DNA of 64,000 nucleotides. Source: Deltaproteobacteria bacterium. GTDB lineage: Bacteria > Desulfobacterota > Desulfomonilia > UBA1062. The position numbers were made by a program, and so were the translations under genes. The first letter of the stretch is position 1. The number at the start of each line of letters is the position of its first letter. Where the stretch lies: contig JAHDOV010000003.1 in NCBI GenBank assembly GCA_018434685.1, positions 402,302 to 466,301 on the forward strand, written 5' to 3'. Below, piece after piece: positions 1 to 64,000 of the stretch. The notes under the pieces were generated by a model. The model searched no databases, was not told where the DNA came from, and saw nothing but the letters and a program-made list of their open reading frames with translations.

Positions 1-1107
1 GGAGGTGAAGCTCTTGAGCGTCAGGGGGTACAGGAGGATCTTTATGATGATCGTGAGCAGGATGATGGACCAGCCGTAGCTGTTCGTGAAGGAGTAGATC
101 CAGTTCATGGATACGAGCATGGGTTTTGCAATGATGTCGAAGAATCCGAAATCAAGGGCCTTCTTGAGGCCATACCCCGACTCCTTGAGGGTTTCGAGTT
201 CCTTTGGGCCGGCGAAGATGAGGAAGTCTCTCGAATAGCGGGATCCCGGTGCGATGTCTGCGGCGAGGGCCCCGTAATTGAGTTCCACGGTCTGTTCGTC
301 GATGCGTTTGATCCTCAGCATTGTCTCCTGGGGGTCTTTCGCGATGAGGGCCTTCAGGAAGTACTTGTCCTCAAAGCCGAACCAGTTGATCTCGCCTGGA
401 AATTCCCGGTACGCCCCGGTCTTTTTCACCTTGGAGGTCTTGAACTCCTCGAGGCGTTTGCCATTGAGCAGCACCGGGCCTTCGAAGGTGTAGCTGCTCC
501 CCTTTTCGTCGACGGGATAGATTTCGTTCACCTTGAGCGACACATTCAGGGCCATGCCCTCGGACGTGGTGTTCTCTATGGCGGTCGTGTATCCGATCGT
601 GTAGGTGTTGGGATCCAGGGTATAGATCTTGTGTAAGACAAGGCCCTGGGCAGCCTGGGCGCTCATGATCAGTTCCAGGGGGGTATCTTCGGTGCTGCTG
701 GTTGCGGGCCTCGTCACCTGGTACATGAGGTTTTCATCCGAGAACTGGTCATTGAGGCTCAAGGTGGGCATGGGTGTTTTAATGAGCTCGACGAGCGGGG
801 CCTCAGGCTCCATGCTCTCCTGGTATTTTTTGAGTTTCACGGAGACGAGCCTGCCGCCCTTCGTATCCCACGTGGCACGGTAGAGCGGGGTCTCCAGGGT
901 TATGGTCTGCTCCTGGCCAGCAGGGGCCGGGGTACTCACCGGGGCGGGCAGCACCACGGTCGGAGATGCCGACGCCTGATTTCCGATCTCCTGCTGTTCG
1001 GTAACCTCCTGGGGGGTGTTGTCCTGGTTGGGCCGGATGACGAACAGATCCCAGATCAAGAGGATCGAGATCGATATGATTATGGCCAGTAATGTCTTCT
1101 TTTCCAT
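1..1107 (-). CDS. yidC: Membrane protein insertase YidC (3' end cut by window edge)
   Basis: YidC inserts proteins into the inner membrane, alone or with SecYEG. The 369 visible codons have no stop before base 1. Residues 1-20 form an N-terminal membrane segment (MEKKTLLAIIISISILLIW), followed by a Gln/Pro/Thr-rich linker and the large periplasmic beta-domain typical of Gram-negative YidC (residues about 55-320). The next membrane segment, near SWNIIYS-like and KILLYPLTLK-like sequence at the window edge, begins the conserved Oxa1 core. The gene follows yidD, rnpA and rpmH in the usual order. Family assignment is firm; the C-terminus is not visible. Confidence 0.93.
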   Translation of the reverse strand, partial: MEKKTLLAIIISISILLIWDLFVIRPNQDNTPQEVTEQQEIGNQASASPTVVLPAPVSTPAPAGQEQTITLETPLYRATWDTKGGRLVSVKLKKYQESMEPEAPLVELIKTPMPTLSLNDQFSDENLMYQVTRPATSSTEDTPLELIMSAQAAQGLVLHKIYTLDPNTYTIGYTTAIENTTSEGMALNVSLKVNEIYPVDEKGSSYTFEGPVLLNGKRLEEFKTSKVKKTGAYREFPGEINWFGFEDKYFLKALIAKDPQETMLRIKRIDEQTVELNYGALAADIAPGSRYSRDFLIFAGPKELETLKESGYGLKKALDFGFFDIIAKPMLVSMNWIYSFTNSYGWSIILLTIIIKILLYPLTLKSFTS

Positions 1108-1130
1108 GTAATCAAGTCTCCTTGGATGAA

Positions 1131-1340
1131 TTAAACCGGGTCATAGCCGCCAGGATGAAAAGGATTGCATTTCAGCACCCGTAAGGAGGTCTTCAGGAGA
1201 CCCTTCGCCAGGCCGTAGGTATTGATTGCCTCGAGAGCATACTCTGAACAGGTCGGGCAGAATCTGCACGTTCTCGGGAAGGACGGAGAGATGACCCTCT
1301 GATAGAATCGTATGAAAGCGAGAACAAGCCTTTTTACCAT
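1131..1340 (-). CDS. yidD: YidD membrane protein insertion efficiency factor
   Basis: This 69-residue protein belongs to the YidD family, which assists YidC-dependent membrane insertion. The family signature is clear: FYQRVISP, then CRFCPTCSEYA with its cysteines, and CNPFHPGGYDPV at the end. Its start overlaps the 3' end of rnpA by 7 bases, and yidC begins 23 bases after its stop, so the three are almost certainly one transcript. A longer reading frame in another phase over the same DNA lacks these motifs. Confidence 0.95.
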   Translation of the reverse strand: MVKRLVLAFIRFYQRVISPSFPRTCRFCPTCSEYALEAINTYGLAKGLLKTSLRVLKCNPFHPGGYDPV

Positions 1341-1681
1341 GTACGTGACCCCAAGGCATGTGCAATCTCTTGAAAGAGAATCTCATAGCGGGGGTTGATG
1401 CCGTGCTTCCGCGCTATAAGGACAAAATCATACCCCGATGGAAAGAGCTCTTTATGCCTGCGATAAATCTCTCGTAAGAGTCTTTTATACCTGTTTCTCT
1501 CTACAGCGGTTCCTACCCTTTTACTCACCGTGACGCCAACACGGGAATGATTGCTTGAGTTGCCGGCAACCAGGATGACAAGATGCTCCGTGAGGATCCT
1601 GAATTCCTTGTCTGCGTCAACCCGTATAAAATCTTTGCGTTTTCTCAGCCGCTCGCATTTAGGGAATTTCTCGTCTGACAT
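1334..1681 (-). CDS. rnpA: Ribonuclease P protein component
   Basis: The product (115 residues) is the basic protein subunit of RNase P, which with the RNA subunit trims the 5' leaders of tRNA precursors. The conserved core VGVTVSKRVGTAVERNR-like stretch at residues about 48-66 and the following KRLLRE are the RNA-binding RNR motif of the family. The ATG overlaps the rpmH stop codon by one base (TAATG), the classical coupling of rpmH and rnpA. Length is normal for the family. Confidence 0.96.
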   Translation of the reverse strand: MSDEKFPKCERLRKRKDFIRVDADKEFRILTEHLVILVAGNSSNHSRVGVTVSKRVGTAVERNRYKRLLREIYRRHKELFPSGYDFVLIARKHGINPRYEILFQEIAHALGSRTW

Positions 1682-1815
1682 TATACAGCCAAACGTTTGC
1701 GCCCCTTGGCCCTCCTTCGACTGATAACACTTTTGCCGCCCTGGGTGCGCATACGAACGAGAAATCCATGCGTACGCTTCCGTCTTGTATTATGTGGTTG
1801 AAATGTGCGCTTCAT
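1681..1815 (-). CDS. rpmH: 50S ribosomal protein L34
   Basis: This is a 44-residue, very basic protein starting [18 protein letters not shown] and ending [11 protein letters not shown], which is the L34 signature throughout. The start ATG (1815-1813) is preceded by GAGGT six bases upstream. The stop overlaps the rnpA start. It is too short for a generous length cut-off and easily missed. In many bacteria dnaA lies upstream of rpmH; here a divergent pgeF gene does instead. Confidence 0.97.
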
Positions 1816-1848
1816 TAATTACCTCAATCAACAGATTTAGGGGCATAC

Positions 1849-1876
1849 TAATTACATACCACTTATTTCTTGTCAA
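1849..1876 (-). promoter_or_regulatory. Probable sigma-70 promoter of rpmH-rnpA-yidD-yidC
   Basis: On the minus strand there is a perfect TTGACA (1876-1871), a 16-base spacer and TAATTA (1854-1849) as a weak -10 match. Transcription would begin about 30 bases before the rpmH start. The -35 is strong; the -10 is the doubtful part. Confidence 0.45.
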
Positions 1877-1960
1877 GCAGCAAAAGGCAAATGAGATCCG
1901 AACTGTATTCTTTCCCCATATAGGGGAACAGCGCACGCCTTGTCAATAGGGGCACTTATA

Positions 1961-2647
1961 ATGTATTACTACCGTACCATGAGAGGAATTCATTGCACGA
2001 GGGACGTGAGCGAGGGGCTGGACGGAAGCCCGGCCTCCATTGCCGGGAGACTTACGGACCTTCTCCCGGGCTCCCGCATCTATTGCCTGAACCAGGTACA
2101 CGGTGACGGGATCGTGTTCGCCGAAGACATCTCACCCGGGGCTGTCCCGGAGGCGGACGGGATTATCTCGTGCAACCCCGAGGACGTGCTCTGTATCCGG
2201 ACAGCGGACTGCGTTCCCGTCCTGTTGCGCTCCGAGGACATGCCCGTGATTGCAGCGGTCCATGCAGGATGGAGGGGTCTTGCCATGGGTATCGTGAAGA
2301 AGGCCGTCGAGCGTATGCAGGCGCTGGGTGCAACGGTGATCCATGTCAGTATCGGCCCGTCCATCGGGGCATGCTGCTATGAAGTGGGGTCAGATGTTCT
2401 CGATGCGCTGGGGAGAGAGACCCTGCAGTACCGAAACCACGCATGCTACATCGACCTCCAGGGCGTTGCGCTCTCGCAGGTTTGTGGGGCAGGCGTGGAC
2501 AGGCGGAGGGTTCATGTCGTACGCCTGTGCACCTCGTGTAATCCCGGAGAGTTCTTCTCCTACCGGAGGGACGGGGCTGCCGCGGGGAGGAACATATCCG
2601 TCATAGGAGGAAAGTCGTGGTTGTTGCCGGGCTTACAGGCGGGATAG
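1961..2647 (+). CDS. pgeF: PgeF/YfiH-family laccase-domain protein (multicopper polyphenol oxidase fold, purine nucleoside phosphorylase type)
   Basis: The protein (228 residues from ATG 1961) belongs to the YfiH/LACC1 family, whose members act on purine nucleosides and in E. coli help peptidoglycan editing. Visible family motifs are NQVHGDGI, ADGIIS, RTADCVPVLL, AAVHAGWRGL and GPSIGACCYEVG, carrying the Cys and His metal ligands. A TTG 21 bases upstream is in frame, but ATG 1961 has AGGGG at a sensible distance and is preferred. The 3' end overlaps coaE by 31 bases, so translation is probably coupled. Confidence 0.9.
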   Translation: MYYYRTMRGIHCTRDVSEGLDGSPASIAGRLTDLLPGSRIYCLNQVHGDGIVFAEDISPGAVPEADGIISCNPEDVLCIRTADCVPVLLRSEDMPVIAAVHAGWRGLAMGIVKKAVERMQALGATVIHVSIGPSIGACCYEVGSDVLDALGRETLQYRNHACYIDLQGVALSQVCGAGVDRRRVHVVRLCTSCNPGEFFSYRRDGAAAGRNISVIGGKSWLLPGLQAG

Positions 2648-3216
2648 CGACAGGGAAGTCCACGGTAGCGTGTTTTTTCCAGTCTGCAGGCGCCGTGCTC
2701 ATCGATGCTGATCGGATTGCTTTCGAAGCGGTGCAGAAGGGAACACCCGCATGGCATGAGATTGTAGACCATTTCGGGGCAGAGGTGCTCCTGGGCGATG
2801 GGCAGATCAACAGGGTCCGGCTCGGGGATATCATATTCAACGACCACGACCAAAAGGCCATTCTCGACAGGATCGTCCATCCCCGGGTGCTCGAAGAGAT
2901 AGAGCGTCAGCTCTTGATCCTGGAGAAGGACCTGCCCGACAGTGTCGTGATCGTGGACGTCCCGCTTCTCATAGAAACGGGCATGGACAGTGCCATGCCT
3001 GAGGTGATCGTGGTCTATGTGCCTGAGAGCATCCAGATCGAAAGGCTCATGGCGCGGGACTGCCTTTGCCGGGAAGATGCACTGGCGAGGGTTCACTCCC
3101 AGATGTCCATAGAAGAAAAGAAGGCACGTGCCAGCATCATCATCGACAACAGTCACGGCCTGGAGCAGACCAGGGCGAGGACGCTGGAGGTGTTTAACGA
3201 ACTGCAGGCCCGATGA
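2617..3216 (+). CDS. coaE: Dephospho-CoA kinase
   Basis: CoaE phosphorylates dephospho-CoA at the 3' hydroxyl, the last step of coenzyme A synthesis. The 199-residue protein has the P-loop GGIATGKST at residues 8-16, the DADRIAFEAVQ segment, and the LLIETGMD motif around residue 114. Translation starts with GTG, supported by an AGGAGG just upstream that lies inside the end of pgeF. Length is normal for the family. Confidence 0.94.
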   Translation: MVVAGLTGGIATGKSTVACFFQSAGAVLIDADRIAFEAVQKGTPAWHEIVDHFGAEVLLGDGQINRVRLGDIIFNDHDQKAILDRIVHPRVLEEIERQLLILEKDLPDSVVIVDVPLLIETGMDSAMPEVIVVYVPESIQIERLMARDCLCREDALARVHSQMSIEEKKARASIIIDNSHGLEQTRARTLEVFNELQAR

Positions 3217-3281
3217 GGCCGGCAGGGGATAGAGAGCTCCCGGGAAGGTTCATGACCGCAACGCGGTTGCGTGGAGAGCCC

Positions 3282-4022
3282 TTACAATTTCTCCTGCACC
3301 ATGGCCTTGCGTATGAGGGCTTCGAATTGTCTGGCCTCGCAAAAGTGCGGGTTGATCTTGACCGATTTTTCTACCCAGGCCAGTGCATTGGTCCATTCCT
3401 GTGCATCGTAGTAGAGGCGGGCAATGTTAAAATAGAGGTGCTCGTCATTCGGGGAGATCTCGAGAGCCTTCATGTAGTTGGCCAGGGCCTCTTGAGTCAT
3501 GCTCGCCTTTCTCAGCTCGATGCCGAATTCATTGAAGATATGTTTGTTCTCTTCCTCGAATATGGCATCGATCTCTGAGAGTTTTCTGAAAACCTCCTTT
3601 GCCTTGCCTGTCTGCCCCATCTCCATGTAGAGCGTTCCGATACCGAAGTTCGCACGGATACTCTCCGGGTCGATCTTGAGGGCCGAGGTGTATTCCCATT
3701 CGGCGGAATTGTATTCCTTCCGCTGCCTGTTCTTCTCCGCCAGGGCGATGTGCTTGTCTGTTTCCCGCTCCTTTTTGGATTTCACCTTAAAGTCGGGTTC
3801 AAGGGTATATTTCTGCAGGAATTCATCATACGGGATCTTTATGACAATACCGGTTGGATTGCCTTCGTTACCCAGGAAGGAGATCTTCATGGTCTCGGCA
3901 TCCAGCTGCTCGGCATGGCAGTAGTTTTTCACCTTCTGCGTCCGCTGGGTATGCCCGGTGCCCAGGGTGATGGTAGTCTCTTCGTAGAATATGCCTGTAA
4001 GGTTGTCTATGTGAGCAGTCAT
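3282..4022 (-). CDS. TPR-repeat protein, function unknown
   Basis: The 246-residue protein has an N-terminal domain of about 80 residues, mostly beta by its pattern, that I do not recognise. From about residue 90 there are at least three tetratricopeptide repeats, for example AEWEYTSALKIDPESI and ALANYMKALEISPNDEHLY. No signal peptide or membrane segment is visible, so it is probably a cytoplasmic scaffold. It is convergent with coaE and divergent from proC. The upstream ribosome site is weak, so the start is the only uncertain part. Confidence 0.75.
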   Translation of the reverse strand: MTAHIDNLTGIFYEETTITLGTGHTQRTQKVKNYCHAEQLDAETMKISFLGNEGNPTGIVIKIPYDEFLQKYTLEPDFKVKSKKERETDKHIALAEKNRQRKEYNSAEWEYTSALKIDPESIRANFGIGTLYMEMGQTGKAKEVFRKLSEIDAIFEEENKHIFNEFGIELRKASMTQEALANYMKALEISPNDEHLYFNIARLYYDAQEWTNALAWVEKSVKINPHFCEARQFEALIRKAMVQEKL

Positions 4023-4135
4023 TCGATTTTAATCGGAAATCGCCCGGGATAAGTTGAGAGAATTTTCACATGCTTTGTTGACTTGAATACAGTTCCTGTG
4101 GCAACCTTCAGACTATCTGAACGAGGGAGGACTCA

Positions 4136-4936
4136 ATGGGCTCGATCGGGTTTATCGGTGCCGGGAACATGGCCGAGGCAATCATCGGCGGTGTCGTGAA
4201 AAAGGGACTGTATGCACCTTCTGATATCGTGATTTACGACATCAGACAAGACCGTGCAGGAGCCTTCTCTTCAGCGCTCGGCCTCAGGAATGCAGTCAGT
4301 CCCCGGGAACTTGTCCGGGACGTGCCCACTGTTGTCCTGGCGGTAAAGCCTGCCACGATCTCAGTGGTGGTGCAGGAATCGAAGGAACAGCTCAGGGACA
4401 GGCTCGTCATCAGCATCGCTGCCGGCATTCCCATCGCTTCCATCGTGAATATCCTCGGGGAGGATGCCCGGGTGATCAGGGTGATGCCGAACGCACCCGC
4501 GCTGGTGGGCGAGGGTGCCTGTGCCCTGGCGGCATCGCGGGCATGCAGCACCGAAGATGTGGCATGCGCACGAGAAATCTTTTCCGCCGTGGGCAGGTGC
4601 CTGGAGCTGGATGAACAGCTCCTCAATGCGGTAACTGCCCTATCCGGATCGGGACCGGCCTTCTGTTTTATGTTTCTCGAGGCGCTGGCCGACGGAGGCG
4701 TGCGCTCAGGTCTTTCCCGGGAGACTTCCCTGGAGCTTGCCGCGGCAACCCTCAAGGGTGCTGCCGCCATGGTGCTCGAGACCGGGAAACACCCGGGAGA
4801 ACTCAAGGACATGGTCTCTTCACCGGCCGGCACCACCATCGAGGGGATAGCGGTGCTGGAGTCCAGGGCGTTCAGGTCTGCCGTTATGGATGCGGTTGTT
4901 GCGGCATACACTCGGGCAGGAGAACTGGCGAAATAA
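4136..4936 (+). CDS. proC: Pyrroline-5-carboxylate reductase
   Basis: ProC reduces 1-pyrroline-5-carboxylate to proline with NAD(P)H. The 266-residue protein opens with the Rossmann motif GFIGAGNMAEAIIGG. It also has AVKPATI, VIRVMPNAPALVGEG and the C-terminal ALSGSGPAF and SPAGTTIEGI signatures. GGGAGGA precedes the ATG by six bases. It appears to be a single-gene unit. Confidence 0.96.
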   Translation: MGSIGFIGAGNMAEAIIGGVVKKGLYAPSDIVIYDIRQDRAGAFSSALGLRNAVSPRELVRDVPTVVLAVKPATISVVVQESKEQLRDRLVISIAAGIPIASIVNILGEDARVIRVMPNAPALVGEGACALAASRACSTEDVACAREIFSAVGRCLELDEQLLNAVTALSGSGPAFCFMFLEALADGGVRSGLSRETSLELAAATLKGAAAMVLETGKHPGELKDMVSSPAGTTIEGIAVLESRAFRSAVMDAVVAAYTRAGELAK

Positions 4937-4996
4937 CCCGCTTCAGACCACGGGTACTGCAGACAGGACTCCCGTGCGCCAGGCCGGTCAGGTGCG

Positions 4997-5647
4997 CTAC
5001 ACCTTCGTGTTCCTGATAATATCGACCACATCCCGGGGAGAATCCACCAGGGTGAAGATGGACCTGTCTTCCGGCAGGATCATGTTTTCTCCGAGCATGG
5101 TGTCGTTAATCCAGTTCAACAGCCCGCCCCAGTAGTCCGAGCCGACGAGGATCACGGGAAACGGTTTCATCTTGTCGGTCTGGATGAGGGTGAGTGATTC
5201 AAAGAGTTCGTCCATGGTGCCGAATCCGCCCGGAAAGATCACATAGCTCATGGCGTATTTGACGAACATGACCTTCCTGACAAAGAAATAGCGGAAATTG
5301 ACGTGGATATTTGTGTAGGGATTGAGCTTCTGTTCGAAGGGCAGGACGATGTTGAGCCCGACAGACTGGCCTCCTGCACCGATGGCGCCCTTGTTCGCCG
5401 CTTCCATGATGCCGGGGCCGCCGCCGGTGATGACGGTGAATCCTTCTCCTGCGAGGAGGGTTCCCAGTTCTTCGGCCATGGCATAGTACTTGTCCCCGGG
5501 CTTTGACCGGGATGAGCCGAAGATCGTCACGGCGGGTTCCAGCGACGAGAGGGTCTCGATGCCGTCCACAAACTCTGCCATGATGCGGAATATTCTCCAG
5601 GATTCCTGGGGGCTCATCTGGTCAATGACATACCGTTCGTTCCTCAT
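4997..5647 (-). CDS. LOG-family protein (TIGR00730 type, cytokinin riboside 5'-monophosphate phosphoribohydrolase-like)
   Basis: The LOG family contains nucleotide phosphoribohydrolases, often misnamed lysine decarboxylases. The 216-residue protein has FGSSRSKPGDKYY, VITGGGPGIMEAANKGA and the diagnostic PGGFGTMDELFE. The N-terminal extension (about residues 1-38) is typical of the longer group of the family rather than the small plant-like LOGs. AAGGAG precedes the ATG. The actual substrate cannot be told from sequence. Confidence 0.88.
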   Translation of the reverse strand: MRNERYVIDQMSPQESWRIFRIMAEFVDGIETLSSLEPAVTIFGSSRSKPGDKYYAMAEELGTLLAGEGFTVITGGGPGIMEAANKGAIGAGGQSVGLNIVLPFEQKLNPYTNIHVNFRYFFVRKVMFVKYAMSYVIFPGGFGTMDELFESLTLIQTDKMKPFPVILVGSDYWGGLLNWINDTMLGENMILPEDRSIFTLVDSPRDVVDIIRNTKV

Positions 5648-5717
5648 ATCTGCTCCTTGTCAAGGTTCCTGATATTTTCTTGTATCCGCATGTGTGGTAT
5701 GAGCATACTATCTTAAC

Positions 5718-6581
5718 ATGATTGATCTTCATATCCATACAACACATTCGAGCGACGGGCAATACAGTCCTGAAGAGCTCTTCGCCATGGCCGCCTCGGC
5801 TGGGGTGCGCTCCCTTGCCTTTGCAGATCATATGACTGCTGAAGCCGCTGCCGAAGGACTGGCCCTCGCTCCCGGTCATGATCTCGAGTTCTTCACCGGG
5901 ATCGAGGTCTCCACCTCCCTGGTGGCACGCGAATACCACCTTCTCTGCTATGGATTTCGTCCCGGCAATGCAACCATCGGCGAGTTCCTGGCCCATTACT
6001 GCCCCCTGATATGGGAGCAGGCCCTGACGATCCTCGAGCGTTTCCGCGGCATGGGCTTTGATGTGACCAGGGATGACATCGCCCGGTGGGGCTCATCAGT
6101 GCCCACCGGGGTCACGTTCCTCGATGCGCTCAGGAGGAGAAATTCTCAGGACCCCCGGCTCCATGCATACCTCTTCGGGGACAAGAAGTCGTCCCCATAC
6201 CTCAGTTTCTATCAAGACTTCTCGCTGACGGATTTCGGCGGCATCATCTCTTCGGTGCTTCCTCCCCTGGAGGAGACGATCCGCACGTTCAAGGGTGCAG
6301 GGCTGCTCATTCTCGCCCACCCGGGTCTGATAAGCCGGGACGTGCTCGTCACCCTGAAGGGCTGCGGCCTCCATGGGATCGAGGTGTACAGCTCCCATCA
6401 CACAAAAGCGGAATGCGAGTACCTGCAGGGACTCGCGCGGTCCCTGAAACTCTTCACCAGTGCCGGCTCTGATTTTCATGGCGAGCGCATAAAGCCCGAC
6501 ATCGAGTTCGGGGATGTTTCCGGCCGGCCCGATGAGGCCTTCCTGCAGGCATTGAGGGAGATTGCTCCGGCACCTCTCTGA
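5718..6581 (+). CDS. PHP-domain metal-dependent phosphoesterase
   Basis: The 287-residue protein has all four PHP metal-binding motifs: DLHIHTTHSSDG (residues 3-14), FADHM (about 36), LILAHPG (about 198) and SAGSDFHG (about 254). PHP enzymes of this free-standing type cleave phosphomonoesters or nucleotides using two or three metal ions; the substrate here is unknown. No signal peptide is seen. No clear ribosome site precedes the ATG. A second PHP protein at 37435-38307 has lost the last His. Confidence 0.88.
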   Translation: MIDLHIHTTHSSDGQYSPEELFAMAASAGVRSLAFADHMTAEAAAEGLALAPGHDLEFFTGIEVSTSLVAREYHLLCYGFRPGNATIGEFLAHYCPLIWEQALTILERFRGMGFDVTRDDIARWGSSVPTGVTFLDALRRRNSQDPRLHAYLFGDKKSSPYLSFYQDFSLTDFGGIISSVLPPLEETIRTFKGAGLLILAHPGLISRDVLVTLKGCGLHGIEVYSSHHTKAECEYLQGLARSLKLFTSAGSDFHGERIKPDIEFGDVSGRPDEAFLQALREIAPAPL

Positions 6582-6662
6582 AATCAAATGACTACCGCTT
6601 CGGGTGCCACGAACCTGCTGCGGGCTTCACACACGAGCGATTCCCCGGGTGAGCGGAAGGAA

Positions 6663-6684
6663 CCCGGAGATCTTTCTCTCCGGG
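6663..6684. terminator. Inverted repeat between convergent genes, possible bidirectional terminator
   Basis: CCCGGAGA and TCTCCGGG form a perfect 8-bp stem with a 6-base loop, nine bases past the secretin stop codon. The run of T residues is poor on both sides, so intrinsic termination would be weak. Confidence 0.45.
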
Positions 6685-6692
6685 CACGACCG

Positions 6693-8291
6693 TTACTGCT
6701 CGAGTATTACCGGTTCGAGGAGGATCACCAGTTCATTGGTTTCAACCGCCTTGATCTTCTGGCTGAAGAGATATCCCACGTACGGGATATCGCCCAGAAT
6801 GGGGATACTCTTGGTCTCGTTGCTCAGATTTTTGCTGATGAGACCGCCCAGGGCTATGATATTGCCGCTCCTGACCCTGATCTGTGTCGATGCCTCTTTG
6901 AGATCAACAGTGGGGAGTGTGTAGATATTCCCGCTGATATTCTTCTCCAGGAGTTCCACCACCCTGCTCTTGATAGGGGTGATACTCAGATTCACCGTAT
7001 CGGTTTCCAGATCGATGTAGGGAAGCACACCGAGCATGATGCCGTCGAAGATCGTACCGATATCCACCTCGGGCGTGATAATGGTCGATCCTCCCTCGAT
7101 GGTTGTTGTCGTGAGTTTGATCTCCCGGATATAGGAGCTGTTGGTCCCCACGCTGATCAGTGCGGGTTGGCCGTTTGTCACCCTGATTCTCGGGTTGGAA
7201 AGAACCTTTATCGTGCCGAATTCTGCCAGGGCGTTGAGCGTGGCGTCAAACCCGTGCTTCTGGGATTGGACCTGTATCTCGAGTGATGGAACAAGGTTGT
7301 CCGTGGGAAGTGCAAGATTCTGCTGAATGGGATTGAATACATAGTCTTGGATATTGCCGTGTATGCTCGACCAGTCGATGCCGTATCTGGCGGAATCGCT
7401 CAGCGAGACTTCGAGGATCTTTGCCGTTATGAGGACCTGGGAATTGTAGTATCGACGTATGGTATTCACATACGCATCTATGCGCTCGACGCGATCCCTC
7501 CGGTCATTGACCTCGAGAAAACCGATTGCCCGGTTGAGATAATAGCTTCCATGCTGAGACAGGGACGATTTGACGATATCCTCAATCTGGGTATAGATGT
7601 CGCTGCTTGTCGTCGGGGTGGTATCCTTGATGGAAAACTCCCCTGCAAGGGGATTATTTCCTGACGAAGCATTACTGCCACTGTTGGCGAGAACATCCCC
7701 TCCCACCGAGATCTTTGTCTCTTTCTGCGAAGAAAGGAAATTGAGGTGATAGGTTTTTGACTGGGTGCCCCTGATCAGAAGGGAGTTCCCGCGGATCTCG
7801 TAGAAAATATTCTGTGATGCCGAGAGATTTTCCAGTGCGTCCCGAAGGGGGGTTTCGCTGAAAGAGACCGTTATCGGGGAGATGGTGATTGCCGGCTGAG
7901 AGGACTCCTTCGCAGCCTGCTGGGGCCCCTGGCTTGTATCAGGCTGGCTTTGAGAGTCCTCTTCCGGGGCCTGGGCATGCAGGTCTTTGGTTGTGATCCT
8001 GGAGTCTATTACGAGATCGAGGCCTGCGATCTCTGCAATGGCACTGAATATGTCCGTAAACCGGGCGTCCTTTGCCGTTATGGTTATGGCCTTGCCTTCG
8101 AGCGGGTCGAGAGGTTTTTTTGTTATAGCTGGAGCCGCCTCCGGGAGAGTCCTCTCCGGGATGGGGGTCAGCGAGGAAGTCTCTGTCTCGATGGAGAAAT
8201 CTTCTTTTTCCAGGCGCCGGTCAGTGGCGCATCCTGAAATCAGAGCAGCGATAGCCAGCAGGCTCAGTAATGACCTAGTAACCTTTGACAT
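6693..8291 (-). CDS. mshL: MSHA-type pilus secretin MshL
   Basis: This is the outer-membrane secretin ring through which the pilus passes. The start was set at 8291, where MSKVTRSLLSLLAIAALISGC gives a lipoprotein signal peptide with Cys21; an in-frame start 33 bases upstream would spoil it. An STN-type domain lies at about residues 65-110. A Ser/Asn-rich linker then leads to the N-domains and the C-terminal secretin core with NPRIRVTNGQPALISVG and the final ALGGLISK/IPILGDIPYVGYLF elements. The architecture fits MshL better than PilQ or GspD. It is the last gene of the pilus operon and overlaps the preceding gene by 17 bases. Confidence 0.9.
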   Translation of the reverse strand: MSKVTRSLLSLLAIAALISGCATDRRLEKEDFSIETETSSLTPIPERTLPEAAPAITKKPLDPLEGKAITITAKDARFTDIFSAIAEIAGLDLVIDSRITTKDLHAQAPEEDSQSQPDTSQGPQQAAKESSQPAITISPITVSFSETPLRDALENLSASQNIFYEIRGNSLLIRGTQSKTYHLNFLSSQKETKISVGGDVLANSGSNASSGNNPLAGEFSIKDTTPTTSSDIYTQIEDIVKSSLSQHGSYYLNRAIGFLEVNDRRDRVERIDAYVNTIRRYYNSQVLITAKILEVSLSDSARYGIDWSSIHGNIQDYVFNPIQQNLALPTDNLVPSLEIQVQSQKHGFDATLNALAEFGTIKVLSNPRIRVTNGQPALISVGTNSSYIREIKLTTTTIEGGSTIITPEVDIGTIFDGIMLGVLPYIDLETDTVNLSITPIKSRVVELLEKNISGNIYTLPTVDLKEASTQIRVRSGNIIALGGLISKNLSNETKSIPILGDIPYVGYLFSQKIKAVETNELVILLEPVILEQ

Positions 8292-8682
8292 GAAGTGTCT
8301 CCCTGGTACCGTTTTGGTAGGCAACCGTTACCGAGTTTCTATCAATGGACATGAGGGTAAAGGCTTCTGTTGTGTCCCCGACATTCATCTTCCTCCCGTC
8401 AATGATGACGTAGCTGCGTGAACCGTTTTTCACGATCATGCTCACGGTAACGGGCTCCTCTCCCGGGGTGTTGTGGAGGAAGACATCCTGGAGAGGCTCG
8501 GAATTGTCATTCTCCCGAACGTGCGAGGTATACAGGGTAAGCTGATCGACATAGGTAAGGAATTCCGGCCGGTCCGGGACAAAATTTGTTTCTGTCGGCA
8601 CCGCCATATAGGCGAGCATGCCCAGGAGTGCCCCGATACAGGGCAGGGCAAAGAGGAGGAGAATTTTCCGGTCAATTCCCAT
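8275..8682 (-). CDS. Pilus biogenesis protein, MshK/PilP-like
   Basis: The 135-residue protein has one N-terminal membrane segment (residues about 7-28, KILLLFALPCIGALLGML). The periplasmic domain ends in a short beta-rich part (YVIIDGRKMNVGDTTEAF, VTVAYQNGTRETLHVKG) resembling the HR domain of PilP, GspC and MshK, which docks inner-membrane components onto the secretin. Identity rests on this pattern and on its position just before mshL. The start ATG at 8682 fits the membrane segment; upstream in-frame codons give an implausible basic leader. Confidence 0.72.
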   Translation of the reverse strand: MGIDRKILLLFALPCIGALLGMLAYMAVPTETNFVPDRPEFLTYVDQLTLYTSHVRENDNSEPLQDVFLHNTPGEEPVTVSMIVKNGSRSYVIIDGRKMNVGDTTEAFTLMSIDRNSVTVAYQNGTRETLHVKGY

Positions 8683-9076
8683 GTGCGTTCTCCCCCAGTT
8701 TGAATCCCTTGACCGCCAGCCGTATTCCCGGCGATCCGCTTTCGATGATAGCGCTCTCCAGGAAGAAGACCCCATCGCGATAGGTGGATATGATCTTGGA
8801 CCGGAGTGCATCCAGGTCGTGATCGTAGAGGGTGATGTCGTAATCCACGTTCGTTTTTCGCTCCCTGGAAACCGCTACGAGCCTTTTCCCGTATTCTTTG
8901 AGGACCTCGAGCTTGTCCCCGTAGATCTTCCTCTCGGAGCGCATCTCTACGATGGTCTGATACTTTTTCTCGTTATAGGCTGCCTGCACCTGGGTGGACC
9001 GATAATAGTAACAGGAAGACGTAAAGCTCATGATGCCAATGATTCCTGCAATGATGGCGACGGTGAAGTATCTCAT
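8672..9076 (-). CDS. Pilus biogenesis protein, MshJ/PilO-like
   Basis: The 134-residue protein has an N-terminal membrane helix (residues 2-20) followed by a short coiled-coil-like and alpha/beta periplasmic domain, the PilO/GspM/MshJ plan. Its ATG overlaps the upstream stop in an ATGA and its own 3' end overlaps the next gene by 11 bases, so it is surely part of the operon. Direct sequence similarity is weak and the name depends mostly on position. The Cys near residue 22 is not in a good lipobox. Confidence 0.7.
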   Translation of the reverse strand: MRYFTVAIIAGIIGIMSFTSSCYYYRSTQVQAAYNEKKYQTIVEMRSERKIYGDKLEVLKEYGKRLVAVSRERKTNVDYDITLYDHDLDALRSKIISTYRDGVFFLESAIIESGSPGIRLAVKGFKLGENAHGN

Positions 9077-10479
9077 GGTCTTGTCTCGCACTCCATGGAA
9101 AAGGCCGCCGATTTTTCTGACTGCTGGAAGGTTGCATTGCTGACCGTGTATGTTTCCTGTATCTGAGACATGAATGAGGAAAACGTCCTTTTGGACTGGG
9201 GGTATGCTGCCCCTATGACGCCTGCTATCTCCACGTGCAGAGAGTCGCTAAGCGTTGAGTGTCGCGGTGTCGATTCTCCCGGGAGCCCCGGTGAAGCGGC
9301 AACGGTATCACCCCCTGGGCGGGTGATCTCTATCCTTGTGAGTGAAATGTCGCCTGGAACCTTCTGGGTGATTGAGCCCAGAATCGTATAGAGCTTCGGT
9401 TCTGCCTCGAACTGCTCATACATGCTGATGATGCCGTTGATGTTTGTAAAATCCAGTTCCTTGCAGAGCTCGGTGTAATCCTTCTCCAGGGCGCTGAGGT
9501 TTTGCAGATATGAACGCTGAGCCTCCTGCAGCTTGTTTTCATAGAGCCGGGCCGTTTGGGAGTTGTGAGTCCCGAAGCCGAAGAGCAGAAACGACAGGAG
9601 TATCATGATGGCGGAGATCCCGGTAGAGTATCGGGCATAGGCCGCGCGTTGTTTTGTCAGCTTGAAGCTCCTGGGGGTGAAATCATATCCCCTCGTACAG
9701 ATAGTTCCCATCAGTTCGCTGTCAGGGTGCATGCCGCCATCAGATTTCCCCAAAGAAAATATTTCGGCGTGGATATCTTTTTCCTCCAGATCCTCGAGGG
9801 AGAGCTCTTCCAGGCCGATGGTATAGATGTGCTGAGCCGACTCGTTATAGGAGTTTCTGAGCAGCGAGATCATCTCCCTTATCCCCGATGCTGTTTCCGC
9901 AGGGAGGTCAAAGGATTCGTATTTGTTGATGGTTATGAGGGAATAGATGACGGACTGTTTGGACCCGATGATCCTGACGTAGCGGTGGTCTTCGAAGATT
10001 GTCAGGGTCATTTCCGGGGTTTTTCCGGCAACCGTGGATGCAAGAGCTGCCTCTATGGGACAATAGATGTCCAGAAACGTCTGGTTTTCATCAAGGACGG
10101 CAATCCGGTCGATATCGCCCGCCGGGACAGCCAGATACGAAAATTTTGCCCGCACCTTGTCGATCTCGTGGATCTTCGTGAATGCTACGGCGTAGTCTGC
10201 ATTGAAAAGGCCGGTCTTGTCGATGGTCGATCTGATATGGGCGAGGGTCGCCTCGTTCGTGACACAGGAGAATTCCCCGAGATCCGCATAGATGGTCCTG
10301 GGCGAAAAGCATACCGCTACAGACCTGGCCTTTTTCGCCATGCTCCGCAGTTCTTCGGATGAGAGACGTTCGGCCCTTTCGAGGATTACCCGGTCTTTTG
10401 TTTTCCGATACCAGGCTGCCTTGTGCGTTTCCTCGTCAAGACAGATACTGCAGCCTGTTTTCTTGTCTCGAGCCATCAT
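9073..10479 (-). CDS. Fused PilM-like and PilN-like pilus protein (MshI/GspL architecture)
   Basis: The 468-residue protein has a cytoplasmic region of about 280 residues with features of the degenerate actin-like PilM/MshI domain. One membrane segment follows (about residues 288-310, SAIMILLSFLLFGFG), then a coiled-coil stretch and a periplasmic PilN-like domain (SLTRIEITRPGG, VEIAGVIGAAYPQSKRTFSSFM). GspL of type II secretion has the same one-chain plan, whereas type IVa pili usually keep PilM and PilN separate. Two adjacent ATG codons are possible starts (10479 and 10476); the second has the better distance to GAGG. It lies between a prepilin and the PilO-like gene. Confidence 0.78.
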   Translation of the reverse strand: MMARDKKTGCSICLDEETHKAAWYRKTKDRVILERAERLSSEELRSMAKKARSVAVCFSPRTIYADLGEFSCVTNEATLAHIRSTIDKTGLFNADYAVAFTKIHEIDKVRAKFSYLAVPAGDIDRIAVLDENQTFLDIYCPIEAALASTVAGKTPEMTLTIFEDHRYVRIIGSKQSVIYSLITINKYESFDLPAETASGIREMISLLRNSYNESAQHIYTIGLEELSLEDLEEKDIHAEIFSLGKSDGGMHPDSELMGTICTRGYDFTPRSFKLTKQRAAYARYSTGISAIMILLSFLLFGFGTHNSQTARLYENKLQEAQRSYLQNLSALEKDYTELCKELDFTNINGIISMYEQFEAEPKLYTILGSITQKVPGDISLTRIEITRPGGDTVAASPGLPGESTPRHSTLSDSLHVEIAGVIGAAYPQSKRTFSSFMSQIQETYTVSNATFQQSEKSAAFSMECETRP

Positions 10480-10585
10480 TTCCTCTTATCAGGGGGTGCA
10501 CCGCCAGCGGGTACACCTCGTCTCAGTGAAGCAGCCTTCTCACCTATCATCTCGGATTTTCTTGATGAATTCTTTATACTATTCA

Positions 10586-11245
10586 TTATTCGAACCGCCC
10601 GAACAGGTAGGTCAGACTCACCGCCTCGAGGATATCGTCATACGATGCGGTCTCGGGTGCTCCCGGTTTTTCCAGCTGGTAATTGTCGGCATTATCTAAT
10701 CTGTCGTTATGATTGTCATCATTGGGAGCATCGACGCAGAAATTCTTTCCTGAAGAAAGGACAACAACGGCGGCATGGATATTCCCGCCATCGCAGAACA
10801 GACCGCCAGGGTGTGCCCCGGTGATGAGTTCGCCCAGATGTGTCTTGAATTCGTCTGTGGACGTTGTGACGGTAAGGTACGGGTCAACGGCATAGAAAAG
10901 GGTCTGCAGGTATGCATCGTTCCCGCTGATGCCCAGCGTCGCAAAGGGGAGATAGCCCCGGTAGGTGCCCGAGTTCTCCGAACCGCCGGTGGCAGACCCT
11001 GCATAGGGGAGCCTTCCCGTTGCGAGGGCATACCCGATGATAGCTGTTTTTGCCTCCTTTACGGTTGCGCGGGTCTCCTTTAACTTGTTCTGTTTTACGA
11101 GCATGGGCAGCAGTTCTGCGCCCATGCCCAGCAGGAGTCCCACAATGACAAGAACGAAGGCCAGTTCTATAAGGGTAAAGCCACCCCTGGAACCGGTCGT
11201 CTTTCCCACTGGCCTGACCTGCGGATAAAGACCGGAGACGTTCAT
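10586..11245 (-). CDS. Type IV prepilin-like protein
   Basis: From ATG 11245, supported by AGGAGG, the protein has a long 22-residue basic leader ending Gly-Gly. The mature N-terminus is FTLIELAFVLVIVGLLLGMG with Glu at position 5, a textbook class III signal for the prepilin peptidase. The 219-residue length and a globular part containing two cysteines (FCDG, NFCVDA) suggest a minor or non-classical pilin. An in-frame reading region continues 96 bases upstream, inside the platform gene, but is not expected to be translated. Confidence 0.88.
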   Translation of the reverse strand: MNVSGLYPQVRPVGKTTGSRGGFTLIELAFVLVIVGLLLGMGAELLPMLVKQNKLKETRATVKEAKTAIIGYALATGRLPYAGSATGGSENSGTYRGYLPFATLGISGNDAYLQTLFYAVDPYLTVTTSTDEFKTHLGELITGAHPGGLFCDGGNIHAAVVVLSSGKNFCVDAPNDDNHNDRLDNADNYQLEKPGAPETASYDDILEAVSLTYLFGRFE

Positions 11246-11246
11246 G

Positions 11247-12461
11247 CTATCCTCCTCCGAGCTGTGATATGAGATCATACACCGGCCCGATAAGCGAGAT
11301 GACGATAAATACGAACAGCCCCCCCGAGAGTGCCATGACAATAGGCTCGATCATCTTGCCCATTATGTCGACGAAGCGGGAGGTCTTTTCCTGGTAGGTG
11401 TCTGCCAGATAGCTCATCCGCTGATCAAGCGTCCCGGTACTCTCCCCCACGCTGACCATCCGAAGGGTGATGGCGTCGAAGAACCGGGTCTGGGAAAAAG
11501 CGCTCAACAGAGAGTCTCCTGTGCCGGTCGATTTCTTGATGCCATGGATGACGTCCCTGAATGCGGGATTTCTCATGGTGGTCCCCAGCACCTCGAAACA
11601 CTTCGTGATGGTAACCCCCGAGTGCAACATCAGTGAAAGATTCGAGAAGAACAGGGTGAGGTTGGAATACTTGATGAGCTCACCGGCTATGGGGATCCTG
11701 AAATACAGACGGGAAAGCAGGAGGTGGGTCCGTTCATTTTTCTTCATGAGAAAGATGGTGCAGGCGAGGGCGATAACGCTCAGGGGGAACAGAAACCAGT
11801 TCTGTTCGGACAATCTGACGAAGTAAACCAGTTTCCTCGTTATTTCCGGCAGGACCACATCCATTTCGTTAAAGGTCTCCACGAGCCGCGGCAGAACGAA
11901 ATAGAGCCAGAAGACGGTGACCGCACCCATGGCGCTTATGACAAAGGCGGGATAGATGAGTGCCCTCTTGGTCTGGGATACGATATCGTCGAGCTTTTTG
12001 AGGTGCTCCGCCGTATTTTTGAGCGCTTCCTGGATGGTGCCGGTTTCCTCTCCGATATTGCAGAAAAAGACCAGCATCCGGGGGAACACCGAAGAATCCT
12101 GTGCAAAGGACGCGGAAAGGGACTCCCCCCCCGCAATCTTCTGGATTACCTGCTCCAGGGCCTTCTTCAGCCGCTTGTTCCTGATGGTGTCCTTGATGCT
12201 CTCGATGGATTCGAGCAGCGGTAATCCGCTGCCGATCAAGGTGGACAGAGCGTCACAGAACTCCACGATGTCCATCCGGACAACCTTTGGCTGGAACAGT
12301 TTTTCCATTTCGTCCAGGACAAAAAATCTTTTTTCTTTATACCTGAGCAGGATGAAATCCTGTGATGAAAGGGTATCCATCAGTGCCTGAATATTCTCGA
12401 AATGCCCCTTTCCCTTGAAGACGGCCCCATCCCGGGTGAGCGCCGAGTAAGCAAACAGCAT
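11247..12461 (-). CDS. mshG: Pilus inner-membrane platform protein MshG (PilC/GspF family)
   Basis: Platform proteins connect the assembly ATPase to the growing pilus. The 404-residue protein has the two repeated GspF domains, beginning at about residues 66 and 269, with the conserved LSTLIGSGLPLLES and LMLHSGVTITKCFEVL segments. Three membrane helices are visible (about 165-190, 217-236, 375-395). Its start overlaps the ATPase stop by one base (TAATG). Confidence 0.93.
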   Translation of the reverse strand: MLFAYSALTRDGAVFKGKGHFENIQALMDTLSSQDFILLRYKEKRFFVLDEMEKLFQPKVVRMDIVEFCDALSTLIGSGLPLLESIESIKDTIRNKRLKKALEQVIQKIAGGESLSASFAQDSSVFPRMLVFFCNIGEETGTIQEALKNTAEHLKKLDDIVSQTKRALIYPAFVISAMGAVTVFWLYFVLPRLVETFNEMDVVLPEITRKLVYFVRLSEQNWFLFPLSVIALACTIFLMKKNERTHLLLSRLYFRIPIAGELIKYSNLTLFFSNLSLMLHSGVTITKCFEVLGTTMRNPAFRDVIHGIKKSTGTGDSLLSAFSQTRFFDAITLRMVSVGESTGTLDQRMSYLADTYQEKTSRFVDIMGKMIEPIVMALSGGLFVFIVISLIGPVYDLISQLGGG

Positions 12462-14095
12462 TATCGCAGCACCCTCCTGGCTTCTTCAAAACTGGTCTTT
12501 CCGGAGATGATCTTGCGCGCGGCATCGCCCGAGAGCGTGTACATCCCCTCCTCGATCGCCTTTTCCTTGATCTCGAAAGGGTGTGCCCCGGTGGAGATGA
12601 GTTTCTCGATCTCCTTGGAGACAACGAGGATTTCCGCCACCATGATTCTGCCCAGAAACCCGGTCGACAGACACTGCGGGCAACCTCTGGGCGAATAGAC
12701 CTTTGTCCCGGGGGCAATCCCGAAGAGCCGGTGTTCCTCCGGTCCCGAGACGCCTTCCTCCTTGCAGTAGGGGCAGAGCGACCGGACCAGTCTCTGGGCG
12801 ATCACACACAGCAGGGACGAGGAGATCATGTAGTCCCGCATACCGAGATCCTTGAGCCTGGGTATGGCGCCCACTGCATCGTTTGCATGTACCGTGGACA
12901 GGACGAGATGACCGGTCTGGGCAGCCCTGAGTCCCATGGTAGCGGTATCGGCATCACGGATTTCGCCGATGAGGATGACGTCCGGATCCTGTCGCAGGAA
13001 GGCCCGTACCGCAGAGGCGAACACGTAGCCGGCCTTTTCGTTCACCTGGGTCTGACGGATGAGGGGAAACCGGTATTCAATAGGATCTTCCACGGTGACG
13101 ACGTTCTTCTCGATGGAATTGATCTCCCGCAGGGAGGCGTAGAGCGTGGTGGTCTTGCCGGATCCCGTGGGGCCTGATACCAGGATCATGCCGAACGGTT
13201 TGAGCAGGGTGTCCTTGACCTTTGCACTATCATCTTCGGCAAGGCCGAGACTTTTCAGGTTGTAGAGTTCCTCCGAACTTGAAAGGATGCGCATGACCAT
13301 GTTCTCTCCATGGGAGACGCGCAGTGTCGAGACCCGCATGTCATACTTCTCATTGAGGAAATCAAAGGCAAGTCGGCCATCCTGGGGTTTTCTCTGCTCG
13401 GAGATATCCATGTCCGCCTTGACCTTGAGGGTCGAGACGATGCGCGGGTGGAGCTCGGAGGGGAAGGTGTAGAAGGGGTAGAGGATGCCGTCTATCCGGT
13501 AGTAGATCTGGGTAGTCTTGCTTGTGGGCGTGATGTGGATATCGGTTGCCCGGGAATTTATGGCAGACATGAGAAGGAGACTGCACAGCCGCTCCGTATC
13601 CACGTCGTGTGAACTGCGTTTTGCATGCTCGAGCTGTTCCCTGATCTCGTCTTCCAGGGGGTGTTCCAAGAGGTAGTAGTCCTTTTCGATATGGGTGCTT
13701 ATCTGCGAAGACGAGGCCACGACACAAGTGATCTTTTTTTTCGATATGCGCGAAGCAAGGTCGAGCAGTTTTGAATTGTCCGGCTCGTTCAGGGCTATGG
13801 TGAGCATGCCGTCATCCACGGCAACGGGAAGCAGGGAATTGTCCTTGGCGAACTGCAGGGGCAGAGATCTCAATGCCTCCTTCTGCGGCGAATAGTTCCT
13901 CAGTTCCAGGAAATCCACCTGCGACTGCTTTGCTATGGCCTGGGCAAGCTCGGTCTGGGTCACGAGTCCGAGACGAAGGAGTACGTCCCCCACTCGTTCT
14001 CTGGTTGCCTGCTGTTCTTTCAGGGCAAGCCCGATCTCCTGGTCTGTGATGATGCCTTCATCCTTGAGCAGATCGCCTATACGTTTCTTTTCCAT
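12461..14095 (-). CDS. mshE: Pilus assembly ATPase MshE with c-di-GMP-binding type N-terminus
   Basis: This is the hexameric ATPase that powers pilus extension. The N-terminus holds two tandem MshEN-like units, RIGDLLKDEGIITDQEI... and RVGDVLLRLGLVTQTEL..., each with the R-x-G-x-x-L, G-[IL]-[IV] and final A-x-x-x-Q spacing known to bind c-di-GMP. The ATPase core has Walker A GPTGSGKTTT, an Asp box, Walker B (VILIGEIRD) and a four-Cys zinc motif (CPYC...CPQC). The start at 14095 places MEKKRIGDLL at the N-terminus; ATG 14104 is also possible. Length is 544 residues. Confidence 0.93.
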   Translation of the reverse strand: MEKKRIGDLLKDEGIITDQEIGLALKEQQATRERVGDVLLRLGLVTQTELAQAIAKQSQVDFLELRNYSPQKEALRSLPLQFAKDNSLLPVAVDDGMLTIALNEPDNSKLLDLASRISKKKITCVVASSSQISTHIEKDYYLLEHPLEDEIREQLEHAKRSSHDVDTERLCSLLLMSAINSRATDIHITPTSKTTQIYYRIDGILYPFYTFPSELHPRIVSTLKVKADMDISEQRKPQDGRLAFDFLNEKYDMRVSTLRVSHGENMVMRILSSSEELYNLKSLGLAEDDSAKVKDTLLKPFGMILVSGPTGSGKTTTLYASLREINSIEKNVVTVEDPIEYRFPLIRQTQVNEKAGYVFASAVRAFLRQDPDVILIGEIRDADTATMGLRAAQTGHLVLSTVHANDAVGAIPRLKDLGMRDYMISSSLLCVIAQRLVRSLCPYCKEEGVSGPEEHRLFGIAPGTKVYSPRGCPQCLSTGFLGRIMVAEILVVSKEIEKLISTGAHPFEIKEKAIEEGMYTLSGDAARKIISGKTSFEEARRVLR

Positions 14096-14337
14096 ACAAT
14101 CCATCCGTTCAGGTACGTATCCGTTCCGTCGAGTTTGCACAGGCACAGCTGTACGATCCTGCAGCAGGAGATGCGTCGAGCTGTACCCTATGCAAAGAGG
14201 GGCTGGGAGTCAGCTGACGGTTTTGACAGCGGAGTGTTCCCATTGCCTGGTTTCTACCCGAAATGAGCAGCGCCTTAAGCCTTTCCGGTTGCTAGGCACA
14301 CCCGGAGGTGTGTCTGGCCCGGCTGCGTCCCGCCTGG

Positions 14338-14910
14338 TTACATGCGCCAGTACAGGGTCTTTGCAGCGGTATTCGTGTATACCTGGTTGGCCCGTATGGA
14401 TCCCGTATTATAGACCCCGTCATCATATTTTATGTCAATGAGCTCTGCAACCTCGGCGGGTATGTTCAGGAAGGTGGACCAGTTATCCTGTACCCCGTTG
14501 ATGTTCTGCCACAGGATATACATGGAGCCGCCGAATGCGTTTGTCGGTTCACTGCCTGCGGCACCGTCATAATCGCCGTTGATGATGTTTGCCAGAACGA
14601 GATCCTCGAAGAGCCAGTATCGTTCATTGTTGTTGATCTGTCCGTTGGGGGTGTTGGGATTGTCATGGGTATCCCCGCTAGGGCTGTTTGTCAGGTTCTC
14701 GTCCCCAGGATACATGCCGTATTTGTCATAGAACGTATAGAAGGCGGCAGTGAGGGATTCTTTCTGGTTCACGAGTTTTTTGACCTTTGCATTCTGAATG
14801 AGGGCCTCTCCCTTGAGTACCCCGGTAATCAGCAGCCCGACAATGACCAGCACCAGTGCCAGCTCCACAAGGGTAAATCCATGTTTGCCTCTGTGAATCC
14901 ATCTGTTCAT
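14338..14910 (-). CDS. Type IV prepilin-like protein
   Basis: The 190-residue protein has a short leader MNRWIHRGKHG cleaved before FTLVELALVLVIVGLLITGV, with Glu5. The globular domain begins with a YDKYGMYPGDENLTN segment, as in several minor pilins, and is Asn-rich. AAGGAGG precedes the ATG. It is the first gene after the adhesin-like gene and is followed by a 242-base gap before mshE. It could be the major subunit or a priming pilin; sequence alone does not decide. Confidence 0.88.
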   Translation of the reverse strand: MNRWIHRGKHGFTLVELALVLVIVGLLITGVLKGEALIQNAKVKKLVNQKESLTAAFYTFYDKYGMYPGDENLTNSPSGDTHDNPNTPNGQINNNERYWLFEDLVLANIINGDYDGAAGSEPTNAFGGSMYILWQNINGVQDNWSTFLNIPAEVAELIDIKYDDGVYNTGSIRANQVYTNTAAKTLYWRM

Positions 14911-14972
14911 AGGTTCCTCCTTAATTCAATGGGTTATTTCTGTGTATTCGGTTTTTCACTGATTAAAATTAA

Positions 14973-15002
14973 ATCATTGTTCACGGATCGCCTAAGAATC
15001 AA
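14973..15002 (-). promoter_or_regulatory. Possible internal promoter ahead of the second prepilin
   Basis: Minus strand TTGATT (15002-14997), an 18-base spacer and AATGAT (14978-14973), each matching the consensus at four of six. It would begin transcription about 60 bases before the prepilin start, inside a 236-base gap in the operon. Weak evidence. Confidence 0.3.
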
Positions 15003-15146
15003 GGCGCGCTGGGATAGAGGGGGGATGACGGGGCAGGAGAGGGTGGAGGTTCTGCTCGAGACTGAAATGAAGAAAAGCTGTTTTATCAGTATGTCAGGCA
15101 GGAAACTGGTATGCATTCAACAAGGGGGATAGAACTCTGCCGTGCA

Positions 15147-17297
15147 TCAGGGACTGTTCAGTATCCTCTTCGAGCCCAGTGGACAGAAACTCACCCCTTC
15201 AAGGGAGGAGATATCCTCATCGTAGAGTTTCATATGCCACGAGGCATACTCGATCTTCTTCTGCCTCAGATCGATTGCCGGTCCGAAGACCTTTCCGGGA
15301 CAGAGCACCTTCTCGAGCAGGGTCTCTCCGGTGAGGGCATCGAGGACCAGGAGGTACGACTGCCCGGTGTCGATCCCTTCGCAGCCTTGTTCCCTGTTCC
15401 ATGCCGAGAGATATACCCGGGAATCCATGACCACGGCATTCTCGTACGTGCCGTTGTCGAGAGGCCTGGACCAGAGGGTTCCGACAGGTGTGATGCACGT
15501 GGCGCGCTGAGGGGTGAATGCAAGGACATGGAGTGCTTTGCGCCAGCCGAACGTGCGGATGTCGCACACGGGGCCTGCCTCGCCGGTAGACAGGACATCC
15601 TTCATGGCGAGATCCTGGTCGAAGATGAAGATCATGCCCGATGTCGTCCCCGCAAGGACGATGCCCAGGCACGGATCATACCGAAGGGACGATATTGAGG
15701 CGCCGGTGGAGCCCGATGACTGGAATATACCGGTATCCAGGGACAGGGAGGTGATGGTGTCCCCCTGTGCGATGTATGCACTGGTGAGAGACAGTTCGAA
15801 GAGATCGCCGGGCTGTCTCCAGATGATCGCCGGCCCCTGCCCGAGGGCATGGATGTACCCGGCCCGGTTCGGTCCCGCCACGATAGTGGATCCCCGCTGG
15901 ACAACCTTTCCTCCGATTCCCCTGATCACCCACGCGAGATCATCGGTGAGAGGGTCTATTAAGAGGAGATAATCCCTGGACGTGGAACAGACGATGCCCG
16001 TCTCGGAGGTGTACGCAGAGGTCGCGGGCCCGCTGAGGCAGGCCCGGGGAAGCACGGAGAGGTACAGCGGATCGTACGGGCCTGCCTGATAGTATACCGG
16101 AGAGGTCCTGTTGAGCCAGCCGGGGTCAAAGGTGCCGGCGCTGTTGGTGAGAAACTGTCCCGTGGTATTGCACAGCGACCTCATCAGGCATACATAATCC
16201 GGCATGGACAGCACGGACTGTCTCGACGGAAGGAACTCTCCGCCGCCTTTATTCGCCACCTCCCGGAGGAAGGCCGTATCCGGGCCTATTGTATGGACGC
16301 GGACATTGACGGACGAGGCGTATGCCGCCACATCGTCCAGGCAGTGCGATCCGGGGCCTTCGATGGCGCAGTCCTGCGGATTGCCGTCGGCATCGAAGTC
16401 CTGAAGCCATCCGGGAAGATTGCCGTCATGTACTGCAATACCGCCCGATGCCACGATGATATGCCTGCCGGATACGCATGCCTCGGGAAAATCGTCGAGG
16501 AGCTGCGCCAGGGATTCAGCCAGGGGGGACTGGGCGGCAGTAGGGTGGAGCGTTTCCAGGGCGCCATGCAGTGCCCTGATATCGCGGGTAAATGGTTGAA
16601 CGAGACCCCCGGAGGTGCTGGCAATGGCGATGGTGCACATGTCGAGCCCTTCCAGGAGGTCGTTGATGTATGAACGGACAAAGGTCCAGCAGGAAAGATT
16701 CCCCCCGAGACCCATGGCATCGCTCGCCGGGAAGTATGCATTGCCGTAGTCTCCCCGGAAAAAGGTTCCCTCGGTGGAATAGGCGGAACCGGAGACATCG
16801 TCCCGGTAGGCTGCCGGAACGATCTCTCCGGTCGTGTACTCGAGATAGATCCGTTCTCCGTCATAGTCCTTCCCGCAGGAGGCTCGCATGGCCTGGGAAT
16901 CATCGACAAGGATGATGACGTGCGGACTGCAGAAGGAGAGTGCCGGATCGTTCACCACTGTCCAGGGCTGTTCGCTGAGGGCAGCGCGCCAGGAAAAGGA
17001 ACACTCGTCCCCCCAGGTCTTTTCTAGGAGATCTGTCGTGAATGCGGCATGATCCCAGCCCTCAGGTGCATCTACGGTCTTCAGGGCGGTCTCGGGAGGG
17101 GTCTCCTTCAGCTCCGGGGCGTGCGTTTTCCTGAGCAGGGAGTGGAAGGCCGCACCCGATCTGATATTGTACTTGATGAGAGCCAGTGCAGACAGAGAGG
17201 CTGCCTGGATGACGCAGACCAGTATGAGCACATAAACAAGTACCCAGCCGGAGCTATCTGAGGACAAACGGATAGGATATGTCTTTGAGTGTGCCAT
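15147..17297 (-). CDS. Putative pilus tip adhesin: PilX-like N-terminus joined to VWA and propeller-like region (PilY1-like)
   Basis: The protein has 716 residues from ATG 17297. It starts with a 17-residue leader ending in Gly, then WVLVYVLILVCVIQAASLSA (18-37), a hydrophobic helix like those of PilX/GspK-type minor pilins lacking Glu5. A VWA domain follows (about 126-385) with a partial metal site D132-D-S134-Q-A136, the last Ser being replaced by Ala. The C-terminal 280 residues hold propeller-like strands with D-x-x-T-G turns (VLDALTGETLLEK). PilY1 adhesins have the same VWA-then-propeller order but usually a Sec signal peptide and more than 1,000 residues. Its start overlaps the PilW-like gene by 44 bases. 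Domain calls are by pattern only. Confidence 0.72.
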   Translation of the reverse strand: MAHSKTYPIRLSSDSSGWVLVYVLILVCVIQAASLSALALIKYNIRSGAAFHSLLRKTHAPELKETPPETALKTVDAPEGWDHAAFTTDLLEKTWGDECSFSWRAALSEQPWTVVNDPALSFCSPHVIILVDDSQAMRASCGKDYDGERIYLEYTTGEIVPAAYRDDVSGSAYSTEGTFFRGDYGNAYFPASDAMGLGGNLSCWTFVRSYINDLLEGLDMCTIAIASTSGGLVQPFTRDIRALHGALETLHPTAAQSPLAESLAQLLDDFPEACVSGRHIIVASGGIAVHDGNLPGWLQDFDADGNPQDCAIEGPGSHCLDDVAAYASSVNVRVHTIGPDTAFLREVANKGGGEFLPSRQSVLSMPDYVCLMRSLCNTTGQFLTNSAGTFDPGWLNRTSPVYYQAGPYDPLYLSVLPRACLSGPATSAYTSETGIVCSTSRDYLLLIDPLTDDLAWVIRGIGGKVVQRGSTIVAGPNRAGYIHALGQGPAIIWRQPGDLFELSLTSAYIAQGDTITSLSLDTGIFQSSGSTGASISSLRYDPCLGIVLAGTTSGMIFIFDQDLAMKDVLSTGEAGPVCDIRTFGWRKALHVLAFTPQRATCITPVGTLWSRPLDNGTYENAVVMDSRVYLSAWNREQGCEGIDTGQSYLLVLDALTGETLLEKVLCPGKVFGPAIDLRQKKIEYASWHMKLYDEDISSLEGVSFCPLGSKRILNSP

Positions 17298-17940
17298 GGT
17301 ACCCTGCCTGGAGATTGATGGTGAGGATATTGCCGCTGAGCACGGCATCGAAGGCCTTGATTGCCTCTGCCATGAGCTGGCCGTTGCGGTAGAGGCCGTC
17401 GGATCTGAGCTCGTAATGGATCGCTGGAACAATCCGGTCGCCGACAGAGGCTGTGGCCCCCGAGGTGAGCGGAATGAGGGTATTGCCCCGTGAATAGGTG
17501 TGGGTGACGATTGACGGTCCGCTGTCGGTAATGATACCGAGGTCTGCCCAGTAGTCGGGTACGCTGTCGAGATCGATATCGACGGTATCCAGCAGCAGGC
17601 TGTGCTCATTGGATGAGAGGACGACCGAGTACAGCGGCGGGGGATATTTACCGGGGACTTTCAGCCCGGGGTGAGACGAGGTGTGGGGGAGGCCTGCGAT
17701 GAACAGCTGATCCTTGGCCGGGGCTATCTTGAGATCCTGGGGCATGAGGCATCCGCACTGCGCCAGGTCCGTATCGAGCGTAACGAGGGTGTTCCTCAGC
17801 GACTGGAGACAGTACCAGGTGGACGTAACCCCTGCATAGCTCCTGGCGCTAAGAATGTTCATGCTCACCAGGGCAAGGATGAGGACGGAAGATATGGTAA
17901 TGGAAACAAGGAATTCCACAAGGCTCAAGCCCTTGTTCAT
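17254..17940 (-). CDS. PilW-like minor prepilin
   Basis: From ATG 17940, with AGGAGG eight bases upstream, the 228-residue protein has a leader of four residues (MNKG) and mature N-terminus LSLVEFLVSITISSVLILAL with Glu5. The rest, containing the CGC pair near residue 60 and a SVGDRIVPAIHYEL stretch near the end, follows the plan of PilW-type minor pilins. It is the first gene of the pilus operon and precedes the PilX/PilY1-like protein, matching the pilW-pilX-pilY1 order of other species. Confidence 0.82.
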   Translation of the reverse strand: MNKGLSLVEFLVSITISSVLILALVSMNILSARSYAGVTSTWYCLQSLRNTLVTLDTDLAQCGCLMPQDLKIAPAKDQLFIAGLPHTSSHPGLKVPGKYPPPLYSVVLSSNEHSLLLDTVDIDLDSVPDYWADLGIITDSGPSIVTHTYSRGNTLIPLTSGATASVGDRIVPAIHYELRSDGLYRNGQLMAEAIKAFDAVLSGNILTINLQAGYHGTLKDISYPFVLR

Positions 17941-18016
17941 GCAAAACCTCCTATACAATAACAATGCATACAAATAGGATCGTGGATGAAACAATCGCAG
18001 ACTGCGTCCTGAAGTA

Positions 18017-18044
18017 ATTATAATGAGTAAAGCCGCAGGGTCAA
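18017..18044 (-). promoter_or_regulatory. Sigma-70 promoter of the pilus operon
   Basis: Minus strand TTGACC (18044-18039), a 16-base spacer, and a perfect TATAAT (18022-18017). The transcript would start about 70 bases before the first prepilin gene. This is the only strong promoter seen ahead of the 11-kb operon. Confidence 0.65.
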
Positions 18045-18152
18045 GATGGTGCGGTGGTGCAGCAAGGGCATCGGGACGTTAAAAAGGGCATGGACATCGG
18101 TTTGATTCCTTGGTAATAACCCTGGAAATATTAGCATAGAAATGAGGAAGAT

Positions 18153-19793
18153 ATGGGAAAGAAGGGAAGCGCCGTCTTAGTGATAATGCTGGTTGTTGTG
18201 ATCGGCTTCTTGTTCTTTCTGATCGTGCCGCTCGGTGGAAAGATCGGCCTTCTCAGGGAGGCGACCATATCGTTCATATTCAGAAACCCTCCCCGGTTCA
18301 TCTCGCTCGAGGTAAACGTGGACGGGCAGGCGCAGACCATAAAGGCAGGGGAGTCCCTGACGATAACCGGTGGAGAAACCATCATCATTACCAAGGTAAA
18401 GGCAAATACCTTTTTCGATTCCTACCTCACCGCCGATATCGTGGGCTTCGGCAAGAACGATGACCTCCACGAGCCCATCGAGACAGCCGAGATCAGAAAA
18501 CAGCTCCTTGCTGCAGGGATCAAATCCGTCCCCATCGAAATCTACTATATCGAACGCAACATCGCAAAGGTACCCCTGGAGATGGAACTGACCGAGCAGG
18601 ACTACATTTCCAGGATCAGGGAGACAAAGGACTCGGACGAAAAGGTCGCTGTCCTCAAGAGCGCCCTCATAGCGTTTCCCAAGAATCGCGATTTTCTCGA
18701 TCAGCTCGACGAACTGCTGTCGGCCAGGGGTGACTATGAGGCCCTTGCTGGCATATACCGGGGCATTATCGAGGCGGATCCCCAAGACATGGCAGCGCAT
18801 GCCAAACTCGCCCGCTACTACGCCAAGCTCGGGCTGTTGAAGGAGGCAATGGAGGTAAGCAGGCAGGTTGTGAATGCCGGAGAGGCAAACGCGAACACCT
18901 ACAGGCGGATGGCCTATCTCGCCGGCCAGCTCGGTGATTTCGACAATCGGGTTGCCTACCTCCAGAAGGCACTGGAGCTGGACAAGGGCAACGACGCAAT
19001 CATCGTCGACCTTGCAAAGACCTATGAACAGGCAGGCAAGACGGGCAAGGCGCTCGAGATCTACAAGTCGGCCGCCCAGACGGCACAGGACAAGGAAATC
19101 CTCATCCCGGTCATCGAAGACTCACTGAAGAAGAAGAACTACAAGGATGCCGAGGCGGCCCTGAAACGCTATGTCGGCTATTACCCGAAGGACGAGAATG
19201 CCTATGCCCAGCTGGGCATGGTGATGGGCCAGCTCGGGGACACGGGTGCCCAGATAACCTACTATGAAAAGGCAGTGGAGCTTTCGCCGAAGGAGCCGCT
19301 CTTGCTGTTCAACCTCGGGGCGGCCTATGAAAAGGCAGGGAAACTACCAGACGCCCTGGTCCGCTACAAGCAGGTCATGAACATAAAACCCAAGGACAAG
19401 GATTCCCTCGCGAAGGCAGCAGCCCTGTCTCAGAAGCTGGGAAGGTACAAGGAATCCTATTCGTACTACCGGTCGCTCATCGCCATCGAAGACGCGCTTG
19501 AATACAGAAAGGGCCTCATCACCGCCTCGGTGGGCCTGAAGGACCACGACAAGATCATCGATGCGTGCAGTGCGTATCTCGACAAGAAGAAAGAGCATGA
19601 TGTCGCCATCACCTTAGCGTACGCATACGAGGCAAGGGCTGCAGGGAGGCAGGGCAGAGAACGGCTCGACGACCTGAGCGCCGCCCTGGATGCCTATCGC
19701 CTTGCACTCAAGATCAATCCTCAATCCGCCAAGGCAAAAGAAAAGATCCCCGAGCTCAGGATCGAGACCATAAAACTCAAGAGAGGGGTATAG
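18153..19793 (+). CDS. Membrane-anchored TPR-repeat protein
   Basis: The 546-residue protein has an N-terminal membrane anchor (residues about 7-30, AVLVIMLVVVIGFLFFLIVP), a small domain of about 110 residues with beta-strand pattern, then about eight TPR units running to residue 530 (for example AYAQLGMVMGQLGDTGAQITYYEKAVELSP). Such proteins usually hold together envelope assemblies. Its divergent position next to the pilus operon is suggestive but no more. GAGGAAG precedes the ATG. Confidence 0.85.
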   Translation: MGKKGSAVLVIMLVVVIGFLFFLIVPLGGKIGLLREATISFIFRNPPRFISLEVNVDGQAQTIKAGESLTITGGETIIITKVKANTFFDSYLTADIVGFGKNDDLHEPIETAEIRKQLLAAGIKSVPIEIYYIERNIAKVPLEMELTEQDYISRIRETKDSDEKVAVLKSALIAFPKNRDFLDQLDELLSARGDYEALAGIYRGIIEADPQDMAAHAKLARYYAKLGLLKEAMEVSRQVVNAGEANANTYRRMAYLAGQLGDFDNRVAYLQKALELDKGNDAIIVDLAKTYEQAGKTGKALEIYKSAAQTAQDKEILIPVIEDSLKKKNYKDAEAALKRYVGYYPKDENAYAQLGMVMGQLGDTGAQITYYEKAVELSPKEPLLLFNLGAAYEKAGKLPDALVRYKQVMNIKPKDKDSLAKAAALSQKLGRYKESYSYYRSLIAIEDALEYRKGLITASVGLKDHDKIIDACSAYLDKKKEHDVAITLAYAYEARAAGRQGRERLDDLSAALDAYRLALKINPQSAKAKEKIPELRIETIKLKRGV

Positions 19794-19835
19794 CACTTCC
19801 TTGCGGACCCCACAGGGCAGGTCTTAAGAGAGATC

Positions 19836-20486
19836 ATGAGCAGAACATTTGCCATAGGAGATATTCACGGCTGCAGGGAGAAGATGGAGGATCTCCTGGC
19901 AAAGATAGATCCTCACCGGGAGGATCTCCTCATTTTTCTCGGTGATTATCTGGATCGGGGTGCGAAACCCAAAGAGGTCGTTGATGTACTCATAGACCTT
20001 GCACGAGACATACCCTGTATCTTCCTGCGGGGAAATCATGAAGACATGTTCCTGGAATTCCTCGAGTATGGCACCAACAAGACCATCTTCTTCGCCAATG
20101 GGGGGCTCAAGACCATTGATTCGTATCTCGGGGCATCCCCTCTGGCCTCCCATGTCCAGGTCGCCCGGGCACTGCCCGAACCCCACAGGGATTTCTTCGC
20201 AGGGCTGCGCTGGTATTATGAGGATGGAGACCATATCTTTGTCCATGCAGGCATCAAACCGGACAGACCCATGGATCTGCAGGACAGGCATGATATGATC
20301 TGGATACGGGATGAATTCATCTTTTCTCCCACCGGGATCGACAAAAAGGTGATATTCGGGCACACCCCCTTTGCCCGTCCCCTGGTCAAGCCGGATAAGA
20401 TAGGAATCGACACCGGTGCGGTGTACGGCGGATCGCTCACGGCAGTCCAGCTCCCCGAAGAGATCTTTGTCCGCTCGTTTCGATAG
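19836..20486 (+). CDS. PPP-family serine/threonine protein phosphatase
   Basis: The 216-residue protein shows the PPP metal-site signatures in order: GDIHG (residues 8-12), GDYLDRG (36-42), GNHED (66-70), VHAGI (about 140) and FGHTPF (about 176). This fits the short bacterial group related to phage lambda phosphatase and E. coli PrpA/PrpB. These remove phosphate from Ser/Thr or Tyr. It sits 42 bases after the TPR gene and 35 before a J-domain gene on the same strand. Confidence 0.9.
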   Translation: MSRTFAIGDIHGCREKMEDLLAKIDPHREDLLIFLGDYLDRGAKPKEVVDVLIDLARDIPCIFLRGNHEDMFLEFLEYGTNKTIFFANGGLKTIDSYLGASPLASHVQVARALPEPHRDFFAGLRWYYEDGDHIFVHAGIKPDRPMDLQDRHDMIWIRDEFIFSPTGIDKKVIFGHTPFARPLVKPDKIGIDTGAVYGGSLTAVQLPEEIFVRSFR

Positions 20487-20521
20487 CAGCGTTTTGGTCA
20501 TTTCTTCGAGGATTGCTTTCT

Positions 20522-21190
20522 ATGGCAGGTATGGCAAAGGATTATTACCGGATACTCGGGCTGGCTCGTGATGCCACCCCGGTGGAGATCAAGAAGACCT
20601 ACAGGAGGCTCGCCCTGCAGGTTCACCCGGACGTGAACCGCGAAGATCCGGGGTCTGAAGAACACTTCAGAGAAATCACCGAGGCGTACGGGGTGCTGGT
20701 CGACCCGCTCAAGCGTGAAAAATATGACCGTGGCCAACATTCTGACTTTGCCCGTGAAGAGGTCTTTCGCGACGTATTCACCCACGCCGATTTTCACGAT
20801 GTGTTCGATGACCTGCCTGTGAAACGGGAGTGGCTGGAAAGACTCTTCGATATCGGCAGGGTGATCGCCTATGAGGCACTGATCTACGGGGGGAGCCCCA
20901 AAGAGGTGTTGAAGCGGAGCATCGTGCGCTTTGCCGCACAGGGTGCTTCGAAGATGTTCCACCACGTCATGGACATGCACGAACACATCGCGATCTCCCA
21001 GGATATCGCCTCCCATGGGGGTTACATAACGATTGAATACAGGCCCGGCTTCAGAATGAGCAGGATACGGGTACGCATACCCCCGGGCACGAAATCAGGA
21101 ACTGTTCTGAGGATAGCGGGAATGGGCCGGAAGAACTTCAGGAAAAAGGCCGGCGACCTTTACTTGCACATGGACATTTCTTCACTATAG
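20522..21190 (+). CDS. J-domain protein lacking the zinc-finger region
   Basis: The 222-residue protein has an N-terminal J domain (YYRILGLARDATPVEIKKTY, then HPD at about residues 37-39), which stimulates Hsp70 ATPase. There is no Gly/Phe stretch and no CxxCxGxG repeats. A middle region of about 90 residues is unlike classical DnaJ, and the C-terminal VRIPPGTKSGTVLRIAGMG piece resembles the DnaJ substrate-binding domain. ATG 20522 is preferred, with GAGG ten bases upstream; the upstream TTG and the downstream ATG 20531 are alternatives. The true dnaJ is at 62811-63917. Confidence 0.85.
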   Translation: MAGMAKDYYRILGLARDATPVEIKKTYRRLALQVHPDVNREDPGSEEHFREITEAYGVLVDPLKREKYDRGQHSDFAREEVFRDVFTHADFHDVFDDLPVKREWLERLFDIGRVIAYEALIYGGSPKEVLKRSIVRFAAQGASKMFHHVMDMHEHIAISQDIASHGGYITIEYRPGFRMSRIRVRIPPGTKSGTVLRIAGMGRKNFRKKAGDLYLHMDISSL

Positions 21191-22077
21191 ATGACAATCT
21201 GGTTCTTTCCGTGCTGTTTTCCCCAGTACATGGCCTTGTCTGCCATTCTGATCAGCTCGCTGTGATCGGTTGTGTTCTTGGGGAGGCTTGCCAGGCCAAT
21301 GGTGACGCTGACATCCAGGGAGACGCTGACGGTCTTGCATATTCTCTCGGACACCACGAGAGCTTCTTCAATGGATGTTTCCGGAAAGATGATGACAAAC
21401 TCCTCACCGCCATAGCGGGCAAGGATATCGCAGTTTCTCGTGTTGTGTCTGAATACGTGGGCAAGGTGCATGAGGAGCTCGTTGCCCTCTTCATGGCCTT
21501 TCGTGTCGTTATAGTTCTTGAAGTTGTCGATATCGATCATGGCCAGAGAGAGCGTCCGGTTGTACCGCATATGCCTAGTAACTTCGTTCTTCAGCATGGA
21601 GATCAGGTGGCGGAAATTGTAGAGACCGGTAAGTTCGTCGGTGCGGGAGAGATTCTTGTAGTACGTTGCCAGCTCCGCCTCCTCTTTCAGCCGCACCTCC
21701 TCGATGATCCTGTTTATGGTGAGGTGAAGGTGGTCCAGGAGGATCGGTTTTGTGATAAAGTCCGATGCGCCCAGTTTCATGCACTCCACGGCATCACGGA
21801 TCGTCCCGTAGCCGGTAATCATGATGACCTGCATGTGGGGGCGTATCTTCTTGATTTCCTGCAACAGCTCGGAGCCGGTCATGCCGGGCAGGTGGAGATC
21901 CACGATGGCAATCTGATACCCGTTGCGCTCAACTAGGCGTACTGCCTCTTCGCCATTTGTGGTGGCAGTCAGATCCAGTCCTTTTTCACACAGGTATTCG
22001 CAGATGAGATCGAGTGTCTCGTGCTCGTCATCTACCAGGAGGATTTCTGTTTTTCTGTTCAATTCCGTCTCAACCAT
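21160..22077 (-). CDS. Response regulator with diguanylate cyclase output (REC-GGDEF)
   Basis: The 305-residue protein has a receiver domain (VDDE acid pocket at 15-18, phosphoacceptor Asp60, Lys110) and a GGDEF domain with active-site GGEEF at 223-227. It makes c-di-GMP from two GTP. An intact inhibitory I-site R214-x-x-D217 lies five residues before the active motif, so product feedback is expected. Its 3' end overlaps the convergent J-domain gene by 31 bases. The likely kinase is the hybrid kinase at 23122 or an unlinked one. Confidence 0.95.
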   Translation of the reverse strand: MVETELNRKTEILLVDDEHETLDLICEYLCEKGLDLTATTNGEEAVRLVERNGYQIAIVDLHLPGMTGSELLQEIKKIRPHMQVIMITGYGTIRDAVECMKLGASDFITKPILLDHLHLTINRIIEEVRLKEEAELATYYKNLSRTDELTGLYNFRHLISMLKNEVTRHMRYNRTLSLAMIDIDNFKNYNDTKGHEEGNELLMHLAHVFRHNTRNCDILARYGGEEFVIIFPETSIEEALVVSERICKTVSVSLDVSVTIGLASLPKNTTDHSELIRMADKAMYWGKQHGKNQIVIYSEEMSMCK

Positions 22078-22298
22078 CTTTGGCTTGTCTATTCCTCATA
22101 CGACCCTGTACAAGAAAATACAATCTCCATACATTATGGGTATAATAACGGAAGTTCCGATGAATATCATGAGGGGAAAATGCATGGGTACCACAAATCC
22201 CTGGTGGCACACCGGTGATCTGAACCGGGTGAATCGTTTGAGGTCTGCGGGAAAAAACACCTCAAGTTAAATCAGGCAGAAACCGTTATAAAAACCAT

Positions 22299-23105
22299 AT
22301 GGAATCAACGCCAAAGCCTTTTTGCATGGAAAAGAATATAGACGGTATTCCGACCCTGGAATCGAGCAAGATGAGGTTGTTCCAGATTCTCCAGGACGAA
22401 AATACGAACGTGGAGCGCGTGGAGCAGGTCCTGCTGTCAGATCCGGCCATGTCGGCAAAGATCATAAAGCTCGCAAATTCGCCGTTCTACCGCCATTCGG
22501 ATCAGTCGCTCGGCATGCGCCAGTCCCTGCTGACCATCGGGCTCGACATGGTGAAATGCCTCGTGTTGTCCATGGCGGTCATGGAGTCGTTCGGGACGAA
22601 CACCGTCCATGCAATACAGCTCTGGCGGCATGCATATGCAGCTGCGCTCATGGCCTTGTCTCTGAGCCAGGGCAGTAAAGATAAAGAGGTCCTTTTCACC
22701 GGCGGCCTGCTCCATGACCTGGGCAGGATGGTTCTCCTGTTCAATGCCCCGGATGTATACGCCCCGCTCTACGATGCAAAGGGAACATGGCCTGATGTCG
22801 AACAGGAACAGGAAATCTTTCTGACCGACCATACGCTCATCGGTGAGGCAGTTGCCGGGAAATGGCACTTCCCCCCTGAGATTATCTCGATCATACGTCA
22901 CCATCACCATCCCACAGACAGGAACTCTGCGCTCGTTTTCCTTATAAACAGTGTTATCCTGCAGATAGAGAGAGACCTGCCGCCGGACATTTTGCAACAC
23001 GAGCGCCTGCTTGCCAAATTTCTCGGTAAGGGGTACAATGATCTGGTTAATGCTATACTACAGAGGTATGAAATTAACGCTGTCATTATAGAAAATCTGT
23101 TTTAA
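22299..23105 (+). CDS. HDOD-domain signalling protein
   Basis: The 268-residue protein is a single HDOD domain, with the conserved IPTLESSKMRLFQIL start, LSDPAMSAKIIKLANSPFY, and the HD-like GGLLHDLGRMVL segment near residue 131. HDOD proteins are noncatalytic or weakly catalytic relatives of HD hydrolases found in signalling and regulation of pili or stress. The ribosome site before ATG 22299 is poor; ATG 22326 is a possible alternative. A perfect TATAAT at 22141-22146 lies upstream but no -35 fits. The next gene starts 16 bases on. Confidence 0.88.
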   Translation: MESTPKPFCMEKNIDGIPTLESSKMRLFQILQDENTNVERVEQVLLSDPAMSAKIIKLANSPFYRHSDQSLGMRQSLLTIGLDMVKCLVLSMAVMESFGTNTVHAIQLWRHAYAAALMALSLSQGSKDKEVLFTGGLLHDLGRMVLLFNAPDVYAPLYDAKGTWPDVEQEQEIFLTDHTLIGEAVAGKWHFPPEIISIIRHHHHPTDRNSALVFLINSVILQIERDLPPDILQHERLLAKFLGKGYNDLVNAILQRYEINAVIIENLF

Positions 23106-23121
23106 GGGGCATGGTCAGGCA

Positions 23122-25227
23122 GTGGAGAAGAGGTGGTCAGAACTGGAGGAGGTCTCTGGCTTTTCAGGTGACAGAGAGCGGATCCTGCTCGATCTTTTGA
23201 AGAAGGCCACCGACTTCTATGAAGATACCATCGGTATCCTTTCAGGCATCTTCGAGCTGACCGAACGGGTGTCAAAAGGGTCCCCTGAAGAAGACTTTTA
23301 TTCCTATATTTCCGACGTGCTCATCGAAGAGTCCAGGTGCGAGAACGCCTCGGTCTTCATGCTGGAAAACGGCCGCATCGTATTGAAGGCCGCCTCGGGC
23401 GTACTGTCCAATGATGCAAATGAAAAGCTCTGCCTGGATCTGGGCGAAGGCGTCGCGGGGAGATGTGCGCTGGAGGGAAGGCCGGTCCTCATATCCGACG
23501 TGACCGAGTGCGACTTTTTCAAGGATATCTCGACCACGCGTGTGTGCATCTCCTCCATGCTCTGCGTACCCATAAAAGAGGGAAACAACACCTTCGGGGT
23601 GCTGAATCTCTCGCATTCGCGCAAGGATTTCTTCAATGTCAACTATGTACGCGTCTTCGAACTGCTCGGGCTTCTCGTGGGGCAGATGCTCACCCTCGTG
23701 CATCTCCATGCAATCTTTCAGCGCAGGCAATCGGATCTCTGCGATCTCCTCCACCAGAAAGACGAAAGCCTCCGGGACATCTCGGAGCGGTACAAGGCCG
23801 TGGTGGATGCATCGGAAGACATCATTTTCCTGCTCGACCTCGACGATACGGTGAAATTTTTCAACCAGAGACTCTACCAGGTCCTGGGTATTGTTCCCCG
23901 CACCATTCACGACATATTCGATGCCGCTTCGGTCGTTCTCCTGATGGAGCGGGCATCGGAGATTTCCATCGGTCAGTCCAGAGACCTTGAAATGAACGTG
24001 GGCATCAGGTCCCTCGGCAATGTGACCGGGCAGTTTTTCGTCAAATGTATCCGGCAGGGACAGATCCTGGTCGTGATGAAGGATATAACCGCCAAGAAAC
24101 GCATGGAACAGCGGACCATGCAGACCGAAAAGCTCACCTCGCTCGGCCTGCTCACATCGGGGATAGCCCATGAGCTCAACAATAAGCTCACCCCCATACT
24201 CGGTTTTGCAGACCTGATCGATGCCCATGGTTTGTCCACACGCGATCAGGAGAGGCTCCAGGTCATCATCAATTCTGCAAATTCGGCCAAGTCTATCGTG
24301 GAATCGCTGCTGAAATTCTCCAGGAACAAGCCGCCTGAGAAGATCGTCTTTGACATGCGGGAGATCATGGCCAGGATGGTCAACCTGTATACCCCCACCA
24401 TGCGGAAACGAGGCATCAGGATCATCCACGAGGATTCGCCGGTGCCCCTGTTCGTCAGGGCGGACATGAACTGCCTCGAGCAGGTGCTCGTGAATTTCAT
24501 CAACAACGCCATCGATGCCATCGACGACCAGCCCGGCACCATCAGGCTCAGATCGGCACTGTCGGACAGCCAGGTGCACATATCCATAGAGGATACCGGA
24601 CCGGGTATCCCCGAAGAGATCATGACGAAGATCTTCGATCCGTTCTTCACCACGAAATCAAAGGACAAGGGGACCGGCCTGGGACTGAGTATCTGCTACG
24701 GCATCATCTCGGATCACAAGGGAGAGATCGCGCTGGAAAATACCGGCACAGGTGCAATTGCCAGCATCAAGATCCCTGCAATGACTCACGGGATCGAGGA
24801 GAAGCTCTGCGGGGCAGAGATCGAGGAACCTGTCCGGAAGGTTGTTGATGAAAAGCCCAGACGCTCGACGATCATGGTGGTCGAGGATGAGGAGGATCTC
24901 CTGGATCTCATGGTCGACACCCTGAGTCCCTTTTACAATGTCAAGACCTTCAACGACGGGAAAAAGGCGTATGACCATCTTGACGAACATGCCTGGGAGC
25001 TTATTATCTCTGACTTGAGAATGCCCGTGATGGACGGCATGGAGTTGTATCACGAGGTGGTAAAGAAGCACCCGTCGCTGGGGAAGCGGTTCATGTTCAT
25101 TACCGGTGACACCTATGACTTCGAGGTGAAGGAATTCCTCGAGAATACCGGCGTTGTGTATCTGCGGAAACCTTTCAGGATCAAAGAATTGAGGGATATC
25201 GTTCAGAAACAGATACAGTATCGCTAG
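23122..25227 (+). CDS. Hybrid sensor histidine kinase (GAF-PAS-HisKA-HATPase-REC)
   Basis: The 701-residue protein has no membrane segment and should be cytoplasmic. A GAF domain lies at about residues 50-200 ([19 protein letters not shown]) and a PAS-like domain at about 225-330. The DHp box [16 protein letters not shown] follows, with His350. The ATPase has N-box NNAIDAI, G1 DTGPGIP and G2 GTGLGLS. A C-terminal receiver carries Asp631 ([13 protein letters not shown]). Starting codon is GTG. Downstream receivers at 25240 and 25907 may take part in a phosphorelay. Confidence 0.93.
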
Positions 25228-25239
25228 GGGATACAGGAC

Positions 25240-25914
25240 GTGGAAAAGAAAAGCATACTCGTCGTTGATGATGAAGAGATCGTGCGGTATTCGCTCGTGA
25301 ATATCCTGAGAAATCAGGGCTACGAGGTGGAAGAGGTCCCCTCGTCCGAAGAGGCACTCAAGCTCATCTGCGGCAAACAGTTCCACCTGGTCCTTACCGA
25401 CCTCGTGCTGGAGGGGATGAGCGGCCTCGAACTCCTGGAAAACATAAAGGTCATCTCTCCTCAAACGCTCGTGATCGTGATCACGGGGTACGGGTCCATC
25501 AAAACAGCGGTCACGGCGCTGAGGCTGGGCGTGTATGATTACCTGTTGAAGCCCTGTGACGAGGAGGAACTCATTATCCGGGTACGCAGGGCCCTGGAGA
25601 TGCAGTCCTACGGTAAGGAACAGCGGCGTATCCAGGAGGTCAGTGCCATTGCCAAGACAACCGTTACCCTGTCCGACCGGATAAATACACCACTGAATAT
25701 CATCCTGGGCAACATTGAGATGCTGCAGATATCGCCTGAGATGGAAACGAACAAGAAGATCCAGAATACGCTCAAGGTGATGGAGGACCAGATCTTTCAG
25801 ATAAAGGACGTCATGGACAAGCTTGCAAAGCTTACCACGGCCGAGACCAGGAAGTACATGGCACTGCGGGATTATGAGATCATTGATTTGACAAGCGGCA
25901 AGGGAAATGAATAA
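25240..25914 (+). CDS. Receiver protein with degenerate histidine-kinase dimerisation domain
   Basis: Residues 1-120 form a complete receiver (VVDDEE, Asp54, Thr/Gly ITGYGS, Lys105-region). The C-terminal 100 residues look like a DHp domain: SDRINTPLNIILGNIEML lines up with the usual H-[ED]-[LI]-x-x-P-L box, but Asp146 sits where the phosphorylated His would be, and no ATPase domain follows. It may dimerise or compete with the neighbouring kinase; this is inference. GTG start with AGGA upstream; 12 bases after the hybrid kinase. Confidence 0.88.
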   Translation: MEKKSILVVDDEEIVRYSLVNILRNQGYEVEEVPSSEEALKLICGKQFHLVLTDLVLEGMSGLELLENIKVISPQTLVIVITGYGSIKTAVTALRLGVYDYLLKPCDEEELIIRVRRALEMQSYGKEQRRIQEVSAIAKTTVTLSDRINTPLNIILGNIEMLQISPEMETNKKIQNTLKVMEDQIFQIKDVMDKLAKLTTAETRKYMALRDYEIIDLTSGKGNE

Positions 25915-26275
25915 TAACAGGAACATACTCATCGTTGACGATTCTGATGAGTTGGCGCATGTGATAGCCGACTTCCTGAGCATATACGGTTATCATGTGT
26001 TCACCGCCTGCGACGGATATGACGCATTGGAATTGATGGGGAGCAAGGGCATGGATATCGTGGTGAGCGATATCCACATGCCGCGGATGGACGGCTTCAC
26101 CCTGATGACGGAAATCAAGAACAGGTATCCGGACGTACCCATTATCCTGATAACCGGGTTCGGCGTGAGTGAAGCGGAAAAGATGGCCTTTGAGAACGGG
26201 GCCGATGCCTTCGTTGCCAAGCCGTTTCACCTCAAGGATTTGAAGCGTGTAATCGATTCGGTATTCGACCATTGA
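25907..26275 (+). CDS. Single-domain response regulator
   Basis: The 122-residue protein is one receiver domain with VDDSDE, Asp55 in SDIHMPRMDGF, ITGFG and the conserved Lys in VAKPFHLKDL. It has no output domain, so it would act by protein contact or as a relay shuttle. Its start overlaps the preceding gene by 8 bases. Confidence 0.92.
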   Translation: MNNNRNILIVDDSDELAHVIADFLSIYGYHVFTACDGYDALELMGSKGMDIVVSDIHMPRMDGFTLMTEIKNRYPDVPIILITGFGVSEAEKMAFENGADAFVAKPFHLKDLKRVIDSVFDH

Positions 26276-26312
26276 GATATCGATATCTATCAACAACAGG
26301 AGGAGCATTTCT

Positions 26313-26774
26313 ATGAAGAAGACCGTGGTGGAAAAACCCAAGACAGTCCTGTGTTACATAGACTTCTCGAAGAGCAGCTACTATCTGGTGGAATACGCGT
26401 ATCAGCTCTCCAGGCTCATCGATGCAGAGCTATACATTCTCCACACCGTTACCGACATCAAGCGGGCCGCCGGGTTCTACGTGCCCCATATCAATACGGA
26501 CAGGCTTGAAGAAGAGGTCATCAAGGCCGCCAAGGATAAGATGTACGGCATATGCAACCAGGTCGTGGGCGACCGGATCGATTCTTCCCACAGGCTGGTG
26601 ATGCGGGGCAATCCCATAGAAGTAATGAACGAGGTCATTGCGGAGAAGAAGATCGAACTCCTTGTCCTCTCCCACGAACTGAGCAAAGGCACGCTGTCCG
26701 GTTTCAGGGGCGACTACGCGGAAAAGTTCATGAAGACTGCAGCGATCCCGTTCCTGGTGGTGCCGACTACCTGA
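26313..26774 (+). CDS. Universal stress protein, UspA family
   Basis: The 153-residue protein has the Usp fold pattern: VLCYIDFSKSSYYLVEYAYQ at the N-terminus, MRGNPIEVMNEVIAEKKIEL in the middle and a final AAIPFLVVP strand. A nucleotide-binding Gly motif is only partly present in the ELSKGTLSGF region. AGGAGG precedes the ATG. It ends the signalling cluster and its last 8 bases overlap a convergent gene. Confidence 0.88.
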   Translation: MKKTVVEKPKTVLCYIDFSKSSYYLVEYAYQLSRLIDAELYILHTVTDIKRAAGFYVPHINTDRLEEEVIKAAKDKMYGICNQVVGDRIDSSHRLVMRGNPIEVMNEVIAEKKIELLVLSHELSKGTLSGFRGDYAEKFMKTAAIPFLVVPTT

Positions 26775-27405
26775 TTTCGACGGAACCCGCCATGCCCGCT
26801 GCGAGGTCCCTGTCGAGGTGGCCCATAAACGAGAGGATGACCACGTCCTCGGCTGAGAATACCATTCCCAGGAACTGCGTCGGCGTGTAGAACACGATGG
26901 CCTGCCTTGATTGGGGGATGATGATCTCGGCCTGAGGGTTATTCTTCATCCAGGAGGGGAAAAGGCTTGCCTTGATGCCCATGAGGGTGGGATTAAACCG
27001 GTGCTTAAGGATGGATTTCATGAGTTCAAAGGTGTCCATGGAGTCTATGTCGCCGATGAAGGCCTGTATCAGGGGCCGCTCAAGAGATTTTCTCCACGGC
27101 GCTTCCTGCGGCAGATCACTCAGGACCTGAATGGTGCCCCTGATCTGAGCAGGTGCCGAGAACACTTCAATGCCCGATGAGCCCTGGGCAGAGCTGAACT
27201 CCGAGGGGATACACACGCGGTGCCCCTCTATGAGTGCCTGTGCGCACGGGTAGTCCGGCGGAGTCACGACCTCGGGGACGAGAAAGAGCTCGGGAGAATT
27301 ATTCCTGGCAAGGGCGAGATAGAACAGGTAGATGGACGCTGCAATGATGCAGATGCCCACAAGGAAACGGATGCCCTGACTGGTGGGCCTGTGTGCTAGA
27401 ACCAT
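26767..27405 (-). CDS. Hypothetical protein with one membrane segment
   Basis: The 212-residue protein has one N-terminal membrane helix (about residues 12-33, IRFLVGICIIAASIYLFYLAL) and a probable periplasmic domain. I recognise no family. Two cysteines (CAQALIEG, VCIPSEF) could form a disulfide. It overlaps the small gene upstream by 10 bases, which suggests the two act together. Confidence 0.65.
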   Translation of the reverse strand: MVLAHRPTSQGIRFLVGICIIAASIYLFYLALARNNSPELFLVPEVVTPPDYPCAQALIEGHRVCIPSEFSSAQGSSGIEVFSAPAQIRGTIQVLSDLPQEAPWRKSLERPLIQAFIGDIDSMDTFELMKSILKHRFNPTLMGIKASLFPSWMKNNPQAEIIIPQSRQAIVFYTPTQFLGMVFSAEDVVILSFMGHLDRDLAAGMAGSVEIR

Positions 27406-27647
27406 CGCGGTCTGATCGGCTTGTTGGATACCGGGGTCCTGTCGTGATATTCCGCATCGGCTCTGTAGGAGGTATCTTCGGGGTAATGTTCTGAGCCCTG
27501 CTCCATGCCGGGCATCTCCCCTTCATCGCTCTTGGCATCCACGTTCCTGTTGCCCGCGGTAAATTTTCCGACGAGTTTGAGGACAGACGGGAGTATGATG
27601 AAAAGAGCGAGAAGTATGAGCATACTGGTAAACGAACCGTCATTCAT
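27396..27647 (-). CDS. Hypothetical small membrane protein
   Basis: The 83-residue protein has an N-terminal membrane helix (SMLILLALFIILPSVLKLVG) and a polar, acidic tail. A longer frame over the same DNA has no membrane segment and a composition rich in Arg, Ser and Pro, typical of a shadow frame. The overlap with the next gene supports this one. Function unknown. Confidence 0.6.
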   Translation of the reverse strand: MNDGSFTSMLILLALFIILPSVLKLVGKFTAGNRNVDAKSDEGEMPGMEQGSEHYPEDTSYRADAEYHDRTPVSNKPIRPRWF

Positions 27648-27788
27648 GGTCGGATTCTACCATAAAAATAGAGTGTGTACATAGCAATTTCTGTCCGGGC
27701 AGAGGAAGCCCGGCCCCTGACGGGTATATGGGTGAAGCTCACGATCTCAAGGCATCGGCAGGGCTTCCCCTGAGGTCATTGCCGCGGG

Positions 27789-28364
27789 TTACAGCTGATC
27801 CATGATGGATTGCCAGATCGTATCGATCCCCCCCCTGGTGGGGACAGAACTTGTTATGGGCTCGATGGCGCATTGTCTGCGGATCTCCGAGACGCGTTTC
27901 TGCTTGTTGCCGAAGTTGAGCTTGTCGGATTTCGTGGCAACGAGAACTGCCGGGATGGCCGCTTTCCTTGCCAGATCGAGCACCTCGAACTCCTCGTCTT
28001 TCAGATCCCTGCGGATGTCCACCAGGAGTATGATGAGCCGCAGGTTTCTGTTCTCATGGAAGTACCGAGAGGCCAGCCTGTCCCAGGCATCCTTCAGGTC
28101 GTGGGATACCCTTGCATACCCGTATCCGGGCAGATCCACCATGTAGAGGGAGGGCAGGTCCACCAGGTCGACCCGGAAGTAATTGATGTTCCTCGTCTTG
28201 CCGGGCTGCTTGCTGGTCCTGACAAGGGCCTTGCGGCCGAGCAGGGCATTGATCAGGGAGGATTTCCCCACGTTCGACCGCCCTGCAAAGGCAAATTCAG
28301 GCAGGTCCGGCAGCTGGTCGTAGACAGTACCGGTATACTGTGCATCTTTTATCTTTACGATCAT
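27789..28364 (-). CDS. engB: Ribosome biogenesis GTPase EngB/YsxC
   Basis: EngB is an essential GTPase needed for assembly of the large ribosomal subunit. The 191-residue protein has G1 GRSNVGKSS (residues 29-37), G2 around PGKTRNINYF, G3 DLPGYGYARV, G4 TKSD and G5 SSV. The ATG overlaps the stop of the aminotransferase gene (ATGA). Confidence 0.96.
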   Translation of the reverse strand: MIVKIKDAQYTGTVYDQLPDLPEFAFAGRSNVGKSSLINALLGRKALVRTSKQPGKTRNINYFRVDLVDLPSLYMVDLPGYGYARVSHDLKDAWDRLASRYFHENRNLRLIILLVDIRRDLKDEEFEVLDLARKAAIPAVLVATKSDKLNFGNKQKRVSEIRRQCAIEPITSSVPTRGGIDTIWQSIMDQL

Positions 28365-29503
28365 AAGCCCCTGATGTAGTCAGCGACCCGTTCGACGCCC
28401 TCGATGATATTCTTTTCCGAATTGGCATAGGAGAATCGAATGTAGGTTGCTGCGCCCGGACCGAAGTCGATTCCCGGTGTCACGCCCACGCCGGTATGGT
28501 CGAGGATATCCATGGCAAGGCCGTAGGAATCGGTGGAGACGTCCTTCATGTTCACGAGCACGTAGAATGCCCCGGTGGGTTCCACCTCTATGACAAAGCC
28601 CTGTTTCTTCATGACATCGAGCATGACCCTGCGGCGCCGTGCAAAGATCTCGTGCATGCGCCTGACATCGTCCGAGGCCTCGGTGAGGGCGGCAATTCCA
28701 CCCCACTGTGCAAGAGAAGGGGCGCAGATCATGAGATTCTGCTGGAGCTTCTGGGCTGTCCTGATGAGTGGCTTTGGGAAGATTGCCCATCCGAGACGCC
28801 AGCCGGTCATGGCATAGGCCTTTGAGAACCCGTTTATGACGATGGCGTTGTCCGTGTACTCGAGGATCGTATGCTGTTGCGATTCATAGACCAGGCCGTG
28901 GTAGATCTCGTCGGATATGATGGGCAGGCCGAGCGAACACAACTCGTTCATGTGGGCGCTGTCCAGACAGATTCCCGTGGGGTTTGCCGGCGAGTTGATG
29001 AGGATGGCCTTGGTTGATGGGCTGAGGGCCTCTCGCACCTTGTGCGGATTGAGCTGGAACCCGTCATCGCTGCCCGTGGGTATGCACCTCGGCACGGCGC
29101 TGAGGATCTTCACGAAGTTCGGGTAGCAGGCATAGTACGGGTCGGACATGATCAGTTCGTCGTGTGCGTCCACCAGGCAGGCGATAGCCATGAGCAGGCC
29201 GGGTGACGATCCGGCGGTGACCATGACCTGTTCCGGCTCGATGTCCACCCCGTACGTCGTCTTGTAGTGCCGGCATATGGCAGCTCTCAGTTCCGGGATA
29301 CCCAGGGAGTCGGTGTAGTGGGTTTTCCCCTCTTCCATGGCCTTCAAGGCTGCCGTGCGGATGCACGCGGGGGTGTCGAAGTCAGGTTCGCCCACCTCCA
29401 GGTGAATCACGTCTCTGCCCTGGGCTGACAGGGTGTTTGCCCGTTCCATGACATCCATAACGAGAAATGGCGTTATTGTTTGTGCTTTTTCTGAGATGTT
29501 CAT
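28361..29503 (-). CDS. PLP-dependent aminotransferase, class I/II
   Basis: The 380-residue protein is an aspartate/aromatic-type aminotransferase of fold type I. Visible are LEVGEPDFDTP, TAGSSPGLLMA, INSPANPTG, SDEIYHGLVY and the PLP-lysine motif FSKAYAMTGWRLGW. It most resembles the PatA/AspB group; donor and acceptor are uncertain. ATG 29503 has AGGAGG at the right distance, and an in-frame TTG 36 bases upstream does not. Its position between xseB and engB is operon-like. Confidence 0.92.
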   Translation of the reverse strand: MNISEKAQTITPFLVMDVMERANTLSAQGRDVIHLEVGEPDFDTPACIRTAALKAMEEGKTHYTDSLGIPELRAAICRHYKTTYGVDIEPEQVMVTAGSSPGLLMAIACLVDAHDELIMSDPYYACYPNFVKILSAVPRCIPTGSDDGFQLNPHKVREALSPSTKAILINSPANPTGICLDSAHMNELCSLGLPIISDEIYHGLVYESQQHTILEYTDNAIVINGFSKAYAMTGWRLGWAIFPKPLIRTAQKLQQNLMICAPSLAQWGGIAALTEASDDVRRMHEIFARRRRVMLDVMKKQGFVIEVEPTGAFYVLVNMKDVSTDSYGLAMDILDHTGVGVTPGIDFGPGAATYIRFSYANSEKNIIEGVERVADYIRGL

Positions 29504-29539
29504 ACGCCTCCTATAACAGACCCCCTGCAAGAGGGTCAA

Positions 29540-29782
29540 TCATTGTGTTTCCGTGTCGTCCTGGCCAGTCCCTCCGGCGAGATCAGCGTCCTCCAGGTCC
29601 TTGAGGACCTTTGTTATCTCCGCCTCGGTGGACTGGAGTTTCCGGCGCAGGAACCTGATCTTCTCGGCGGCGGACGTGACGGTCGCTTCAAGCCTGTCGA
29701 TGGGGATGTCACCCCTGTTCATCATCTCCAGTGTTTCCTCGAGTTCCTGAAGTACCTCAGAATAACTCTTCCCTTTCTTCAT
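29540..29782 (-). CDS. xseB: Exodeoxyribonuclease VII small subunit
   Basis: The 80-residue protein has the XseB pattern: SYSEVLQELEETLEMMNRGDIPIDRL, then a helical region. The acidic C-terminal tail (DDTETQ) is extra. It partners XseA in a single-strand exonuclease. ATG overlaps the xseA stop (ATGA). Confidence 0.93.
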   Translation of the reverse strand: MKKGKSYSEVLQELEETLEMMNRGDIPIDRLEATVTSAAEKIRFLRRKLQSTEAEITKVLKDLEDADLAGGTGQDDTETQ

Positions 29783-31254
29783 CCGGGCTCCTTGTCACAG
29801 ACTGTGCTCTTGATCGTGCCGTGCTGAACGATCGTGGTGATGGGTTCATCCATATCCACATCGCCAGGATCGGTAACGGTTAAACCTTTGCTGTTTATGG
29901 TGATGCTGTATCCCCGCTTGAGGGTCTCTGATGGGTGCATGAGGGTCACGACCCGTTCTCGCTGATCAAGGAGATTGCGGTTGATCTCACAGGCCTTGGA
30001 GCATGCACTTTTCAGGGCGGATGCCAGGGCATCTACATCCCGGGAACAGCTGCTCACTGCAGAGAGAGAATCGTGTCTCGCCTGCAGGTGGAGGCGGTCG
30101 AGTACCCGGGACTGCCGGGCGATACCGGTGGCAGCCAGGCCTCTGACCTGTGCTGCGATGCGCTCGAGATCCTTGTGTCTGGCCGAGAGATGCTGTGTGA
30201 TCTTTTTGTCGAGACTGTAGGCGAGGCCCTTGAGTCTCGACAGCGATGTCATGGTCCACCGGGAACAGAGGTGGCCGAGGTGAGTCCCCAGGGTGGCCAG
30301 ACGCTGTCCTGCAGAGGCGAGCATGCGTTCGGTCGAGAGGGACAGTTCCTGCCGGGCCTCCAGCAGGTGATCCTCAAGCCCGTCTGCTCTCGATACGAAA
30401 AGGCGCGCCACATCGGTGGGCGTGACACAGTAGGTGTGCGCGACCATGTCCGCAACGCTGATATCGATCTCGTGTCCGATGCCGGTGATCACCGGTTTCG
30501 GACACCGTGCTATGGCGGTGCAGATGGCGAGGTCATCGAACGAGAACAGGTCGGTTTTTGCCCCGCCTCCCCGGATGATGACTATGGTGTCCACCCCGGG
30601 ATGTCTCTGGAGAACCCTGATGCCGCTGATGATCTCCGGTACGGTGTTCTGCCCCTGCATGTGCGCATCATAAAGGGCAATGCTGAATGAATACGAACTC
30701 CTCATGACGATGCTCATGAAATCATTGTACGCAGCAGAGCCCTCGGAGGTGATCAGCCCGATGTTCAACGGGAAGACGGGAAAAGCCAGATCCTTGTTCA
30801 GGTCCATGAGGCCGGAGGACCGGAGCTGTTCGATGGTCCGGGCGCGCTTCTTCGCTATAGCCCCGAAGGTGTAGCTCGGATCGATCTCTGAGACGATGAG
30901 CTGGTACCGGCCTTCCTTCACGAAGAGATCGACCCCTGCGAGAAGCTTGATCTCGAGGCCTGAACTGAGTTCGAAGTTTCCCAGGCCCAGCGATTTCAGG
31001 CTCGTGTGCCACTTGACGAAGGCCCCCCTGAAGAAGGCACAGCTCACCTTGGCAATATAGGCATCGGTTGTGCCGGAAGGCTTTTCCACCAGGTCGAAAT
31101 ACATGTGGCCTGATTTTGCATGCACCTTGAGCCCGTGTATTTCTCCCCTGACCCATATCTGGGGGCCGAAACACTCGCCCAGGACACCCCGTGCCATCTC
31201 ATTCAACTGACTTACGCTCAAACAGGACACAGGGTATGCATTAACAGAAAGCAC
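29779..31254 (-). CDS. xseA: Exodeoxyribonuclease VII large subunit
   Basis: The catalytic subunit of exonuclease VII degrades single-stranded DNA in both directions. The 491-residue protein has an OB-fold (LSVSQLNEMARG..., IWVRGEIHGLKVHAKSGHMYF), then the catalytic core with VIIRGGGAKTDLFSFDDL and GIGHEIDISVADMVA, and long coiled coils. GTG 31254 is the most likely start. The N-terminus resembles the family without an extra domain. Confidence 0.95.
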   Translation of the reverse strand: MLSVNAYPVSCLSVSQLNEMARGVLGECFGPQIWVRGEIHGLKVHAKSGHMYFDLVEKPSGTTDAYIAKVSCAFFRGAFVKWHTSLKSLGLGNFELSSGLEIKLLAGVDLFVKEGRYQLIVSEIDPSYTFGAIAKKRARTIEQLRSSGLMDLNKDLAFPVFPLNIGLITSEGSAAYNDFMSIVMRSSYSFSIALYDAHMQGQNTVPEIISGIRVLQRHPGVDTIVIIRGGGAKTDLFSFDDLAICTAIARCPKPVITGIGHEIDISVADMVAHTYCVTPTDVARLFVSRADGLEDHLLEARQELSLSTERMLASAGQRLATLGTHLGHLCSRWTMTSLSRLKGLAYSLDKKITQHLSARHKDLERIAAQVRGLAATGIARQSRVLDRLHLQARHDSLSAVSSCSRDVDALASALKSACSKACEINRNLLDQRERVVTLMHPSETLKRGYSITINSKGLTVTDPGDVDMDEPITTIVQHGTIKSTVCDKEPG

Positions 31255-31279
31255 GGTTCATGCGCAAGCATTCGAAGCA

Positions 31280-31308
31280 TTGACAGCCTGTGATGGGGAA
31301 TGTACAAG
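31280..31308 (+). promoter_or_regulatory. Possible promoter of the enoyl-CoA hydratase-like gene
   Basis: Perfect TTGACA (31280-31285), a 17-base spacer and TACAAG (31303-31308), only three of six for the -10. Position between divergent genes supports a promoter here. Confidence 0.35.
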
Positions 31309-31338
31309 TAATAACAATGTAAATCTCAGGAGAGGGGT

Positions 31339-32121
31339 ATGGATTACCAGTTTTTGAAGGTGACGGTAAAGGATGAACTAGCCATAATAGAGATGGACCG
31401 GAAACACGAGCTCAATGCACTGTCCAAGGGGATGCTCGCGGAGATCAAGCACGTGTTCTCCTCATTCCTGCAGGAAGACAACAGCATCAGGCTCGTCATC
31501 TTCACCGGCGGCGACGAGTGTTTCTCCGCAGGCATAGACCTGAAGGAGGCCCCCTACTACAGCGGGGAAGAGGCTGCAAGCTACTTCAGCCTGGCCGTCG
31601 ATATCTACTCGATGCTCCTGGATTATGACAAGATCGTCATTACGGCGGTGAGCGGGATCGCCTTTGGCGGCGGATTCAATCTCGCCCTCATGGGGGATAT
31701 TATCATTGCCTCGGAGAGCGCCATCTTCGGACATCCTGAGATAAAATACGGGTTCAACCCACTCCTGACCCCGCTTGTGGCCCGGATAGGCATGGCGCGG
31801 AGCAAGGAGCTGACCCTGAGGGGCGAGCCCATTGGTGCCCAGAAGGCGTACAATATCGGCCTGGTGAACCGGGTAGTGGAACCGGAGAGATTCAGGGATG
31901 AGGTGTGTGAGTGGGCACACCAGCTGGTGAACCGCTCCCCGGAGGTGGTCCGGGCGCTCAAGCGGAGCTTCGACGTGGTAAGCCGTCTCGACGCCCGGGC
32001 AGCGCTGGAATACGAGTTTGAAAAGACCGCCATGCTGTTCAATATTCGCGGAGATATCCGGGAGAAGATGAAGGGTGTCATCATACACAAGGACTACGGC
32101 CGGAACGAAGACCATTCCTGA
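31339..32121 (+). CDS. Enoyl-CoA hydratase/isomerase family protein
   Basis: The 260-residue crotonase-fold protein has the oxyanion-hole segments FSAGIDLKEAP and GIAFGGGFNLALMGD, then FGHPEIKYGF. In hydratases the first catalytic Glu follows GGGC/GGGF; here that residue is Asn, whereas the second Glu (PEIKYG) is kept. That pattern fits isomerases or hydrolases of the superfamily better than a standard hydratase. It is followed by an overlapping glycosylase gene with no obvious link. AGGAGAGG precedes the ATG. Confidence 0.88.
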   Translation: MDYQFLKVTVKDELAIIEMDRKHELNALSKGMLAEIKHVFSSFLQEDNSIRLVIFTGGDECFSAGIDLKEAPYYSGEEAASYFSLAVDIYSMLLDYDKIVITAVSGIAFGGGFNLALMGDIIIASESAIFGHPEIKYGFNPLLTPLVARIGMARSKELTLRGEPIGAQKAYNIGLVNRVVEPERFRDEVCEWAHQLVNRSPEVVRALKRSFDVVSRLDARAALEYEFEKTAMLFNIRGDIREKMKGVIIHKDYGRNEDHS

Positions 32122-32770
32122 GCACTTTGATCCTTCTGCCCTGTATCAGGGACTTTTTGCATGGTACGGGCCTTCCGGATGGTGGCCGGGAGACAGTCCC
32201 CTGGAAATTGCCGTGGGCGCGGTGCTCACACAGAACACGGCGTGGGGCAATGTGGAAAAGGCCATCGGCAATCTCAAGGCAGGAGGCCTCCTCGACCTGG
32301 AACGCCTGCACCGTGCAGACCCGCAAGACCTTGCCGCCCTGATCAGGCCGTCTGGCTACTACAACATAAAGGCGTTCCGGCTGAAGAACCTCGTCGCTGC
32401 CGTCATGGAGGATTTCCCGGGCGATCTGGAGGGCTTCCTTGCCCAGGACACCGGCAGGCTCCGCTCGAGGCTCCTGGAGGTGAACGGCATCGGCAAGGAG
32501 ACGGCCGACAGTATCTGCTGTTATGCCGCAGGCAAGCTCATCTTTGTCGTGGATGCCTACACCAGGAGAATGCTTCTCAGACACCTGATCATCGGGCCCG
32601 GCTGGGATTACGACGACATCCAGAATATCTTTCAGCAGGGCCTTCCCGGGAGGCTCGAAGTATATAAAGACCTCCATGCGCACATCGTCTTTATCGGCAA
32701 GGAGTATTGCAGGGCACGGCAGCCCCGCTGTGACGAATGCCCGCTCGGCAGGTGGTGGCATACCGGCTGA
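32075..32770 (+). CDS. HhH-GPD DNA glycosylase, endonuclease III-related
   Basis: The 231-residue protein has the LTQNTAWGNVEKAI helix, the helix-hairpin-helix LLEVNGIGKETADSI with catalytic-type Lys, and VVDAYTRRM with the conserved Asp. The C-terminal iron-sulfur loop has three cysteines (C-x6-C-x2-C) but no fourth, as in the COG2231 / MagIII-like group that removes methylated bases. It starts with GTG inside the previous gene (47-base overlap); the start is not certain. Confidence 0.85.
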   Translation: MSSYTRTTAGTKTIPEHFDPSALYQGLFAWYGPSGWWPGDSPLEIAVGAVLTQNTAWGNVEKAIGNLKAGGLLDLERLHRADPQDLAALIRPSGYYNIKAFRLKNLVAAVMEDFPGDLEGFLAQDTGRLRSRLLEVNGIGKETADSICCYAAGKLIFVVDAYTRRMLLRHLIIGPGWDYDDIQNIFQQGLPGRLEVYKDLHAHIVFIGKEYCRARQPRCDECPLGRWWHTG

Positions 32771-32906
32771 TCCCGCACGCCTGACCGTGCACAGCCCCTA
32801 TCCGATACCCCCTGCAAGAATGGTCCTCTCTGCCGATCTTGAAGGACAGGCTTGCCCGGGCACTGCAGGCTTGCAATGCAGATGATTTTGCCCTAGAGGA
32901 GAGTGC

Positions 32907-34754
32907 ATGGAAGGATTCGACATCATCGTTGTGGGCGGGGGCCATGCAGGTGCAGAGGCGGCGTATGCTGCAGGCAAGTTCGGGCTCGAGGTGGCGCTGT
33001 TCACCCTGAATATGGATACCATCGGGCGGATGCCCTGCAGCCCTTCCATTGGCGGGCTTGCCAAGAGTCACCTCGTCAAGGAGATCGATGCCCTGGGCGG
33101 GATCATGGCCGAGGCGGCAGACGCGACAGCCATCCAGTACCGCGTCCTCAACACGAAAAAGGGACCGGCGGTCAGGGCAACCAGGACCCAGAACGACAGG
33201 AGACTCTACGAGTCAGCCATAAAATCCCGCATGGAAAACGCCGGGATCCATCTCCGGCAGGCCCGGGTGGATGCCCTTGAGGTGAAGGATTCCCGGGTGA
33301 TCGGGGTCACTGACCATACCGGGATGTTCCATGCTGCCAAGGCGGTGATCGTCGCTGCAGGCACCTTTCTCTCCGGGGTTATCCATATCGGGGACAAGCG
33401 GATTCCAGCGGGCAGGGCCGGCGAAGAGGGTGCGTATGAGTTCTCGGAATCGCTCAGGTCGCTGGGGTTTGCCATGGGAAGGCACAAGACCGGGACCCCG
33501 CCGAGGCTGCACATCGACAGCATCGACCTGAGCAGCCTCGACAGGCAGGACCCCCTTGATGAATACCTGCCGTTCTCGTTCGAATCCCCCCGATCGGATC
33601 TGCCCAGGTTTCCCTGCTACATGACCAAGACCACGACGGCAACCCATGAGATCATCAGGGACAACATTCAGCTCAGCGCCCTGTATTCAGGGGCCATAAC
33701 CGGGACCCCTGCCAGGTATTGCCCCTCGCTCGAGGACAAGGTGATGCGGTTCGGAGACCGGGGAGGGCACCATGTGATTATCGAGCCGGAGGGGATCAAT
33801 ACCAAGGAGGTGTATGCCTCGGGCCTGGGGAACTCTCTGCCCGTAGAGCTCCAGTGGAAGATCGTCCAGTCTCTGCCGGGTCTCGAGAGGGCGGAGATCC
33901 TGAGACCGGCATATGCCATCGAGTACGATTACGTGCTGCCTACCCAGCTGCTGCAGACCCTGGAGACCAAGCACGTCCAGGGTCTGTACCTCGCAGGACA
34001 GGTCAACGGAACGTCCGGCTATGAGGAAGCCGCAGCCCAGGGGCTCATGGCCGGCATCAACGCAGCGCTCAAGATCAGGGCAGAAGAACCCTTTATCCTC
34101 GACCGTTCCCAGGCATACATCGCGGTGATGATCGATGACCTGGTAACCAGGGGCACCTCCGAGCCGTACCGGATGTTCACGTCACGGGCCGAGTACCGCC
34201 TCCTGCTGAGGGAAACGAATGCCCTGTTCAGGCTGACGGACAGCGCATTCAGGCTGGGGCTCGTCACGTCCGAGAGATTCTCTAGGGTCAGGCAGATCCT
34301 CTCCGAGATCACAGAGCTGCGTTCGTACCTGGGAAAGACAACGGTGCTCATCCCCGATGACCTGCCGGGGATACCCGCCACGAGGGGAACCCAAAGTGAG
34401 CGGCTCAGCATGGAACGCCTCCTGAAGCGTCCCGAGGTGAGCATGGCCAACTTCAGGGATCGCGATCTCATCCCCGAGTCCAGTGCGCTGAGCTCTCTGG
34501 AGGTGGAGGTGGATATCAAGTATGAGGGCTACATCAGCAGGCAGCTCAAGGAGATAGACCGCCTCAAAGATCTCGAGCGGATGAAGATTCCCGAGCAGGT
34601 AGACTTCGAGGCTGTCGAGGGGCTGTCCAACGAGCTCAAGACGAGGTTGTCCGAGATACGGCCGAGGACCCTGGGACAGGCCGCCCTGGTTGAAGGTATG
34701 ACACCGGCAGGACTTCAGGCGCTTCGCATCGGGATCAGATTGACAGGTTCCTGA
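32907..34754 (+). CDS. mnmG: tRNA uridine-5-carboxymethylaminomethyl modification enzyme MnmG
   Basis: MnmG with MnmE builds the cmnm5 modification on wobble U34. The 615-residue FAD protein has the dinucleotide motif [16 protein letters not shown] at residues 7-22, [31 protein letters not shown] and the C-terminal [18 protein letters not shown]. The C-terminal helical domain (SIEGLSNE-like [17 protein letters not shown]) is complete. GAGGAGAG precedes the ATG. It ends convergent to the PilZ gene with a 20-base overlap. Confidence 0.97.
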
Positions 34755-35835
34755 TGCTCGCCAGGATTCCGGCCTGACGCTTGTATACATAGTACTGGAG
34801 GTGCAGGAGGTCCGTGGGATGAAAGGAGAGTTCCATCCCGTAGGTGATCCCTTCCGGCCTTGTCTCATCCTTGAACATGATCGTGGCGTTTCCCATGAGG
34901 AGCTGATTCTTCGGCAGGACCAGGACTATCGGATACCGGGCATCTTTTTCCAGATGCTGGAACGACGAGACCATGCCCACACCCCCCTCGCTCACATCCC
35001 GTACCGGGATCGCCTTGGTGGAATGGCCGTCAGGCTGTATGTAGAGGGTGACCGGGTCCTTCGGATCGGGCTCCACCCTGAAGAACTTGCGTTTCTGCTC
35101 ATAGACCACCTCGGGGAGATAGGTGGTGATCTTGCCCATGCGTGAGCTGGCCACCTTCATGACAAAACCGAGGGTGTCGGTATTGAGCGTGATAAAGCCC
35201 GAGATCGGTGTGCCTCTGCCCAGCTGATTGTACAGGGCGACAAATTCCTCGGGATTGAAGTTGTCGAGTACGAGCTTGGTCTCGATCTCACCCACCATCT
35301 TGATGATCTCGCACGTAACACTCAGGGTGGGGAGATCATCCTTGAACTGACAGGTAAGCAGGAGCTTTGCTCTCCTGTGGAGCAGATTCCTGAAGAGATC
35401 CCGTATCTCCTTAGTATCATGGGTGGAGGTTGCTGCTGCCGTGGGAAGGGCTTTGTGCAGGGGCTTGAGCGTTGTGAACTCCTGGCGTTTCTGCAGGAAG
35501 GTGATGAACCCGATCACCATGAGGCGGGTAAACCGTGAGGAATCGAGGAAGATGATCCCCTGGGAGGCATAATCCAGGAGATTCATCTGCATGATATCGC
35601 TGTTGGTGTAGATGATGATGGGGCCGGAGATGTCCCTGTCGCGGATATGCCGGACAACCTCGTCAAAGTTCCTGATAAAGGGCAGGACAACGATATCTTC
35701 CGGGGCCCCGGTTCTCAGGATTTCATATACCAGGGTCTTGAGGTCCAGTATCCTGCAGGGGAATTCACTCCCCTTGATGCCGAGATCCTTTGCCTCCTGG
35801 TCTGTTATCCATACGGTCGAACGACAATCATCCAT
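34735..35835 (-). CDS. PilZ-domain c-di-GMP receptor with pseudo-receiver-like N-terminus
   Basis: The 366-residue protein has a C-terminal PilZ domain with a full c-di-GMP site: R249-x-x-x-R253 and D280-x-S282-x-x-G285. A YcgR-N-like domain seems to occupy about residues 150-240. The first 120 residues alternate strands and helices like a receiver ([21 protein letters not shown]) but lack the usual acid pocket and phosphoacceptor, so it may be a pseudo-receiver. It lies two bases after a TPR lipoprotein gene. Expected role: c-di-GMP sensing that affects surface behaviour. Confidence 0.88.
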
Positions 35836-35837
35836 GC

Positions 35838-36623
35838 CTATTTTTTCTGCGGTGCGCCACCCAGGTCGTTCAATCTCTGCTGGGCCATGATGCCAAAGGG
35901 GCCGCCTTCATCGATACGGATCACCTCTTCCAGGTGCGAGATGCCCCTGGCCATATCGCCCTGGCGTACATAGAGCTGGGCAATCTCCCAGTGTGCCTCG
36001 GTATAGGACGGGAATTCGAGAAGTGCATGCTTGAGGGCTTCTATTGCCTGTGCGTCTCGGCCCTGCTCCATGAACATCCTCCCGAGTATTTCCCAGGAAG
36101 GAGCGTAGTGGGGGTTGTAGTCCAGGGACTGGTTCGCCGCTGCCTGTGCCTTGTCGTACTGCTTGTTGATCAGGTAGATCGAGGCCATGTTGTGGAGCGG
36201 ATATTCCGGCGTCGTGTACAGTTCGTCCTTCAATGCGGCCTGAAATGCCTCGATGGCTTTCTCGTACGAACCCATGCCGCTCAGGACAATGCCCTTGAGG
36301 TTATACGCCTCGCTTTTCAGGCCGGGGTGCTCGAGCCCCAGGTTGTCTCCGAGTGCAATGGTACGCTCGGCATTATCCAGGGCCTTTTCATTATTGCCAC
36401 CCTTCCAGTAGGCCAGGGCAAATCCGTAGTATACCTCCGGATCATCGGGGTTGGCCCGTTGAGCCTTTCTCAGCTCGATCAGCGCGCCATGGATGTCGTT
36501 GTTCTGAATCTTGCCCATGGCAAGAGAAACCCTGGGCTTCGACATCTCCCGCTGTTCCTTGAAAGAAGCAGCGCAGCCCATGATCAGGAAAAAGATAAGT
36601 GAAAACAGTATCGCTCGTTTCAT
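35838..36623 (-). CDS. TPR-repeat lipoprotein (PilF/PilW-pilotin-like)
   Basis: The 261-residue protein has a lipoprotein signal peptide (lipobox LIMGC, Cys17) and about five TPRs from residue 33 on (HGALIELRKAQRANPDDPEVYYGFAL). The plan matches PilF/Tgl-type pilotins that help secretin assembly, so it may serve the pilus secretin 30 kb away; this is inference. Two-base spacing to the PilZ gene indicates one transcript. Confidence 0.82.
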   Translation of the reverse strand: MKRAILFSLIFFLIMGCAASFKEQREMSKPRVSLAMGKIQNNDIHGALIELRKAQRANPDDPEVYYGFALAYWKGGNNEKALDNAERTIALGDNLGLEHPGLKSEAYNLKGIVLSGMGSYEKAIEAFQAALKDELYTTPEYPLHNMASIYLINKQYDKAQAAANQSLDYNPHYAPSWEILGRMFMEQGRDAQAIEALKHALLEFPSYTEAHWEIAQLYVRQGDMARGISHLEEVIRIDEGGPFGIMAQQRLNDLGGAPQKK

Positions 36624-36755
36624 CGTCTTGGCCTCATATCGTGGTTTACTCTCTCTATCGTCTGGGTGTCTCGAAATATCAAATTATTCTCCTAGGCGGG
36701 GTATCGCATGCCGCTGGAAGATCATGGGAACACACTGCCTGACCCGGGAGGAACC

Positions 36756-36771
36756 CCCTGCTTGAGCAGGG
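36756..36771 (-). terminator. Hairpin after the P-loop kinase gene, possible terminator
   Basis: CCCTGC and GCAGGG form a perfect 6-bp stem with a 4-base loop, starting 7 bases past the kinase stop. Only a short T-rich stretch (GGTTCCT) follows on the minus strand. Confidence 0.4.
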
Positions 36772-36777
36772 CCATTG

Positions 36778-37380
36778 TTACCGGACAATCCTGTCGATCA
36801 CGTACCATTCCTCTTCGGAGTCGGAAGCGGTATCCACCAGGAGGTGAACGATATTCAGGTCCGGGTGCCGGGCCTTGAGATCATCGAGGTCCACCGGCTC
36901 GAATTTTTGCTTGTTGTTCAGGTATGCCTGTTCGGTCAGCGCATTGGATTCGTAATTTTCCCTGGACCTCCTGGAGATCTTTTCCAGGGAGTATTCCTGC
37001 GGACACTGGGTCTGCTGGATGATGAAGGTCTTCTTGTTCCTGGCGGCAACCTCGGCAGCCCGTCTCCTGAGGGACTGGGTAATGAAGGTTGCGTCGAGGA
37101 TCACCCCCCTTCCGCGGGATGCGAGTTCGTCGGCCAGCGAGAACATCCTGTCGTAGACAAGCTTTCTCTTGTCCATGTTCGAGGCTACCTTCTCATCGAA
37201 GATATCCTCATCCTTCAACACCTCGCGGCGTATGATATCGGTCCTGAGCATTTCATAGCCCTTTATCCTGGCTATGACTTCCGTTGTCTCGGTCTTGTTG
37301 CTTGCCGGCAGCCCGCAGGCGATGAGCACTGCATCATCACCGATCTCTCTTTGTACAAAGGTCTTGAACTGCTCTCTCAT
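36778..37380 (-). CDS. P-loop kinase-like protein (COG0645 type)
   Basis: The 200-residue protein fits the predicted kinases that are usually the C-terminal half of APH-P-loop fusion proteins. Its P-loop is GLPASNKT (residues 23-30), with Asn28 where most have Gly before the Lys. A later region has LRTDIIRREV and GVILDATFITQSLRRRA, the Asp/base-binding part. AAGGAGT precedes the ATG. The partner APH-like protein is encoded two genes upstream. Substrate unknown. Confidence 0.78.
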   Translation of the reverse strand: MREQFKTFVQREIGDDAVLIACGLPASNKTETTEVIARIKGYEMLRTDIIRREVLKDEDIFDEKVASNMDKRKLVYDRMFSLADELASRGRGVILDATFITQSLRRRAAEVAARNKKTFIIQQTQCPQEYSLEKISRRSRENYESNALTEQAYLNNKQKFEPVDLDDLKARHPDLNIVHLLVDTASDSEEEWYVIDRIVR

Positions 37381-37434
37381 AGTAACTCCTTTAACGATCA
37401 TGTATACACCTATAGCAGGAAAGGTCGTTTTTTT

Positions 37435-38307
37435 CTAGAAACCAAACTGCCGGGCCACATACTCAGGGATATTCACCGTCCCCATCAGCGGGGGCTGCTG
37501 ACGGCAGTCCGATCCGCCGGTGACCATGAGGTGATGCTCTCGGGCAAACAGGAGGTACGAATCGATTGTGGCGGCGTCGTGCCGGGAATGCCAGCATTCG
37601 ATACCGTCGATGTATTCAAGCATGGTGCGGGCAATGATTTCCTGCTGGGCTGCCAGTGACGGAGAGAAGGCCACGAGCGAGGTTCCGTTGGGGTCGTTCG
37701 GGTGCGCGAGGATCAGTTTCCCGCCAGAGGCCCTGATCAGGGAGGAGGCCTCTTCGAGGCTCAGCGGCATCTTCGGGATATTGCAGCGGAGAAGGTATTT
37801 GTCAAAGGCCTCCTGTTTGTCGGCCACGATGCCTTTTCTGATAAGGTAGTCTGCAATATGCGGCCGGCCAAGGGCCCCTTCGGCGCCTGACTGGATCTCC
37901 GCCATGTCTTCGCGGGTGAATTCGCCAAGCCCCTGTCTGCGGAATTCTTCGTTGATGTTCGTAAGGATCTTCTCCGCACGCACCTGCCGGTAAGTCCTCA
38001 ATTCTTCGAGCTTGTCCGCAAGCGGTTTATAGCCGGGATCGAACCGGTACCCGAGAAAGTCCAGGGAAACAGGCTTGCCGTCACGAAAATCCGGGAGGGC
38101 CATGGTGACATTGAGCTCGACGCCGCAGATGTAGCCCATGCCGTAAGAATCGGCCAGTGCCCTGGCATCGGCCTGGGCGGAGATGGAGTCGTGGTCGGTT
38201 ATGGAGATGAGGCCGATGTTTCTCCTGCCGGCCTCCGCAAAGATATCCTGTAGGTACCATCTCCCGTCCGAACCGTTCTTCGAATGGATATGAAGATCAA
38301 TCTTCAT
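37435..38307 (-). CDS. PHP-domain protein with altered last metal motif
   Basis: The 290-residue protein has the PHP motifs DLHIHSKNGSDG (residues 4-15), SITDHDS (about 35-41), GVELNV (about 60) and LILAHPN (about 198). The last motif is GSDCR, with Arg where the family usually has His (GSDxH), so the metal site may be incomplete. It overlaps the APH-like gene by 11 bases and precedes the P-loop kinase by 54. Substrate unknown. Confidence 0.87.
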   Translation of the reverse strand: MKIDLHIHSKNGSDGRWYLQDIFAEAGRRNIGLISITDHDSISAQADARALADSYGMGYICGVELNVTMALPDFRDGKPVSLDFLGYRFDPGYKPLADKLEELRTYRQVRAEKILTNINEEFRRQGLGEFTREDMAEIQSGAEGALGRPHIADYLIRKGIVADKQEAFDKYLLRCNIPKMPLSLEEASSLIRASGGKLILAHPNDPNGTSLVAFSPSLAAQQEIIARTMLEYIDGIECWHSRHDAATIDSYLLFAREHHLMVTGGSDCRQQPPLMGTVNIPEYVARQFGF

Positions 38308-39310
38308 TGCTCACATATCCGTAGGCAAGGTCATAGTATCTCCGGGCAGTCTCAAGGGCGCTCTTCTTCCTCGACTCGTCCAGTCCGTCATCGTCGAGCA
38401 TGAAGGAGGTGACCTTGGCCCTGACGTATGCCCGGTACACCTTGTAGAACAGCAGCACCGCGCGCATATCCCGGTCTCCCGAGGCATCGATGTAGGCATC
38501 GACAAAGGCATCGCCCAGCACGCTCTGCCCGTTGTAGTCGAAATCCATGGACAGGAACGCCACGTCAGAGGCAACATCCCCGTAGCGGAAACGTTCGTTG
38601 AACTCTATGCAGTCGAACACGAAGATATCGCTGTGACCCATACAGATATGCTGCAGGTGGAGATCGCCGTGGCAGTCCTTTATGTGGCCATTCCTGATCC
38701 GGCCTTCAAAGAGGGCGGTGTTTTTCTGCAGAAAGTCCCTGCTCCATGTCTCGATGGCCTCGAACTTCTCCGGTGATATGGGACCGCCGATATAGGTTCT
38801 GGTCTGGTCGAAGTTCTCGATCACATTGGTGGCAATGACATCGATTGTCCCGAAGGTCTTTGACTTTTCGTCGCTTGCGATCCCGCTGTATATCCCTGCG
38901 AGGTGTCTGCCCACCCGGGCCATATCGTCTTTTGAGACCCTGCCCTGCAAAAGGAGGGTGAACAGCATCCGCGCTTCGTCGATGCGCTTCATTTTCAGGG
39001 CATACTCCACGATGCGGGTATCGTCCCCGAACCGGTAGGTGGCTCCCGCCTCTGATATGGGGACAACCTCCAGGTACACGTCCGGGGAGAACCGTCTGTT
39101 GAGCCTGAGCTCTTCGTGGGTATAAAAGCGTCTCTTTTCAAGGGTCGTAAAGTCGAGAAAGCCGAAGTCCACGGGCTTCTTGACCTTGTAGACATAATCG
39201 TCCCCGATGAACACCCACGATATGTGTGTCTGGACGAGCCTGACACTGCCCGGCTTTTCCGGGTAAGCCTCCGGTTTCTGGAGGAATTCAATAAGTCTTC
39301 GTTCCGCCAT
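38297..39310 (-). CDS. Aminoglycoside phosphotransferase-like kinase (COG2187 type)
   Basis: The 337-residue protein has an APH-type kinase fold: DYVYKVKKPVDFGFLDFTT with the Lys, the Brenner motif DCHGDLHLQHIC, and FDCIEFNERFRYGDVASDV. In many species this domain is fused N-terminal to a P-loop kinase; here that partner is a separate gene at 36778. ATG 39310 has AGGAGG, an upstream in-frame start does not. There is no reason to think it gives antibiotic resistance. Confidence 0.85.
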   Translation of the reverse strand: MAERRLIEFLQKPEAYPEKPGSVRLVQTHISWVFIGDDYVYKVKKPVDFGFLDFTTLEKRRFYTHEELRLNRRFSPDVYLEVVPISEAGATYRFGDDTRIVEYALKMKRIDEARMLFTLLLQGRVSKDDMARVGRHLAGIYSGIASDEKSKTFGTIDVIATNVIENFDQTRTYIGGPISPEKFEAIETWSRDFLQKNTALFEGRIRNGHIKDCHGDLHLQHICMGHSDIFVFDCIEFNERFRYGDVASDVAFLSMDFDYNGQSVLGDAFVDAYIDASGDRDMRAVLLFYKVYRAYVRAKVTSFMLDDDGLDESRKKSALETARRYYDLAYGYVSNED

Positions 39311-40319
39311 GAGATTTCCCTCCTGCAAGCTGTCCACAGGCAGCCAAGATATCATTTCCCTTTTCCTTGCGCCTCATCACTGCGATGGGGCTGTCCTTGA
39401 GCTGCTCTTCGAATGCCAGGACCGTCGTGGTGTCCGGCGGCTCAAGCGTGCACCCCGGCCACGGATTCAGCGGTATGAGGTTCACCTTGACCTTGAGCCC
39501 GTGGAGGAGGCGGATGAGCTGCCGTGCATCCAAGATGCTGTCGTTGATACCCTTGAGGAGGACATACTCGATGGTTATCCGCCTGCGGTTCGGCAGCTGA
39601 TAGCCCTTGAGCGTATCGATGAGCTCGGTGAGCGGATATTTCCTGGTAACGGGCATGATGCCGGCCCTCGTGGCATCGGTTACCGCATTGAGTGAGACGG
39701 CAAGGCCGACCTCGGTATCCCGTCCAAGGGTCTTGAGCCGGGGTATGATGCCGCAGGTGGAGATGGTGATCCGCCTCTTGGAGATCCGGGGGCCGTCGGG
39801 ATCCGACAGGATACGTATGGCATCGATGACGGTGTCGTAGTTGAGCAGGGGCTCGCCCATGCCCATGAAGACGACGTTCCGGAAGGTTCTCTCCGGATAG
39901 GCATGGATAGGATAGAGTACCTGCGCCATGATTTCTGCCAGTCCCAGATTTCTGATGAAGCCGAGCGTTGCAGTACAGCAGAACGTGCATCCCATGGCGC
40001 ATCCGGCCTGTGAGGACACACAGACGCTCCAGTGGTCCTTCTCGGGCATGAGGACGCTCTCGATGATGTGGCCATCGGCAAGCCTGTAGGCGATTTTTTC
40101 CGTACCGTCCGAAGAACGCTGGATCTCCACCACGTCCGGGTAGGAGATGACGGCCTTTTTGGCCAGTTCATCCCTGAGCTGCCCGGGGATGTTGGACATC
40201 TGGTGGATATCCCGGATGCCCTTGCCGTATATCCAGTTGAAGATCTGAGAACCCCGGTAGGGCTTGTCGTCAAAGAGCAGGTTCAGATTTTCCCTGTTCT
40301 GGTCCAGGAGATTTATCAT
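39288..40319 (-). CDS. rlmN: Dual-specificity 23S rRNA/tRNA adenine C2 methyltransferase RlmN
   Basis: RlmN is a radical-SAM enzyme that methylates A2503 of 23S rRNA and A37 of some tRNAs. The 343-residue protein has the cluster motif CAMGCTFCCTA, FMGMGEPLLNYD and the catalytic Cys near the C-terminus (ILAACGQL). Start ATG 40319 gives MINLLDQNRENL, which aligns with the family N-terminus; the ribosome site is weak and a further in-frame start lies up to 129 bases upstream. Confidence 0.95.
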   Translation of the reverse strand: MINLLDQNRENLNLLFDDKPYRGSQIFNWIYGKGIRDIHQMSNIPGQLRDELAKKAVISYPDVVEIQRSSDGTEKIAYRLADGHIIESVLMPEKDHWSVCVSSQAGCAMGCTFCCTATLGFIRNLGLAEIMAQVLYPIHAYPERTFRNVVFMGMGEPLLNYDTVIDAIRILSDPDGPRISKRRITISTCGIIPRLKTLGRDTEVGLAVSLNAVTDATRAGIMPVTRKYPLTELIDTLKGYQLPNRRRITIEYVLLKGINDSILDARQLIRLLHGLKVKVNLIPLNPWPGCTLEPPDTTTVLAFEEQLKDSPIAVMRRKEKGNDILAACGQLAGGKSHGGTKTY

Positions 40320-40478
40320 GGTCGTCACCGGCGAGGAAAACCGTGACCTGACTGCCTGAGCTCCGGACATCCGCGCTGAGGTCTTCGATGCAGGCTGTTT
40401 GTCAGCGGCCTGTCTTTGGAGGCGGTGTGGAAGAGATTCGTGAAGCAATCGTTCATAACTCGTGTATAGATTCCCATA

Positions 40479-40555
40479 TGGTGCGCCCGACAGGGATCGA
40501 ACCTGCGACCTTAGGCTCCGGAGGCCTACGCTCTATCCGACTGAGCTACGGGCGC
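40479..40555 (-). tRNA. tRNA-Arg (anticodon CCG)
   Basis: A full cloverleaf on the minus strand: acceptor GCGCCCG paired with CGGGCGC, D-arm AGCTCAGTCGGATAGAGC, anticodon stem TAGGC/GCCTA around loop CTCCGGA (anticodon CCG, plus-strand bases 40519-40521), T-arm with GGTTCGATCCC, and an encoded CCA. Its 5' end lies nine bases after the stop of the VWA gene on the same strand. Confidence 0.97.
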
Positions 40556-40563
40556 ACATTTTT

Positions 40564-41754
40564 TCAATGCTTGTTCATCAAATGTTCAACGGCCTTTTCC
40601 AGCCCACCCAGCGTGATCTCGAACATGGGGAATATCTCCCGTATAGCCTCGATAGTCTGGGTGTGAGACCACGTGTATGCGTATCTCGGATTCAGCCATA
40701 CACTATGTTTGAATGTTTTTGCAAGCAGTTCGAGACTTTTAATGCTCGAGCCGGACTGATCCGCGTAATAGATGCTGCCGTTGCGGCTGAAGAGCTCGAA
40801 GGGCGCCATGGAGGCATCGCCCACGAGGATGAGCCGTGTTTCGGGATCATACCGGGCGAATTCCTCGAGGAACTGGGACTTGAACTGCCTCGTGTGATCC
40901 TTCCACACACGGTTGTAGATGGTATTGTGGAAATAGAAGGTCTTGAGGTCCTTGAACTGGTTCTTCGCATGATTGAACAGCACCTGGACCACATTGACGT
41001 ACGGGTCCATGGAAAAGCCGCCGTTGTCGATCATGAGGATCACCTTGAGCTTGTCCCTCAGGGAGCGGTCAAAGACGATCTCGATCTCTCCAGCGTTTCT
41101 CATGGTCTCATAGATGGTCTTCTCGATATTCAGATTGTCCTTGGGTCCGGTAGGCTGCATGTGACGCAGCCGTCTCATCGCCTCGGTGATCTGGGAGGGT
41201 CCGAGCCGGGTGTCCTCGGTATAGTCCTTGTACCTCCGCTCCAGTGCAACCTTTACCGCGGACTTGTTTCGCGATTCGCCGCCGACGCGCATCCCGCCCG
41301 GGTGGTAGCCGGAATGTCCCACCGGGGAAACACCGCCGGTACCGATCCACTTGCTGCCGCCGTCATGCCGTTCATCCTGATCGGCAAGCCGCTTGCGGAA
41401 GTACTCCTCGAGTTCCTCGGGGGTGAGCCTGCCCAGGGCTTCCTTGTCAAGGCCGAGGAAGTCGGCCATCATCTCGGGGTCTTTCAGCCACTCCTCGAGC
41501 ATGGCTGCGATAGACGCATCGATTTCTGCAGCGAGGGAATCGCTCAGTTCCGCTCCGTTGAAATAATGGGCAAAGACCCGGTCGTAGAGATCGAAGTGCC
41601 GTTCGGTCTTGACCATCACCGCGCGCGAGATGGAATAAAAGTCGTCCAGGGAGCAGATGAGGCCTTTGTGGAGGGCCTTCTGGAGTCGCAGGAATCCCGA
41701 TGGGGACAGCGGAAGCCCTTTCTGTCTGAGCAGGTAGAAAAAGTCTATGAACAT
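40564..41754 (-). CDS. VWA-domain CoxE-like protein
   Basis: The 396-residue protein has a C-terminal von Willebrand A-like domain (from about residue 240, DKLKVILMIDNGGFSMDPYV). The usual MIDAS motif DxSxS is replaced by D-N-G-G-F-S, so metal binding may differ, although this may be a family trait. The N-terminal half is helical. Such proteins work beside MoxR ATPases in maturation of other proteins; the MoxR gene ends 16 bases upstream. Target unknown. Confidence 0.85.
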   Translation of the reverse strand: MFIDFFYLLRQKGLPLSPSGFLRLQKALHKGLICSLDDFYSISRAVMVKTERHFDLYDRVFAHYFNGAELSDSLAAEIDASIAAMLEEWLKDPEMMADFLGLDKEALGRLTPEELEEYFRKRLADQDERHDGGSKWIGTGGVSPVGHSGYHPGGMRVGGESRNKSAVKVALERRYKDYTEDTRLGPSQITEAMRRLRHMQPTGPKDNLNIEKTIYETMRNAGEIEIVFDRSLRDKLKVILMIDNGGFSMDPYVNVVQVLFNHAKNQFKDLKTFYFHNTIYNRVWKDHTRQFKSQFLEEFARYDPETRLILVGDASMAPFELFSRNGSIYYADQSGSSIKSLELLAKTFKHSVWLNPRYAYTWSHTQTIEAIREIFPMFEITLGGLEKAVEHLMNKH

Positions 41755-41770
41755 ACAGCCCCGTTTTCTG

Positions 41771-42604
41771 TCAGCGGGATCCCACCTGTCTCTGCAGGAT
41801 CTTGTAATCCTCGCTCTTCTTGAAGAGCACCCCGAGGAAGGGGAGCTCGTTCCTGGAAAGGTGCCTGGGGTCGAAGTTCTTGTCCATGAGCAGGATCCTG
41901 ATCCAGTTGATGAGTTCCCTCGTGGCCGGTTTCTTTTCGATGCCGCGGGTATTCCTCAGGCGATAGAAGGCTTCGATGCAGGCCTCAGACATGGTTTTGT
42001 CCAGATCCGGGAAGTGTGCCCGCACGATCTTGTGCATCATCTCCTGGTCGGGGAACGCAATGTGATGGAATACACACCTGCCCAGGAAGGGGTCGGAGAG
42101 GTCTTTCTTCGCATTGGACGTGACGATCATGATGGGCCGGTTCTTTGCGTGGACGGTCTTGTCGATCTCGATGATGTCAAAGGACATCTGGTCGAGCACA
42201 TCGAGGAGGTCGTCCTGGAAGTCCGTGTCGGCCTTGTCTATCTCGTCGATGAGCAGAACCACCTTTTTCTCCGATACGAATGACTGGCCGATCTTTCCCA
42301 TCTTGATGTAGTCTTCTATGTTGCTGACATCCCTGCTTGAATCGCCGAACCGGCTGTCGTTGAGCCTGGTGAGCGTGTCATACTGGTACAGGGCATCCAC
42401 CGCCTTCATGCTGGATTTCACGTTGAGGATGATGAGCGGCATGCCCAGATTCTCTGCAATGGCATGGGCCAGAAGGGTCTTGCCCGTACCGGGCTCTCCC
42501 TTTATCAGCAGCGGCATCTCCAGCTGGATGCTTGCATTGACGATCTTAGAGAGCTCAGGATCCAGAACATACGTATCAGTGCCGGTAAAGGTATAGTTCC
42601 CCAT
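41771..42604 (-). CDS. MoxR-family AAA+ ATPase
   Basis: The 277-residue AAA+ ATPase has Walker A GEPGTGKT (residues 36-43), Walker B VVLLIDEIDKAD and the sensor-1 TSNAKKDL, then the small helical lid. MoxR ATPases with a VWA partner help assemble or activate metalloenzymes or other complexes. AGGAG precedes the ATG. It heads the minus-strand run that leads through the VWA gene to tRNA-Arg and rlmN. Confidence 0.94.
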   Translation of the reverse strand: MGNYTFTGTDTYVLDPELSKIVNASIQLEMPLLIKGEPGTGKTLLAHAIAENLGMPLIILNVKSSMKAVDALYQYDTLTRLNDSRFGDSSRDVSNIEDYIKMGKIGQSFVSEKKVVLLIDEIDKADTDFQDDLLDVLDQMSFDIIEIDKTVHAKNRPIMIVTSNAKKDLSDPFLGRCVFHHIAFPDQEMMHKIVRAHFPDLDKTMSEACIEAFYRLRNTRGIEKKPATRELINWIRILLMDKNFDPRHLSRNELPFLGVLFKKSEDYKILQRQVGSR

Positions 42605-42635
42605 GGCTTAGCTCCTGCTGCAAAAGTTTATTTTC

Positions 42636-42664
42636 CTCATACCATACAAAACGTTGCGCATCAA
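42636..42664 (-). promoter_or_regulatory. Possible promoter of the moxR-vwa-tRNA-rlmN run
   Basis: Minus strand TTGATG (42664-42659), a 17-base spacer and TATGAG (42641-42636), four of six matches each. It lies 32 bases before the moxR start. Confidence 0.42.
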
Positions 42665-42798
42665 TCACGCTTCGCTGCAGGCGAACGTGACCACGTCGGG
42701 TTTTGGCCGCCGCTTAGCAGGAGGGGTGTCCGGGTTGCCCTCGCCGTGAGGACTTGGAGATGGTTGGAGGGGCCATGATCCGGCCATCGATACGCGGA

Positions 42799-42827
42799 TT
42801 GACTGATCGTGTGTATTGGGCTACATA
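42799..42827 (+). promoter_or_regulatory. Possible promoter of corC-lnt-prfB
   Basis: TTGACT (42799-42804), a 17-base spacer and TACATA (42822-42827). The -35 is good and the -10 poor. The corC start is 36 bases on. Confidence 0.35.
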
Positions 42828-42862
42828 TACCGTGTTCAGTTTACATGAAAAGGAGATAGTGT

Positions 42863-43717
42863 TTGGACAGTAACGATGACAATCAAGACAGGATAAGTGT
42901 CTTGGAACGCCTGTGGTATTTCCTGAAAAGAGAAAAGATTCACACGAACACAAAAGAAGAGATCGAAAAGATCATCGATGAGGTGGAGGAAAAGGGCTTC
43001 ATCGATGAGGACCAGAGCGACATGATCCTCAACATCATCGTTCTTCGGGAAACAGCGGTGCGTGAGATCATGGTTCCCAAGGTCGACATGATAGCGCTTA
43101 AGAGCTCATCGTCGCTTGATGAACTGGTACAGGTCATCACCGCCGAAGGCTGTTCCCGGATTCCCATATACGAAGATTCCACGGACAATATCGTCGGGGT
43201 GGTTCATGCCAAGGATATCCTGAACTACTGGGGATCAAAGGACAATCTGCCGGATATAAAATCATTGATGCATCCTCCCTACTTTGTCCCCGAAGGAAAG
43301 AAACTCATCGATCTGCTCAATGAATTCAAACAGAAACGGACAAAGCTTGCCATCGTGATCGACGAGTACGGCAATGTCGACGGACTGGTGACCATGGGTG
43401 ACATCATGGAGGAGATTGTCGGAGATATCGTGGGTGAGGATGAGACACAGCGCGAGGAGGAGATCGTCGAGAAGGAAGAGGGTGTCTACTATGTGGACCC
43501 CAAGCTCCCCATCGATGAATTTTCCGAGGCCTTCGGTATCGAGATACCGGAGGGAAGCTACGATACAATAGGCGGGTTCATCACGTGCCGGCTCGAACGG
43601 ATACCCAAGTCGGGCGAAACGCTCGAGTATAACGGGGTTCTCTTCGAGATTGCCGGGGCAGACAAGAAGAGGATATCAAAGCTCATTGTGCATGCACAAC
43701 TGAGGAAGGACGTGTGA
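42863..43717 (+). CDS. corC: CorC/HlyC-family CBS-domain protein
   Basis: The 284-residue protein has no membrane domain. Two CBS domains (residues about 68-125 and 135-190; REIMVPKVDMIAL, GVVHAKDIL, VDGLVTMGDIMEEIVGDIVGE) are followed by a CorC_HlyC domain (SYDTIGGFITCRL). This is the CorC form linked to magnesium/cobalt efflux rather than the DUF21 membrane form. Start is TTG at 42863 with AGGAG in place. It overlaps lnt by four bases (GTGTGA); corC-lnt pairs are common in Gram-negatives. Confidence 0.92.
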   Translation: MDSNDDNQDRISVLERLWYFLKREKIHTNTKEEIEKIIDEVEEKGFIDEDQSDMILNIIVLRETAVREIMVPKVDMIALKSSSSLDELVQVITAEGCSRIPIYEDSTDNIVGVVHAKDILNYWGSKDNLPDIKSLMHPPYFVPEGKKLIDLLNEFKQKRTKLAIVIDEYGNVDGLVTMGDIMEEIVGDIVGEDETQREEEIVEKEEGVYYVDPKLPIDEFSEAFGIEIPEGSYDTIGGFITCRLERIPKSGETLEYNGVLFEIAGADKKRISKLIVHAQLRKDV

Positions 43718-45177
43718 AGAAGCTCACCCCGGCAATCCTGGCGGGCCTCCTCTATACGGTTTCGTTCCCGTCATACAACCTCTGGCCCCTTGCCTGGATC
43801 TTTGCAGTCCCCCTCCTGTATCTCACCGCCAACAGCCGGCCCCTGGAGTTGTTTCTCTACGGAATGATCGCCGGAATCGTGGCCTGGGCCGGGACGATCT
43901 ACTGGATCGCCTATGTCATGGAGACCTACGGCGGCATGAGCCTGATGCCTGCCGCTTTCCTGCTGCTCCTGCTCCTGGTGTACCTCTCCGTATATTTCGG
44001 CGTATTCGCCTGGAGTGCCCAGAGGCTCATCCGTTCGAGGCTGGCATTTCTGACCATCCCGGGCATATGGGTGCTGCTCGAGCTGATCAGGTCGTATGTG
44101 ATGTTCTCGGGATTCCCCTGGGCGCTTGCAGGGTATACCCAGTTTCCCTGGAAGTCCCTTGTCCAGATCGCCGAATTCGGGGGGGTATATGTGCTAAGCG
44201 GTATTATCCTCATGGCCAATGTGGCGATCTACAAGGCATGGAGGAAAGAGTATCTCCCGCTGGCAGTGAGCCTCTGCGTGATCGTGCTCGCTGCTGCCTG
44301 GGGAAACTGGCGGATGGATACCCTGACGCTGAGCGGGCAGCCGGTAAGGGCAGGTGTTGCCCAGGCAAATATCCCCCAGGACAAGAAATGGCTGACCGAG
44401 ATGGTGGACCCCACCATCGATATCTATTCGCGGCTCACCGCTGCCGCTGTTGCCGACGGTGCGAAGGTGGTGGTATGGCCTGAGACCGCCTGCAATTTTT
44501 TCCTGTTCAGACAGTGGCCTGCATCCTCGCGCATTCTGAACCTGAGCCGCATGAGCGATGCCCGCCTCGTCATGGGTAGCCCTGCATACGATGAGGGCAG
44601 GTATTTCAACCGGGTGTGGCTGTTGAAAAACGGGGAGATCGAGGGATATTATGACAAGGTACACCTCGTGCCCTTCGGAGAGTATCTCCCCCTTGCCAGC
44701 CTCATAGAGCCGTTTTTCGGAAAGCTGACCCAGGGAGTGGGCGATTTTTCCCCTGCAATGGATGCCGCACCTGTCGGCGACATGGGGGTTCTCGTCTGTT
44801 TCGAGAGCGTTTTCCCCGGCCTGACCCGGGACCTGTGCAGAAAAGGTGCTGCCTACCTGGTTAACGTGTCCAATGATGCGTGGTTCAAGACGTGGTCGAC
44901 CCCCGAGCAGCACCTGCTCATGGCATCGTTCAGGACCATCGAGAGCCGGCGGTGGATGCTCAGGAGCGTGAATCACGGCATCTCTGCCATCGTGAACCCT
45001 TTCGGCGAGGTGATCTCCAGCGTCGGGCTTCTTAAGGAGGGGGTGATCGTCAGCGAGATAACGCCCTCCACATCCCTGAGCTTCTATACGAAATACGGTC
45101 CTGTCCTTGCCTGGTTCTGGGCTGTTTTCTCGATTATTGCAGCATTGACAACACGAAGGCCAGGTGTTAAAGGCTGA
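43714..45177 (+). CDS. lnt: Apolipoprotein N-acyltransferase
   Basis: Lnt adds the third acyl chain to lipoproteins in the inner membrane, so an outer membrane is expected. The 487-residue protein has about six N-terminal membrane helices, then a nitrilase domain. The catalytic residues are in WPETACNFF (Glu), YDKVHLVPFGEYLP (Lys) and LVCFESVFPG (Cys), and a C-terminal helix follows. GTG start overlapping the corC stop. prfB begins five bases after its stop. Confidence 0.95.
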   Translation: MKKLTPAILAGLLYTVSFPSYNLWPLAWIFAVPLLYLTANSRPLELFLYGMIAGIVAWAGTIYWIAYVMETYGGMSLMPAAFLLLLLLVYLSVYFGVFAWSAQRLIRSRLAFLTIPGIWVLLELIRSYVMFSGFPWALAGYTQFPWKSLVQIAEFGGVYVLSGIILMANVAIYKAWRKEYLPLAVSLCVIVLAAAWGNWRMDTLTLSGQPVRAGVAQANIPQDKKWLTEMVDPTIDIYSRLTAAAVADGAKVVVWPETACNFFLFRQWPASSRILNLSRMSDARLVMGSPAYDEGRYFNRVWLLKNGEIEGYYDKVHLVPFGEYLPLASLIEPFFGKLTQGVGDFSPAMDAAPVGDMGVLVCFESVFPGLTRDLCRKGAAYLVNVSNDAWFKTWSTPEQHLLMASFRTIESRRWMLRSVNHGISAIVNPFGEVISSVGLLKEGVIVSEITPSTSLSFYTKYGPVLAWFWAVFSIIAALTTRRPGVKG

Positions 45178-45181
45178 AGGC

Positions 45182-46304
45182 ATGATAGAGGATTACCAGC
45201 AGCAGATAGATCTTATCGGCGAAAAGCTCGATAATGTACGAGGTTATCTTTGAGATACCCGTCAAACAGAAACGCCTAGAAGAACTCGATTCTCTCCTTG
45301 CCGACCCTGATATCTGGAAAAACCAGGCCAAGACACGGGAAATCCAATCGGAAAAGGTACATCTCGACGAGGCCCTGCAGCGCTGGGACAAGGTGTCTTC
45401 CCTCTGGGATGACCTCCAGGTCCTTGTGGAGTTGGCCAGGGAGGACGAAGGCGCTGTTCTTGCGGATATCAAGGATACGATGGCCAGGCTCGAAGAGCGC
45501 CTCAATGCCATAGAAAAGGCCCAGGTGCTCTCGGGACGAGACGATGCCAAGAACACGTTCCTGGAGATTCACGCAGGTGCCGGCGGACTCGAGGCCCAGG
45601 ACTGGGCGGAGATGCTTCTGCGCATGTATCTTCGGTGGGCCGAGAAGAACGGGTTCGAGGCCCGCATCATCGACATCCTTGCCGATGACGAGGCCGGGAT
45701 CAAGAGTGCCACCATCGAGGTGGAAGGCCAGTGGGCCTTTGGCTACCTCAAGGGAGAGACCGGGGTTCACCGGCTCGTGAGGATCTCCCCCTTTGACTCC
45801 AACAGCCGCAGGCATACCTCCTTTGCGTCGGTGATGGTCACGCCCGAGGTGGACCAGAACATCGATATCCACATAGACGACAAGGACCTGAGAATAGACA
45901 CATACCGGGCCTCCGGGCATGGCGGGCAGCATATCAACAAGACCGACTCGGCGGTGAGGATAACCCATCTGCCCAGCGGCATCGTTGTCCAGTGCCAGAA
46001 CGAACGCTCCCAGCACAAGAACAAGGCCTTTGCCATGAAACTCCTTGCCTCCAAGCTCTACGACCTCGAGGAGATAAAACAGAAGGAGCGCATGAACGAG
46101 TTTCACAAGGAGAAAAAGGAGATAGCCTGGGGATCGCAGATCAGATCATATATCCTCCAGCCCTACCAGATGGCCAAGGACCACCGGACAGACCTCGACG
46201 TGGGGAATGTGGAGGCCGTGCTCGACGGCGACATATCCGATTTCATCGATGCCTATCTCCTCATGAATGCGACCCGGGGAAAGGGTAATGGAAAAGGCAA
46301 TTAG
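45182..46304 (+). CDS. prfB: Peptide chain release factor 2, programmed +1 frameshift
   Basis: RF2 ends translation at UGA and UAA. The ATG at 45182 opens 23 codons (MIEDYQQQIDLIGEKL...RGYL) that end in CTT followed by an in-frame TGA at 45251-45253. Skipping the T at 45251 gives CTT GAG ATA and continues to 46304 with LEIPVKQKRLEELDS, total about 373 residues. A CGAGGT Shine-Dalgarno-like stretch sits just before TAT CTT TGA, as in the classical autoregulated prfB site. The later part has the GGQ motif (SGHGGQHINK) and the SPF codon-recognition tripeptide (ISPFDSN). Annotation software often starts it late at 45234. Confidence 0.95.
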
Positions 46305-46788
46305 GCACCGCAGGTCCATCCGTTCCTTTGAGGCCAGGCAGGTTTCCGACGAGATGGTCGAGACGATCCTCGAGGCCGGGCGGTGGGCCCCGTCGGGGCT
46401 CAATAACCAGCCCTGGCGATTCGCCGTGATCAGGGATGCCCGGCTCAGGGAGGAACTGAGCGGATTGACGACATACTCCGCAATCATCAAATCGGCTGCG
46501 CTGGTGATAGCCGTGTTCTACGACACCGAAGCGGGTTACAACCGGACTAAGGACATACAGGCGATAGGCGCCTGCATCGAGAACATGCTCCTCCAGATCT
46601 GCAACCTCGGTCTCGGCGGTGTATGGCTCGGGGAGATACTCAGGAGCAGCGATGAGGTGAAGAAGCTTACCGGTGCCCCTGATGCATATGAGTTCATGGC
46701 GGCAATCGCGCTGGGATACCCTGCAGGAGCAGCCTCGACAGACCCCGGGAGAAAACCCCTGTCCGAGCTGGTTTTCTTCAGAAGGTAA
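46288..46788 (+). CDS. Nitroreductase-family flavoprotein
   Basis: The 166-residue protein fits the small nitroreductase family: RHRRSIRSFEARQVSDE at the N-terminus, APSGLNNQPWRFAVI for FMN binding, and GLGGVWLGEI near residue 112. These FMN enzymes reduce nitro compounds, quinones or flavins. ATG 46288 has GGGGAAAGGG; it overlaps the prfB end by 17 bases. The true substrate is unknown. Confidence 0.9.
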   Translation: MEKAIRHRRSIRSFEARQVSDEMVETILEAGRWAPSGLNNQPWRFAVIRDARLREELSGLTTYSAIIKSAALVIAVFYDTEAGYNRTKDIQAIGACIENMLLQICNLGLGGVWLGEILRSSDEVKKLTGAPDAYEFMAAIALGYPAGAASTDPGRKPLSELVFFRR

Positions 46789-46918
46789 AAACCGGTGGGC
46801 CGGTGATCAGAGAGTCCCTGCATGGTCAGGGCAGGTCTCTGTTCCTTACCTCCCGAACTTCAAGAGTTTCTCATCGCCCTTGACCTCGCAGACCTTTCCC
46901 ATATATAGAGCAGGCACC

Positions 46919-48073
46919 ATGCCCATAGAACGGATACAACTGGAAAACAAAGAGGTCATCCTTGTAGGAACCGCGCATGTATCGAAAAGCTCGGTGGAGG
47001 AGGTGCGCGCGTCCATAGAAGAGAATGCACCGGATACCGTGGCTGTCGAGCTCTGCCAGAGCAGGTACGATGTTCTCAAAAACCCGAAGAACTGGCAGGA
47101 TATGGACATCATCAAGGTCATCAAGGAGAAGAAGGCACCATTTCTCTTTGCGAACCTCGTGATGGCGTCCTTCCAGAAGAGGGTCGGAGAACGCTTCGGG
47201 GTGAGGCCCGGAGACGAGATGCGCTCGGCCATCGAAGTGGCGGAGGCGGAGCAGATCCCGGTAGCCCTCGTTGACCGGAACGTGCAGATTACCATCCAGC
47301 GGGTCTGGCGGAACCTCTCTGCATGGGAAAAAATCAGGCTCATGTTCTCCTCGCTCTTTTCGATCCTGGCCGTGGACGAGCTCGAGGAAGACGAGATCGA
47401 AAGACTCAAGGAAAAGGACATGCTCACCGCCGCCATGGAGGAGATCGCGAAATCCGCCCCTACGATCAAGCGGGTGCTCATCGACGAGCGTGATGCGTAT
47501 ATGGCGCGAAAGATTGCGGACATCGAGGCAGACAAGGTGCTCGCCGTCGTGGGCGCCGGTCACATGGAGGGACTGATCAGGCAGCTTAAGAACCCTACCG
47601 CCGATCTCCGGTCGCTGGAAGAGGTCCCGGTGAAAAAGAGGGGGATCTTGAAGTGGATCATCCCGCTGGCGATCCTCGTCCTGGTGACCATGGGTTTTTT
47701 TTTGGGAGGTCCGAAGCAGGGCTATGAGATGATCAAGTGGTGGCTCCTGTGCAATGCTGCCTTTGCGGCACTCGGGGCGCTCATCGCGTTGGGTCATCCC
47801 GTCACCATCCTGGTTGCCGCGCTCGCCTCTCCCATAACCTCCCTCAACCCGACCCTGGCCGCAGGCTGGTTTGCCGGTCTGAGTGAGGCCTATATCAAGA
47901 AGCCCAGGGTCAGCGACTTCGAAAAGATCCAGGACGATATCGCCACGGTAAAGGGCTGGTGGACGAATCCCATTACCCGGATCCTGCTCGTGGTCATTCT
48001 CGCCAACCTCGGCAGCTCGGCAGGGGCCTTGATTGCCATGCCCATACTGACGAAGATCGTGCTGGCGGGTTAG
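46919..48073 (+). CDS. TraB/PrgY-family protein with C-terminal membrane helices
   Basis: The 384-residue protein has a TraB domain of about 230 residues (ILVGTAHVSKSS, AVELCQSRYDVL, VVGAGHMEGL) and three or four C-terminal membrane helices from residue 240 on. TraB proteins resemble metal-dependent peptidases/hydrolases (Tiki/EreA/GumN clan). The real start is ATG 46919; an earlier in-frame one lies inside the preceding gene. A hairpin follows the stop. Function in bacteria is not established. Confidence 0.88.
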   Translation: MPIERIQLENKEVILVGTAHVSKSSVEEVRASIEENAPDTVAVELCQSRYDVLKNPKNWQDMDIIKVIKEKKAPFLFANLVMASFQKRVGERFGVRPGDEMRSAIEVAEAEQIPVALVDRNVQITIQRVWRNLSAWEKIRLMFSSLFSILAVDELEEDEIERLKEKDMLTAAMEEIAKSAPTIKRVLIDERDAYMARKIADIEADKVLAVVGAGHMEGLIRQLKNPTADLRSLEEVPVKKRGILKWIIPLAILVLVTMGFFLGGPKQGYEMIKWWLLCNAAFAALGALIALGHPVTILVAALASPITSLNPTLAAGWFAGLSEAYIKKPRVSDFEKIQDDIATVKGWWTNPITRILLVVILANLGSSAGALIAMPILTKIVLAG

Positions 48074-48081
48074 CCGCATTC

Positions 48082-48100
48082 TCCAGGAATTCATCCTGGA
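48082..48100 (+). terminator. Hairpin after the TraB gene, possible terminator
   Basis: TCCAGGA and TCCTGGA form a perfect 7-bp stem with a 5-base loop, nine bases past the stop codon. The tail is TTCATAAGATTTTC, only partly T-rich. Confidence 0.45.
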
Positions 48101-48282
48101 TTCATAAGATTTTCACACAGAGTCTACCCATCCCGATTTTCATCGTTATTATTTATATTCTCTGCAGGAACTACAGTGGAATAAAATTTCATACAATGTG
48201 CCGGAGCATTTCCCTTGCAGATGATCTTGTAAAAGATAACTTATTGAAAACAGGTTGCATGTTGTGTGGTATGGTTTTTGCG

Positions 48283-48312
48283 TTCACAATTGTTCTTTTT
48301 TATTGATAGAAT
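48283..48312 (+). promoter_or_regulatory. Sigma-70 promoter of the small unknown gene at 48376
   Basis: TTCACA (48283-48288), an 18-base spacer and TAGAAT (48307-48312), five of six matches to each consensus box. Transcription would start about 57 bases before the gene. Confidence 0.55.
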
Positions 48313-48375
48313 TGGGCGAGGGCTGGTACCGGGGTATGGAAAGACATACCGGAGACTGCACAGTGAGGTGAGTAT

Positions 48376-48741
48376 ATGGGCAATGATGATTTCGCAGCTT
48401 ATGATAGTGCCTCGATCCTGAAGCTGTTGGATATCCATCCGCACACGCAAAGACAGCTCAGCGAGTATGGGGATATCGGCGAGAATGCGTTCGATGTGTA
48501 CACGCTCTATAAATCAGCTGCAAAGAGAAAGCTCTCCGATATTGTTGAGGCAAACGAGGCACTGGATCTGCTCTGTCTCGCCTGGATGACGAGAACCGAA
48601 TTCATCGAGGCAAAACAGCTTCTCAGGAGACTCGGCTACATTACCGAGATCATTGATTTCGGCGAGCACGGCAGGCCGAAGGTCCGCTATGTCAAGCTCA
48701 TACAGCGAAAAGTTCAGGCCAAACCCACGAAACTCATATGA
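48376..48741 (+). CDS. Hypothetical protein, 121 residues
   Basis: The protein is mostly helical by pattern, without signal peptide or membrane segment. The second half (LDLLCLAWMTRTEFIEAKQLLRRLGYITEIIDFG) is reminiscent of a winged-helix arrangement followed by a beta hairpin (RPKVRYVKL), so DNA or protein binding is possible but unproven. It has its own likely promoter and is convergent with a response regulator gene 19 bases on. No family recognised. Confidence 0.72.
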   Translation: MGNDDFAAYDSASILKLLDIHPHTQRQLSEYGDIGENAFDVYTLYKSAAKRKLSDIVEANEALDLLCLAWMTRTEFIEAKQLLRRLGYITEIIDFGEHGRPKVRYVKLIQRKVQAKPTKLI

Positions 48742-48760
48742 TTCCTCACTGCCGGCTGGA

Positions 48761-49159
48761 TCATATCCCTGCCTGGGCAGCGAGCAGTTCTCCCCGGTCA
48801 CGGTCGATCAATTCGCTGATGGTCTGCTTGAGCACGGTGAAGTCCGGGGATTTCAGGACATAGGCATCCGCAGCCATGGCCAGCGGGTTGTCTCGATAAC
48901 TCGAGTAGGCAGAGTGAATGATGAGCGGTGTGTCGATCCTCGATTTAATGATGTGCCCCAGGGCGTCCAGGCCGTCCATTTTGGGCATGCGGATGTCCAT
49001 GATAATGAGATCGGGCACGGATACATCGCCTTCCAGCAGAAAAGAAAGGGCCTCCCTGCCGTTAGATGCGATAGAGACGTCATACCCGTCGTCAGCGAGC
49101 TCTTCCCTGATGAGGAACTGCAGATGAGTATCATCTTCCACCAGTAATATTTTTTTCAC
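48761..49159 (-). CDS. Single-domain response regulator
   Basis: The 132-residue protein is one receiver domain: VEDDT pocket, Asp55 in MDIRMPKMDG, HSAYSS switch and VLKSPDF with Lys. It has no output domain. GTG 49159 is clearly the start, with AGGAGG eight bases upstream; in-frame codons further up give a Cys-rich nonsense leader. The kinase is not beside it. Confidence 0.92.
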   Translation of the reverse strand: MKKILLVEDDTHLQFLIREELADDGYDVSIASNGREALSFLLEGDVSVPDLIIMDIRMPKMDGLDALGHIIKSRIDTPLIIHSAYSSYRDNPLAMAADAYVLKSPDFTVLKQTISELIDRDRGELLAAQAGI

Positions 49160-49262
49160 GGTAACACCTCCTTTGTAATCCTCTGTGCATCCCATGAACC
49201 CAATACTGCAGCAGCAGGTTTCCCGGCAGTACGTACGTTCGCATGATAAGTACCCCGATATC

Positions 49263-49279
49263 TGCAGAAATGATGCCAA
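49263..49279 (-). promoter_or_regulatory. Possible sigma-54 (-24/-12) promoter of the response regulator
   Basis: Minus strand TTGGCATCATTTCTGCA has the GG and GC pairs ten bases apart as needed by sigma-54, with three mismatches to TTGGCACG-N4-TTGCA. It would give a leader of about 90 bases. No enhancer site was identified. Confidence 0.32.
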
Positions 49280-49763
49280 GCAGGCATGAAGAAATAAAAG
49301 CCGTTATATCGAGCAGATATGCCATATCCCGACAGGATCGTTCCTGAGATTTGCCGGTTAATGGATCATATCGTCAATAGATTGACATTTCGGTGGGCAT
49401 CAATGGTTCCGATAGAACGGTCTGCTGATTGAGGGACCTTGGTGAGTCCGTGTAAGAAAAAGCTTACACAGGATGTGAAAAAGAACCGACATGATAATCA
49501 TCGATCGTCCGATATACTCACGATGAGATATCTGCGATAAACATCATAACGCCAGAAGATAGAAACCATACAGACAAAAACGGCACCAACTCTTCTGGCA
49601 CTTATTATTTCAGCCCTGTCAGATACAGTCAGTTACGGTCGAAGAGGCTCATAAATCCTAGCAGATCTCATGAGCCTCCTTCCATATTCGTTTCCCCATG
49701 ATCACACTAGGCGCAGGACGTTGCATCGCGTCAGCGAGTTCCTTCCCCGGGATACAACCCTGG

Positions 49764-49794
49764 TAACCAGTTCAGGCAGCGCACTGGTTACCGC
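49764..49794 (-). terminator. Perfect 10-bp hairpin after the LpxH-like gene
   Basis: GGTAACCAGT and ACTGGTTACC with an 11-base spacer form a perfect stem 15 bases past the stop of the gene at 49809. No T run follows on the minus strand, so it may instead protect mRNA or be an operator. Confidence 0.4.
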
Positions 49795-49808
49795 CGGTAC
49801 TTTCGGGG

Positions 49809-50495
49809 CTACTGCTCGTCGGTTTCAGTACTGAATCGAGGACCCTGTTCATCCCAGATGAGCCACTGCCCGGTATCGAAGAATGGCGGCAGCACGATGA
49901 GGCCGCTGCTCAAGAATGGCCGGTGCAGATGACCGCAGATCACGGTGTTCACCCCTCGTTTGAGGGCGATAGCGGGGTCGATGCGGGCAACAGGAGGGCG
50001 GATGGCCCGCGAGGTCTTCACGAGAAAGCGGGCGCAACGCTCTTTGATCCCTGCGGGAAGCCGCCGGTCCATGTATGCCAGGAGCGGCCAGCCATAGCGA
50101 TGGAGGACCCTGAATCCCCGGTCAGCGTCTGTGAGGGTGTGCCCATGGGCGATAAGGACCTTTCTATCAAAGAGCGACAGGTAGTGTTCCTCTTCATGAA
50201 TGATATGAATGGGACCTGTGCGGCTATTCCTGATGAGGAAATCCCGATTGCCTGCCATGAGGTGGATCTGCGGCGATCCGAGAGCTTCCAGAACAGCTCC
50301 TGCCCGGGATTCGATGCCGCTGTACCAGTAATCGAACAGATCCCCCAGGACATAGATCTGCGACGCCTGTTCTTTTACCCTGGTGAGCCAGGTGACGAAG
50401 CGATGGGAATCCTCGATCACCCCTGGCCTGATATGAATATCCGCAACAAATACATGCACTGTGAGGATAAAAACAGAAGTCTCTTGATATATCAA
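49809..50495 (-). CDS. LpxH-like UDP-2,3-diacylglucosamine diphosphatase / calcineurin-like phosphoesterase
   Basis: The 228-residue protein has all metallophosphoesterase motifs: VADIHI, LGDLFDYW, AGNRDF, AHGHTL and CGHLHRP. The set and length match LpxH-type enzymes that cleave UDP-2,3-diacylglucosamine in lipid A synthesis. A TTG start at 50495 has AAGGA nearby; a GTG at 50459 would give MHVFVADIHI, closer to the family N-terminus. The gene is divergent from an M23 peptidase gene only 26 bases away. Confidence 0.83.
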   Translation of the reverse strand: MIYQETSVFILTVHVFVADIHIRPGVIEDSHRFVTWLTRVKEQASQIYVLGDLFDYWYSGIESRAGAVLEALGSPQIHLMAGNRDFLIRNSRTGPIHIIHEEEHYLSLFDRKVLIAHGHTLTDADRGFRVLHRYGWPLLAYMDRRLPAGIKERCARFLVKTSRAIRPPVARIDPAIALKRGVNTVICGHLHRPFLSSGLIVLPPFFDTGQWLIWDEQGPRFSTETDEQ

Positions 50496-50512
50496 GTTAT
50501 TCCTTTTATAAA
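50483..50512 (+). promoter_or_regulatory. Promoter of the M23 peptidase gene with 14-bp palindrome
   Basis: TTGATA (50484-50489), a 17-base spacer and TATAAA (50507-50512): five of six matches in both boxes. A perfect palindrome CTTGATATATCAAG (50483-50496) covers the -35 and the putative start of the divergent gene, as an operator would. The start of transcription falls only about three bases before the peptidase ATG. Confidence 0.6.
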
Positions 50513-50521
50513 ACGAAAATC

Positions 50522-52144
50522 ATGAGCATGACCGGCAAGACCGACCCCTGGAAAGTGAGCACCATCATACTGGCTCTCCTGTTGTTAGCCTGTTTTTCCT
50601 GGTACTTTCTCAAGGAGTATCAGGGCGTTGACGAGGCAGAAACGGCCCCGGTCCATGTGGCGGAGCCCGATCAGGAATATGCCCCGATCGTCCCCCCGGA
50701 AACCGAGCTGCCCTTGCAGGCCGAACCGATAAGAAAGACCTCGACCGTGGACAAGGGGGATACCTTCTACAATATCCTCCAGGAAAACGGCATTGCGCAG
50801 CGTCAGGCCTACGATATTCTCTTTGCGGCAAAGGATATCTTCGACCTGTCAAAGATGCTTCCGGGGCATGAACTGGTCCTGGTCTTCTCGCCGCAGGACC
50901 AGAGTCTGGTGGAACTGGATTACGAGATATCCGATCTCAACCGGCTTGCCGTCTCCGTAAACGGAGATGATATCCAGGTGCAGATGATTCAGGTGGAACG
51001 GATTCTCCAGTCCTCATACAGCGGAGTCGTCAAACAGATCGACTATACGGTGAACAAGGGCGACAACCTCTACGACATCCTGCAGGGCTGTGGAGTGGGA
51101 GATTACCAGATCGATCTCGCCGTGAAATCGGTGAAAAAGGTCTACAATCTTTCGGGTATCGTGCCCGGCAACACCCTGAGCATCTGGGTCACGGAAGAGT
51201 CGCCGGTCAGACTGGCCCGGCTGACCTATGAGATCGACGGTCTCAATTATCTGGAGTTAGTGCCGGAAGACGGGACGTTCAAGGCACAGAAGCACACCCT
51301 GGATGTGGAAGTTCGCTATGAACGGGCAGAGGGCTCCATAACGAGCAGCCTGTACGAATCAGCCGTCCAGGTAGGACTTTCTCCGGAGGTTGTCATGGCT
51401 CTCAGCGATATATTTGCCTGGGACATCAACTTTTTCACGGAGATCCGGCAGGGTGATACCTATACGGTATTGTATGAAAAGTACTATGTCCAGGATAAGT
51501 TCAAGGGATATGGCCGGGTGATGGCTGCCCGGTTCATGAACCAGGGAGAGGAACACGTGGCCGTCTATTTTGACGATGGGGAAGGCTCTAGGGGCTACTA
51601 CGATGACCAGGGCAAACCCATCCAGAAGCTCTTTCTCAAGGCCCCGCTGAATTACCGGCGCATATCCTCGGGATTTACCCATAGCAGGATGCACCCGGTG
51701 TATCACGTGAGAAGACCCCACCTGGGTGTAGATTACGCCGCACCCACGGGTACCCCGGTGGTTGCTCTCGGGAATGGAAAGGTGATCTTCAAAGGGTGGT
51801 CCAACGGCTTCGGGAAAAGCATCCAGATAAATCATCGGGCCGGATATGTCTCGTACTACGGCCACCTCTCTCGCTATGCCAAGGGGATTGACCAGGGCCG
51901 GCAGGTCGAACAGGGACAGGTGATCGGCTACGTTGGCCAGACCGGGGTTGCGACCGGACCGCACCTGGATTTCAGGGTGAGATATAATGGTACCTTCATC
52001 AACCCGTTGAAGCTCAAGTCCGTGACGGGCCCGGCGCTGAAAGGAGCTGCCCTTGCCGGGTTCAAAGAGGTCGCACCAAAGAATCTTGCAATGCTCGATG
52101 ATCCCTCCTTGAATATTGCCGCAAAATTAAGTACAACTGAGTAA
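50522..52144 (+). CDS. M23-family peptidase, MepM-like, membrane-anchored
   Basis: The 540-residue protein has an N-terminal membrane anchor (residues about 11-30), OapA/LysM-like periplasmic regions (two similar pieces with the pattern VDKGDTFYNILQENGI and VNKGDNLYDILQGCGV), and a C-terminal LytM domain. Zinc motif one is HLGVDYAAP; YYGHLSRY is also present. The last motif reads GPHLDFRV where most have HLHF, so one zinc ligand may be Asp. It probably cuts peptidoglycan crosslinks. See the promoter entry for its start. Confidence 0.88.
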   Translation: MSMTGKTDPWKVSTIILALLLLACFSWYFLKEYQGVDEAETAPVHVAEPDQEYAPIVPPETELPLQAEPIRKTSTVDKGDTFYNILQENGIAQRQAYDILFAAKDIFDLSKMLPGHELVLVFSPQDQSLVELDYEISDLNRLAVSVNGDDIQVQMIQVERILQSSYSGVVKQIDYTVNKGDNLYDILQGCGVGDYQIDLAVKSVKKVYNLSGIVPGNTLSIWVTEESPVRLARLTYEIDGLNYLELVPEDGTFKAQKHTLDVEVRYERAEGSITSSLYESAVQVGLSPEVVMALSDIFAWDINFFTEIRQGDTYTVLYEKYYVQDKFKGYGRVMAARFMNQGEEHVAVYFDDGEGSRGYYDDQGKPIQKLFLKAPLNYRRISSGFTHSRMHPVYHVRRPHLGVDYAAPTGTPVVALGNGKVIFKGWSNGFGKSIQINHRAGYVSYYGHLSRYAKGIDQGRQVEQGQVIGYVGQTGVATGPHLDFRVRYNGTFINPLKLKSVTGPALKGAALAGFKEVAPKNLAMLDDPSLNIAAKLSTTE

Positions 52145-52164
52145 TTCCCTAAAGGAGGTACGAT

Positions 52165-52911
52165 ATGGGAGGTTATGCGCTTATCACCATCGTCATCCTG
52201 ATACTGCTGTTTCTCTTCTCGGCCATAAAGATCCTGAACGAGTATGAACGGGCGGTAGTATTCCGGCTCGGCCGTGTTCTCCCAAGCCCGAAAGGACCGG
52301 GGCTGATCATCATCATACCGCTGATCGACCGATATGTGCGCATCGGACTGCGTACCATTGTCCAGGATGTCCCTCCCCAGGATGTGATCACCAGAGACAA
52401 TGTGACCGTACAGGTCAATGCCGTGATCTATTTCAGGGTCATCGAACCGCTGAAATCCGTGATCGAGGTGGAAAACTATCTTTATGCCACCAGCCAGCTC
52501 TCCCAGACGACCCTGCGGTCGGTATGCGGCCAGGCCGAGCTTGATGAATTGCTCACAAACAGGGAGCAGATCAGTGCCCGCATACAAGGTATTCTTGATC
52601 GCCAGACCGACCCGTGGGGGATCAAGGTCTCGGCCGTGGAACTCAAGCACATTGATCTGCCCGAAGAGATGCAGCGGGCAATGGCCAAACAGGCAGAGGC
52701 TGAACGGGAGAGACGGGCAAAGGTCATCAATGCAGAGGGTGAATTCCAGGCATCCCAGCGGCTCTTCGATGCTGCAGCGATTCTTGCAAAAGAACCTATC
52801 GCCCTTCAGCTGAGATTCCTCCAGACCATACGGGAGATCTCCTCCGAAGGCTCGACCAATACGGTTATTCCCCTGCCCATAGATTTAATAGCACCCTTTC
52901 TGAAAAAATAG
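52165..52911 (+). CDS. Slipin / SPFH-domain membrane protein
   Basis: The 248-residue protein has an N-terminal membrane helix (residues 3-22), then a band-7/SPFH domain ([39 protein letters not shown]) and a helical C-terminal part ([20 protein letters not shown]). Slipins (stomatin group) form membrane oligomers and often neighbour a NfeD protease; none lies here. AAAGGAGG precedes the ATG. Confidence 0.93.
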
Positions 52912-52929
52912 GATTCGTGAAAGGGTTGC

Positions 52930-53673
52930 ATGGACAGTATTACGAGCCGGCATAATCCTGTTTATAAATCGCTGGCAGCTGCGAAAAAGGACAAGGACCT
53001 CATGCCACTTGAGGGCCGCCGGCTGGTCGAGGATGCCCTCTTGCGGGGTATGGTGCCCAGGATGGCGGCCGTGACACCGGAATATATCGGCACAAACGGA
53101 CCGCCTGCCTTCCCTTGCGCAACCCTCGATGAGAGTCTTTTTGGGCACATTGCGGATACCGTGACCCCCCAGGGGATCATTGCCTTTTTCGATACACCCT
53201 GGGCGGATTTCTCCACTGCCAGGTCCTGCGAGAAGATACTCATTCTCGATGCGCTACAGGACCCGGGTAATGTAGGAACCATCATACGAACTGCAGAGGC
53301 ATTCGGCTTTACCGCCGTAATCCTCACCCCAGGGACTGCCTCGCCGTTTTCTCCCAAGGCCATTCGATCGTCCATGGGATCATGCCTCGGGATGTGTATT
53401 GCGAAGGCAGATCCGACCCGGCTGAAAACCCTGCCCCATAGGATTGTCAGCCTTGTTCTCCAGGGAGAATCAGTGCTTGAGCCTGCGCTTTTTGCAGGAA
53501 AGGTTGCCATATGCCTGGGACAGGAGGGTGCAGGGCTGAGCCGGGAGATTCTGGCGATGTCTCACAAAAGGGTATCCATTCCCATGAAAGGGCCCACCGA
53601 GTCGCTCAACGTGGCAGTTGCAGCGGGCATTGTCCTGGCATATGCCGGAGGTTGTTTAGGCTGTAGGCTATAG
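52930..53673 (+). CDS. TrmH/SpoU-family RNA 2'-O-ribose methyltransferase
   Basis: The 247-residue protein has an N-terminal substrate-binding domain (ITSRHNPVYKSLAAAKK, LEGRRLVEDAL) and a SPOUT domain with the three motifs: LDALQDPGNVGTIIRTAEAF, GQEGAGLSREI and IPMKGPTESLNVAVAAGI. The plan fits RlmB/TsnR-like rRNA methyltransferases. The exact target nucleotide is unknown. It ends the plus-strand run that began with the M23 peptidase. Confidence 0.92.
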   Translation: MDSITSRHNPVYKSLAAAKKDKDLMPLEGRRLVEDALLRGMVPRMAAVTPEYIGTNGPPAFPCATLDESLFGHIADTVTPQGIIAFFDTPWADFSTARSCEKILILDALQDPGNVGTIIRTAEAFGFTAVILTPGTASPFSPKAIRSSMGSCLGMCIAKADPTRLKTLPHRIVSLVLQGESVLEPALFAGKVAICLGQEGAGLSREILAMSHKRVSIPMKGPTESLNVAVAAGIVLAYAGGCLGCRL

Positions 53674-53755
53674 ACTGTTACAAAAAGATGGTGAGACGGG
53701 AAAAAAAGACAGTTCTCGGGAAAAACAATGAAGGGACTTGGCAGTGATCGCATTT

Positions 53756-53785
53756 CTGAAAGTACCCTAAGGGCATTTCTTTCAG
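53756..53785. terminator. Inverted repeat between convergent genes
   Basis: CTGAAAG and CTTTCAG arms with an inner CCC-TAA-GGG hairpin. It lies between the trmH-like gene and the convergent cyclic-nucleotide-binding gene; T runs are weak on both sides. Confidence 0.38.
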
Positions 53786-53804
53786 GGCATCTACAGCCTA
53801 TCTA

Positions 53805-54749
53805 TTAATCCTTGCCCAGGAGATCTATCCTGGCCCTGAGCACCTCGACATCGGTATTTGCCCGGGCAATGCCGGAGAAATTCCTGATGATGCTGCCCGG
53901 CTTGAGAAATCTCTTCTGGCGCGGACCCCCAGCACCGTCATAATCAACCTCGACGATGCCATGTTTTACGATCGTGACATCATCGGTATGGTCAAAGGGG
54001 ATTTCCTCTCCCTTTAAGAACCGAACGCTGAAGAGATGGTCCTGGTAGAGGTCGAGCAGGGGGTCTGTTGTGAGGTCTTCCTGGGCCTTTTTCAGGGTCC
54101 GCTCATGATACAGCTGCTCCAGGGATTCTCTGAGACTGGCATATCTCTGAGCCACCTTCCGGAGATCATCCGCCGGGATCCTGATGAGGGTTGCCTTCGT
54201 GGCTGCCCTGACTGTTGCGGACCGTCTGTCATGGTAAAAGAACCCGAGCTCTCCAAAGAGATCCCCGGCTTTCAGGGTGGAAACAACGGCATTGTCCCTG
54301 ATCGTCTCGAATGCCCCGGACAGGACGACATAGATATCCTCTCCCGGTTCATCCTGCCTCACGATGCGCTCCCCTCTGCGCGCAGGCACAAGCCGGATCA
54401 CGCCCAGGAGATCCAGGAACGCCTCACGGGGTAATCCGGCCAGGAAAGGGATCTGATCCTTCCTGAGGTCCCTGCAACAGGCATCGTATTCCTGCTGTGC
54501 ATCGCCATGCAGCCCCATGGACTGATAGAGCCGTATCAGCAGTTCCCACAGCCTCGGCAGAGGACCGAGCGCGGTCTTTGCGTCCTTTGCCGCAGCAAGG
54601 GCCTTGAAAGGCATCTGGTGGGAGAGATAGTGCCTGATGCACGTCTCAAACAGTTTCATCGCCTGCTCCACCTCTCCCCTCTCTGCGGCTTTTTCTGCCT
54701 GTCTGAGCAGATCCCTCGGGGCATTGCCTGTCGGTTTAGTGCGGTTCAT
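53805..54749 (-). CDS. Cyclic nucleotide-binding-domain protein
   Basis: The 314-residue protein has a helical TPR-like first 100 residues and a cNMP-binding beta-roll (residues about 105-220) with VRQDEPGEDIYVVLSGAFE and LKAGDLFGELGFFYHDRRSATV. The phosphate-cassette Arg (RRSATV) is present. The C-terminal 80 residues look like a second, degenerate beta-roll. No DNA-binding domain is seen, so it is not a standard Crp regulator. ATG 54749 has GGGAGG. Confidence 0.85.
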   Translation of the reverse strand: MNRTKPTGNAPRDLLRQAEKAAERGEVEQAMKLFETCIRHYLSHQMPFKALAAAKDAKTALGPLPRLWELLIRLYQSMGLHGDAQQEYDACCRDLRKDQIPFLAGLPREAFLDLLGVIRLVPARRGERIVRQDEPGEDIYVVLSGAFETIRDNAVVSTLKAGDLFGELGFFYHDRRSATVRAATKATLIRIPADDLRKVAQRYASLRESLEQLYHERTLKKAQEDLTTDPLLDLYQDHLFSVRFLKGEEIPFDHTDDVTIVKHGIVEVDYDGAGGPRQKRFLKPGSIIRNFSGIARANTDVEVLRARIDLLGKD

Positions 54750-54900
54750 AAACACCTCCCTTATAAGATGACATAGAGGTCCGCAGACTCACCGGTGCGG
54801 CGGTGGGACAAAGGGGTGTTCGTCGTGGACCTGACCTCTCGTATTCCTCACTGCATCAATAGTACATAACAACCGGCCGCCCAAAAGGCATCGCGGACGT

Positions 54901-55944
54901 CTATATACAATGTTCTTTCACGAAGCGGGCAATATGATAGCTCGCCCTGCCGTCTCCGAAGGGGTTTGTCGAGTCGAACCCGACCGCATGCATCATCTCT
55001 GTGGCGGCATGGTACAGGATATCCGGATCTGTGGCGATGATCCTGTTTGCCCCTGCCTGAACGGTTTCGGGCCATTCGGTGGTGTCTCTGACGGTTACAC
55101 ACGGGCTCTTCAGGAGGAAGGCCTCTTTCTGGACCCCACCCGAGTCGGTGATGATGCACCGGGCGTCTCTGATCATGGCGAGCATCTGGAGATAGCTGAC
55201 CGGTTCAACGATGGTGATCCCGTGCGCGGGGTTTCTCAGCAGGTCGGGATACATGTTCAGGGTCCTCGGGTGCACCGGGAATATGACCGGGATATCGCGG
55301 GACAGCAGTTCGAGCCCCTTTAAAATGGCCATGAACCGCTCCGCGTTGTTCGTGTTCTCGGCACGGTGTATGGTCGTGAGGATAAAGGGCTGCGTATAGG
55401 GATGAGCGGTGGGCGTCCGGGAAAACCTGATCAGGGCGTCATACATGACATCCCCGCTCAATATCCCTGTTATCCCCTCGGCCTTCAAGAGATCCTGGGC
55501 ATTCTTCGTCGGGCAGAAGTGGTAGTGGGATACATGGTCGGTGAGTACGCGGTTGATCTCCTCGGGCATACTCCTGTCGAAACTGCGGACACCGGCCTCC
55601 ACATGCCCCACCGGTATCTGGAGCTTGGCGGCACACAAGGCGCCTGCCAGGGTGGAGTTGGTATCCCCGTAGACGAGAACGAGTGACGGGTTCTCCGCAA
55701 CGAGGACCTCTTCGATCCCTTCGAGCATCATGGCGGTCTGCCGGGCATGACTGCCGGAGCCGATACCGAGATGGTAGTCCGGCTCTTTCAGGCCCAGGGT
55801 CTGGAAATGCATATCCGACATGCAATAGTCGTAGTGCTGACCGGTATGCACTACCCTGTACGGGACATGCAGTTCCTCGAAGGCCTGAGTTACCGGAGCC
55901 AGCTTGATAAACTGGGGACGTGCGCCCACAATGTGTATAACCAT
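54901..55944 (-). CDS. wecB: UDP-N-acetylglucosamine 2-epimerase (non-hydrolysing)
   Basis: WecB interconverts UDP-GlcNAc and UDP-ManNAc for surface polysaccharides. The 347-residue protein has VGARPQFIKLAP, HVEAGVRSFDRSMPEEINR, TIHRAENTNN, HPRTLNMYP and DSGGVQKEAFLLKSPCVTVRDTTEWPE-like signature sequence. ATG 55944 gives the family-like start MVIHIVGARP; ATG 55956 is an alternative. No other polysaccharide genes lie near it. Confidence 0.92.
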   Translation of the reverse strand: MVIHIVGARPQFIKLAPVTQAFEELHVPYRVVHTGQHYDYCMSDMHFQTLGLKEPDYHLGIGSGSHARQTAMMLEGIEEVLVAENPSLVLVYGDTNSTLAGALCAAKLQIPVGHVEAGVRSFDRSMPEEINRVLTDHVSHYHFCPTKNAQDLLKAEGITGILSGDVMYDALIRFSRTPTAHPYTQPFILTTIHRAENTNNAERFMAILKGLELLSRDIPVIFPVHPRTLNMYPDLLRNPAHGITIVEPVSYLQMLAMIRDARCIITDSGGVQKEAFLLKSPCVTVRDTTEWPETVQAGANRIIATDPDILYHAATEMMHAVGFDSTNPFGDGRASYHIARFVKEHCI

Positions 55945-55949
55945 ACTAG

Positions 55950-55986
55950 GATACATATGTATCTTCAAGATGACGGGTCTTGTCAA
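55950..55986 (-). promoter_or_regulatory. Possible wecB promoter overlapping a 14-bp palindrome
   Basis: Minus strand TTGACA (55986-55981), a 17-base spacer and GATACA (55963-55958). A perfect palindrome GATACATATGTATC (55950-55963) covers the -10. If used, transcription would start close to ATG 55944. Confidence 0.35.
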
Positions 55987-56146
55987 CAACCTATTTCACA
56001 TCCGCCGGATGTACCTTTCTCCGCTGTTCTCGCGAGGGTAAACCGGATAGTCAGGGCTGCACCGGACAAGACCGATGTGTCTCGAGGGGGGAAGGGGGGG
56101 TCCCGGGTCGTCATCGTGCTTCACAGGTCTGCCGGGCGGGGCAGGG

Positions 56147-56662
56147 CTACATCCTGACTACGATGCACTCCTGCTGCAACTGCGAAGACAGCTTCTTCCG
56201 GTACCTCTCTGCAGAGGCCTTCGAGGTAAAACTGCCCCACCGCACCATAGACCAGTCGCCCTTGTTGATCACCTTGCACTGGAGGTGGTTTTTTTCCTGG
56301 AGATGGCTTGCAAAGTCCTGCGCCTTCTTGAGGGATTTGAATGCACCTATCTGAATGCTGTAGGCGTTTTCGCCCGAGGCATCCTCTTTATCCTGGAGCA
56401 GGAGGATATCCCAGTAGGAATACTCGAAGGCGCTGGCTGTGCTCTTTGGGGCCTTGGTCTCGGATTCCTGCGACGAGGTGGTTTCCCTCTCCTGGGTGAC
56501 GAGGTTCGTCCATTGGCTGTGGAACGGATCGTAAGAGAAGTCAGACCGGTCACTGACCGTGGAGAACAAGAGGCTGGCCCCGGCAAGGATGCCGAGCGAG
56601 AGAAAGAGCAGGCCAATGTTTTTAGCGAGAGACTGCTTTTTCTGGTGCCTCTTTTTTACCAT
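56147..56662 (-). CDS. SPOR-domain membrane protein
   Basis: The 171-residue protein has a basic start (MVKKRHQKKQ), a membrane helix (about 15-34), a Ser/Thr/Glu-rich linker and a C-terminal SPOR domain (AYSIQIGAFKSLKKAQDFASHL, MVRWGSFTSKASAERYRKKL). SPOR domains bind stripped peptidoglycan at division sites. It starts 7 bases after argS, a pairing seen in related bacteria. Confidence 0.9.
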   Translation of the reverse strand: MVKKRHQKKQSLAKNIGLLFLSLGILAGASLLFSTVSDRSDFSYDPFHSQWTNLVTQERETTSSQESETKAPKSTASAFEYSYWDILLLQDKEDASGENAYSIQIGAFKSLKKAQDFASHLQEKNHLQCKVINKGDWSMVRWGSFTSKASAERYRKKLSSQLQQECIVVRM

Positions 56663-56669
56663 AGATCCC

Positions 56670-58331
56670 TTACATGCTCTCAGGGGCGTCTATGCCCAGG
56701 AGAGCTAATGCATTCGATAAAACCTGCCTCACCGCATCTATAAGTACCAACCTGGCCTTAGTTAACCGGCCGTCATCTGATATAACGCGGTTCTTATTAT
56801 AAAACCTATGGAAGGCAGTTGCAAGCTCAAGTAGATAAAAAGCGATACGATGAGGTTCAAGATCCGCAGCGCAGGATACGACCGTGTCCGGATACGTCGC
56901 GATCGTCTTGATGAGCTCCAGGTCCTCCCCCGTTGCAAGTACACTGAGATCGGCCTGCGTTACATCCGACAACAGCCCCTGATCGGCTGCGTTCGCCAGG
57001 ATGGAGCAGATGCGGGCATGGGCGTACTGGATATAGTACACCGGGTTTTCGTCACTCTTCTTTTTCGCCAGGTCGAGATCGAAGATGAGCTGGGAATCGC
57101 ACCTGCGCATGAGAAAGAAATACCGCGCCACATCCTTGCCCACTTCATCGATGATCTCCTTGAGGGTGACGAATTCACCCGACCTCGTCGACATCTGCAC
57201 CGGCTTTCCCTGTCTCACCAGGGATACGAGCTGGATGAGAAGGGCATGGAAGCAGTCTTTGTCTGCACCCAGTGCCTCTATTGCCGCCTTCATCCTCGGT
57301 ACGTACCCGTGATGGTCGGCGCCCCAGATGTCGATGATCTGCCGGAAGCCCCTGTCAATCTTGTCTTTGTGGTAGGCGATATCCGGTGCAAAGTATGTCA
57401 GAGAACCATCCTGTTTCCGCAGCACGCGGTCCTTCTCGTCTCCGAAACTGCTTGTCCGGAACCACAGAGCACCGTCTTCCTCATAACTGAGGTCCTTGTC
57501 CCGAAGATCATCCAGCGTGGCTTCAACCTTGTGATTGCTGTACAGAGACGATTCGCTGAAATAGTGGTCGAAGTGCACGTTGAAGCTGTCGAGGTCGGCT
57601 TTTATCTCGTCGAGAATGACCTGCGATGCGAACTTTCGGCAGGTCTGGATGGCCGCTGATTCCTCCTCGTCCAGCAGGTTCTTTCCGTGAATCTCTGAGA
57701 GCCTCCGGGCAAGATCCCTGATGTAGTCACCCTTATACCCTGTTGCGGGGAAAGGTATATTCTGTCCGAACAAATCCCGGTAGCGGGAGAGAACGGAGAG
57801 GCCCAGGATGTTCATCTGGTTGCCCACGTCATTGATATAGTACTCCGCTTCCACATCGAATCCGGCCGCGGCGAGGATTCTTGCCAGGGTATCTCCCACT
57901 GCAGCCCCTCTGCCGTGCCCGATGTGAAGGGGGCCCGTGGGGTTTGCGCTCACGAATTCAACCTGAACCTTTTTGCCCGCACCAAAGGTGCTCGTACCGT
58001 ATGTTTTTCCCTTGGCATGTGTGTCATGGAGTATGTTTACCCACAGTGATGGGTTTATGTAGAAATTGATGAATCCCGGCCCGGCGATGTCGATCCTGTC
58101 GATGATGTCCGCGTGGCATTCCATGGCGTCCTTTATAGCGCCCGCGATCTGCCTGGGTGGCCTTTTCGCCCGTGAGGCCAGGACCATCGCAATATTCGAG
58201 GCAAAGTCGCCGAACCCCTTGTCGGGAGGTATGCTTACGCTGGCGATATCCAGTTCGCAGGGAGGGATAACGCCCTCGTGTATAAGATCTTCCAGGGTCT
58301 GCTTCAGAAGAGATTCTATCTTTTCCTTCAT
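56670..58331 (-). CDS. argS: Arginine-tRNA ligase
   Basis: The 553-residue class I aminoacyl-tRNA synthetase charges tRNA-Arg. It has an N-terminal Add-1 domain, the HIGH motif in NPTGPLHIGHGRGAAVGD (residues about 118-135), the MSTR form of the KMSK loop (GKPVQMSTRSGEFVTL), and a C-terminal helical anticodon domain. Length is normal. Confidence 0.97.
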   Translation of the reverse strand: MKEKIESLLKQTLEDLIHEGVIPPCELDIASVSIPPDKGFGDFASNIAMVLASRAKRPPRQIAGAIKDAMECHADIIDRIDIAGPGFINFYINPSLWVNILHDTHAKGKTYGTSTFGAGKKVQVEFVSANPTGPLHIGHGRGAAVGDTLARILAAAGFDVEAEYYINDVGNQMNILGLSVLSRYRDLFGQNIPFPATGYKGDYIRDLARRLSEIHGKNLLDEEESAAIQTCRKFASQVILDEIKADLDSFNVHFDHYFSESSLYSNHKVEATLDDLRDKDLSYEEDGALWFRTSSFGDEKDRVLRKQDGSLTYFAPDIAYHKDKIDRGFRQIIDIWGADHHGYVPRMKAAIEALGADKDCFHALLIQLVSLVRQGKPVQMSTRSGEFVTLKEIIDEVGKDVARYFFLMRRCDSQLIFDLDLAKKKSDENPVYYIQYAHARICSILANAADQGLLSDVTQADLSVLATGEDLELIKTIATYPDTVVSCAADLEPHRIAFYLLELATAFHRFYNKNRVISDDGRLTKARLVLIDAVRQVLSNALALLGIDAPESM

Positions 58332-58389
58332 GTCTGCTCCTCATCACCTTCTTGTGGCCGGTTCCTTGATGCTGCTGGAACGCACCTTG

Positions 58390-58417
58390 TTAATAGCAAA
58401 TCATGTTTATTTGTCCA
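58390..58417 (-). promoter_or_regulatory. Promoter of argS
   Basis: Minus strand TGGACA (58417-58412), a 16-base spacer and TATTAA (58395-58390); five and four of six matches. About 52 bases of leader. Confidence 0.48.
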
Positions 58418-58632
58418 GCGATTTCCATAAACAACAGTCATTAAGTGTACTCCGGGCAGAGACCCTGTCCGCGAGGCGCTGCCTGCAACCGTCAAATACC
58501 CGGCAGAGGTTGGTGATCTCCTGTTCGTTGATCGTGTCTGAATCGGGTGAATCGTGGGATTTTTCATCGTATAATCAGGCCTGAGGACAAAAAATGATGA
58601 TTATAACCAAGGAAATGCGAAAAGTTTGTATA

Positions 58633-58661
58633 TTGACATCGTAATTGAGAGCATCTATAGA
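58633..58661 (+). promoter_or_regulatory. Sigma-70 promoter of hrcA-grpE-dnaK
   Basis: Perfect TTGACA (58633-58638), a 17-base spacer and TATAGA (58656-58661). Transcription would start around 58668, just before the CIRCE element. Confidence 0.7.
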
Positions 58662-58671
58662 AAAGGTATTG

Positions 58672-58698
58672 TTAGCACATAATGTGGGTGAGTGCTAA
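58672..58698 (+). promoter_or_regulatory. CIRCE operator for HrcA
   Basis: Right arm GAGTGCTAA is perfect; left arm TTAGCACAT matches TTAGCACTC at seven of nine; the spacer is exactly nine bases. It lies just after the promoter and 18 bases before the hrcA start, so HrcA should repress its own operon until heat shock. Confidence 0.88.
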
Positions 58699-58715
58699 AT
58701 CAGGTGACAACATTT

Positions 58716-59741
58716 ATGTTAAGCATTCGAGATAAAGGCATTTTAGGTGCGATCATACAGGAATACGTCTCAACCGGAGAACCGGTTGGATCGAGGATAA
58801 TTGCACGTAAATACATGGTGACCATATCGCCGGCAACCGTTCGCAACGTCATGGCAGATCTCGAGGAGATGGGTTTTCTCTATCAACCCCACGTGTCCGC
58901 CGGCAGGGTTCCGACCCCGGAAGGTTTCCGCTATTATCTCAATGACATCATGGAACTCAAGGCACTGCCCAGATTAGAGAAGTCCATGATCTCCCGCCAC
59001 ATGGCCAAGAGCCTGGGAGACGTCAGGGAGACGCTTCGTGAGGCATCGTCCCTTCTGTCGCGCATATCGCAGAATGCCTCTATTATCATCATGCCGAAAC
59101 TCGATACGGTTTTTTTCAAGCGGATCGATTTCATCAGGCTGGATGAGAACAGGACCCTGGTGGTGCTGGTGAGCAAGGCCGGGATGGTCTACAACCACAT
59201 CGTCTACGGCGAAGACGTGTCTCAGGACCAGTTGAACAAGTATACCAACTTCCTCAACGATTCGTATGCCGATCTGACCATTCAGGAGATGAGAGATATG
59301 CTCATCAAAGAGATGTCGAGCGAGAGGGCCAAGTTTGATTCTCTCGTGCATCAGGCGCTCAGTCTCGGCATGACTGCCCTCGAAGGGGTTGAAGACAGAC
59401 CCGATATCTACATCCAGGGCAAGGAAAGCGTGTACAACTCTCCGGATCTCGTCAAACTGGAGCGGCTCAGGGATATCGTGAATGCCTTTGAAGACAAGGG
59501 CCGGATTGTACGCATCCTCAACCGGGTACTCGATGATCCGGGGGTCAAGGTGCTGCTGGGCGAAGAGATGGAACACATCGGGATGGATGATTTCAGCATG
59601 GTTGCCAGCGGGTATTACCGGAGAAATGTCCCTGTCGGGTCATTGGGTATTATCGGGCCGATCCGGATGGATTACTCACGGGTCATCCCGCTGGTTGGAT
59701 ATATGGCTAAAGTACTGAGCGATTTACTGGAGGATTTGTAA
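58716..59741 (+). CDS. hrcA: Heat-inducible transcription repressor HrcA
   Basis: HrcA binds CIRCE elements and is helped by GroEL. The 341-residue protein has a winged-helix N-terminus (MLSIRDKGILGAIIQEYVS, SPATVRNVMADLEEMGFL, SAGRVPTPEGFRYY) and the C-terminal sensing domain with GPIRMDYSRVIPLVGYM. ATG 58716 is the true start; a GTG inside CIRCE is in frame but unlikely. CAGGTGA precedes the ATG. Confidence 0.95.
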   Translation: MLSIRDKGILGAIIQEYVSTGEPVGSRIIARKYMVTISPATVRNVMADLEEMGFLYQPHVSAGRVPTPEGFRYYLNDIMELKALPRLEKSMISRHMAKSLGDVRETLREASSLLSRISQNASIIIMPKLDTVFFKRIDFIRLDENRTLVVLVSKAGMVYNHIVYGEDVSQDQLNKYTNFLNDSYADLTIQEMRDMLIKEMSSERAKFDSLVHQALSLGMTALEGVEDRPDIYIQGKESVYNSPDLVKLERLRDIVNAFEDKGRIVRILNRVLDDPGVKVLLGEEMEHIGMDDFSMVASGYYRRNVPVGSLGIIGPIRMDYSRVIPLVGYMAKVLSDLLEDL

Positions 59742-59742
59742 G

Positions 59743-60303
59743 ATGGAAGAGGAACGACGGAACGATTTTCCCCGCGATGATGAGACGATCGATGAGTCGG
59801 GACCGGCAACGGAGTCCGGCGAGGTATCGAGCATGCCGGCATCGGAACCGGGCGACGAGCAGCAATCTCTCATGGCTCAGCTCGAGGAGATCAAGGATAA
59901 GTATCTCAGAACCCTTGCAGAGATGGACAACATGAAGAAGCGCATGCAGCGGGATAAGCAGGATATAATCAAATACGGGACCGAAAAGCTTCTGAGGGAT
60001 TTCCTGCTGGTATACGATGCCATTGAGAAGTCTATCTCCACGGCGCTCGAGCTGCATCCCGATGACGAGAATTTTATTCAAGGCCTTCGGATGACGGAGA
60101 AATTAATGCTCGAGACCTTGAAAAGAAACAGTGTAGAACCTATTGAAACAGAAAACATGCCGTTCGACCCGAACTATCACGAGGCAATGTTGCAGGTGAC
60201 AAAGGAAAACATGGTCAAGGGCATGGTGGTTGATGAGATCGAAAAGGGGTTCATGGTTCACGACAGAGTCCTGAGACCAGCTAGAGTGACTGTTTCAGGT
60301 TGA
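59743..60303 (+). CDS. grpE: Nucleotide exchange factor GrpE
   Basis: The 186-residue protein has an acidic disordered N-terminus (about residues 1-45), a long helix (LMAQLEEIKDKYLRTLAEMDNMKKRMQRD) and the C-terminal beta-wing with PFDPNYHEAM. It releases ADP from DnaK. It begins one base after the hrcA stop codon. Confidence 0.96.
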   Translation: MEEERRNDFPRDDETIDESGPATESGEVSSMPASEPGDEQQSLMAQLEEIKDKYLRTLAEMDNMKKRMQRDKQDIIKYGTEKLLRDFLLVYDAIEKSISTALELHPDDENFIQGLRMTEKLMLETLKRNSVEPIETENMPFDPNYHEAMLQVTKENMVKGMVVDEIEKGFMVHDRVLRPARVTVSG

Positions 60304-60332
60304 TACGATAAATCACAAGGAGGATCATCAAT

Positions 60333-62267
60333 ATGGGAAAGATTTTAGGAATTGATCTTGGTACCACCAATTCCTGCATGGCTATCATGGAAGCTGGCGA
60401 ACCCAAGGTTATCGCGAATGTCGAGGGAAATCGTACGACACCCTCGGTCGTTGCCTTCACCAGCAGCGGCGAGAGACTCGTGGGACAGGTAGCCAGGCGT
60501 CAGGCCATCACGAACTCCGAGAACACGCTACATGCAATCAAACGCCTCATCGGACGAAAGTTCGAAGATGCCGAGGTGCAGAAAGACAAAGATATCATGC
60601 CGTTCAAGATCGTCAGGGCTGATAACGGCGATGCGGCAATCAGTGTGGACGACCGCAAGTATGCCTCCCCTGAGATCTCTGCGATGGTTCTGCAGAAGCT
60701 GAAGATGGATGCAGAGGCATATCTGGGTGAGAAGATAGACGAGGCGGTTATCACGGTTCCTGCGTATTTCAATGACTCGCAGCGTCAGGCCACCAAGGAT
60801 GCAGGCAGGATAGCGGGTTTCGACGTGAAGAGAATCATCAACGAACCGACCGCTGCTGCACTGGCCTATGGTCTCGACAGCAAGAAGGAAGAGAAGGTTG
60901 CGGTATTTGACTTTGGAGGCGGCACTTTTGATATATCCATCCTCGAAATCGGAGACGGTGTGTTTGAGGTCAAGTCCACCAATGGAGATACCCATCTGGG
61001 TGGTGAAGACATCGACAACAGGATCATCGATTACCTGGTGAGCGAGTTCAAGAAAGAGACCGGGGTCGACCTGAGCAAGGACCGGATGGCCCTGCAGCGT
61101 CTCAAGGAGGGTGCAGAGCGCGCCAAGCACGAGCTCTCCACCATGATGGAAACCGAGATCAACCTCCCCTTCATTACCGCAGACCAGTCAGGCCCGAAAC
61201 ATCTCAACATGAAACTGACCAGGGCGAAACTCGAATCACTGGTGGAGGACATTATCGGGAAACTCGAGGGGCCGTGCAAGAAGGCGCTGGCCGATGCGGG
61301 TCTGAGCACCCGGGATATCGACGAGGTAATCCTTGTCGGCGGCCAGACCAGGATGCCCAAGGTCCAGCAGAAGGTCAAGGAGATCTTCGGCAAGGAACCC
61401 CACAAGGGCGTGAACCCTGACGAGGTCGTGGCGGTCGGTGCTGCCATTCAGGGCGGCGTACTCGGCGGCGAGGTCAAGGATGTTCTCCTGCTCGACGTTA
61501 CCCCGCTCTCTCTCGGGATCGAGACCTTGGGCGGCGTATTTACCAAGATCATCGAGCGTAACACCACGATCCCCACCAAGAAGCAGCAGGTCTTCTCCAC
61601 GGCAGAGGATAACCAGAACGCGGTCACCATACGCGTGTTCCAGGGTGAACGTCCTATGGCGGGAGACAATAAGCTGCTCGGGCATTTCGATCTCGTGGGA
61701 ATTCCGCCGTCACCGAGGGGGATACCTCAGATCGAGGTGAGCTTCGATATCGATGCCAACGGTATTCTCCATGTTTCCGCAAGGGACAAGGCTACCGGAA
61801 AAGAACAGTCCATACGGATTACAAGCTCTTCCGGGCTGAACGAAGAAGATATCAACCAGATGATCCGCGAGTCGGAGGAGCACGAGACCGAGGACAAACG
61901 GAGGAAGGCCCTTGTTGAGGCGAAAAATAATGCCGACAGCCTTGCCTATACAACCGAGAAGACGCTGAAGGAACATGGAGACAAGGTGGATGCACAGACG
62001 CGCGCGAGTATCGAGAATGCCCTCTCCGACCTGAAGGATGTCATGAAGGGTGATGATGTCGATCTGATCAGCAGGAAGATCGAAGCGCTCACAACAGCCT
62101 CGCACAAACTGGCAGAGGTCATCTATGCCTCCGCTGCCCAGCAGGCAGGCGGCGCAGGCGCATCTCAGGGCGGAGCCGGGGCTTCATCCGGATCAGGATC
62201 ATCGGCACGCCCGGACGATGATGTCGTGGATGCCGAATTCGAAGAAGTCAAGGGCGATAAAGGCTAA
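60333..62267 (+). CDS. dnaK: Chaperone protein DnaK
   Basis: Hsp70 chaperone of 644 residues with [55 protein letters not shown] and the linker [15 protein letters not shown] before the substrate-binding domain. The C-terminus is a Gly/Ala/Ser-rich tail ending in the usual acidic [19 protein letters not shown] precedes the ATG. It is followed by a strong terminator. Confidence 0.98.
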
Positions 62268-62274
62268 GAAACCT

Positions 62275-62330
62275 GGGCAGGATTCTCGTCTGGCACATGC
62301 AGTTGAGAATCTTGCCCTTTTCATTTTATT
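62275..62330 (+). terminator. Rho-independent terminator after dnaK
   Basis: A 13-bp stem (GGGCAGGATTCTC with GAGAATCTTGCCC, one G-T pair) with a 17-base loop, followed by TTTTCATTTTATT. Eight bases past the dnaK stop. The best terminator in the window. Confidence 0.85.
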
Positions 62331-62352
62331 CCACCTGTGAGATAATCGACCC

Positions 62353-62697
62353 ATGCCGATTTACGAGTATAAATGCTCTGTATGCGGAGAAATAACCGGT
62401 ATCCTCGTTCATGGCTATGACCCTCCGGGTGATAGTGCATGCGGTGCCTGCGGTTCGACTGACGTCAAGCGCATTATCTCGAATGTGAACTATCACCATT
62501 CCGGCTCGGACCGGCTTTCCTCGTATGATCCCAGATCACGGCACTCGGAGAGTTTCCTCAAGGATACGAGAAATATCGGCCTGCACGCTGAATACATGCT
62601 GAAGAAGTCGGGCGTGAAGCCTACCGATGAATTCAAGTCAAAACTCGAGAATCTGCGGACCGATCCTTCTAGCGTGATCAAGAAAAGCAGCGACTGA
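62353..62697 (+). CDS. FmdB-family zinc-ribbon protein
   Basis: The 114-residue protein starts with the FmdB/Zn-ribbon pattern MPIYEYKCSVCGE and a second CxxC (ACGACGST), then a polar, probably helical tail. FmdB proteins are small putative regulators of unclear role. The gene lies after the dnaK terminator and is convergent with dnaJ. Confidence 0.9.
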   Translation: MPIYEYKCSVCGEITGILVHGYDPPGDSACGACGSTDVKRIISNVNYHHSGSDRLSSYDPRSRHSESFLKDTRNIGLHAEYMLKKSGVKPTDEFKSKLENLRTDPSSVIKKSSD

Positions 62698-62810
62698 TAA
62701 AGATTAAGCTATAAGTTCTATACTATATCAGGAAGCAGATCCGGACATAAATTCAGGGTGTTTCATAACCACACACCTTAAACCCTATACCTCAAACCCA
62801 TTGAAAAAAT

Positions 62811-63917
62811 CTAGAACCGGTTGAACAGCTTTTTTTTGCCGCGGGGAGGATTTTTCACACCGTCCTGGGAGAGTTCGGCATATTTTCGCAGGAGGTCCTC
62901 CTGCTCCTTGGAGAGCTTCTTGGGTATCTCCACCTTGACGCCGACATTGAGGGAACCATGCCCGTTGGCCCGCAGGTGTTTTATCCCCTTGTCCTTGATG
63001 GTGTAGATCTCTCCCGGCTGGGTTCCCGCCTTTATATCCACCTCCACCTCGCCGTCCAGGGTGTTCACCGAAAGGGTGGTGCCGAGGACCGCCTGAACGA
63101 ATGAGACGGTTACCTCAATGTAGAGGTCGTCTCCCTGCCTGATGAAGGTGTCGTGGGGCTTGATCTCGATGAAGACGTAGAGATCCCCGGGAGGACCTCC
63201 GAATTCTCCCAGTTCGCCCTCTCCGGTGAGCCTCATGGTGGCGCCGGTGTCCACTCCGGGGGGTATCTTCACCTTGAGCTTCTTCTTGCGGGTCACAGAG
63301 GCGGAACCTCTGCACGTCTTGCATGGTTTTGGGATGACCTGACCTATTCCCCTGCAATGGGAACAGGTTGTGGAGATGGTGAAGAATCCCTGTGTGCGGT
63401 AGACCTGTCCTTTTCCTCCGCACATGCTGCAGACCTCGGGAGAGGATCCCGGCTCGGCCCCGGTTCCTCCGCAGGAGTCACAGGGTTCGGTCTTGGGTAT
63501 CTCCAGTTCAAGCTCGGTGCCGTGCGACGCCTCTTCAAGGGTAATGAAGGCGTCATATCTCAGGTCCGCTCCACGGGAAGGCCTCCTGCGTGAAGATCTC
63601 CTGCCCGATGAAAATCCGAAGACATCCCCGAAGATATCGGAGAAAGAACTGAATATATCGTCGAAGTTCGAGAATCCCTGGAACCCGGTGCCGTGAAGCC
63701 CTTCATGACCGTACTGATCGTAGATGTGTTTCTTGTTCTGGTCGTGGAGCACTTCATAGGCCTCGGCCGCTTCCTTGAAACGAGCCTCGGCTTCCTTGTC
63801 CCCGGGGTTTCTGTCCGGGTGGTATTTCAGGGCCATCTGACGGTAGGCCTTCTTTACCTCATCGGACGTGGCAGATCTGGAAACTCCCAGGACCTCGTAA
63901 TAATCCCGTTTTGTCAT
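62811..63917 (-). CDS. dnaJ: Chaperone protein DnaJ
   Basis: Type I DnaJ of 368 residues: J domain ([23 protein letters not shown] at about 33-35), a Gly/Phe region, four zinc repeats ([32 protein letters not shown]) and the C-terminal substrate-binding domains. It lies on the strand opposite hrcA-grpE-dnaK, so it is not in their operon. The ATG overlaps the end of the upstream gene (ATGA). Confidence 0.97.
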
Positions 63918-64000
63918 GACCTGTCGTGCAGAGATATCTTCCCTTCGGCGAGTTCTCTCAGGGCTGTGACCACGTACCGGTTCTCTTTCCTCTTGGACAG
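63914..64000 (-). CDS. rpoZ: Probable RNA polymerase omega subunit, C-terminal fragment
   Basis: Only the last 28 residues are in the window, in frame to the edge: [19 protein letters not shown] then SLHDRS. The V-x-A-L-R-E-[IL]-A-E-G-K-I piece matches the end of the omega fold. The stop codon overlaps the dnaJ ATG. The short length makes this tentative. Confidence 0.55.

Follow-up and report, generated by a model that had tools for sequence, protein, structure and literature searches.

A modular pilin that probably carries its own PilY1-like head in a family of uncultured Deltaproteobacteria

Organization of the locus

The window, by which we mean the whole 64,000-nucleotide stretch of deltaproteobacterial DNA that was analyzed, holds on its minus strand a gene at 15147..17297 (start ATG at 17297, stop at 15147; 716 amino acids plus the stop) that joins a pilin-type helix, a VWA domain of PilY1 type and a β-propeller in one predicted modular prepilin, referred to here as the fusion. 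A sequence-only reading had described this stretch as a PilX-like N-terminus joined to a PilY1-like protein, and all the details that it could see were confirmed; the strand, which it left unstated, is minus. A plus-strand reading of the same coordinates was rejected, there being no gene there.

Upstream of the fusion lies a gene for a PilW-like minor prepilin (17254..17940, minus strand) that possesses Glu5 (cleavage motif G/LSLVEF, with the slash at the predicted cut) and matches N_methyl at E 9.8e-5. It starts at an ATG at 17940 behind a Shine-Dalgarno GAGG and ends at 17254, and since the ATG of the fusion is at 17297, exactly 44 bases are common to both genes, as first read. The PilW-like gene adjoins the fusion in every locus whose sequence covers the upstream side.

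Downstream, the same strand carries in order a prepilin that probably serves the adjacent machine as its major pilin (14338..14910; N_methyl E 2.2e-6), an MshE/PilB-like assembly ATPase with an MshEN domain (12461..14146; T2SSE 1.1e-120, MshEN 4.7e-17), a GspF/PilC/MshG-like platform protein (11247..12461; T2SSF 1.1e-49), a second prepilin (10586..11341; N_methyl 2.0e-4, equal to the cut-off), three small genes of the alignment type and finally a secretin (6693..8324; Secretin E 1.4e-32). The three small genes, also on the minus strand, are assigned largely by where they stand: a probable PilM/PilN- or MshI-like alignment protein by position and length (9073..10479; no Pfam family), a probable PilO/MshJ-like protein by position (8672..9091), and a probable PilP/MshK-like protein by position and a weak similarity to T2SSB at E 0.021 (8275..8811). 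An MshE-type ATPase, pilins and a secretin thus stand in one cluster, as in the MSHA pilus system, and the machine beside the fusion is MSHA-like. Single in-frame TAG codons were seen in the ATPase gene of one related genome (G007:C16:21122-22753) and in the pilin gene of another (G020:C18:8772-9350).

On its other side, in the loci that cover it, the pair formed by the pilW-like gene and the fusion is flanked by genes for a TPR protein, a phosphoesterase, DnaJ, a GGDEF regulator and an HDOD protein. The GGDEF response regulator (21160-22077) lies near the ATPase gene in the window and is a conserved neighbor of the pair in nearly all loci covering that side. MshEN domains are of the c-di-GMP binding type, and the combination of an MshEN ATPase with a conserved nearby GGDEF regulator suggests c-di-GMP control of the adjacent pilus. 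The TPR protein (18153-19793, plus strand) is divergent from the pair and conserved beside it in the loci covering that side. It begins with MGKKG followed by SAVLVIMLVVVIGFLFFL, a start that is loosely PilX-like (a weak match, 8.7% by profile), and could be another modular pilin or simply a membrane anchor.

Architecture of the fusion protein

Searches with the window protein alone against Pfam and the PDB detected none of its domains, and their recognition took profiles and structure. A confident AlphaFold2 model built on 19 sequences (pLDDT 87.5, pTM 0.81) lays out a helix at residues 17-58, three strands at 69-107, a VWA domain at about 122-366 and a propeller at about 374-711, so that both folds first proposed for the 716-residue chain are present in the predicted structure.

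The leader (residues 1-17; 17247..17297, minus strand) reads MAHSKTYPIRLSSDSSG, is 17 amino acids long and ends in Gly at position -1, before a helix that begins WVLVYVLILVCVIQAASLSALALIKYNIRS; the predicted prepilin peptidase site is G17/W18. The pilin-type helix alpha-1 (residues 18-58; 17124..17246, minus strand) is modeled as one 42-residue helix, is kept unbroken across the family, and has PilX as its best profile match. Leader and hydrophobic helix are both as described in the sequence-only reading, including the missing Glu5. Across the family alignment G17 is nearly invariant, position +1 is aromatic (Trp, with Tyr or Phe in a few members), and a PilX-like V-L-V pattern follows this junction, the border of leader and helix being the best-conserved spot of the N-terminus. 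Trp at +1 is unusual in a pilin. None of the 19 aligned sequences possesses Glu at +5, which groups the fusion with the Glu5-less PilX/GspK kind, still within the pilins.

The Pfam pilin models gave no match to the window protein; PilX_N (PF14341) was among these, and it matched one of the 19 members weakly (E 0.051). Profile-profile comparison matched PilX at the cleavage site with 62-69%, the N-terminal profile reaching 69% (E 4e-5) against the family's own PilX, versus 1.9% against PilV, 1.4% against PilW and 0.8% against PilY1 signal peptides. The PilX profile scored 24.8 at this site, compared with a maximum of 14.2 for 60 column-shuffled PilX profiles. Ala-x-Ala-like stretches follow the helix in some members; unlike the G/W junction none is conserved in register, and the absence of a conserved Sec-type cleavage site among the homologues agrees with the claim that this is something other than an ordinary Sec signal. 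The genome codes for one prepilin peptidase, at C52:190914, and cleavage after Gly17 with incorporation into a filament is predicted from these sequence features.

The VWA domain (residues 122-366; 16200..16934, minus strand) matches the PilY1 VWA in hhalign with 98.7% (E 4.4e-16) and superposes on BatB (3ibs) with 160 residues aligned at 2.1 Å (Z 19.2). An LDDVA motif and an acidic DxDxD loop are common to the fusion and PilY1 domains, and on these sequence comparisons the VWA is of PilY1 type, a domain that many but not all PilY1 proteins have. Its metal site had been read as partly lost, D-x-S-x-A, and the window protein indeed has VDDSQAM here, with the degenerate MIDAS motif DDSQA at residues 132-136 (16890..16904, minus strand). 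Further changes affect the Thr site, which reads SPL, and the TDG Asp site, which reads ASGG, leaving two of the five ligands of the DxSxS...T...D arrangement (D132 and S134) and replacing the others (S to A, T to S, D to G). The MIDAS Thr is absent from all 19 sequences, and TDG is kept in nine of them. Given this degenerate site, metal-dependent binding by the VWA as in PilB appears unlikely for the window protein. The domain also holds an EF-hand-like acidic loop, DFDADGNPQD (residues 300-309; 16371..16400, minus strand), in which the four Asp residues of the DxDxDxxxxD pattern, D300, D302, D304 and D309, are invariant (19/19 sequences); if the head binds a metal at all, this loop is the likely site.

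The propeller (residues 374-711; 15165..16178, minus strand) has at least seven four-stranded blades, seven of them within residues 425-711. Its structure match has a Z of 25.6, with 292 residues aligned at 2.7 Å, and the top matches include BamB as well as WD40 and designed propellers. PQQ_2 was found in 11 of 19 members, with a best E of 8.5e-10. The Pfam PilY1 propeller, PF05567, matched none of the 19 at E up to 1, though it does detect the PilY1 proteins of the same genome, below its cut-off. The whole propeller reaches 1.7% against the family's PilY1 propellers by profile, and its last-blade motif, GIDTGxSxLxxLDALTGE, resembles that of PilY1, with a score of 27.9 versus at most 19.6 in 40 shuffles. 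The fusion propeller has no DxNxDG-type calcium motif as in PilY1 propellers, and the only DxDxD(x4)D motif of the protein sits in the VWA. The PilY1 structure 3HX6 was absent among the 50 structure matches listed, an absence that excludes nothing.

The strands between helix and VWA (residues 69-107; 16977..17093, minus strand) are possibly part of an extra blade. The block at residues 71-110 is modeled with pLDDT 87-97 in the full protein and 62-74 in a model lacking the propeller, and several of the propeller's structural alignments start as far back as residues 69-103. From these two observations we infer that the strands belong to the propeller, whose first strands would be separated from the rest by an inserted VWA. 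The order in three dimensions would then be propeller followed by VWA, as read from pLDDT and alignment ranges.

Because it has neither a Sec signal, nor a PF05567 propeller, nor the propeller calcium motif, the protein is not classed as PilY1 and is grouped here with the modular minor pilins, as one whose head is PilY1-like.

Distribution and conservation of the pair

The gene is present as a single copy in its genome and occurs in 23 of the 24 genomes of its taxonomic family, which are metagenome-assembled genomes of uncultured Deltaproteobacteria/Thermodesulfobacteriota. Since most copies are full-length and identities range from 56% down to 32%, it is not the product of chance or of an annotation slip. 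The remaining genome, G004, is 77% complete and gave no match; two copies are incomplete, that of G016 being split over two contigs and that of G003 cut by a contig end. In G014 (L022/L105, G014:C56) one in-frame TGA near residue 350 marks either a pseudogene or a sequencing error.

The fusion is found in none of the 18 genomes of the sister family of the same class, and in a sample of 395 genomes from the phylum only this one family gave full-length matches. Matches outside it are partial, consisting of PilY1-like VWA cores in long frames or of propeller-only stretches, and the long PilY1-like frames have a Sec-like N-terminus wherever it can be read. Searching viral contigs and genome contigs with the single window protein returned no relatives, and the alignment-based search recognized members of the same family only.

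The genomic site of the pair is constant, also in genomes from which the machine is missing or in which it lies elsewhere. Four loci (L029, L037, L042 and L044) have, immediately after the fusion, a PHP gene that in the window lies beyond the machine; the pilin-to-secretin genes are absent from between the two, and the flanking order is kept. ATPase searches placed the machine elsewhere in the genome in five cases (G006, G007, G010, G013 and G016). No close ATPase homologue, at E 1e-150 or better, was found in G008, G011, G021 and G023, each of which is at least 93% complete and keeps the fusion, a distribution that needs four separate changes on the protein tree. In these genomes the fusion must therefore need another machine or have another role. 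Because all four code for PilY1, another type IV pilus is apparently present, and the pair, having outlived its machine, presumably serves that other pilus. Retention of the pair without a neighboring machine suggests that pilus tips are exchangeable between machines.

Comparison with known systems

The locus resembles that of MshO, MshP and MshQ in MSHA pili, where a PilW-like and then a PilX-like gene lie near an MshE-type ATPase; unlike the fusion, MshO, MshP and MshQ are separate proteins. GspK of type II secretion is, like the fusion, a Glu5-less tip subunit with a bulky extra domain, but in GspK this domain is built of alpha-helices and sits as an insert within the pilin sheet, and neither VWA nor propeller is present. 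PilX and PilY1 of type IVa pili, such as those of cluster 3 of Myxococcus xanthus, share with the fusion the Glu5-less PilX-type helix, the PilY1-type VWA, the C-terminal propeller and the pilW neighbor. There they form two chains of about 150 and about 1,100 amino acids, whereas the fusion is one chain of 716, in which no Sec signal is found, the VWA comes after a pilin helix, and the propeller is distinct from Pfam's PilY1 propeller and does not possess its calcium motif. In M. xanthus, PilX is without Glu5, is placed atop the minor-pilin complex and stabilizes PilY1, of which the propeller is placed proximally and the VWA at the extreme tip (PMC7541494). The fusion would fit this scheme with the contact between PilX and PilY1 made covalent.

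Modular pilins with VWA heads are already known, and what appears new is the combination of pilin helix, VWA and propeller in one chain. PilB of Streptococcus sanguinis is a pilin-VWA tip protein (PMC8179133) that differs in its small globular pilin module, its intact MIDAS, the absence of a propeller and its monoderm machine. CpaL is another such tip protein (PMC12607857); CpaL/TadG of Tad pili unites a minor-pilin-like module with a VWA and is a proposed tip sensor, but it belongs to the Tad family, and its published description mentions the pilin-like module and VWA and no propeller. The PilB study reports over 1,200 modular pilins, spread across 264 architectures, and points out that similar modules occur in PilY1 proteins (PMC8179133). 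In the literature covered, in which subscription journals are mostly not included, no description of a pilin-VWA-propeller protein was found.

Proposed role at the pilus tip

We consider it probable that the fusion is a modular PilX-like minor type IV pilin that brings a PilY1-like head of its own to the tip. The cell's prepilin peptidase would remove the leader after Gly17, and the PilX-like helix and its PilW-like partner would pack into a two-pilin tip that starts filament assembly. VWA and propeller would then occupy the place that a separate PilY1 takes in ordinary type IVa pili, with the head held covalently rather than docked, the propeller probably beside the helix and the VWA facing outward as the touching or force-bearing domain. 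The location at the tip, and a part in adhesion or surface sensing, follow from this arrangement as expectations. Weighing against this reading are the missing Pfam pilin match of the window protein, the unusual Trp at +1, the degenerate MIDAS, and the four good genomes that keep the fusion and yielded no close homologue of the adjacent ATPase. A more specific version, in which a covalent PilX-PilY1 unit replaces the two-protein tip throughout the family, with the VWA inserted between strand unit and propeller and lying outermost, is tentative, and we give it a little less than an even chance.

The claim that pilX and pilY1 are here one gene stands to the extent that a pilin-type N-terminus, a VWA and a propeller share a chain beside a PilW-like gene, that PilX scores 69% for the helix versus at most 2% for the other profiles, and that the VWA is of PilY1 type. 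A literal fusion, derived from neighboring pilX and pilY1 genes, would be a further step, and it is disfavored by the propeller, with its missing PF05567 match, its 1.7% to the family PilY1 and its missing calcium motif, as well as by the persistence of separate pilX/pilY1 pairs in the same genome.

The protein might also be a periplasmic VWA-propeller protein anchored in the inner membrane by an uncleaved helix; it would then stay out of the filament and take part in assembly or sensing where the pilus machine has its base. The Trp at +1, odd for a pilin, and the retention of the pair without an adjacent machine in four good genomes would suit such an anchor, and a plug at the base has also been proposed for PilY1 (PMC7541494). 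An anchor, however, needs no conserved Gly and aromatic residue at the border of leader and helix, which is precisely what is best conserved; with the match to a PilX-type profile and the overlapping gene for a prepilin-type partner, this makes the anchor unlikely. It is very improbable that the protein is a short PilY1 with an ordinary Sec signal peptide and an accidental likeness to pilins. Each of the family's 14 PilY1 proteins that were read has its VWA about 15-20 residues after a short Sec-type signal, as against about 105 residues between leader and VWA in the fusion, and neither the 42-residue helix, the conserved G/W without an Ala-x-Ala in register, nor the 0.8% match to PilY1 signal peptides fits such a protein, for which the PilY1-type VWA and the scattered Ala-x-Ala-like stretches speak.

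Another reading takes the machine beside the fusion for a type II secretion-like pseudopilus, in which the fusion would be no adhesin and would instead, as a tip of the GspK kind, push or select cargo. ATPase, platform protein and secretin are common to both kinds of machine, and GspK, also without Glu5, has been proposed to crown the pseudopilus (PMC7541494). Against this, the ATPase bears an MshEN domain, a search with the GspK family gave no match, and the head combines a PilY1-type VWA with a propeller where that of GspK is an alpha domain; we regard a secretion tip as quite unlikely.

Separate PilX and PilY1 sets in the same genome

If the protein is indeed a covalent PilX-PilY1 unit, it would show that PilX directly carries PilY1 and that one tip can serve several pilus machines. 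The attachment of PilY1 at the tip and its contact with minor pilins are known mainly from pull-downs and tomography, to which a natural fusion kept across a family adds independent support for direct contact between PilX and PilY1, and a single-chain tip is a candidate for crystallization or imaging. The genome that carries the fusion also contains two complete clusters with a separate PilX (G/MVLILVL) and a PilY1 with a Sec signal, the PilY1 proteins being 1,068 and 1,100 amino acids long. These ordinary sets are a good internal control, allowing two ordinary tips to be compared with the fusion within one genome. Two minor-pilin/PilY1 clusters of this genome (L048 and L049; G000:C12 and G000:C36) each encode, just after pilY1, a small protein that is exported by Sec, measures about 150 amino acids and is possibly PilY2-like.
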